From Syntrophus aciditrophicus (lineage in GTDB: Bacteria; Desulfobacterota; Syntrophia; Syntrophales; UBA5619): 32,852 bases of DNA. This document shows positions 1 to 32,852 of the stretch, piece after piece (position 1 is the first letter of the stretch; each line of letters begins with the position of its first letter). The position numbers were made by a program, and so were the translations under genes. Below the pieces are notes generated by a model. That model was not told the origin of the DNA. It did not search any database and was given only the letters and a program-made list of their open reading frames with translations. The stretch lies in NCBI GenBank assembly GCA_020722315.1, contig DYLD01000010.1, forward strand, positions 1 through 32,852. Direction: 5' to 3'.

Positions 1-20
1 ATTTGACGAGGAGGTGTTCT

Positions 21-1025
21 ATGTACAAAAAAACGGTAGGGGTCATTTTTGCAATCATTTTCATGCTGGCAAGTTTTTCGGTGGAGGCAAAGGTTATTGT
101 TAAGTACGGTCACGTAGGTCCGCCGATCCACCCGCAACACCACGGAGCCGTTGCTTTCGCGAAATACGTAAACGAAAAGACGGCCGGAGCGATCGAGGTT
201 CAGGTCTTTCCGCTCGGCCAGCTCGGCGGCGAGAGGTCGATGTGCGAACAGGTGCAGGGAGGAACGCTTCAGATGACCGCGGCCACCGCAGGCGTACTTG
301 CCAACTTTGTGCCGAAGATCGGAATCATCGAACTGCCTTTTATTTATCCGGAAAGGGATACCGCTTACAGCGTTCTCGATGATAAAGAGGTCAAAGAGCG
401 TTTTGCGAAATACTGTGATGCGAAGGGCTTTGTTTTTATCGGTTATACGGAAAACGAATTCCGGGATCTGACCAACTCGAAGCGGCCGATCAAGAAGCCG
501 GAGGATTTGAAGGGTCTGAAGATCAGGGTCCTGGAGTCTCCGATGATGATAGATACGTTCAAGGCCCTGGGTGCAAATCCGACCCCCCTTCCTTTTCCCG
601 AGATCTACAATGCGCTGCAGCAGAAGGTTATCGATGGGCAGGACAACCCCATCTATACGTCGATTCTGATGAAGTTTACCGAGGTGAATAAATTTGCGAC
701 GATAACAAATCATATCCTCACCGAGTGCCCCACCGTCGTCAATAAGGCCTTCTGGAATTCGCTAACCCCTGATCAGCGGAAGATTTTCAGGGAGGCGGCG
801 GATGTGCAGATCAAGGTCAACCGGGACGGCAATGCGAAGAACAGGCTTGTCGCGTTGGAAAAGGCCAAGGCCCAAAACGTCGACGTGCATATTCTGACCG
901 CGAAGGAGAGAGAGGCCTTTAAAAAGGCGGTTGAACCTGTTCTTAAAAAATATTCCGCCGTGTACGGGGCGGACTGGTTCGATTTTTATTTGAAGAAAAT
1001 CGATTTCTACTTAAAGAAAAAATAG
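21..1025 (+). CDS. dctP: TRAP transporter solute-binding protein DctP
   Basis: Periplasmic substrate-binding subunit of a tripartite ATP-independent periplasmic transporter, which captures a carboxylate-type solute and hands it to the DctQM permease. The 334-residue product starts with a signal peptide: Lys-Lys, a hydrophobic stretch to about residue 19, and likely cleavage after VEA (residue 23). The mature part follows the DctP fold, with the segment KGLKIRV near residue 170 carrying the arginine that usually pairs with the substrate carboxylate, and a GQDNP motif after it. The ATG at 21 is preferred over an upstream in-frame TTG at 3 because GAGGAGG sits 5 bases before it and the signal peptide then begins correctly. 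The permease genes follow, but a palindromic insertion element lies between. The exact substrate cannot be read from the sequence. Confidence 0.93.
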   Translation: MYKKTVGVIFAIIFMLASFSVEAKVIVKYGHVGPPIHPQHHGAVAFAKYVNEKTAGAIEVQVFPLGQLGGERSMCEQVQGGTLQMTAATAGVLANFVPKIGIIELPFIYPERDTAYSVLDDKEVKERFAKYCDAKGFVFIGYTENEFRDLTNSKRPIKKPEDLKGLKIRVLESPMMIDTFKALGANPTPLPFPEIYNALQQKVIDGQDNPIYTSILMKFTEVNKFATITNHILTECPTVVNKAFWNSLTPDQRKIFREAADVQIKVNRDGNAKNRLVALEKAKAQNVDVHILTAKEREAFKKAVEPVLKKYSAVYGADWFDFYLKKIDFYLKKK

Positions 1026-1067
1026 CGTCCCATCAGGATAATAATGATTACGGGTTGGCGAGAATGG

Positions 1068-1257
1068 GAGACCTTTGAAAAATGCTGCCTGAAGCGCGAT
1101 TTTAAAGATTTTTCGGGGTACCCCGCCGTCGCAGCAAGGCTCTAAAGGCGTTAAGAACGCGAACGATAGAGAGCGTTTAGCCTGGAGAGCCGATGCGAGA
1201 CGCCGCGGGGTCGAAAAAGATTTATGAGCAAGAAAGGCGGCGTTTTGCAAAGATCTC
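1068..1257 (+). mobile_element. Palindromic MITE copy A
   Basis: A 190 bp element that begins GAGACCTTTGAAAAATGC and ends with the inverse of GAGATCTTTGCAAAACGCC, giving imperfect terminal inverted repeats of about 23 bp. The two halves are complementary over nearly their whole length, so the RNA would fold into one long hairpin. The left arm carries GGGGTACCCC and the right arm carries the inverse of CGACCCCGCGGCGTCTC. It is flanked by a perfect 5 bp direct repeat, AATGG (1063-1067 and 1258-1262), as expected for a target-site duplication. It encodes no transposase. It separates dctP from dctQ inside what should be one operon. Confidence 0.85.
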
Positions 1258-1298
1258 AATGGGTCATTTGACTCGTTAACCCGTTTCTCTTATTCAAA

Positions 1299-1805
1299 AT
1301 GGATCAGATCATAAAACGACTCGAAAAGATCGAGGAAGGGGCGGCGGGCTTTGCCCTGCTTGGCCTTGCCGTTCTTACGGTCTTGGAAACGGCGCTCAGA
1401 TACACCGTTTCCTATACGTTTAGCTGGTTCGGCGAATTTGCCAATTATACGATGATTTTTATCACCTATCTCGGCGCCGCGATAGGGGTGAGATACGGGA
1501 CCCATTTTTCGATGGAGGCCCTTACCGAGTATTCCCGCGACAGGATAAGCCATCTGATCAAGGCGGCGGCGTATGCGCTATCGGGGATCGTATCTGTGCT
1601 TTTTGTCTATTATGGGACCGTCCATTTGTTGAAGATCAGGGATTTCGGCGTCAGGAGCCCCGCCATGCACCTGCCGATGTTTATTCCGTACCTGCCGATT
1701 CCGGTTTTTTCGCTCACAATGGGGTTTAGATTTTTTGCGCTTTCCTTTCGTCATTTCCGCAGTTTTTTGCAGAATCAGCCGTTCGAGAGGATCAGGAGGA
1801 AGTAG
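1299..1805 (+). CDS. dctQ: TRAP transporter small permease DctQ
   Basis: Small integral membrane subunit of the TRAP transporter, bridging the binding protein and the large permease in the inner membrane. The 168-residue protein shows about four hydrophobic segments (roughly residues 15-35, 45-65, 85-110 and 125-145) and the usual length and order for DctQ. The ATG at 1299 gives the expected short N-terminal amphipathic helix before the first membrane segment, but no convincing Shine-Dalgarno sequence precedes it. The insertion element upstream may have removed or displaced the original one. Its stop is 3 bases before the dctM start, so the two are probably translationally coupled. Confidence 0.88.
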   Translation: MDQIIKRLEKIEEGAAGFALLGLAVLTVLETALRYTVSYTFSWFGEFANYTMIFITYLGAAIGVRYGTHFSMEALTEYSRDRISHLIKAAAYALSGIVSVLFVYYGTVHLLKIRDFGVRSPAMHLPMFIPYLPIPVFSLTMGFRFFALSFRHFRSFLQNQPFERIRRK

Positions 1806-1808
1806 CCT

Positions 1809-3089
1809 GTGACGCTGACAATCGTCTTCGTTTGCTTTTTTGTTCTTCTTGTTTTCAGTATGCCGATTGCCCTTGTTCTTGCCGCGACGACAGCCGTCTA
1901 TCTTTTCTTTATAGCCCATGCCCCCCTTACCTCACTGATCCAGCAGCTTTTTAACGGTCTGGACAACTTTGTGCTCCTAGGCGTGCCTTTTTTTATCCTT
2001 GCCGGCAACATAATGGCGGAAGGGGCCATTTCGGACAGACTAGTAAAGGTCATGAAACTCTTTGTCGGGCGATCCTGGGGAGGTCTCGCCGTTGCGTCGG
2101 TTGCGTCCTGCCTGTTCTTTGCCGCGATTTCCGGTTCGTCGCCGGCCACCGTGATCGCGATTGGCACGATTATGATGCCGGCACTGATAAAAGAGGGTTA
2201 TGGCGAACAGTTCTCGATCGGCCTTCTCACCTCCGCCGGATCTTTAGGCATCCTGATTCCCCCGAGCATACCGATGATCCTCTATGCGCTGGTCATGAAT
2301 GTCTCCGTGGCCGAGATTTTTATGGCCGGTTTTCTGCCCGGGATGTTTATCGGAGGTGTTTTGATTGTCTATTCCGTCATGATGGCGCGAAGCCACCACT
2401 GGCGGTCGGTGGAAAAATTCGACTTTGCCGAGGGTATCGGTATCATAAAAGAAGGTTTGTGGGCCCTGTTTCTCCCCGTATTGATCCTTGGCGGGATATA
2501 CGGCGGCGTCTTTACACCCACCGAGGCTGCGGCGGTTTCGGTCGTCTATGCGCTCGTTGTAGAGCTTTTCGTTTACAGAGAACTGAAAGTGGCAAAGCTT
2601 TTTGCGATATGCAGGGATTCGGCCGTTTTGTCGGCTTCGTTGCTTTTCATCATCTCGTGCGCGATGACGTTTATCTGGATGCTGACCGTCGAGCAGATCC
2701 CGGTAAAGCTTGCCGAGACAATCATCGCGAATATAGAAAGCAAGTGGCTGTTTCTGCTTGCCACCAATGGAGTGCTTCTCGTTATCGGGGGGCTCATGGA
2801 CATTGTAACGGCGATTGTCGTGATCTCTCCTATTATGATTGAAACGCTCAACAGGTACGGAATCGATTCGATTCACTACGGCATTATCATGATTGTCAAC
2901 ATCGAGCTGGGGTTTCTCACGCCGCCGTTTGGCCTGAATCTGTTTGTCTCGATGGCGATCATGAAGCGCTCTCTTGTGGAAATAAGCAGGGCCGTGCTTC
3001 CATTCATACTCCTCTTTCTGGGCTGTCTAATGATCATCACATACTTTCCGAGGCTCTCGACATTTCTCCCCGATCTTTTGCTTCACTGA
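1809..3089 (+). CDS. dctM: TRAP transporter large permease DctM
   Basis: Large membrane subunit that forms the ion-coupled transport channel of the TRAP system. The 426-residue protein is of typical family length and almost wholly hydrophobic, with about 12 predicted membrane segments. It contains the family-typical glycine/proline-rich re-entrant motifs, such as GSLGILIPPSIPMILYA near residue 145 and FLTPPFGLNLFV near residue 370. The start is GTG at 1809, supported by AGGAGGA about 8 bases upstream within the end of dctQ. It is the last gene of the transporter operon, and terminator-like hairpins follow before the converging thioredoxin gene. Confidence 0.93.
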   Translation: MTLTIVFVCFFVLLVFSMPIALVLAATTAVYLFFIAHAPLTSLIQQLFNGLDNFVLLGVPFFILAGNIMAEGAISDRLVKVMKLFVGRSWGGLAVASVASCLFFAAISGSSPATVIAIGTIMMPALIKEGYGEQFSIGLLTSAGSLGILIPPSIPMILYALVMNVSVAEIFMAGFLPGMFIGGVLIVYSVMMARSHHWRSVEKFDFAEGIGIIKEGLWALFLPVLILGGIYGGVFTPTEAAAVSVVYALVVELFVYRELKVAKLFAICRDSAVLSASLLFIISCAMTFIWMLTVEQIPVKLAETIIANIESKWLFLLATNGVLLVIGGLMDIVTAIVVISPIMIETLNRYGIDSIHYGIIMIVNIELGFLTPPFGLNLFVSMAIMKRSLVEISRAVLPFILLFLGCLMIITYFPRLSTFLPDLLLH

Positions 3090-3126
3090 TGCTGCTTTGC
3101 TGTCCTGATGGAAGCGCATCGGCCGC

Positions 3127-3159
3127 AAAAAAACCGCCCCGGAAATGATTCCCGGGGCG
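3127..3159 (-). terminator. Rho-independent terminator of the thioredoxin gene
   Basis: A GC-rich hairpin (CGCCCCGG at 3135-3142 pairing with CCGGGGCG at 3152-3159) is followed on the minus strand by a run of seven T (A run at 3127-3133 on the plus strand). It lies about 60 bases past the stop of the minus-strand thioredoxin gene and fits a minus-strand intrinsic terminator. The same hairpin could also slow read-through from dctM. Confidence 0.7.
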
Positions 3160-3179
3160 ATCTGTGGGGTGGCAAAGAG

Positions 3180-3197
3180 CCGCATTGCGGTTTTTTT
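3180..3197 (+). terminator. Possible plus-strand terminator of the dct operon
   Basis: A short stem (CCGC at 3180-3183 with GCGG at 3187-3190) is directly followed by seven T (3191-3197), about 100 bases after dctM. The stem is only 4 bp, so this is a weak intrinsic terminator, perhaps assisted by the stronger hairpin at 3135-3159. Confidence 0.4.
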
Positions 3198-3220
3198 GAA
3201 GAAATGCAAAAACCCTTTTT

Positions 3221-3751
3221 TTAAAGTTCCGCCAGCACTTTGTTCAGTTTTTCTCCGGCCTTGTCAAGTTCCTTTGCCGCTTCAAGCGCGTTTTCATAGA
3301 CGGAAGTACCCCTGGTCTCTATAGCCTTTTCAATCCAGCGATAGAATTTTTCGCTGTGCTGCTGGTTGTTTTTCGCCCAGGAACTCATCAGGCTTTTCAA
3401 CTTGCCCTTTTCGTCGGACGGGAATTTCTGGAGTACTGTGCTGATCATGGCTCTTATCGTACGTTCCGGGACGGCGCCCAATATTTCATCCACCTTCTGT
3501 CCATCGGCAAAGTACATCTGCATCGGGATGCTCATAATCTGATATTTCGCCGCGGTCACCTGATTCTCATCCACGTTTATTTTGCAGAACTTGAATTTCC
3601 CATCGTATTCCTCGGACAGTTTGTCGTAAATAGGACCTACCATCCTGCAGGGCCCGCACCACGGAGCCCAGAAGTCGACCTCCGTCGGAAGATCCGATCG
3701 AAGGACCTCTTCTTCAAAATTTGCGTCTGTTATTTCTATTACCTTGCTCAT
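3221..3751 (-). CDS. Thioredoxin-domain protein with C-terminal extension
   Basis: Predicted cytoplasmic thiol-disulfide oxidoreductase. Residues 1 to about 105 form a thioredoxin fold with the WCGPC active site (Cys32 and Cys35) and the cis-proline loop SIP near residue 76. The protein is 176 residues, about 70 longer than classical thioredoxin. The tail (about 108-176) is charged and helical-looking, with no cysteines and no membrane segment. The ATG is supported by an upstream GAGGAGGA. It stands alone, converging on the dct operon. It could serve as a general thioredoxin or a dedicated reductant for one partner. No thioredoxin reductase is adjacent. Confidence 0.85.
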   Translation of the reverse strand: MSKVIEITDANFEEEVLRSDLPTEVDFWAPWCGPCRMVGPIYDKLSEEYDGKFKFCKINVDENQVTAAKYQIMSIPMQMYFADGQKVDEILGAVPERTIRAMISTVLQKFPSDEKGKLKSLMSSWAKNNQQHSEKFYRWIEKAIETRGTSVYENALEAAKELDKAGEKLNKVLAEL

Positions 3752-3806
3752 CCTGTCTCCTCCTCGTACGCTGCAATAGCATTTTATTTTATTTGCAATT
3801 TCGCTC

Positions 3807-3822
3807 GGCAGTCATGACTGCC
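3807..3822. repeat. Perfect 16 bp palindrome upstream of the thioredoxin gene
   Basis: GGCAGTCATGACTGCC is a perfect inverted repeat about 55 bases upstream of the thioredoxin gene start. Its size and place would suit an operator for a dimeric regulator, but no convincing promoter is visible around it and no second copy was seen in the window. Confidence 0.35.
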
Positions 3823-3983
3823 TGCCCTGTCCAACGTCAGCGCCCTAACATAAAAAAATAGCCGAGTCAAGCCCCCTTTGAAGCCTATCAGGGTTACCCT
3901 GTCAAACAGCCTTTTTATCGAGGAGATTGATAGAAACCCGTGAAGGACCTTGAAAAACTTCCGGAGAAAAGGCTTTCCCAATC

Positions 3984-4018
3984 ATGAAAAACGTCACCTG
4001 AGGCGCGATTTCAAGGTT
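3984..4018 (+). repeat. Decayed MITE left-end remnant
   Basis: The stretch TGAAAAACGTCACCTGAGGC followed by GCGATTT resembles the left arm of the MITE family (TGAAAAATGCTGCCTGAAGC then GCGATTT). The rest of the element is missing. It lies in the gap between the thioredoxin gene and the 210-residue gene (3752-4039), which otherwise holds no gene that I can support. Confidence 0.45.
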
Positions 4019-4039
4019 TGGCCGCGCGAAAAGATCCTG

Positions 4040-4672
4040 CTATAGATTTGTCCCCTTCGAAAGGGTCAGCGCAATGAGAGAGGGATTCAACTCATACAGG
4101 GGGGATGCTGCCTTCATCACATCTGCCGGCGAAGAAAGCTTTGGACTGATCGCGCCTATTCCCTTGAGTTCGGCAATCAACCAGTCGGCCTTGTTACTGA
4201 AGCCGAAGTCCAGACAGGCTTTTGTGATCGAAGCTGCGCTTACGGTGTTGCCGGACGCCCTTTTTGCTATCGACGCAAATATTTGCGGGATCGAATTCCA
4301 GGCGGGGTCGCCCATTTCTTGAAAAATCCGCTTGAGCATTTCGTCCGTTCGCCACATTGCGGTTTCAAGGGCGTCTTTGACCAGACGTATAATGATATTC
4401 GGCATTTCGAAAAGCTCGCCTTCCCGGAGGATGAAAAGCCTGTCCTCCCATGCCATGCTTTTTGCCGTTCGCGAAGGGAGCAGTAGCCTCCATTCCTCTG
4501 CGGTCAGCAGGGCTTCTTCGGGATCGGCCGCTAAAAGTTCTTTTGCCTGTTCATAAAGGAGGGACCCCCTTAAGGAGGCGTATTCGAGAATCTCAGACAA
4601 ATCCTCTTTTGCAATGCCCTCGGGAAGAAAGCTGCCGAGCGCCTTTGCAAGGTTGGGGGCGTTGCTTTTCAT
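4040..4672 (-). CDS. Hypothetical protein, 210 residues
   Basis: I do not recognise this protein. It is 210 residues long, soluble-looking and rich in alanine, leucine and glutamate, with no signal peptide, membrane segment or cysteine cluster. Most of it looks alpha-helical. It has a reasonable ribosome binding site (AGGAGAGG upstream of the ATG) and starts 50 bases after the stop of isocitrate dehydrogenase on the same strand, so the two are probably co-transcribed. Codon use resembles its neighbours, and no frameshift is visible. A role connected to isocitrate dehydrogenase is only a guess from position. Confidence 0.7.
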   Translation of the reverse strand: MKSNAPNLAKALGSFLPEGIAKEDLSEILEYASLRGSLLYEQAKELLAADPEEALLTAEEWRLLLPSRTAKSMAWEDRLFILREGELFEMPNIIIRLVKDALETAMWRTDEMLKRIFQEMGDPAWNSIPQIFASIAKRASGNTVSAASITKACLDFGFSNKADWLIAELKGIGAISPKLSSPADVMKAASPLYELNPSLIALTLSKGTNL

Positions 4673-4722
4673 TGTGCGGGATTCCTCTCCTAATGTTATT
4701 TGGGTGCAATTTTTTTACAAGA

Positions 4723-5934
4723 TTACAGTCTTTCGGATAATTTATTCTCGACGGCGTTGAGGAAATCGTCGGTATATTCCCATTTCTGATTCTTGCCGAC
4801 GAGCAGAGCCAGGTCCTTTGTCATGTGACCGGATTCCACTGCTGCAATGCAACTTTCTTCCAGCTTTTTCGCAAAAACTACCAGGGCGGGCGTGTGATCC
4901 AGCTCGCCGCGACGTATCAGACCCCTGGTCCACGCAAAGATCGACGCAATCGGATTGGTCGAGGTTTTCCGGCCGGCCTGGTACTCCCGGTAGTGACGCG
5001 TAACGGTACCGTGCGCCGCTTCCGCCTCGAAGGCCTTTCCGTCCGCACTCAGCAGGACGGACGTCATCAATCCCAGCGAACCGTAACCCTGCGCCACGAG
5101 ATCGGACATGATGTCCCCATCGTAGTTTTTGCATGCCCATAGATAGCCTCCCCTCCACTTGAGAATCGAGGCTACCATGTCGTCTATCAGGCGGTGTTCG
5201 TAGCTCAGTCCGGCCGCTTTGAATTTGTCGGCAAACTCCGTCACGAAGATCTGAGCGAAAATTTGCTTGAAACGGCCGTCGTAGGTTTTTAAGACTGTGT
5301 TTTTCGTCGAAAGGAGGACCGGGTATCCGCGCAGCAGTGCATAGCTGAAGCAGGCGCGGGCGAAACCGGAAATCGAGGCGTCGGTGTTGTACATTGCCAT
5401 TGCCAGACCGTCGCCGGAGGATTTGCAAACCTCTCTCGCCGTGGTCGGACCTCCATCTTCGGGTACGAAGATCAGGCGCAATGCGCCCCTGCCCTGAAAG
5501 AGGAATTCCGCGGCGCGGTACTGGTCTCCGAAGGCATGTCGGGCAATGATAATCGGTTTGTCCCAGTGGGAAACGAGTCGCGGGATGTTCTTGCACAAAA
5601 TGGGCTCCCGGAAATTTGTCCCGTCAAGGATATTCCTTATCGTTCCGTTCGGGGAGGGCAGCATCGCAGGGGAACCGAACTCTTTCATCCGGGCCTCGTC
5701 ATGGGTAATCGTTGCACACTTGACAGCTACACCGTGGAGTATTGTCGCCCGGGCTGAGTCTATAGTTACCTGATCGGATGTCGCATCGCGGTTTTGAATG
5801 CCAAGATCGAAATATTTCAGATCGATGTCCAGATACGGGTAGATAAATTTCTCTTTGATCTTCGCCCAGATGACCCGTGCCATTTCATCTCCGTCCATTT
5901 CCACTATCGGATTGGCCACCTTGATTTTCTTCAT
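4723..5934 (-). CDS. icd: NADP-dependent isocitrate dehydrogenase, eukaryotic-like type
   Basis: Oxidatively decarboxylates isocitrate to 2-oxoglutarate with NADP in the cytoplasm, supplying 2-oxoglutarate and NADPH. The 403-residue protein follows the homodimeric type seen in human IDH1 rather than the E. coli type. Substrate residues line up almost number for number: Ser94, Arg100, Arg109 (TNFRE), Arg132 ([12 protein letters not shown]), Lys211, and the metal aspartates in LIDDM (251-252) and YDGDIMSD (272-278). [11 protein letters not shown] places Arg313 and His314 where they bind the 2'-phosphate of NADP, so NADP specificity is well supported. It is the first gene of a minus-strand pair with the 210-residue gene. 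A MITE lies about 50 bases upstream of its start. Confidence 0.95.
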
Positions 5935-5981
5935 CTTCTATCCCGTTTCTCCAAGAGAATCCTTTATAACTGTCAGGAACA

Positions 5982-6175
5982 GAGATCTTTGCAAAACGCT
6001 GCCTTCGCGCTCATAAATATTTTTCGACCCCGCGGCATCTCGCACAAGGCTCTAGAAGGCTAAACGCTCTGGGAACGCTTGCGTTCTTAACGCCTGTAGA
6101 GCCTTGGCTGCGACGGCGGGGTACCTAAGAAAAATCAATAAATTTGCCCTTCAGGCAGCATTTTTCAAAGGTCTC
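5982..6175 (-). mobile_element. Palindromic MITE copy B
   Basis: A 194 bp family member in the opposite orientation to copy A: the CGACCCCGCGGC arm comes first and the GGGGTACC-type arm last. It begins GAGATCTTTGCAAAACG and ends AAAGGTCTC. It is flanked by a perfect 5 bp direct repeat, GAACA (5977-5981 and 6176-6180). It sits in the divergent gap between isocitrate dehydrogenase and the SDR operon. Confidence 0.85.
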
Positions 6176-6281
6176 GAACACTGCGCAAAACCAGCGCACT
6201 TTTCGTTCTATTCTTTTTACCGGGCGGCAACCTATCATTAAAAAGGCTTTTTAGCAAAATTTTTTCCGCTGGGAAAAGGGC

Positions 6282-6310
6282 TCGACTACCGAGCGCGATT
6301 GGATTATACT
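6282..6310 (+). promoter_or_regulatory. Candidate sigma-70 promoter for the SDR-nnr operon
   Basis: TCGACT (6282-6287), a 17 bp spacer and TATACT (6305-6310) form a plausible housekeeping promoter. It lies in the only non-repeat part (6176-6356) of the 5935-6751 gap and points toward the SDR gene. Transcription from here would run through MITE copies C and D before reaching the gene, giving a long structured leader. Confidence 0.4.
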
Positions 6311-6356
6311 AAAATTATGCAATACTGAGGGGGTTACAGAAACTGTACAAAACGGT

Positions 6357-6494
6357 GAGACCTTTTAAAAAACGCCGCCTTTCGCGCTGATGAAATCTTT
6401 TGGTGAAAATTAAGCTTCGCTTCGCGAAGTTTTCGACCCCCCGGCGTCTCTAAAAAAGGCTCTTAGGTGCTAAACACTGTGGAAGTGTTCGCGT
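6357..6494 (-). mobile_element. Truncated MITE copy C
   Basis: About 138 bp of the right-arm half of the family: it starts GAGACCTTTTAAAAAACGCC and includes GACCCCCCGGCGTCTC and GCTAAACACTG. It stops abruptly where copy D begins. The left-arm half is absent. An extra stretch at about 6400-6434, including the palindrome CTTCGCGAAG (6420-6429), is not found in other copies. Confidence 0.6.
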
Positions 6495-6694
6495 GAGACC
6501 TTTGCAAAACGCCGCCTTTCTAAGCTGATCGGATCTTTTTCGGCCCCCCGGCGTCTCGGGACTTGGCTCTAGAAGGCTAAACGCTTCGGGGAACGCTTGT
6601 GTTTTTAACGCCTTTAGAGTCTTGGCTTTGATGGCGGGGTAGCTCAAGAAAAATCAATAAATTTGCGCTGCAGGCAGCATTGTTCAAAGGTCTC
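6495..6694 (-). mobile_element. Palindromic MITE copy D
   Basis: A 200 bp complete family member, from GAGACCTTTGCAAAACGCCG to the inverse of the same end (AAAGGTCTC). It abuts truncated copy C on its left. No 5 bp flanking duplication is visible (CGCGT versus TTAGA), which suggests a deletion or recombination at this junction. It ends about 57 bases before the SDR start codon. Confidence 0.75.
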
Positions 6695-6751
6695 TTAGAG
6701 AAATTCGAAAGCTAGTTGCCCCGGATTTAAAAGCAGATGAGGGAGGAATTC

Positions 6752-7531
6752 ATGGAACTGGGAATTACAGGCAGAAAGGCGATCATCAGCGGTGCAAGCG
6801 CGGGGCTCGGAGAGGCCTGTGCGATCGCGCTTGCACGTGAAGGGGCCGAGGTGACTATTGTAGCCAGGACAAAGGAAAACATCGAGGCTGCGGCGGAAAA
6901 AATCGCAACCCTTACCAAAAGCCGTGTGATCCCCGTTGCCGCTGATATCAACACCGATGAGGGCAGGTATGCGGCTTTGCGGGCCTGTCCCGATCCCGAT
7001 ATCATAATCAACAACTCCGGCGGCCCGCCTACCGGGGATTTCCGTACATGGGACAGGGAAACATGGTTTGCCGCGCTGAACAACAATATGCTCGGGGCAA
7101 TCTTTATGATCAGAGATACGATTGACGGGATGATCGCCCGCCGTTTTGGACGGATCGTTAATATTACCTCGAGCGCGGTAAAGGCTCCGATCAGCATGCT
7201 GGGACTTTCGAACGGCGCGCGTTCGGGTCTGACAGGTTTTATCGCCGGGCTTGCCCGGGAGGTGGCGGCCCATAACGTTACGATCAATAACCTGCTGCCG
7301 GGTGATTTTGAGACGCAACGCCAGAAATCCTATACGCAGGATCTGGCAAAAATTCAGAAAAGGTCGTACGAAGAGATGAGGGCGATTCGCATTGCCGGAA
7401 ATCCGGCGGGGAGGTTTGGAAGGCCGGAAGAGTTTGGCGCTTACTGCGCTTTTTTGTGCAGCGCGCAGGCAGGTTTCATAACCGGACAGAACCTTCTTAT
7501 CGACGGCGGTAAATATCCCGGGACTTTTTGA
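6752..7531 (+). CDS. SDR-family oxidoreductase with atypical active site
   Basis: Short-chain dehydrogenase/reductase fold, 259 residues, cytoplasmic. The Rossmann nucleotide motif is GASAGLG (residues 14-20) and the structural motif is NNSG (87-90, usually NNAG). The catalytic serine is kept (NITSS, 137-141), but the Tyr-x-x-x-Lys pair is replaced by Ser153 and Arg157 in LSNGARSGL. This matches the 3-oxoacyl-ACP-reductase-like SDR subgroup that lacks the normal tetrad, so the reaction is uncertain. The ATG at 6752 is chosen over one at 6737 because GAGGGAGG precedes it at a proper distance. The nnr gene follows 23 bases later, so they form one transcription unit. Confidence 0.85.
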   Translation: MELGITGRKAIISGASAGLGEACAIALAREGAEVTIVARTKENIEAAAEKIATLTKSRVIPVAADINTDEGRYAALRACPDPDIIINNSGGPPTGDFRTWDRETWFAALNNNMLGAIFMIRDTIDGMIARRFGRIVNITSSAVKAPISMLGLSNGARSGLTGFIAGLAREVAAHNVTINNLLPGDFETQRQKSYTQDLAKIQKRSYEEMRAIRIAGNPAGRFGRPEEFGAYCAFLCSAQAGFITGQNLLIDGGKYPGTF

Positions 7532-7554
7532 ATGAAACAACGAGGAGGTCTATT

Positions 7555-9129
7555 ATGAAAATCAGCGGGGTCGCCCAGATGAGGGCTATGGACAGGAGGG
7601 CTATCGATCGGCTCGGGATTCCCGATCAGGTTTTGATGGAGAACGCAGGCCGGGCCGCTTTCGAGGTTCTTGCACGCGAGTATGGCATCGAGAAGAAACG
7701 GTATGTGATTTTCTGCGGCGCCGGCAACAACGCCGGAGACGGACTTGTCGTCTCCCGCCATATCCTTTCCAACGGAGGGATCCCTCATGTGTTTTTTGTC
7801 GGCGACCCCGACCGGTTGCAGGGCGCGGCGAAGGCAAATCTCGCTATCGCTTCGGGGCTTTCGATCAGGATAGACAGAATCGCCGACGTGTCTCAAATCC
7901 GGGAGGAAATCTTTCGCGCAGATGGAATTGTCGATGCGATCTTCGGAACCGGTCTCGATCGGGAGGTGGAAGGTACTTTCCGGGATGTTATAGAGCTGAT
8001 CAACCAGTGCCCAAGGCCGGTTCTCAGCCTCGATATCCCATCCGGAGTCAATGGTGATACCGGTGCTATCCTCGGCGCGGCGGTGCGGGCAGACCACACG
8101 GTAACGTTCGGATTGCCGAAGAGAGGCAATATGCTCTATCCCGGCTACGCATTGTGTGGAAAGTTGCATCTGACGCATATCTCGTTTCCCCCTTTTTTGT
8201 ACGAGGACGAAACGATCGTCGTCGAAACGAATGATGATGTCCCGCTGCCGGAAAGAGACGCAACCGCTCATAAAGGATCCGTCGGGGATGTACTGTTCAT
8301 AGCCGGTGCAGCCGGGTACTACGGGGCCCCCTTTTTTTCGGCGATGTCGTTTTTGAAGGCGGGCGGCGGATACGCCCGTCTCGCCGCTCCCGCATCGATT
8401 GCGCCGTTTATTGCCGTCAACGGCAGTGAGATCGTCTTTGTTCCGCAGGCCGAAACCAATACCGGCAGTTTATCCTTCGGGAACCTGGAATCACTCGTTT
8501 CCCTGGCCGGAAGGGTTGATATGGTCGTTATCGGCCCCGGACTGACTCTTTCCGAAGAGACGGGAAGGCTGATTCGGGAGATTGTCGCCTCCGCTGCCAA
8601 ACCGCTTCTGATCGACGGGGACGGAATAACGGCTGTGGCGAAAGAGCCGGATGTCTTAGCCAAAAGGGGTGCGCCGACGGTGTTGACACCCCATTTGGGC
8701 GAGATGGCCAGACTTTCAGGCAGATCGGTAGAAGAGATTGAAAGAGACAAAATCGGCGTGCTTCAGCAGACCTGTGGAAAGTTAAACGCCCATATTGTTC
8801 TCAAAGGCGCCCATTCGCTTATCGGAGCTCCCGACGGCAGGGTTTTTGTAAACATGACCGGCAATGCCGGGATGGCCACGGCAGGAGTAGGGGATGTTCT
8901 GACAGGTACGATAGCGGCAATGTTCGGACAGGGGCTGCCGTTTGAGGAGGCCGTGCGTAAAGGGGTTTTCCTGCACGGCCGCTCCGGCGATCTAGCTGCG
9001 ACCGCATGCGGGCAGGACGGGATTACAGCAAGGGATGTGCTCAATTATCTGCCGGAAGCCTTGCGGCAAAACAGAAAAAAGTTTGCCGGTCAGTTCGCGG
9101 AGAAAGAGATATTTATCGACATTGTCTGA
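7555..9129 (+). CDS. nnr: Bifunctional NAD(P)HX epimerase / ADP-dependent NAD(P)HX dehydratase
   Basis: Repairs NADH and NADPH damaged by hydration: the N-terminal domain epimerises the R and S hydrates and the C-terminal domain dehydrates the S form using ADP. The 524-residue protein has both expected parts. Residues 1 to about 215 are the YjeF_N epimerase, with GNNAGDG at 57-63 and DIPSG near 165. From about 235 to the end is the ribokinase-like dehydratase, with LTPHLGEMARL near 380 and the nucleotide-site motif NAGMATAGVGDVLTG near 436. The ATG at 7555 is preceded by CGAGGAGG, whereas the upstream TTG at 7528 overlaps the SDR stop and has no ribosome site. Confidence 0.93.
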   Translation: MKISGVAQMRAMDRRAIDRLGIPDQVLMENAGRAAFEVLAREYGIEKKRYVIFCGAGNNAGDGLVVSRHILSNGGIPHVFFVGDPDRLQGAAKANLAIASGLSIRIDRIADVSQIREEIFRADGIVDAIFGTGLDREVEGTFRDVIELINQCPRPVLSLDIPSGVNGDTGAILGAAVRADHTVTFGLPKRGNMLYPGYALCGKLHLTHISFPPFLYEDETIVVETNDDVPLPERDATAHKGSVGDVLFIAGAAGYYGAPFFSAMSFLKAGGGYARLAAPASIAPFIAVNGSEIVFVPQAETNTGSLSFGNLESLVSLAGRVDMVVIGPGLTLSEETGRLIREIVASAAKPLLIDGDGITAVAKEPDVLAKRGAPTVLTPHLGEMARLSGRSVEEIERDKIGVLQQTCGKLNAHIVLKGAHSLIGAPDGRVFVNMTGNAGMATAGVGDVLTGTIAAMFGQGLPFEEAVRKGVFLHGRSGDLAATACGQDGITARDVLNYLPEALRQNRKKFAGQFAEKEIFIDIV

Positions 9130-9163
9130 TCCGACGATTGGACGCGAAACGCACTTTCTCTGA

Positions 9164-9543
9164 GAGACCTTTTTAAAAAACGCCGCCTTTTAAGCTGACC
9201 GGATCTTTTTCCACCCCGCATCGTCTCGAGAGCTTTGCAAAACGCCGCCTTAGCGCTCATAAATATTTTTCGACCCCGCAGCGTCTCGCTGTGGCGGCAA
9301 AGCCTAAACGCTCTCTACTGTTCGCGTTTTTAACGGCTTCGCCGCCTTGCTGCGACGGCGGGGTACCTAAGAAAAATCAATAAATTTGCGCTTCAGGCGG
9401 CGTTTTTTAAACGTCTCTCTACCGGCTAAACGCTTCGGGGAACGCTTTCGGGTTTTTAACGCCTTTAGAGTCTTGGCTTTGACGGCGGGTACCTTAGAAA
9501 AATCAATGAATTTGCGCTTCAGCCAGCATTTTTTAAACGTCTT
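9164..9543 (-). mobile_element. MITE copy E, interrupted by copy F
   Basis: The outer element consists of 9164-9227 (GAGACCTTTTTAAAAAACGC through the GTCTC of the right arm) and 9418-9543 (CGGCTAAACGCTTCGGGG through the left arm to AAACGTCTT). Together they total about 190 bp, the normal family length. It is flanked by near-matching pentamers TCTGA (9159-9163) and TCTAA (9544-9548). It fills most of the 9130-9553 gap between the convergent nnr and uppP genes. I see no gene and no standard terminator there, though the hairpins themselves could end transcription. Confidence 0.7.
9228..9417 (-). mobile_element. Palindromic MITE copy F, nested in copy E
   Basis: A complete 190 bp family member, from GAGAGCTTTGCAAAACGCCG to AAACGTCTC, lying inside copy E. 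The centre differs from other copies: GGCGGCAAAGCC and GGCTTCGCCGCC replace the usual AGGCTCTAGAAGGC-like segments but keep the pairing between arms. No clean target duplication is visible. About 10 bases of copy E expected at the left junction are missing. Confidence 0.75.
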
Positions 9544-9553
9544 TCTAATAGAT

Positions 9554-10321
9554 TCACAATATCACGACCCAGATCGCTACGAGAACTATCCGGTAAATGC
9601 CGAACAGCACGAAGGTATGGTTCTTGATGAAGCCGAGAAGAAACTTGATGCTGGCCAGCGCGACGATAAACGAAGTAACAAAGCCTATCAGCAGATAGTT
9701 CAACTCGGAGAACGAAAAGGCGGCGCCGTTTTTATACAGGTCGTAAGCGGTAGCGGCAAGCATCGTAGGAACGGCAAGCAGAAAAGAAAATTCCACAATC
9801 AATCTCCTCTTCATGCCGAGAATCAATCCGCCGACGATCGTAGCCGCCGATCGCGATACGCCGGGGATCACCGCAACAGCCTGGAAGACGCCGACCCAGA
9901 AGGATTGCCTGTAGGTTAGCCCTGTAAAATCGTCCGTCGCATTGTTGCTTTCGTGATGGAGACGCTCAAAGAGGATAATAAAGATACCTCCGATAAAAAG
10001 AGACCATAGAACAACGGCCGATGAACCCAAGAGGAATTTTTTGATGGCACTGTAAAGGATAAAGCCGATGATGCCGGTCGGCACAAACGCGACGGTTAGT
10101 TTTTTGATCGTTTCAAAATCAATGAGGAGATTGCGCCAGTACAGTACGACGACGGAAAGGATCGCCCCTAATTGGATCGCGATGTCGAAACTCTTCACGA
10201 ATTCCCCGGACCCGACTCCGAGCAATTTCCCGGCGAGGATTAAATGGCCCGTCGAGGAAATCGGAAGGAATTCCGAAAAGCCCTCGACGATGCCGAGCAG
10301 GATTGACGTTGTGGCGTCCAT
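9554..10321 (-). CDS. uppP: Undecaprenyl-diphosphatase UppP
   Basis: Inner-membrane phosphatase that recycles undecaprenyl diphosphate to the monophosphate lipid carrier used for peptidoglycan and other cell-wall polymers. The 255-residue protein has the two family signatures: EGFSEFLPISSTGH at residues 13-26 (Glu13, Glu17 and His26 equivalent to E. coli Glu17, Glu21 and His30) and GVSRSAATI with the catalytic arginine. It has about eight hydrophobic segments. The ATG at 10321 gives the normal short N-terminus. An in-frame TTG at 10330 overlaps the aminopeptidase stop and would add three residues. The very short spacing implies translation coupled to the aminopeptidase gene. Confidence 0.93.
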   Translation of the reverse strand: MDATTSILLGIVEGFSEFLPISSTGHLILAGKLLGVGSGEFVKSFDIAIQLGAILSVVVLYWRNLLIDFETIKKLTVAFVPTGIIGFILYSAIKKFLLGSSAVVLWSLFIGGIFIILFERLHHESNNATDDFTGLTYRQSFWVGVFQAVAVIPGVSRSAATIVGGLILGMKRRLIVEFSFLLAVPTMLAATAYDLYKNGAAFSFSELNYLLIGFVTSFIVALASIKFLLGFIKNHTFVLFGIYRIVLVAIWVVIL

Positions 10322-10326
10322 GTTTA

Positions 10327-11541
10327 TCAATGATTAAAGATCCCGTTTTCGTAAATAATCGTTTTTTGCCCGTTTTTTAAGTAGGCCGTTACTGTTTTGG
10401 GTTCGGTATTCACGAGATCCCAATGAAGCGCGGATTCGTTGAACCCGAGCTTCCTTTTCAGCGCCGGATTCATTGCCGTCTGATCTCCCGCAAACGTATC
10501 CGTATAGGAGGCCCCGACGGCGATGTGGCAGTTGCCGTATTTCCCGCCGAAGTTTTCGTCGAAGAGGGTGTCGGCCATGAATCTGTTTATCCGCGAGAAG
10601 CGTTTATCGGTCAGGGAAAACTCGCCGACCCTTTTTGCCCCTTTATCCATCGCGAGCTGTCGCAGCGTGAAGTCCTTTCCCGTTTCGGCATCTATCCCTG
10701 TGACCTCCCCGTTATCGAACGCAAGCCTTACCCCCTCGACGTAATTGCCGCTCCGGTAGGACGGCAGGTTCGCGTAATAAATCCCGTTCGTTCCCCGCCA
10801 GTCGGGGGAAATAAACAGCTCAAAGCTCGGAATGTTATGGCCGGAGATTCCAATCCACTGTCTTTGTTCTCCCGGCGTGATCCACAAATCGCAGTGCGGT
10901 GATTCGATATGGAAGCGATCAACCTTGAGGCCGGTGAGCCACTTTTTAATTACGGAGGCGCTGCGTCGGATTTCCCTCCATCGGGAGACCGGGTCTTCCT
11001 CATCAAGGTAACAGGCCCTGACGATCTGCTTTGTATAGACCCCGAGCGTTGTTCTTGCCTGCAAGGCGAGCTCTTCGGTCGGAAGCGTGCACAGAGTCCA
11101 TCCGTATCTGCCCTTCTGTTCCCGGGAGTCGAGGATGTCGCGGAGTTTTTTACGGGCTACGAGAGCCCTGCCTATTCTTGCGGAGTCTACAGCTTTCAGA
11201 TGGGTTAGTGAATCCGGCGCGTGAAGGTATATCCGGCCGTGGAGGTTGTTATAGAATTCCTTTTCCCCCGGCGGCTGAAAGACAAGCTGGCGATCGTCGG
11301 CTTGTCCAAAGAAAGACCGCTCCATATCGGTGGATAAATTTACTCTCTGCACCGGGTGCATCCGCATCTGAAGTATCTTTTCATAGAGGATTTCCGCGAG
11401 ACGCTGTGCCGCGCGGTCATACTGGATCAAAATGATATCCCCCTTTTTGTAGCGCCCCGTCCTGGCCGTTTTAAGTCCCCAGATCAGGACTTCAGCGTAT
11501 CTTTGCAGGTATTCTTCTTTGAGGATTCCGTTCGTCTTCAT
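10327..11541 (-). CDS. M29-family metal-dependent aminopeptidase
   Basis: Predicted cytoplasmic dimetal aminopeptidase of the thermophilic aminopeptidase (AmpS/PepS) family, which removes N-terminal residues from peptides. The 404-residue length fits. The metal ligands expected for M29 can be placed: Glu241 (SFELF), Glu307 (GEFSL), His339 (NCHIAVG), Tyr346, and His373/Asp375 in LHWDL. The last motif is LHWDL instead of the common HxDFM, so the protein is a divergent member. The ATG at 11541 has only a weak ribosome site. It lies 35 bases after the DsbC-like gene and overlaps the start region of uppP, so the three are likely one operon. The preferred substrate is unknown. Confidence 0.85.
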   Translation of the reverse strand: MKTNGILKEEYLQRYAEVLIWGLKTARTGRYKKGDIILIQYDRAAQRLAEILYEKILQMRMHPVQRVNLSTDMERSFFGQADDRQLVFQPPGEKEFYNNLHGRIYLHAPDSLTHLKAVDSARIGRALVARKKLRDILDSREQKGRYGWTLCTLPTEELALQARTTLGVYTKQIVRACYLDEEDPVSRWREIRRSASVIKKWLTGLKVDRFHIESPHCDLWITPGEQRQWIGISGHNIPSFELFISPDWRGTNGIYYANLPSYRSGNYVEGVRLAFDNGEVTGIDAETGKDFTLRQLAMDKGAKRVGEFSLTDKRFSRINRFMADTLFDENFGGKYGNCHIAVGASYTDTFAGDQTAMNPALKRKLGFNESALHWDLVNTEPKTVTAYLKNGQKTIIYENGIFNH

Positions 11542-11576
11542 TTTTCTGTTTTTGCCTTTGCAGGAATGTTGTGTCT

Positions 11577-12305
11577 TTATTTCGCCGCTGAATCGGGTTT
11601 GTTCTGCTGCCCCAGCATCTTTTCAATCCGGGGGATATCGGCCCCCAGGACAGCCTGGCCGTTTATCAAAAAAAGAGGCGTTCCGGTGACACCTACCTTT
11701 TTTCCTATTTCCTGATGTGCCTTCAGCAGACTTTCCGCCTCCGGTGATGTGCACCTGGAGAATTTCATGTCGTCGAGTTTGCCGGTCATTGCCTCTTCGT
11801 AGGCCTTTGCCCTGTCATCGGAGCAAAAGATATAGAGCGTCTTGGCCTTTGCGTTTGGGTGCATCGAGGCCGGCAGCAGGAAGACATAACGCGTGACGTC
11901 GCTCCTTTTTGCAAAGAATCTGGAGGCCTTTCGACAGAACGGACAGTCGGGATCGGTCATTTCTACGACCCGATGTGTCCCTGTTCCTATCCGGATGGCC
12001 TTATCGAGGGGAATACCTCGCAGTTTTGCGGAGACGATCTCCATGATACGCAGGTGGGTCAGGTTTTCACCATTTTTGTTTATTATTGCTCCCTGTATCA
12101 GGTATTCTGGCCCCGGTGCGTAATAGATAATCCGGTTTCCTGAAGTTACTTCGTAAAGGCCGGTTACTTCGGTAGGTCTTATGTCCTCAACAAGCAGCCC
12201 CGGAAAATTCTTTTTCAGGGATTCTTCAGGGGTTGCCGCCGCTAATGCAGTAAAGGATGAAATAATCAATAATCCGAGCCAGGTGGTGAAGAGTATATTT
12301 TTCAT
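11577..12305 (-). CDS. DsbC-like thiol:disulfide interchange protein
   Basis: Predicted periplasmic disulfide isomerase. The 242-residue protein has a signal peptide (MKN, hydrophobic residues 4-20, cleavage near LAAA at 21-24). An N-terminal DsbC-type dimerisation domain follows to about residue 90, then a thioredoxin-fold domain with the active site CPFC at 121-124 (context TDPDCPFCRK) and a cis-proline in TGTP near residue 212. Length and layout match DsbC/DsbG (about 236 residues in E. coli). AAGGA lies 6 bases upstream of the ATG. It is the first gene of the minus-strand operon with the aminopeptidase and uppP. No DsbD partner is seen here. Confidence 0.88.
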   Translation of the reverse strand: MKNILFTTWLGLLIISSFTALAAATPEESLKKNFPGLLVEDIRPTEVTGLYEVTSGNRIIYYAPGPEYLIQGAIINKNGENLTHLRIMEIVSAKLRGIPLDKAIRIGTGTHRVVEMTDPDCPFCRKASRFFAKRSDVTRYVFLLPASMHPNAKAKTLYIFCSDDRAKAYEEAMTGKLDDMKFSRCTSPEAESLLKAHQEIGKKVGVTGTPLFLINGQAVLGADIPRIEKMLGQQNKPDSAAK

Positions 12306-12358
12306 AAGAGTTCCTTATTTTGAAGTCTTCTGTGAGGTAATAATCGCGTACAAAAACG

Positions 12359-12552
12359 GAGACCTTTGCAAAACGCCGCCTTTCGCGCTCATAAATCTTT
12401 TTCGACCCCGCACCGTCTCTAAAAAAGACTCTACAGGCTAAACGCTCTGGGATCGTTCGCGTTTTTAACGCCTTTAGAGTCTTGCTGCGACGGCGGGGTA
12501 CCCCGAAAAATCAATAAATGCGCGCTTCCAGGCAGCATTTTTCAAAGGTCTC
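12359..12552 (-). mobile_element. Palindromic MITE copy G
   Basis: A 194 bp complete family member, GAGACCTTTGCAAAACGCCG to AAAGGTCTC, with the GGGGTACCCC-bearing arm on the right. It is flanked by a perfect 5 bp direct repeat, AAACG (12354-12358 and 12553-12557). It fills most of the 12306-12578 gap between two minus-strand genes. Confidence 0.85.
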
Positions 12553-12578
12553 AAACGGTGTTTTTAAGCGAATCCTTC

Positions 12579-13547
12579 TTAAATTCGCCTTTTTATGACA
12601 TAATCGGCCACTGTGAAGAGGGCTGTTTTTGCCTCGGAATCGGCGAATAACGACAGATGTTCCTTGGCCTTTTTGACGTATTGTTTCGCCCTTTGCAGCG
12701 AGTAGCTGATCCCGTCATAACTGTTGATCAGTTCCATGATCGCTGCCGCCGCGTTGCCATCCTTGTTCTTGATACCTTTTTGGATTAGTGTTCGTTCTTC
12801 CGGCGTACACTTTTTCATCGTTCTTATCAACGGCATCGTCACCTTTCCATCGCGAAGATCCTGCCCGATTGCCTTTCCAAATTCTTCCTGCTGCCCGATG
12901 TAGTCCAGCGTATCATCCGTAATCTGGAACGCGGTACCGAGGTCCATACCGAATTTCGACAGGCTTTCAATTTGTTTATCCGTTGCACCGGCGACAATGC
13001 CGCCGATCGCGCACGCAGCCGAAATCAGAACAGAGGTTTTCTTTTCGACAATCGAGAGGTATTCATCTTCAGTTATATGTGTGTCGCCGGCCTTCATCAG
13101 TTCGAATACCTCTCCCTCCGACATCAGGTTTGTCGTCGTCGAGATAAGCTTGAGAATCGCAAGGCTCCCGTCTTCCGTCATCAATTTGAACGACTTGGAG
13201 TACAAAAAATCTCCGATGAGGACGCTGGCCTCGGTTCCCCAGATGCGGTTTGCAGAGACCCGTCCGCGCCTTGTCTCGGCGTGGTCGACCACATCGTCGT
13301 GGAACAGTGTCGCGGTATGGATGAACTCGATCACTGCCGAAAGGGGATAGCGGCGTTCCCCTTTATAGCCGCACAAATCAGCCGTCGCCAGCAAGAGAAG
13401 GGGGCGGAAGCGTTTCCCTCCGCCGCCGATCAGGTGGTGGACAATATCCGGAATGAGTTTTATCTCCGACTTCAGATAAATTTCCATATAATCGCCCACC
13501 CGTTTGAGATCGTTTCCGAAATAGGCGAATACATCCTGTATCTGCAT
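12579..13547 (-). CDS. Long-chain polyprenyl diphosphate synthase
   Basis: Trans-isoprenyl diphosphate synthase that adds isopentenyl units to make the side chain of a respiratory quinone, or a similar long polyprenyl chain. Read from the ATG at 13547 it is 322 residues, the same size as E. coli IspB (323). It has GGGGKRFRP near residues 41-49, the first aspartate-rich motif DDVVD (84-88) and the second DDTLD (210-214). The start is a choice: in-frame starts exist at 13697, 13586 and 13574, but only the one at 13547 has a good ribosome site (AAGGAAAGGG). Chain length cannot be predicted safely. The gene is divergent from fhs. Confidence 0.9.
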   Translation of the reverse strand: MQIQDVFAYFGNDLKRVGDYMEIYLKSEIKLIPDIVHHLIGGGGKRFRPLLLLATADLCGYKGERRYPLSAVIEFIHTATLFHDDVVDHAETRRGRVSANRIWGTEASVLIGDFLYSKSFKLMTEDGSLAILKLISTTTNLMSEGEVFELMKAGDTHITEDEYLSIVEKKTSVLISAACAIGGIVAGATDKQIESLSKFGMDLGTAFQITDDTLDYIGQQEEFGKAIGQDLRDGKVTMPLIRTMKKCTPEERTLIQKGIKNKDGNAAAAIMELINSYDGISYSLQRAKQYVKKAKEHLSLFADSEAKTALFTVADYVIKRRI

Positions 13548-13581
13548 TTCCCTTTCCTTATTTTCAGAAGCCATTGTTTTT

Positions 13582-13610
13582 TCCATAATCGATAATAGTC
13601 TCTTTGTAAA
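13582..13610 (-). promoter_or_regulatory. Possible promoter of the polyprenyl synthase gene
   Basis: On the minus strand, TTTACA (13605-13610) is followed after 17 bp by TATGGA (13582-13587). The -10 match is weak. The predicted transcript start near 13575 would exclude the longer starts of the gene and agrees with the ATG at 13547. Confidence 0.3.
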
Positions 13611-13690
13611 CCCCAAATTCACAATTTTTTTTTGCTTTTGAATCCGCGCCGGGGCAAAAGTTCTTTTGCGGTCTTTGGGGAAAATAATCC

Positions 13691-13719
13691 TTGACACAAA
13701 TTTACCTTGCTGATATGAA
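13691..13719 (+). promoter_or_regulatory. Sigma-70-type promoter for fhs
   Basis: TTGACA (13691-13696), a 17 bp spacer and TATGAA (13714-13719) point toward fhs. The -35 box is perfect and the spacing ideal. Transcription would begin near 13726, leaving an untranslated leader of about 315 bases before the fhs ATG. Confidence 0.6.
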
Positions 13720-14041
13720 CGCCCCGATTGTTCGTGTTGTAGAGAAACTGAATATTTTCGGATGTTTTTATAACATGCAAGGAGATGGTCTTAGAGGTTC
13801 GGTTGTTTTTGTATTTCCTGCCTATTTTCTGATCGACTCAGATACGGAAAGATTATCGGTGGTGTTCAGGTCTTATCTGCATCTCCATCCCGGGCGTTCC
13901 GTTTTGCAAATGATCAGTTCCCCGGTCCATAAAGTTCATGCAGTTGTAGTTCTTTGTCTAAGAAGTATCAGCAGGTACGTCTTACCTCGATTGAAGGTTG
14001 AGGTTCTAACGGAGTTTACTAATACAGAAAGGAGATAATTT
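13720..14041 (+). other. Long 5' leader of fhs, no gene supported
   Basis: This stretch lies between the fhs promoter and start codon. It contains an open frame from about 13716 to 14038, but the frame's ATG falls in the promoter -10 box, it has no ribosome site, and the translation resembles no protein I know. I looked for the conserved core of a tetrahydrofolate riboswitch and did not find it. The region ends with the fhs ribosome site AAGGAGA. A regulatory leader is possible, but no structure can be named. Confidence 0.35.
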
Positions 14042-15814
14042 ATGGCGAAGGTGGCAGGTTTGGATCCAAGAAAGTATGCAGACTGGCAAATTGCGGAAGA
14101 GGCGGAAAAGAAGATGCCGACGCCCGATGAGTGGCGGGAGAAGCTCGGCCTGAAAAAGGACGAGATGATTCCGATGGGCAAACTCGGGAAACTCGATTAC
14201 ATGAAGATCCTTGACCGTTTGAAAAACAAGAAGGATGGAAAGTATATCGAGGTTACCGCAATCACCCCGACACCGCTCGGTGAGGGCAAAACGACGACTG
14301 TTATGGGGTTGATTGAAGGGCTCGGCAAGAGGAAGCAGAATGTCGGAGGTTGCATCCGTCAGCCGTCCGGCGGCCCGACGATGAATATAAAGGGTACGGC
14401 AGCAGGCGGAGGAAAGTCGCTGCTCATCCCGATGACGGAATTTTCCCTTGGCCTCACCGGGGACATCAATGACATCACCAATGCCCACAACCTGGCGATG
14501 GTCGCGCTGAACGCCCGCATGCAGCACGAAAGAAATTATGATGACGCGGAGCTTGCGAAGAGAAAGCTGAAACGTCTCGATATCGACCCGACGAATATAG
14601 AGATGGGCTGGGTCATGGACTTCTGCGCCCAGGGCTTAAGAAACATCATTATGGGCATCGGCGGGAAGATGGACGGCTTCCTGATGCAGTCGAAGTTCGG
14701 TATAACCGTCAGTTCGGAGCTTATGGCGATTCTGGCCATCGTCCGTGATTTGAAGGATCTCAGAGAGAGAATTGGGAAGATCGTTGTCGCCTATGATAAG
14801 AAGGGCAAGCCGGTAACGACCGAGGATCTTGAGGTAGCCGGTGCGATGACCGCCTGGATGCGCAATACGCTCAATCCCACATTGATGAGCACGGTGGAGT
14901 ACCAGCCATGTATGGTTCATGCCGGTCCGTTTGCGAATATCGCCGTCGGCCAGTCTTCGGTGATCGGGGACCGCATCGGTCTGAAGATGTTCGATTACCA
15001 CGTGACCGAAAGCGGTTTTGCCGCCGATATCGGGTTCGAGAAATTCTGGAACGTGAAATGCAGGGCGAGTGGATTGACTCCGAATGTGTCCGTCCTGACC
15101 GCCACGATCAGGGCGCTGAAAATGCACGGCGGCGGTCCCACCGTTGTCGCCGGGCGTCCACTGCCGGCTGAATACACGAAAGAAAATCTCAAACTTCTTG
15201 AGAAGGGCGTCGAGAACATGATTCATATGATCGGCGTCATCAAGAAATCGGGAATCAATCCGGTTGTCTGCATCAATTCGTTCCATACCGATACGAAGGC
15301 TGAAATCGCGATGGTGCGCAAATACGCCGAGCAGGCAGGGGCCCGTTGCGCGGTTTCGGAGCACTGGCTGAAAGGCGGAGACGGCGCGCTCGAGCTGGCC
15401 GATGCGGTTATGGATGCCTGTAAGGATAAGGTAAAGTTTGAGTATCTCTATCCGCTCGAAATGCCGTTGCGGCAGAGAGTGGACAAGATCGCAAAAGAGG
15501 TTTACGGGGCAGACGGGGTTTCCTGGGCGCCTGAAGCCGAGGCCAAGGCAAAGAAATTCGAGGCCGATCCGTCGCTGAAGGATTTCAGCACGATGATGGT
15601 CAAAACCCATCTGAGTCTTAGCCATGACCCGAAGATCAAGGGCGTGCCGAAGGGTTGGACGCTGCCGATCCGCGATGTCTTGATTTTCGCGGGGGCGAAG
15701 TTCCTCTGCCCGATGGCCGGTACGATCAGCCTGATGCCGGGAACAAGCTCCGACCCGGCTTATAGAAGGGTCGATGTTGACGTAAAGACGGGGAAGGTCA
15801 AGGGTTTGTTCTAG
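14042..15814 (+). CDS. fhs: Formate-tetrahydrofolate ligase
   Basis: Joins formate to tetrahydrofolate with ATP to give 10-formyl-THF, the first folate step of the Wood-Ljungdahl methyl branch (or the last when the pathway runs oxidatively). The 590-residue protein carries the P-loop [11 protein letters not shown] at 76-86, followed by IRQPSGGPT and GTAAGGG. Several stretches (RQPSx[22 protein letters not shown], KGVPxG, and a C-terminus ending KGLF) look closer to the synthetase domain of eukaryotic C1-THF synthase, as I remember it, than to the classical clostridial enzyme (REPSLGP). The start is fixed by AAGGAGA just upstream of the ATG. It stands alone with its own promoter and terminator; folD is not adjacent. 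Confidence 0.95.
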
Positions 15815-15835
15815 TCTTTTTGGGGATGATCTAAG

Positions 15836-15892
15836 AAAAAGCCCCTATTCCTCACCGTCGACCGGAGGCGGGAGAGGGGCCTTTTCTCTTTA
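15836..15892 (+). terminator. Rho-independent terminator after fhs
   Basis: AAAAAGCCCCT (15836-15846) can pair with AGGGGCCTTTT (15875-15885), with further pairing inside the arm, followed by a T-rich tail (CTTTTCTCTTT). It lies about 20 bases past the fhs stop. Confidence 0.7.
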
Positions 15893-15914
15893 ATCAACCG
15901 CTCATTAACCGATA

Positions 15915-16106
15915 GAGACCTTGGAAAAATGCTGCCTGAAGCGCAAATTTATTGATTTTTCGGGGTACCCCGCCGTCGCAGCCAAGGCTCTAAAGGCGTT
16001 AAGAACGCGAACTATCCCAGAGCGTTTAGCCTTTGAAGCCTTGAGCGAGACGCTGCGGGGTCGAAAAAGATTTATGAGCGCGAAGGCGGTGTTTTGCAAA
16101 GGTCTC
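15915..16106 (+). mobile_element. Palindromic MITE copy H
   Basis: A 192 bp complete family member in the same orientation as copy A, from GAGACCTTGGAAAAATGC to GCAAAGGTCTC. The flanking pentamers CGATA (15910-15914) and CCATA (16107-16111) match in four of five positions. It occupies most of the 15815-16171 gap between the fhs terminator and the NADH-module genes, and is the last intact copy in the window. Confidence 0.8.
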
Positions 16107-16171
16107 CCATAGGAAGTGAGATGACTAATATCGGCGGAAAAAAACAGAGGCCCTAGGGAGAGGAGAGCTCC

Positions 16172-16777
16172 ATGGAGCAAGGGTTATTAACACCTGAGGA
16201 TGAGGAATCCCTGAGGCAGATTGCCTCGAAGATTGAATCCTATGAAAAGGACAGGAAGAATCTTATTCCAATTCTCCAGATGATGCAGGAAACGGCCGGC
16301 TATCTTCCCAAGGAAGCGATAAAGATGGCTGCCGGGTATCTCGGTGTTGCCGAGTGCGAGGTTTATGGCGTGGCGACCTTTTACAATCAGTTCCGTTTTC
16401 ACCCGCCCGGGAAGCATCATATTAAGGTATGTATGGGGACTGCCTGCGCGGTGAAGGGCGGCGGGATTATTCTCGAAAATTTTGAAAGGAAGCTGAATAT
16501 CCATGCCGGTGAAACCACCCCCGATAGAGAGTTCAGTCTTGAGAGGGTGGCCTGTGTTGGATGCTGTGCGCTCGCGCCTGTTGCTGTTTTCGGCGAGACC
16601 AATCGGGGGCATCTGGATCAGGAGACTGTTCACGGGCATATGACGCCCAGCGCCGTGGAAGGACTTCTTGACGGAATTGCAATCGAAAAACAGATGAAAG
16701 AGCGGGTTCTTAAGCGGATGGAAATGGAGAAACAAATTGAAGAAAGGGTAGGCAACGTTGATGAATCGGATGGGTAA
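16172..16777 (+). CDS. NuoE/HydC-like [2Fe-2S] subunit of an NADH-oxidising module
   Basis: Small thioredoxin-like [2Fe-2S] electron-transfer subunit of the NuoE (24 kDa) family, found in complex I, bifurcating hydrogenases and NAD-linked formate dehydrogenases. The 201-residue product has a helical N-terminus to about residue 80, then the cluster pattern Cys87, Cys92, Cys128 and Cys132 (CMGTAC and CVGCC). A charged Lys/Glu/Met-rich tail extends past residue 168, beyond the usual domain. The ATG has GGAGAGGAG upstream. Its end overlaps the NuoF-like start by 17 bases, so the two are co-translated. It probably passes electrons between the flavin subunit and a partner. Confidence 0.9.
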   Translation: MEQGLLTPEDEESLRQIASKIESYEKDRKNLIPILQMMQETAGYLPKEAIKMAAGYLGVAECEVYGVATFYNQFRFHPPGKHHIKVCMGTACAVKGGGIILENFERKLNIHAGETTPDREFSLERVACVGCCALAPVAVFGETNRGHLDQETVHGHMTPSAVEGLLDGIAIEKQMKERVLKRMEMEKQIEERVGNVDESDG

Positions 16778-18731
16778 TAAAGACCCCGATCAGGTCTTCG
16801 ATGTCATTTATAAAGAGGCTGAGAGGCGCAACAACGAATTCCTTGCCGACCCGGCTCCCAAAATACACCTCGGTATGGCGACCTGTTGCGTTGCTTCAGG
16901 GGCCCTGGAAACCAAAAAGGGATTTGAGGAGGCATTTGCAGAATACCATGTCGAGGCGCGCATTCATACAGTGGGATGCATGGGGCATTGTTACGCGGGG
17001 CCTTTTGTCATTATAGACCATCCGGCTTCAGGATTCCCGCCGATTATGTATAATCAGGTGGATGCGGGCAAGGCAAGGATGCTTGTAAAATCCTTTTTGG
17101 TGGATGGGGATCCGCAGCTTGAGTATGTCTACGGGGCGATGCAGGAAAACGATATGCTCCCGTCGGTCATGGAGTTTTCCCGATTCAACAAAGAAAAACG
17201 TGTGATCCTGGAAAAATGCGGGGTTATTGATCCGGAAGACATCTATGACTACATTGCGCACGGCGGATATTCAAGTCTTGTCAAGGCGTTGAAACTCCAG
17301 CCTGAGGCAGTCATCCAAGAGATTCAGAAATCGGGCCTGCGGGGAAGAGGGGGGGCCGGATTTCCTACAGGGAGAAAATGGGAGTTTGCCAGGCAAGCCC
17401 CGGGTCAGGAAAAGGTTGTCATCTGTAATGCGGATGAGGGTGATCCCGGCGCCTATATGGACAGGTTGATTCTGGAGAGCAATCCCCATCAGGTCATCGA
17501 AGGTCTGGCGATTGCGGCGCATGCCGTCGGCGCGAGGAAGGCGGTCATTTATGTGCGTGCGGAATATCCGCTTGCCGTTAAAACCGTGACAAAGGCGATC
17601 CATCAGGCAACCCGGCTTGGGCTTTTGGGCCGGCACATTCTGGGGACCGGCTTTGATCTGGAAATTGATGTATTTAGGGGATCCGGCGCGTTTGTCTGCG
17701 GCGAGGAGACAGCCCTGATCCAGTCCATTGAAGGGTACAGGGGCATGCCCCAGCACCGTCCGCCCTATCCGGCCATAAAGGGCCTGTTCGGCTATCCGAC
17801 GGTCATTAACAATGTAAAGACACTGGCATCCGTAACCCCCATCATCGATCACGGGGCCGACTGGTACAGGCAGATCGGCACCGAAAATACTCCGGGCACG
17901 GCGATCTTTTCCGTCGTCGGCAATGTAGTTCACGCGGGACTCGTAGAGATACCGATGGGGGTGACTTTAAGGAGCCTCATCTTCGATATCTGCGGCGGAA
18001 TTCCAAACAACAAAAAATTTAAGGCCGTTCAGATAGGCGGGCCGTCCGGCGGCTGTCTGAGTGAAGAGTTTCTGGATACGCCGATCGATTTCGATTCGTT
18101 GACGGCAACCGGGGCCATGATGGGATCTGGCGGGATGGTGGTTATGGATGAGAATTCCTGCATGGTGGAGGTTTCCCGTTATTTTCTTGATTTTACCCAG
18201 AAGGAGTCCTGCGGGAAGTGTACGTTCTGCAGGGTTGGAACCCACCATCTCTTGAAAATTCTGGAAAGGATAACCAAAGGAGAAGGCCGGGACGGCGATA
18301 TTGAACTATTAGAGACGCTGGCAAGGGATATCAAAGCCGGTTCCCTCTGCGGACTGGGGAAGACAGCCCCAAACCCCGTTCTGACCTCGATCCGATATTT
18401 CCGCAAGGAATATGAGGCCCATATCTATGAAAAGAGATGTCCGGCCCTGATGTGTCGCTCGATGATCGGGTATTATATTGATCTGGAGAAATGCGCGCGG
18501 GGCTGTGATGCCTGTGTCGCTGTCTGCCCGGTGGACGCGATATTTACGACCAGAAATCGAAAGAAGGGAATCGATCAGCAGCTCTGTGTAAAATGCGGCG
18601 AGTGCATGGCTGCATGTCCGCCGCAGTATGACGCGGTTCGGAGAGTATCTCCTCCGAGTCTTGTTCCCTATGTGGAGAAACCGCCGCAGGAAGAAAAGGA
18701 GAAGGCAGATGGCGAAATTTCTGGTGGATAA
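16761..18731 (+). CDS. NuoF/HydB-like NADH-binding flavoprotein
   Basis: FMN- and NADH-binding iron-sulfur subunit, 656 residues. Domains in order: an N-terminal thioredoxin-like [2Fe-2S] domain (cysteines near 42, 73 and 77); the NuoF core with the FMN/NADH motif LRGRGGAGFPTGRKW (193-207) and NADEGDPGAYMDR (223-235); the SLBB domain; the [4Fe-4S] motif SCGKCTFCRVGT near 481 with its fourth cysteine in SLCGLG; and a C-terminal two-cluster ferredoxin (CARGCDACVAVCP near 577 and CVKCGECMAACP near 611). Extra N- and C-terminal domains like these are typical of HydB/HndC and bifurcating formate dehydrogenase subunits rather than complex I NuoF. The ATG at 16761 is chosen for its AGG at good spacing; a TTG lies one codon earlier. 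Confidence 0.93.
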   Translation: MNRMGNKDPDQVFDVIYKEAERRNNEFLADPAPKIHLGMATCCVASGALETKKGFEEAFAEYHVEARIHTVGCMGHCYAGPFVIIDHPASGFPPIMYNQVDAGKARMLVKSFLVDGDPQLEYVYGAMQENDMLPSVMEFSRFNKEKRVILEKCGVIDPEDIYDYIAHGGYSSLVKALKLQPEAVIQEIQKSGLRGRGGAGFPTGRKWEFARQAPGQEKVVICNADEGDPGAYMDRLILESNPHQVIEGLAIAAHAVGARKAVIYVRAEYPLAVKTVTKAIHQATRLGLLGRHILGTGFDLEIDVFRGSGAFVCGEETALIQSIEGYRGMPQHRPPYPAIKGLFGYPTVINNVKTLASVTPIIDHGADWYRQIGTENTPGTAIFSVVGNVVHAGLVEIPMGVTLRSLIFDICGGIPNNKKFKAVQIGGPSGGCLSEEFLDTPIDFDSLTATGAMMGSGGMVVMDENSCMVEVSRYFLDFTQKESCGKCTFCRVGTHHLLKILERITKGEGRDGDIELLETLARDIKAGSLCGLGKTAPNPVLTSIRYFRKEYEAHIYEKRCPALMCRSMIGYYIDLEKCARGCDACVAVCPVDAIFTTRNRKKGIDQQLCVKCGECMAACPPQYDAVRRVSPPSLVPYVEKPPQEEKEKADGEISGG

Positions 18732-19407
18732 CCGGGAAATTGAAGCAGACGAAGGGACTATTCTGCTGCAGGCCTGTCTGGATCACGGCATCTATATCCC
18801 GAATCTGTGCTTTGTAAAAGGCATGGATCACCCGTCTGCATCATGCCGGATGTGTTTTGTCGAGGTCGAGGGCGAACGGCAGCCGGTGCCTTCGTGTACA
18901 GTGAAGGTTAAGGACGGTATCGTCGTGAAAACCGATACCCCTCAGGTCAGGCAGTTGCAACGAACGGCCTTTCAACTTTTGATGTCCGTTCATGATGTGG
19001 ATTGTGCGAATTGTCCGTCCAATAAAAAATGTGAGCTGCAGCGAATTGCAAAATTTTTAAAGGCGCCTTTAAAGCCCAGAGCTTTGGAAATATACCTGAA
19101 AGAACCCCGGATAGACGAAAGCCATCCCTTTTTGGATTACTATCCGAATCGCTGTGTCCTCTGCGGTCGCTGCGTTTACACGTGCGGCCAAAGAAACGCC
19201 CAGTCTTTTCTGGCCTTTTCAAAAAGGGGATTTAATACGGTTATCAGCTTCTACGGCGCGGCGGACCTTTCCACACTCGATTGTCCGAACTGTCATGCCT
19301 GTGTGGATGTCTGTCCTGTCGGCGCCCTTGTCTTAAAGGAGCCTGCAAAAAGAACTGTTCCTGCTTCCTCTGATTTGGGCCTGACCCCGAAACCGCTCGA
19401 GGTTTGA
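18709..19407 (+). CDS. NuoG/HoxU-like iron-sulfur subunit
   Basis: Electron-transfer subunit equivalent to the N-terminal quarter of NuoG, or to HoxU, 232 residues. Four cluster sites are visible: a plant-ferredoxin-type [2Fe-2S] (Cys34, Cys46, Cys49, Cys63); the His-Cys3 [4Fe-4S] (His95, Cys99, Cys102, Cys108); and two ferredoxin clusters (Cys149, 152, 155, 159 and Cys192, 195, 198, 202). It ends before any molybdopterin or H-cluster domain, so it only wires electrons. The ATG at 18709 lies inside the end of the preceding gene and has GGAG upstream; longer upstream readings would be basic junk. With its two neighbours it forms a NADH:acceptor module whose catalytic partner is not in the window. 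Confidence 0.92.
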   Translation: MAKFLVDNREIEADEGTILLQACLDHGIYIPNLCFVKGMDHPSASCRMCFVEVEGERQPVPSCTVKVKDGIVVKTDTPQVRQLQRTAFQLLMSVHDVDCANCPSNKKCELQRIAKFLKAPLKPRALEIYLKEPRIDESHPFLDYYPNRCVLCGRCVYTCGQRNAQSFLAFSKRGFNTVISFYGAADLSTLDCPNCHACVDVCPVGALVLKEPAKRTVPASSDLGLTPKPLEV

Positions 19408-19437
19408 AACCATGCCAGGCATGAAGCCTCTTTTAGG

Positions 19438-19475
19438 TCGCGCTTCAGGTGGCATTTTTCAGCAGTTTTGCAAAG
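19438..19475. repeat. Decayed MITE end remnants
   Basis: GCGCTTCAGGTGGCATTTTTC resembles the left-arm end of the MITE family (GCGCTTCAGGCAGCATTTTTC in copies B and D), and GTTTTGCAAAG just after it resembles the other terminal repeat. The middle is gone. It lies in the gap between the NADH module and the small gene at 19690. Confidence 0.45.
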
Positions 19476-19559
19476 CCCTAATTTTTCGTCGGTCAAAAAA
19501 CACTCTTTTTTTCATGGTTTTGTACCGTTATGAACAGGGATCGATATTAGGATTAAAAC

Positions 19560-19585
19560 AGACAAAAAAATGCTTGTCTTTTTAA
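19560..19585 (+). terminator. Possible terminator after the NADH module
   Basis: AGACAA (19560-19565) pairs with TTGTCT (19574-19579) around a short A-rich loop and is followed by a T run. The stem is only six base pairs. If active, it separates the NADH-module transcript from the acs operon. Confidence 0.4.
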
Positions 19586-19689
19586 AAAAAAGAAGATATG
19601 GCTTGCAAAAGTCTCTCTCCCACATGTTGGTGTAGTGGGTTGAAATAGTTAAGTTCTTTATGGAAATTCTTTAGAAAGGAGGATCGCTG

Positions 19690-19851
19690 ATGTCTGAGAA
19701 GTTGGAAGACAAGGTTTCTTTCGACGGCAAAAAAGTCAAGGTATTGGGGCCGGATTATGAGCCGGGCAAACCGGACAAAAAATTTGATTGGCGGGCTGAA
19801 TTGAGAAACAGGCAAGAGATGCTGGCCTATCTTAAGGTGGGGGTGCGGTGA
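19690..19851 (+). CDS. Small protein of 53 residues upstream of acsD
   Basis: An open frame of 53 codons with an ATG at 19690 and a strong ribosome site (AAAGGAGG about 7 bases upstream), ending TGA at 19849-19851. The product begins MSEKLEDKVSFDGKKVKVLG and ends MLAYLKVGVR. It is highly charged (rich in Lys, Glu and Asp), has no cysteine, signal peptide or membrane segment, and contains a PDYEPGKPDKKFDW stretch in the middle. I do not recognise it. It is 83 bases before acsD on the same strand, so it is probably the first gene of the acs operon. It could be a small regulator or assembly factor, or a leader peptide. Confidence 0.65.
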   Translation: MSEKLEDKVSFDGKKVKVLGPDYEPGKPDKKFDWRAELRNRQEMLAYLKVGVR

Positions 19852-19934
19852 TATCTTTTAAATCATTTGTTCGGCATTATTTCTGGTCGCCCGTCTTTTG
19901 ACCCGTCGCGACTATGTGAAGGAGGAAAATCAAT

Positions 19935-20873
19935 ATGGCGTTTGAAATACCGAAGATAGCATATACCGGAAAAGTAAGGAAAATTGTTTTAGGTAAGGGG
20001 CCTAAGGCGGTTACGGTCGGAGGAGAGGAATCTTATCCTTTTCACCTCTTTGAAGGGGCGATGCCCCATGTTCCCCGTATTGCGATTGAGGTTTACGACA
20101 GTGAGCCAGAAGAGTGGGCGGATGCAGCGATTGAGCCTTACAAGGATGTTCTAAAGGATCCTGTCGCGTGGGCCAAAAAGGCCGTTGATGTGTACAAGGC
20201 CGATATGATCTGTCTGCAGTTGGCGAGTACCGATCCCAACGCCCAGAACAGCCCGCCGGAGCAGGCTGCCCAAACCGCCAAAAAGGTTGCGTCCGCGGTT
20301 GATGTTCCCGTTATTGTTTATGGAAGCGCCAATCAGGAAAAGGATGCGGAGGTAATGAGAAAAGTGGCCGAGGTGTGTGACGGAATGAGCCTTATACTCG
20401 GCCCGGTACAGGACCAGAATTTCAAGCAGATAGGCGCCGCTGCAATCGGATATGGGCATACCGTCTCCGCTAATACCCCGATAGATATCAATCTTGCCAA
20501 ACAGCTGAATGTTCTTTTGGGCAATCTGGGCGTTCAGGACGAAAAACTCATTATCGATCCGACGACCGGCGGGCTCGGTTATGGAATCGAATACTGCTAT
20601 TCCGTCAGCGAGCGGATACGCATTGCTGCGGTATCACAGCAGGATGAGAGGCTGCAGTTTCCGATTATAAACAACCTCGCGAAGGAAGTCTGGAAGACGA
20701 AAGAAGCGAAAACGGGCGATACCGATCTGATGGGCAAGGGAGCGAAAAGAGGCATAATCATGGAAGCCATCACGGCGTTTCTGCTTGCCCTGGCCGGGGC
20801 CGATGTGTTGATCATGCGGCATCCTGAAGCGATCGGGATTGTCAGGGAGATGATAAGCGATTTAACAACGTAA
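19935..20873 (+). CDS. acsD: Corrinoid iron-sulfur protein small subunit AcsD
   Basis: Small (delta, CdhD-type) subunit of the corrinoid/iron-sulfur protein that carries the methyl group between methyl-THF and acetyl-CoA synthase. The 312-residue TIM-barrel protein matches the family in length and has characteristic segments such as DPTTGGLGYGIEYCYS near residue 210 and LALAGADVLIMRHPEA near 285. No iron-sulfur motif is present, as expected because the cluster sits in the large subunit. AAGGAGG precedes the ATG. It leads the acsD-acsA-acsB-acsC-acsE series, well separated from the large subunit gene acsC. Confidence 0.94.
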   Translation: MAFEIPKIAYTGKVRKIVLGKGPKAVTVGGEESYPFHLFEGAMPHVPRIAIEVYDSEPEEWADAAIEPYKDVLKDPVAWAKKAVDVYKADMICLQLASTDPNAQNSPPEQAAQTAKKVASAVDVPVIVYGSANQEKDAEVMRKVAEVCDGMSLILGPVQDQNFKQIGAAAIGYGHTVSANTPIDINLAKQLNVLLGNLGVQDEKLIIDPTTGGLGYGIEYCYSVSERIRIAAVSQQDERLQFPIINNLAKEVWKTKEAKTGDTDLMGKGAKRGIIMEAITAFLLALAGADVLIMRHPEAIGIVREMISDLTT

Positions 20874-20917
20874 AAGGGCTATCTTGAAAGATAGTGTGAA
20901 TCCAGGGAGGAGAAACG

Positions 20918-22873
20918 ATGGCAGATGTATTTGAGAAGAGTATTGAACCGGCATCGTTGCAGATGATCAAGAAGGCTGCCGATGACAAAGTTCAGGTGGT
21001 GTTTGACCGGGCGGCGAGCCTGAAGCCGTGTCCTATAGGGGCGGATGGCGACTGCTGCAAGAACTGCGCGATGGGGCCGTGCCGCGTACCGGCCCCGAAA
21101 GACAAGACCAAACCAAGGCCGACGGGTATATGCGGTGCGACGGCGGCGACGATTTCCGCGCGTAATTTTGCCCGGATGGTTGCCGCTGGGGCGGCCGCCC
21201 ATTCCGACCATGGTCGGGGCGAGGCGGAGATGTTTCTGATGGCCGCCAGGGGAGAGGTATCCGAATTCAAGGTCAAGGACGAGCAGAAGCTCTACCAGGT
21301 GGCGATGGATCTGGGTGTTGAGATAGGGGATAGACCGCTTCAGGAGATTGCGATTGAAGTCGGCGAAAAGGCGATTGCGGAATTCGGCCGTCAGCATGGC
21401 GAGGGTGCCTTTGCCCAGCGGGCGCCGGAGAAAAGGAAGGAATTATGGAGAAAAGTCGGCGTTTTTCCGAGGGGGGTCGACCGCGAGATTGTCGAGACCA
21501 TGCACCGCACCCATATAGGTGTTGATCAGGACTACCGCCATATCTTGATGCAGGCGGCCCGTGCCGCGCTGGGTGACGGCTGGGGTGGCTCGATGATTGC
21601 GACGGAGCTTCAGGATATCCTTCTGGGAGATCCGGTGCCGCTGGCGGGCGAGATCAATCTCGGGGTTTTGAAGAAAGATTATGTCAACATTATCGTTCAC
21701 GGTCATGAGCCTCTTCTTCCCGAGGTTTTGGTTGTTCAGGCTCAGGATCCGGAGTTTCAGAAAGCGGCTGAGGCCGTAGGCGCCAAGGGGATCAATCTGG
21801 CCGGAATCTGCTGCACCGCCAACGAGATCCTGATGCGTCATGGGATCCCGATTGCCGGGAATTTCCTGCAGCAGGAACTGGCGCTTGTTACCGGCGCCGT
21901 TGAGCTTATGACGGTCGACGTCCAGTGCATCATGCAGGCCTTGGCCCCTGTTGCGAAGAACTACCACACCCTCCTTGTTACAACCTCGCCGAAGGCGAAG
22001 ATTGACGGCGCCCTGCATTTGGAGTTTGACGATCATAACGCCACCAAGATCGCAAGAGAAATGATCAAGATGGCCATCGACAATTTCAAGAACAGAAAGC
22101 CCGAGCATGTGGAGATACCGACTCACAAGTGCGATCAGGTTGTCGGCTTCACGTATGAGACAATCAACTATCTGTTAGGCGGCATGTTCCGCGCCTCGTA
22201 CCATCCGCTGAATGACAACATCATCAACGGGCGGATCCGCGGCGTTGCGGGAGTCGTCGGCTGCAGCAATGCCCGCGTCACCCATAACAAGCCCAACCTG
22301 GAGCTGATCAAGGAGCTGATCAAGAATGATGTGCTTGTTCTGGTCACCGGTTGCGCGGCCCATGTCGCGGGGGAGGCCGGCCTCTTGAGACCTGAAGCGG
22401 CGAAGGAGTTTGCCGGCGAGGGATTGGCTTCCGTCTGCGAGGCGGTCGGGATTCCTCCGGTTCTTCATATGGGCTCCTGCGTCGACAACAGCAGAATCTT
22501 GATGGCTGCGACTGCGATCGTCAAGGCCGGCGGGCTGGGCAATGATATCAGCGACCTTCCCGCGGCCGGCGCCTCGCTCGAGTGGATGAGCGAGAAGGCC
22601 GTTTCGATCGGCGAATATTTTGTCGCCTCCGGCGTTTCCACGGTGTTTGGAGTAACCTGGCCGACACTCGGTTCGGAGGAGACGACGAAATTCCTGTTTG
22701 AGGAGTATGAGGATATCCTGAAGGCAAAGTGGTATTTCGAGCCCGACCCGATCAAGGCCGCCAAGTGGATGATCGACCATATCGACAAGAAGAGGAAGGA
22801 GCTCGGCATCGATAAGGCGCGCGAGAGAGTCCTCTTCGATATGGCCAAGCGCCGTGAACTCGAAGTGGCTTGA
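20918..22873 (+). CDS. acsA: Carbon monoxide dehydrogenase catalytic subunit (CODH/ACS)
   Basis: Interconverts CO2 and CO at a nickel-iron-sulfur C-cluster and, in the CODH/ACS complex, feeds CO to AcsB. The 651-residue protein has the B/D-cluster cysteines near the N-terminus (Cys38, 46, 47, 50, 55 and 72 in CPIGADGDCCKNCAMGPC and GICG). It also has all the C-cluster regions: the histidine in VHGHEP, then cysteines in GICCTANE, VDVQCIMQ, VVGCSN, VTGCAAHVAG and MGSCVDNSR. A complete set implies an active enzyme. GGGAGGAG precedes the ATG. Also called cooS in other systems; position next to acsB supports the acetyl-CoA role. Confidence 0.96.
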   Translation: MADVFEKSIEPASLQMIKKAADDKVQVVFDRAASLKPCPIGADGDCCKNCAMGPCRVPAPKDKTKPRPTGICGATAATISARNFARMVAAGAAAHSDHGRGEAEMFLMAARGEVSEFKVKDEQKLYQVAMDLGVEIGDRPLQEIAIEVGEKAIAEFGRQHGEGAFAQRAPEKRKELWRKVGVFPRGVDREIVETMHRTHIGVDQDYRHILMQAARAALGDGWGGSMIATELQDILLGDPVPLAGEINLGVLKKDYVNIIVHGHEPLLPEVLVVQAQDPEFQKAAEAVGAKGINLAGICCTANEILMRHGIPIAGNFLQQELALVTGAVELMTVDVQCIMQALAPVAKNYHTLLVTTSPKAKIDGALHLEFDDHNATKIAREMIKMAIDNFKNRKPEHVEIPTHKCDQVVGFTYETINYLLGGMFRASYHPLNDNIINGRIRGVAGVVGCSNARVTHNKPNLELIKELIKNDVLVLVTGCAAHVAGEAGLLRPEAAKEFAGEGLASVCEAVGIPPVLHMGSCVDNSRILMAATAIVKAGGLGNDISDLPAAGASLEWMSEKAVSIGEYFVASGVSTVFGVTWPTLGSEETTKFLFEEYEDILKAKWYFEPDPIKAAKWMIDHIDKKRKELGIDKARERVLFDMAKRRELEVA

Positions 22874-22956
22874 TAGGAAAATGCTTCTATGAAAGGGGCA
22901 AGACTGTTTGTCTTGAGAAAGATTTTGAAAAATCTTAATGGGAAGGAGGATGTAAC

Positions 22957-25170
22957 GTGTCCAAAATCATTGCAGCCGCAGCTATACGAGGGGCTCATAA
23001 AATAATTGAAAGGGCGGAGAAGGAATACGACCAGGCCCTGAAAAAGTGGGGGCCTGAGCAGGAAGTCGGTTTTCCCGATACCGCCTATTACTTGCCGACG
23101 ATTTATGCCATTCTCGGCGTTCCCGTGAAACAATTGGGCGACATGAAACCGGTTCTGGAACGCTGCCGTAGTTTGCTGCCGCCGTTGGTCAAGGAAACCA
23201 ATGCGCTTCCGTATCTTGCGCCGGCACTGGACGCCGGCATGGCGACGTTGTTTGCCGAAGAGATCATCGAGGCTATCCGTTATCTCGAACAACCCAATTT
23301 TTATACCAAACAGGAGGATATTCTTCCCGATAACATTTGGCTCGGAGCGGCCAATGATGTCATCTTCCGGAAGAGGGGAGTTGAATTCGTCGACGGCACC
23401 GCCCCCGGCTTTGCGGCGATTGTAGGGGCTGCGCCCTCGCCGGAGATTGCGGCGAAAATCGCGCTCGAATTGCAGGAAAAGAACCTCTATGTCTTCATGG
23501 CAGCCGAACATGAAGGGAAGCGTTTCTCGGAGCAGCTTGTCGAAGCGGGCGTTGAAATAGGCTGGCCGACGCGTCTGGTGTCGTTCGGCCCTGATATTTC
23601 ATCGGCCGTCTTTGCGATCGGATTTGCGGCCCGCGTCGCGATGTCGTTCGGCGGCATCAAGCCGGGTGACTACCGCAAGAATCTTCTCTATAATAAAGAC
23701 CGTACTTTCGCGTTTGTCATGCCGATGGGTTTTGTCACCGACGAATGGTACGCCAACGCCGCCGGGGCTATCAATTTCGGGTTCCCGACGATCGCCGACA
23801 CGCCGATCCCGGAGATTCTGCCGACGGGCATTTGCACGTACGAGCATGTTGTCTCCAATATCCCCCATGACAAGATCGTCGCGAAGGCGATAGAGGTCAG
23901 GGGTCTCAAGGTCAATGTGGCAGAGGTACCGATTCCTGTTGCATACGGCCCCGCCTTCGAAGGAGAGCGGGTCCGCGGGGATGATATCTTTCTGGAGATG
24001 GGCGGCGGACGCACCCATGCGGTCGAATATGTCACGACCAGGCGTCTTGAGGAGGTCGAGGACGGCAAGGTCGAGATGATCGGCCCCGATTTGGATACCA
24101 TTACAAAAACACCGGGGAGATTGCCTCTGGCAATCCTCGTTGAAGTGGCCGGCAGGAAGATGCAGGACGACTTCGAGCCGATTCTCGAGAGACAGGTCCA
24201 CCATCTGATCAACTACGCGCAGGGCGTCATGCATATCGGTCAGCGCGACATCGCGTGGATCCGCGTCGGCAAGGGCGCCGTTCAGAAAGGTTTTAAACTT
24301 ACCGATCTTGGCAAGATTCTCCACGCAAAATTCCATCAGGATTTCGGCACGATCTTCGACAAGGTTCAGGTCAAGATCATCACCGATGAAAAAATGGTTG
24401 AAGACGTGCTCGTCAAGGCCAGGGAGGCTTACGCAAAGAGGGATGCAAGAATCGAGGGCATGACCGACGAAACCACGGATCCGTTCTATTCCTGCACGCT
24501 CTGTCAGTCATTCGCTCCGAACCATGTCTGCATCGTCAGCCCCGAGAGGACCGGGCTTTGCGGCGCTTACAACTGGATGGACTGCAAAGCCTCCTATGAG
24601 ATTAACCCGACCGGTCCCAACCAGCCCGTGCCGAAGGGAGAGATCCTGGATCCAGTACTTGGGCAGTGGACCGGCACGAACGCCTTTGCCGTAAAATCAT
24701 CGCACGGCAATTACGATCGCGTCAGTATGTACAGCATGATGCATGACCCGATGACGACATGTGGTTGCATGGAGTGCATCGCCGCGGTGCTTCCGTCCTG
24801 CAACGGCTTCATGACCGTCAACCGCGACTATATGGGGATGACCCCCTGCGGCATGAAGTTTTCGACGCTGGCCGGAGCGGTCGGCGGCGGTGTGCAGACG
24901 CCCGGATTTTTGGGCCACAGCAAATACAACCTGATCCAGAGGAAGTTTTTGAAGGCGGATGGTGGTCTGATGCGTATGGTCTGGATGCCGAAGATGCTCA
25001 AGGACGAGTACTACGATCGTCTGAAGATCCGCGGCGAAGAGATGGGGATGCCTGATTTTGTCGACCGGATTGCCGATGAAACCATAGGCACGACGGAAGA
25101 GGAAATCCTTCCGTTCCTGCAGGAAAAGAAACATCCCGCGCTGGAAATGTCGTCGGTTTTGGAGCTGTAA
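22957..25170 (+). CDS. acsB: Acetyl-CoA synthase AcsB (CODH/ACS beta subunit)
   Basis: Assembles acetyl-CoA from CO, a methyl group from the corrinoid protein and CoA at the nickel A-cluster, or cleaves it in the reverse direction. The 737-residue length shows that the N-terminal CODH-docking domain, absent from archaeal forms, is present. The A-cluster residues are all there: Cys513, Cys516, Cys525 and Cys535 for the [4Fe-4S] cluster, and Cys602-Gly-Cys604 for the two nickel sites. Each sits exactly seven residues beyond the Moorella positions. The start is GTG at 22957 with AAGGAGG upstream. A strong hairpin follows the stop before acsC. Confidence 0.96.
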   Translation: MSKIIAAAAIRGAHKIIERAEKEYDQALKKWGPEQEVGFPDTAYYLPTIYAILGVPVKQLGDMKPVLERCRSLLPPLVKETNALPYLAPALDAGMATLFAEEIIEAIRYLEQPNFYTKQEDILPDNIWLGAANDVIFRKRGVEFVDGTAPGFAAIVGAAPSPEIAAKIALELQEKNLYVFMAAEHEGKRFSEQLVEAGVEIGWPTRLVSFGPDISSAVFAIGFAARVAMSFGGIKPGDYRKNLLYNKDRTFAFVMPMGFVTDEWYANAAGAINFGFPTIADTPIPEILPTGICTYEHVVSNIPHDKIVAKAIEVRGLKVNVAEVPIPVAYGPAFEGERVRGDDIFLEMGGGRTHAVEYVTTRRLEEVEDGKVEMIGPDLDTITKTPGRLPLAILVEVAGRKMQDDFEPILERQVHHLINYAQGVMHIGQRDIAWIRVGKGAVQKGFKLTDLGKILHAKFHQDFGTIFDKVQVKIITDEKMVEDVLVKAREAYAKRDARIEGMTDETTDPFYSCTLCQSFAPNHVCIVSPERTGLCGAYNWMDCKASYEINPTGPNQPVPKGEILDPVLGQWTGTNAFAVKSSHGNYDRVSMYSMMHDPMTTCGCMECIAAVLPSCNGFMTVNRDYMGMTPCGMKFSTLAGAVGGGVQTPGFLGHSKYNLIQRKFLKADGGLMRMVWMPKMLKDEYYDRLKIRGEEMGMPDFVDRIADETIGTTEEEILPFLQEKKHPALEMSSVLEL

Positions 25171-25185
25171 TAATGAACGGCCAAA

Positions 25186-25225
25186 AAACGGAACAGGAAA
25201 CGAAAAATCGTTTCCCGTTCCGTTT
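25186..25225 (+). terminator. Strong hairpin between acsB and acsC
   Basis: AAACGGAACAGGAAACGA (25186-25203) pairs with TCGTTTCCCGTTCCGTTT (25208-25225) with one mismatch and a tetra-A loop. On the plus strand the following bases are only partly T-rich (ACATTTATAC), so termination may be incomplete. On the minus strand a run of six T follows the stem. It could attenuate transcription or stabilise the acsB mRNA end. Confidence 0.5.
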
Positions 25226-25290
25226 ACATTTATACATAGAAAACTGTTTTTCCACTTAAAACTATGAGGAAATAGAGAGGAGTAGAGATT

Positions 25291-26643
25291 ATGGCTCTTA
25301 CAGGAATTCAGATTTTCAAGCTGCTGCCGAAAACGAATTGCAAGGAGTGCGGACAGCCGACCTGCCTTGCCTTTGCGATGAACCTGGCAGCCGGCAAGGC
25401 CGAGCTGAGCCGGTGCCCGTATGTTTCGGATGAGGCAAGGGCCTTGCTTTCAGAGGCGTCCGCACCGCCGATACGGCCCGTTACGATGGGAACGGGCGAC
25501 AACAAGGTTACCGTAGGCGGCGAGACCGTCATGTTCCGTCACGAGAAAACCTTCGTCAATAAGCCGGCAGTGGCCGTGCTGATCAGCGACACGATGGCCG
25601 AAGACGACGTGTCCGGGAGGATCAAGCGCTATAATTCATTAAGATATGAGTGGATCGGCCTGCTTCTAAGGGCTGAAATGATCGCAATCAAGAATGAGTC
25701 CAATGATGCAGCCAAGTTTGAAGCTCTTGTCAAAAGGGTTATGGGCGAGACCGATGCGATTCCGATCCTTATCAGCGAGAACATCGATGCTCTGAAGGCG
25801 GCTCTGGTTGTCTCGGCCGAGCGCGTGCCGTTGATCTACGCGGCCACCGAGAAGAATTACGAGGCAATGGCTGGTTTGGCCAAGGAGTTCAAGTGTCCTC
25901 TGACCGCGAAAGCGGACGGTCTCGCCAAGCTGTCGGAATTGACGGATAAGATTGTTGCGCTGGATGTGAAGGATATTATTGCGGACAGCGGCGCCAGAGG
26001 AGTCAGGAGGGCTTTTGAAGATATGACGTTCTTAAGAAGGGCCGCGTTGATTCAGAAGAACCGCTCCCTCGGTTTTTCGCCGATTACGTTTCCCTGCGAG
26101 ATGACGGACAATCCTCTGAAGGAAACGCTTATTGCCTCGATGTTTATCGCGAAGTATGCCGGCATCGTTGTCCTTTCCGACTTCCAGGGAGAAAGCCTTT
26201 TCCCGCTTCTTGTCGAAAGGCTCAACATCTACACCGACCCGCAGCGGCCGATGATGATGAAGGAAGGGATTTATCCGATTGGCAACCCGACCGAGGATTC
26301 CCCAGTCGCAATCACAACCAACTTTGCGCTGACCTACTTTATCGTATCCGGCGAAATTGAGGCCAGTCGTGTGCCGACGTGGCTTTTGGTTATGGAGACT
26401 GAAGGTCTTTCCGTTCTTACCGCCTGGGCCGCCGGAAAGTTCGTCGGCGACGCGATGGGGATATTTATCAAGAAGTCCGGGATAACTGACAAGATCAAAC
26501 ATCGCAAGATCATTATCCCCGGCTACGTAGCCTCGGTAAGCGGCGATCTGGAAGAGGAACTCGGCCCGGATTGGGAGGTCAAGATTGGTCCTCGCGAAGC
26601 CGCGCACCTTGCCGCGTTTCTTAAAATGGAAACCGCCGGTTAA
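25291..26643 (+). CDS. acsC: Corrinoid iron-sulfur protein large subunit AcsC
   Basis: Large (gamma, CdhE-type) subunit of the corrinoid/iron-sulfur protein. It binds the cobamide that carries the methyl group and a low-potential [4Fe-4S] cluster that reactivates it. The 450-residue protein begins with the cluster motif Cys17, Cys20, Cys25 and Cys42 (TNCKECGQPTC and SRCPY), the same positions as in Moorella. A TIM barrel follows, then a C-terminal Rossmann-like cobamide-binding domain from about residue 325. GAGAGGAG precedes the ATG at 25291. The hairpin upstream suggests that its expression may differ from acsB. Confidence 0.95.
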   Translation: MALTGIQIFKLLPKTNCKECGQPTCLAFAMNLAAGKAELSRCPYVSDEARALLSEASAPPIRPVTMGTGDNKVTVGGETVMFRHEKTFVNKPAVAVLISDTMAEDDVSGRIKRYNSLRYEWIGLLLRAEMIAIKNESNDAAKFEALVKRVMGETDAIPILISENIDALKAALVVSAERVPLIYAATEKNYEAMAGLAKEFKCPLTAKADGLAKLSELTDKIVALDVKDIIADSGARGVRRAFEDMTFLRRAALIQKNRSLGFSPITFPCEMTDNPLKETLIASMFIAKYAGIVVLSDFQGESLFPLLVERLNIYTDPQRPMMMKEGIYPIGNPTEDSPVAITTNFALTYFIVSGEIEASRVPTWLLVMETEGLSVLTAWAAGKFVGDAMGIFIKKSGITDKIKHRKIIIPGYVASVSGDLEEELGPDWEVKIGPREAAHLAAFLKMETAG

Positions 26644-26700
26644 TCCAACGAAGCAAAAAAGCACGATCTGTGGTGTTAAAAACATAAGGAGGAGTCGTTT

Positions 26701-27603
26701 ATGATTCGCATTGGTGAAAGCCTCAATGTTATGGGGAAGGTAATAGGCGCGGCAATGAAACAGAGGGATCCCGGGCCGATCCGCCAGATGGCGATAGATG
26801 AGGAAAAGGCCGGCGTTGATTATATAGACATCAACATGGGTCCGGCAAGAAAAGACCCCGTGATTCTCGGTGAATGGCTTGTAAAGACGGTTCAGGAGGT
26901 GACAGATCTGCCTTTATATATTGATACAGTCAGCCCGGAAGCGGTAGAAGGCGCTCTCAGGGTTTATCAAAACAGGAAAGGAAAGGCCGTTATCAATTCG
27001 ATCATGGCCCGTCCCGAAAGTATCGAGGCGAAGATGCCCCTCTGCAAAAAATATGACGCCGGCATGGTGGCCCTTCTCTGGGGGCCGACTGGACTGCCGA
27101 GGGATGCGGATGAACGCGGCGCCCTCGCCGCCGAACTGATGCAGAAAGCTGAAGAGTACGGGATCGCCCCTGAAGATATCTGGATCGATCCTATCGTTAC
27201 GCCATGCAATACCCCCTTAAGCAACGTGCAGGTTCCCGCCGTTGTGGAGTTCATGAAGATGTTTCGGGACCTTCAGGAAACAGCGCCCGGTTTGAAGTCG
27301 ACATGCGGCCTTTCCAATGTTTCGAACGGTGCGCCGAACGACCTGCGTCCGATCATCAATCAGACCTACCTTGTCATGCTGAAACGCTACGGGATGACAA
27401 GCGCTATTGTCGACCCCTTTGATGACGGAATGAAACTGTTCGCCGCGGGCGGCCGTCCCGATCTCGAGGAGGTCATCTACAAGGCGATGGATAAAGAGCC
27501 TATAGACAGGGCCTCTCTCACCAAAGAACAGCTGGATTACGTAAAGACCGCGGAGGTTCTGATGGGATACAGGCTATACTCCGATCACTGGCTGGAGCTA
27601 TAA
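26701..27603 (+). CDS. acsE: Methyl-THF:corrinoid protein methyltransferase AcsE
   Basis: Transfers the methyl group from 5-methyl-THF to the cobalt of the corrinoid protein, linking the folate branch to acetyl-CoA synthesis. The 300-residue protein is a pterin-binding TIM barrel, with DINMGPARKD near residue 44 (folate site), YIDTVSPEA near 76, VINSIMARPE near 100 and GLSNVSNGAPNDLRP near 202. It is about 38 residues longer than the 262-residue Moorella enzyme. Much of the excess is an insertion near residues 240-280 before the shared C-terminal segment. ATAAGGAGGAG precedes the ATG. It closes the acs gene run. Confidence 0.92.
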   Translation: MIRIGESLNVMGKVIGAAMKQRDPGPIRQMAIDEEKAGVDYIDINMGPARKDPVILGEWLVKTVQEVTDLPLYIDTVSPEAVEGALRVYQNRKGKAVINSIMARPESIEAKMPLCKKYDAGMVALLWGPTGLPRDADERGALAAELMQKAEEYGIAPEDIWIDPIVTPCNTPLSNVQVPAVVEFMKMFRDLQETAPGLKSTCGLSNVSNGAPNDLRPIINQTYLVMLKRYGMTSAIVDPFDDGMKLFAAGGRPDLEEVIYKAMDKEPIDRASLTKEQLDYVKTAEVLMGYRLYSDHWLEL

Positions 27604-27746
27604 ACTTCCTGGAATTTATCCGGGATTGCCTTTATCTCCCTTGTTCATTCAATCGGCCGGACGGATAGGTCGCTTTCTGTCCGGCAATGGGGAGATACTC
27701 AAACGAGGTTCCTGCCGGAGGGCGCTAAGAAAGGAGAAACGGTACA
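27604..27746 (+). other. Spacer between acsE and hdrA with an inverted repeat
   Basis: This 143-base gap contains GCCGGAC (27656-27662) and its inverse GTCCGGC (27679-27685), a 7 bp stem with a 16-base loop and no T run after it. A good ribosome site for hdrA (AAAGGAGAA) lies at its end. No promoter stands out. Confidence 0.4.
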
Positions 27747-30700
27747 ATGGAGGAAAAAGTAAGGTCAGTGTTGGTGGCAGGCGCCGGTGTTGCAGGTATT
27801 CATGCGGCGCTGAATCTGGCCAATCTCGGCTTTAAGGTTTATTTGCTCGACAAGGAAGCTGCAATCGGGGGCAAGATGTCGCAGCTCTACAGAACAGCGG
27901 AGGACAATTTTGCCCTTGGCGCGATAACCCCTATCATTTTGGAAGCCTCTAACAACCCCAATATTCAGATCATGCCGTTGACGCAAATTGAGGCTGTCAA
28001 CGGGGAACCGGGGGCATTCACCGTATCGCTGAAGAAAGCCCCCCGCTATGTTGATATCGTAAAATGCGTGACATGCTCTCTGTGCTGGCGTGCATGTCCG
28101 GTAAAGGTGCCGAGTGAATTTAATTACGGATTGGGCACAAGGAACGCAATCTATATGCCTTACGGTGGGGCAGCTCCGAACAAGCCGTCGATAGATCCCG
28201 AAACCTGTTTGAACCTGAACGGAAAAGAGAAATGCACAAAGTGTGCGGATGTCTGCCCCAGCAACGCGATCAACTTCAACGACAAAGAAACGATGCTGGA
28301 ACTCAAGGTCGGCGCACTCATCCTGACCCCGGGGATAGAACCGTTTAAGGACGCCCCGGAGGTGAAGGCGTTCGGCTATGGGAAAATGGCCAATGTCCTT
28401 GACAATTTCCAGATGGACAGGCTGGTCAGTATCTACGGACCCACGGCAGGAGAGCTGAAGCGACCCTCGGACGGCAAGATAGCCAAGAAAATAGCGTTCA
28501 TCCAGTGTGTGGGTTCAAGAAAGCCTGAAGAGAAAAAGTCGGGCGCCCAGAACCTGAAATACTGTTCATCGATCTGCTGCATGCACGCAATCCGTTCGTC
28601 TTTGACAATAAAAGGAAGGGACGAATCGAACGACATTTCTATCTTTCATAACGATATCATGGCGATAGCTAAAACCAACGAAGATATTTACAGCGAGGCG
28701 AGACAGAAAGCCGTCCAATTTATCCGTTCCCAGGTTACATCTGTTTCCGAAGTGCCTGATACCAAAGATGTTTTGATCCACTACCTGTCCGAAGACGGCA
28801 AAGAGGCTGACGAGACGTTTGACCTTGTCGTTTTGTCTCTGGGCTTAGTTCCCTCCAAAGAGGGTATCCGTCTGATGAAGACGCTGGGGATTAAGCTGAA
28901 CGCCGAGCAGTTTCCCGAGCTTCCTGAATACTCGCGCATGGCGTTGCCGGGAGTCGCAATTGCAGGGAGTTTCAGGGCGCTTGCTGACTCGCCCGAGGCG
29001 GTGGCCGATGCGCAGGCCGCGGTGATGGAGGTTGTCGAACTGCTTGCGAGTGTGCCCGATGTTCTTCCGTCGACGTCCCTTCCGCCGGAGACGGATGTCG
29101 CCGGAGGAGAGCCCAGAGTCGGCGTCTATATTTGCGACTGCGGAGGCATTATCCCCAAGGTTATCGATACGGATGCGCTTCTGAAATTCTCCGGCCGACT
29201 GGAAGGTGTTGTCGATACGCTGAAGCTTGCCTACGCATGCCAGGCCGATGGAATGCAGCAGATGAAGAGCAGCATACAGAGTCACGACGTCAACAGGGTT
29301 GTCTTCGTGGGCTGCAGCTATCGAAGCTTCCTGCCGAAGCTTCAGAACCTTATCAGGGAGGCCGGCCTCAACAAATTTCTCGTTGAAATGGTTAATGCGC
29401 GCGAGCTCGGGGCATGGGTGCATATCAACGAAAAGGAACAGGCCAACGAGAGAGTCCGGGCTGAATTGAAGGGCGTTGTCGCGAAGGCAAAGGGCCTGAA
29501 ACCGCTTCCTGTTTCCATACGGGATGTCACGCAAAAGGGCCTGGTTGTCGGTGGAGGCGTCGCGGGCATGGTGGCCGCGTTGAGCATTGCGTCGCAGGGA
29601 ATACCTGTTGATATTATCGAAAAGACCGATAAGCTCGGCGGGAATGCAAACAGACTTTCTTTGTCTTATCCTGACAGCCTGAAGAAAATGATTAAAGAAA
29701 ACCCCCGGATAAACGTCCTTTACAACGCCGAGCTGAAGGAACTACGGGGTAGAGTGGGCCGGTTTACAGCCCGCGTACAGACACCCGAGGGCGGTTCTAC
29801 CGGAGAATATGGTGCGATCGTCGTCGCCGCCGGAGGAAAAGAGTATAGACCCAACGAATATCTCTACGGCAGCGATAAAAATGTCATAACCCAGCTGGAA
29901 CTCGAAGAGCTGATTAAAAAGGGCGGGCCGGAGTTGAAGCGGATAAATTCCGCCGCTGTCATCCACTGCGTCGGTTCGAGGAACAACGAGCGGCCTTACT
30001 GCTCCCGCCTGTGTTGTACGCAGGCCGTCCGGAACAGTCTCAAACTCAAGGAGATCAACCCAAAGGTTCAGATTTACCATCTGCACAGAGACATCAGGAC
30101 ATACTTCCTCAATGACATCCTCTATCAGAACGCGCAGAAAGAAGGCGTTTCTTTCATCAGATACGATGAGAACAGAGGTTTGGATGTCTCGCAAAAGGGA
30201 GGATTGACGATCCGATTAAACGACAGCCAGACCCAGAAAGAAGTTGAGCTCAAAGCGGATCTGCTGATCCTAAACGCCGCCGTGTTGCCGGGCGAGGATA
30301 ACAAGACCCTGTCGCGTTTGCTGGGAATCCCGCTGGACAAGTGGGGATTCTTCCAGGAAGAGAGTTACATGACCTTTTCCCCGGTTGTCATGAGTAAAAA
30401 GGGGATATCGATCTGCGGCCTTGCGCATGGGCCGAAGACAATGGATGAAAGTGTTTCGCAGGCAAGGGCTGCCGCGGCGGAGGCGCTCAGTGTGCTTTCC
30501 AAAGAGAAACTCACCCGTCAGGCCGTACACGCCGAGGTTAACCCCGGCAAATGTATAGCGTGTCTCACATGCGTCAGATTATGTCCCTATGGCGTTCCGT
30601 TCATCAATGAAGACAGGGTCGCCCAGATTCTTCCCTTTGAGTGTCGGGGATGCGGGATATGCGTGAGCGGGTGCCCCAATGACGCGATAGAACTCAAGAG

Positions 30701-30749
30701 CTTCACCGATGATGACGTCGTTCCTCAAATAGAGGCGATGTTTGTGTAA
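27747..30749 (+). CDS. hdrA: Fused two-module HdrA-like flavoprotein
   Basis: Large FAD and iron-sulfur protein of the heterodisulfide-reductase subunit A family, 1000 residues, about one and a half times a normal HdrA. Module 1: FAD motif GAGVAGI (12-18), an inserted two-cluster ferredoxin (Cys107, 110, 113, 117 and Cys154, 163, 166, 170), QCVGSR (253-258) and YCSSICC (272-278). Module 2: the HdrA N-terminal cluster domain (Cys463, 465, 498, 523), FAD motif GGGVAGM (602-608), HCVGSR (740-745), YCSRLCC (751-757), and a C-terminal two-cluster ferredoxin (Cys936, 939, 942, 946 and Cys966, 969, 972, 976). It probably passes electrons via MvhD to or from MetVF, perhaps by flavin-based bifurcation. 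HdrB and HdrC are not adjacent. Confidence 0.9.
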   Translation: MEEKVRSVLVAGAGVAGIHAALNLANLGFKVYLLDKEAAIGGKMSQLYRTAEDNFALGAITPIILEASNNPNIQIMPLTQIEAVNGEPGAFTVSLKKAPRYVDIVKCVTCSLCWRACPVKVPSEFNYGLGTRNAIYMPYGGAAPNKPSIDPETCLNLNGKEKCTKCADVCPSNAINFNDKETMLELKVGALILTPGIEPFKDAPEVKAFGYGKMANVLDNFQMDRLVSIYGPTAGELKRPSDGKIAKKIAFIQCVGSRKPEEKKSGAQNLKYCSSICCMHAIRSSLTIKGRDESNDISIFHNDIMAIAKTNEDIYSEARQKAVQFIRSQVTSVSEVPDTKDVLIHYLSEDGKEADETFDLVVLSLGLVPSKEGIRLMKTLGIKLNAEQFPELPEYSRMALPGVAIAGSFRALADSPEAVADAQAAVMEVVELLASVPDVLPSTSLPPETDVAGGEPRVGVYICDCGGIIPKVIDTDALLKFSGRLEGVVDTLKLAYACQADGMQQMKSSIQSHDVNRVVFVGCSYRSFLPKLQNLIREAGLNKFLVEMVNARELGAWVHINEKEQANERVRAELKGVVAKAKGLKPLPVSIRDVTQKGLVVGGGVAGMVAALSIASQGIPVDIIEKTDKLGGNANRLSLSYPDSLKKMIKENPRINVLYNAELKELRGRVGRFTARVQTPEGGSTGEYGAIVVAAGGKEYRPNEYLYGSDKNVITQLELEELIKKGGPELKRINSAAVIHCVGSRNNERPYCSRLCCTQAVRNSLKLKEINPKVQIYHLHRDIRTYFLNDILYQNAQKEGVSFIRYDENRGLDVSQKGGLTIRLNDSQTQKEVELKADLLILNAAVLPGEDNKTLSRLLGIPLDKWGFFQEESYMTFSPVVMSKKGISICGLAHGPKTMDESVSQARAAAAEALSVLSKEKLTRQAVHAEVNPGKCIACLTCVRLCPYGVPFINEDRVAQILPFECRGCGICVSGCPNDAIELKSFTDDDVVPQIEAMFV

Positions 30750-30760
30750 AGGAGATAGAA

Positions 30761-31177
30761 ATGAACCAATTTGAACCGGAAATTGTTGCCTTTTGTTGTC
30801 ACTACTGCGCCCTTGCCGCCGCGGACACGGCCGGAAAAATGGGGATCCAGTTTGCACCCAATGTCAGGGTAATCAGGGTTTTGTGCACGGGAAAGGTGGA
30901 GATTCTCCATCTTATGAAGGCTCTTGAGGCCGGTGCGGACGGTGTTGTCGTCGTTGGGTGCAAGTTCGGGGAGTGCTATTTCAAAGACGGCAATTACAGG
31001 GCACAGAAGAGGGTGCAACGGGCCCAGTCTCTGATCGAGGAGGCCGGTCTGGAGAAGGGAAGGCTCAGATTTGATTTTGTTCCCGGCCCGGGAGGCAAAA
31101 AATTTGCCGAGATCATGAATACCATGACACAACAGGTCAGGGCGCTCGGTCCAAACCCTTTGAAGCAAAAGCAGTAG
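30761..31177 (+). CDS. mvhD: MvhD/FlpD-type [2Fe-2S] adaptor protein
   Basis: Small iron-sulfur protein that links an electron donor or acceptor to HdrA. The 138-residue product has the family cysteines: FCCHYC (Cys12, 13, 16), LCTGKV (Cys42) and GCKFGEC (Cys67, 72) in the usual GADGVVVVGC context, followed by DGNYRAQKR. The start lies 11 bases after the hdrA stop, with AAGGAGA upstream, so it is co-transcribed and likely bound to HdrA. No hydrogenase genes (mvhAG) are nearby. This suggests its partner here is MetVF or the NADH module, as in Moorella's metVF-hdrABC-mvhD cluster. Confidence 0.9.
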   Translation: MNQFEPEIVAFCCHYCALAAADTAGKMGIQFAPNVRVIRVLCTGKVEILHLMKALEAGADGVVVVGCKFGECYFKDGNYRAQKRVQRAQSLIEEAGLEKGRLRFDFVPGPGGKKFAEIMNTMTQQVRALGPNPLKQKQ

Positions 31178-31227
31178 GCATTTAAGCAGCGGGTTGGCTT
31201 TAAACTCTTAAGGTAGGGAGAAAGATC

Positions 31228-31920
31228 ATGATAGTAGCTGATAGAAAACCGTTTGCGGAAATTATGTCCATGGTCGAGAAATATTCCAAAATTCTCGTCG
31301 TGGGCTGTGGCTCATGTGTCACGATATGCATGGCCGGCGGTGAAGAGGAGGTGAAAATCCTTGCCTCTCAACTGAGGATTGCTTTCCGGAAACAGGGGAA
31401 GAACATTGAGGTTCAAGAGGCTATGGCCCTGCGCCAGTGCGACGATGAATATATGGATGATCCGGTACTGATTGAAAAGGTCAGATGGGCGGATGTTGTC
31501 ATTTCGATGGCCTGCGGCGTCGGTGTTCAGCATGCCACCACTTTTTTCAACCGGATTATCGAAGAAAGACCCACCCGGGTTGTGCCGGCACTCAACACAA
31601 CTTTCATGGGTGCGAATCTGGGTGCAGGTGAGTGGGAAGAGCGCTGCCTCGGGTGCGGCGACTGCGTCCTCGAGAAAACAGGGGGCATCTGCCCCATCAC
31701 CAGATGCGCCAAAAGCTTGCTCAACGGACCCTGCGGCGGTTCCTCCAATGGAATATGCGAGGTCAGCAAGAATACCGAGTGTGCATGGCATCTGATTGTC
31801 GAGAGGCTCAACGTCCTGGGTGAACTGGATCGGATCAAACAGGTGGAACCGTACAAGGATTGGCGTCCGAGCCACAGCGGCGGAATGCGTAAGAGGGTAA
31901 GGGAGGATATGAGAATATGA
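31228..31920 (+). CDS. metV: MetV, methylene-THF reductase iron-sulfur/zinc subunit
   Basis: Small subunit that pairs with MetF in acetogen-type methylenetetrahydrofolate reductases and brings electrons to its flavin. The 230-residue protein starts with GCGSCVTIC (Cys27, 30, 34). It has a C-terminal cysteine-rich domain (Cys140, 143, 146, 155, 160, 169, 177 and 185 in CLGCGDC, GICPITRC and GPCGG), characteristic of the MetF C-terminal-like family. AGGGAGA precedes the ATG. Its stop overlaps the metF start in an ATGA arrangement, which fits a fixed 1:1 complex. Confidence 0.9.
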   Translation: MIVADRKPFAEIMSMVEKYSKILVVGCGSCVTICMAGGEEEVKILASQLRIAFRKQGKNIEVQEAMALRQCDDEYMDDPVLIEKVRWADVVISMACGVGVQHATTFFNRIIEERPTRVVPALNTTFMGANLGAGEWEERCLGCGDCVLEKTGGICPITRCAKSLLNGPCGGSSNGICEVSKNTECAWHLIVERLNVLGELDRIKQVEPYKDWRPSHSGGMRKRVREDMRI

Positions 31921-32840
31921 AATCTGGAAGCAATCTTGAGAAGCTCTTGGAAAGGGGCGAATTTGTTGTTACCGGTGAGTTAGGTCCTCCGAAGGGTCCC
32001 GATGCCGAGGTTGTGAAAAAGAAGGCGGCGATGCTCAAAGGCTATGTGGATGCGGTCAATATTACCGACAACCAGACCGCGATTGTCAGAATGTCCTCGA
32101 TTGCCGCAGCTAAGATACTCATAGATATGGGCCTTGAACCGAACATGCAGATGGTGGCCAGGGACCGAAACCGAATCGCGATGATGTCGGATCTCTTCGG
32201 CGCCAATGTGCTGGGGATAAGAAACATGCTCTGCCTTTCCGGAGACCATCAGTCGTTCGGTAATCATCCCGAGGCGAAGAATGTTTTTGACATCGATTCC
32301 ATCCAGATGATCAAGATGGTCAAGAACATGCGGGATGAGCACAAGATGATATGCGGGGAAGAAATCGAGGGGGAATTCAAGATGCTTATCGGAGCGGCAT
32401 GCAATCCGTTTGCCGATCCGTTCTGGTACCGGCCGCTCAGGCTTGCGAAGAAAGTTGAGGCGGGAGTGGACTTCATCCAGACCCAGTGCATCTACGACAT
32501 GAAACGTTTTAAGGATTTCATGAAGCAGGTTGTCGATATGGGCCTGCATGAAAAATGCAAGATACTGGCGGGCGTCACACCCCTTAAATCGGTAGGTATG
32601 GCGCGGTACATGGCCAGCAGCGTAAGCGGGATTATTATTCCTGAGGAGCTGATCAAGCGCCTGCACGGGGCGGAAAAAGGCAAGGTCGCCGCCGAAGGGA
32701 TCAAGATCCTCTGCGAGCAGATTCAGGAATTACGGGAAATAAAGGGCATCGCAGGCATCCATTTGATGGCGATCGAATGGGAACACAGGGTGCCTGAGAT
32801 TGTGGAGCAGGCGGGACTGCTACCCAGGCCGACGCCGTAA
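31917..32840 (+). CDS. metF: Methylenetetrahydrofolate reductase MetF
   Basis: Flavoprotein that reduces 5,10-methylene-THF to 5-methyl-THF (or the reverse when acetyl units are oxidised), supplying the substrate of AcsE. The 307-residue TIM-barrel protein has VVTGELGPPKG with the active-site glutamate at residue 21, MLCLSGDH with Asp110 (equivalent to the folate-binding aspartate), and the FIQTQCIYD strand near 190. It overlaps metV by four bases. Electron supply is probably through MetV, MvhD and HdrA rather than directly from NAD(P)H. The gene is complete and stops 12 bases before the window ends. Confidence 0.94.
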   Translation: MKSGSNLEKLLERGEFVVTGELGPPKGPDAEVVKKKAAMLKGYVDAVNITDNQTAIVRMSSIAAAKILIDMGLEPNMQMVARDRNRIAMMSDLFGANVLGIRNMLCLSGDHQSFGNHPEAKNVFDIDSIQMIKMVKNMRDEHKMICGEEIEGEFKMLIGAACNPFADPFWYRPLRLAKKVEAGVDFIQTQCIYDMKRFKDFMKQVVDMGLHEKCKILAGVTPLKSVGMARYMASSVSGIIIPEELIKRLHGAEKGKVAAEGIKILCEQIQELREIKGIAGIHLMAIEWEHRVPEIVEQAGLLPRPTP

Positions 32841-32852
32841 TTCGTACAGAGG

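Follow-up and report, generated by a model that had tools for sequence, protein, structure and literature searches.

The acs operon and its first gene

The window, i.e., the whole stretch of DNA that was analysed (32,852 nt), contains a Wood-Ljungdahl operon with genes in the order SP, acsD, cooS, acsB, acsC, acsE-like, hdrA-like, mvhD-like (FlpD), metV-like and metF, where SP designates the 53-amino acid product encoded just upstream of acsD. The SP gene (19690-19851, + strand) opens with an ATG at 19690, comprises 53 codons and closes with a TGA stop at 19849-19851, its product being a shortened family member without the C-terminal tail described below. A Shine-Dalgarno sequence (AAAGGAGG), read directly at 19675-19682 on the + strand, lies 7 nt 5' of the ATG, and GGAGG-type sites were also noted 5' of the start in nine other truncated SP copies. 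A previous sequence-only reading of this DNA had described a 53-codon frame with a strong ribosome site before acsD, which was borne out, and a start at 19678, which falls inside the ribosome site and was replaced by the ATG at 19690. Its description of the product as charged, cysteine-free and Pro/Gly-rich in the centre agrees with the sequence, which contains no cysteine, approximately 43% D, E, K and R residues as counted by eye, and the central segment GPDYEPGKPDKKFDW.

In the window, SP occupies the position next to acsD that is typical of its family, with 83 nt between the SP stop and the start of acsD (19935-20873), which encodes the corrinoid iron-sulfur protein (CFeSP) small subunit (PF03599, 1.5e-49; NCBIfam NF003376, delta subunit). 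The following genes, all on the + strand as is acsD, encode the CO dehydrogenase catalytic subunit (cooS/acsA, 20918-22873; TIGR01702, 4.8e-192), acetyl-CoA synthase (acsB, 22957-25170; NF040764), the CFeSP large subunit (acsC, 25291-26643; NF003195) and an acsE-like methyltetrahydrofolate:corrinoid methyltransferase (26701-27603; PF00809, NF005719).

A NuoE/NuoF/NuoG-like trio (16172-19407) lies directly 5' of SP-acsD in the window and is itself preceded by formate-THF ligase (region 14042-19407). Two Desantisbacteria-labelled loci (L227 and L232) have the trio 5' of SP-acsD as well, L063 has it from the second gene onwards, and NuoE-like and NuoF-like genes were seen 3' of acsD in L181, L214, L229 and L231. 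The spacer between truncated SP and acsD, 90-110 nt in length, was alike in six relatives (L004, L006, L007, L008, L009 and L014; CAACGCTTCAAATTC...) and may form a structured or regulatory element. No match resulted from a search against plasmids.

Conservation and selection

Open frames of 53 codons are common by chance, and it is conservation rather than length that identifies the SP frame as a real gene. Matches to SP were found in 13 of 61 genomes (the window's own and 60 relatives); 12 of these had E values of 5e-7 or better, each in a frame directly 5' of acsD, and the other, in G038, was rejected as a chance match inside a long unrelated frame. Within the window's family, SP was present in 11 of 21 genomes, exactly those with full-length AcsD of at least 63% identity. 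Had relatives sharing the acs order lacked the frame, this would have counted against a gene according to the sequence-only reading; instead, the frame was present in 11 of 11 window-family genomes with full AcsD of the window's type.

The test for purifying selection proposed in the same reading also favoured a gene. Thus, comparison of the window copy with its nearest relative (L002) gave dS of 1.13, dN of 0.103 and dN/dS of 0.091, and the median pN/pS of ten truncated copies was 0.24 in frame, the two shifted frames giving 0.96 and 2.1. Similarly, stops in these shifted frames numbered 23 and 26 over the ten related SP copies, none of which contained a stop in the SP frame. Ratios for the few very close pairs were 0.4-0.8, each resting on a handful of changes. 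Purifying selection on SP, including the short form of the window, was clear from these results. A chance open frame, which the ready occurrence of frames of this length might have suggested, was refuted by conservation across families together with frame-specific selection, and its probability is negligible.

Distribution of the SP family

Two profiles were used, the first (A1) matching 53 of 395 genomes of the phylum, with G195 doubtful among them, and an improved one of 44 rows (A2) matching 57 of 395. AcsD was present in all 57 of these and in 254 of the 395 genomes overall. The window SP matched A2 with an E value of 2.9e-21. A scan of contigs from named genomes revealed 191 relatives, and the figures given here for this set rest on the 80 that were listed, the labels of which include Syntrophaceae, Syntrophorhabdaceae, Zymogenus, Dehalococcoidia/Dehalococcoidales, Spirochaetes, Poribacteria, Desantisbacteria, Myxococcota and others; these labels are depositors' names for metagenome-assembled genomes. 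Chance matches in long or unrelated frames (L013, L019, L020, L061, L113 and G195) and repeats of the same places (L003, L005, L010, L011, L012 and L049) were excluded from counts.

The window protein aligned with the family over residues 1-53 and contained the core motif FDGxKVKVLGxxYExGKPxxxxxWRxKLxxRxxMLxYLK. Residues invariant in A1 were D12, V16, L19, G20, E24, G26, K27, P28, K30, W34, R35, R41, M44, Y47, L48, K49 and R53, and no conserved cysteine or other obvious metal-ligand motif was found across the family. In two genomes of the window's own family (G014 and G010, loci L017 and L018), acsD grouped with Dehalococcoidia copies and both full-length SP and cooS were present, a probable case of operon acquisition by horizontal transfer.

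Full-length members end in RYWYSxxWYGSEKRKxxA, of which RYWYSxxWYGSEKRK is near-invariant, and this tail is the best-conserved portion of SP. Among 116 distinct members, 106 had the GSE[KR] tail, 9 ended in GVR and one (L180) had another end. The window SP stops after GVR and, judged from its sequence, belongs to the family by its core and not by its tail. On a FastTree AcsD tree (207 rows, with 57 of 204 inner branches weakly supported and L169 scored as SP-less though its genome carries SP beside cooS), the ten truncated loci, i.e., the window and nine relatives, formed one clade nested among full-length loci. The window SP is therefore a derived short form, and the tail was lost once, in the window copy and these nine relatives. 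Readthrough of the stop codon was considered and rejected: the ten truncated copies all end with a TGA at one and the same position, which in five is immediately followed by another stop, and tail-like sequence is absent downstream. A profile match that ran through the TGA of the window was taken as chance.

Linkage and fusion of SP to AcsD

Gene order was compared in two partly overlapping sets of loci. In the first, 51 of 64 SP members were separate genes just 5' of acsD on the same strand, 12 were fused to the C-terminus of AcsD, and one (L060) lay 5' of cooS with acsD elsewhere. The gap between SP and acsD was -1 to 232 nt in 50 of the 51 separate cases, L058 being the 51st, which was read from the locus. 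In the second set (the 80 listed named loci of 191), SP was directly upstream of acsD in 74, between acsD and cooS in L224 and L228, fused to the AcsD C-terminus in L233 and L240, and followed by the contig end in L180 and L249. SP also stayed with acsD in loci where cooS was not adjacent to acsD (L181, L201, L214, L229 and L231).

The 12 fusions of the first set shared a layout of AcsD (approximately 310 amino acids), a variable region of approximately 100-140 amino acids, and lastly SP, the tail of which forms the very C-terminus, and the fusion amounted to one change on the FastTree AcsD tree. In two fusions that were scanned, the Pfam and NCBIfam models of AcsD ended before the SP domain. 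A different fusion, of AcsD through a linker to CooS in what is apparently one open frame of approximately 1120-1150 amino acids, was noted in L057, L059 (f76), G180/L065 and L200, with SP separate and upstream.

The position 5' of acsD and the strong ribosome site in the window would suit the other role that had been suggested from sequence, that of a regulatory leader peptide or attenuator heading the acs operon. This suggestion is contradicted by conservation of the amino acid sequence across many families and several phylum labels, by the displaced copies after acsD (L224 and L228) or before cooS (L060) and by the occurrence of SP as an AcsD domain; in addition, the window yielded no Rfam element. 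A leader peptide is thus very improbable.

Association of SP with cooS

Among 151 Chloroflexota genomes, AcsD was found in 27 and SP in 3. The closer type of AcsD (at least 55% identity) was present in 11 of these genomes, where it formed one Dehalococcoidia clade. The three genomes of this clade with SP had cooS beside acsD, and the eight without SP also had no CooS match anywhere, acsB following acsD. On an IQ-TREE AcsD tree this joint pattern represented two changes, because L017 and L018, which carry both SP and cooS, fall between two cooS-less groups. In the other 16 Chloroflexota genomes AcsD was more distant, SP was found in none and CooS in 13.

SP is dispensable for CODH/ACS in general; it was absent from 197 of the 254 AcsD-bearing genomes of the phylum, and cooS came right after acsD despite the lack of SP in 28 SP-less loci and in 35 others with an Ala/Lys-rich AcsD tail. 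CooS was searched for in 59 genome or locus handles, most of the remaining handles showing cooS beside acsD in the locus. The search included 25 SP-bearing handles for which cooS was unseen in the locus or the locus was unfetched, and a CooS match was found in 21 of these. The four without a match came from three distinct genomes: G157, G268 (with G701 apparently one and the same genome) and G317. The listed completeness of G317 is 99%, and in at least this genome the acsD contig stops shortly after acsD. CooS frames with one stop inside the match were observed in several SP-less genomes (G272, G243, G510, G492 and G299).

Fusion and adjacency would require contact with AcsD only, and could be accounted for by a protein that regulates or protects the enzyme, e.g., by inhibiting it, by switching it in response to redox state or CO or by tagging CFeSP for localisation, and that is seated on AcsD without bridging to CODH. 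Loss of the tail in one clade fits such a modulatory role. However, SP and cooS are jointly absent from Dehalococcoidia in which acsD and acsB are retained, suggesting that the link is not confined to AcsD, and no sensor motif is visible in SP; a role of this kind is accordingly rated as quite unlikely.

Structure prediction

An AlphaFold2 model of SP alone (60 rows) had a mean pLDDT of 71 and consisted of a hairpin (residues 5-9 and 15-19), short helices (34-37, 41-51 and 53-56) and a remaining tail that was extended. In the model of one natural AcsD-SP fusion, the AcsD barrel was confident and superimposed on the CFeSP small subunit 2h9a_B with a TM-score of 0.94 by target length, whereas the SP domain was of low confidence (pLDDT blocks of approximately 57-71, the last two 41 and 36). 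No trustworthy docking of SP on AcsD was obtained in this fusion model, and no interface was predicted.

Proposed role of SP

Gene linkage, fusion and co-occurrence indicate that SP is probably a partner of the CODH/ACS machinery. The sequence-only reading had suggested that the product might be a small partner, either of CODH/ACS or of the corrinoid protein, and at the level of linkage this is supported by the near-constant acsD adjacency, the 12 AcsD fusions and the joint absence with cooS in Dehalococcoidia. We propose, with a probability of about one half, that SP is an accessory subunit of the carbonyl branch of the Wood-Ljungdahl machinery, which would bind AcsD, the small subunit of CFeSP, and help to retain CFeSP at the CODH/ACS core or to position it there. 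Its occurrence as an AcsD domain in some lineages would place its action at AcsD, and the shared lack of SP and cooS in Dehalococcoidia would connect it with CODH as well. Binding to AcsD is the firmer part of this proposal, and SP may, with less assurance, also touch CODH/ACS and help to dock CFeSP. A link to both AcsD and CODH would make SP a short clamp or tether, whose N-terminal hairpin and short helix would contact one partner while the conserved basic tail (YGSEKRK) would contact the second; the tail-less SP of the window lineage would be a reduced clamp. Against this proposal count the loss of the best-conserved portion of SP in the window clade, the two tree changes on which the correlation with cooS depends, the dispensability of SP for CODH/ACS in general and the SP-bearing genomes that gave no CooS match. 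In the AlphaFold3 model described in PMC12289521, the CFeSP beta-subunit contacts the N-terminal domain of ACS, a domain that keeps its place on CODH, and this contact could be the place where a clamp on AcsD works.

A more specific form of this proposal, held tentatively and at somewhat less than even odds, is that SP would be a third CFeSP subunit that staples CFeSP to CODH/ACS and marks a class of bacterial supercomplex across Desulfobacterota, Dehalococcoidia and Spirochaetes-, Poribacteria-, Desantisbacteria- and Myxococcota-labelled genomes, with the tail as an anchor that the window lineage lacks.

The main rival to a docking subunit is an assembly or maturation factor that would bind nascent AcsD, CFeSP or CODH while these fold, acquire cofactors or assemble, and would not belong to the working complex. 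The same linkage evidence fits such a factor, as do the small size, charge and mostly extended model of SP and its absence from many lineages, and stop-start coupling with acsD (gaps of -1 in L033 and L041 and of 0 in L064 and L067) would suit a co-translational helper. On the other hand, permanent fusion, as seen with AcsD in 12 loci, is commoner among standing subunits or domains than among transient helpers, and SP has no conserved cysteine or other obvious metal-ligand motif. An assembly factor is thus considered unlikely, if less so than a regulator, and the accessory docking subunit is preferred.

Comparison with known systems

The C-terminus of AcsD bears an extra piece in other lineages as well. 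Thus, many AcsD proteins of other Desulfobacterota carry an Ala/Lys/Glu-rich C-terminal extension of approximately 200 amino acids. The SP motif was absent from these extensions, and profile comparison of the linker of SP fusions with the Ala/Lys-rich tails gave only a match to a duplicate row (L049, a duplicate of a fusion that was contained in the comparison set) and one linker's low-complexity match. No relation of these tails to SP or to the linker of its fusions was thus detected. The 42 rows scored as coil (L122-L163 and others, including L169) represent such extensions and often end in ..DKLLxxLNRIHRR, a short segment that looks conserved.

Database searches likewise gave SP no named relative. 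At curated cut-offs, the window SP matched 0 families of Pfam-A and NCBIfam, and the 44 A2 members gave only stray matches (best E values of 0.003 to 0.08), none in more than four members. The SP profile matched nothing significant among PDB chain sequences, the best match (E value of 0.15) being to an unrelated protein, and SP is therefore apparently absent from the solved CODH/ACS and CFeSP entries. A PDB fold search with the SP model gave no match with an E value below about 0.9, and no description of SP was found in the titles, abstracts and passages covered by a search of an open-access library. SP is thus an unnamed part of a well-known system, for which neither a family entry nor a solved relative was found, and the example suggests that gene calling may omit an acs-operon component in many uncultivated anaerobes.

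Few carbon-fixing enzymes are as well studied or, arguably, as old as CODH/ACS and the corrinoid protein. AcsD (PF03599; PDB 2h9a_B, 2ycl_B and 9fzy_E) is the gene neighbour of SP and in one clade carries SP as a C-terminal domain, although a sequence relation between the AcsD barrel and SP was not detectable. A conserved small protein that is naturally fused to a subunit of the corrinoid protein, and that has no solved relative, offers a directly testable handle on docking. By its genetic associations SP belongs with the CODH/ACS-CFeSP complex, represented by PDB 9fzy and by a study of C. hydrogenoformans (PMC12289521), according to which docking of the mobile corrinoid protein is an active question.
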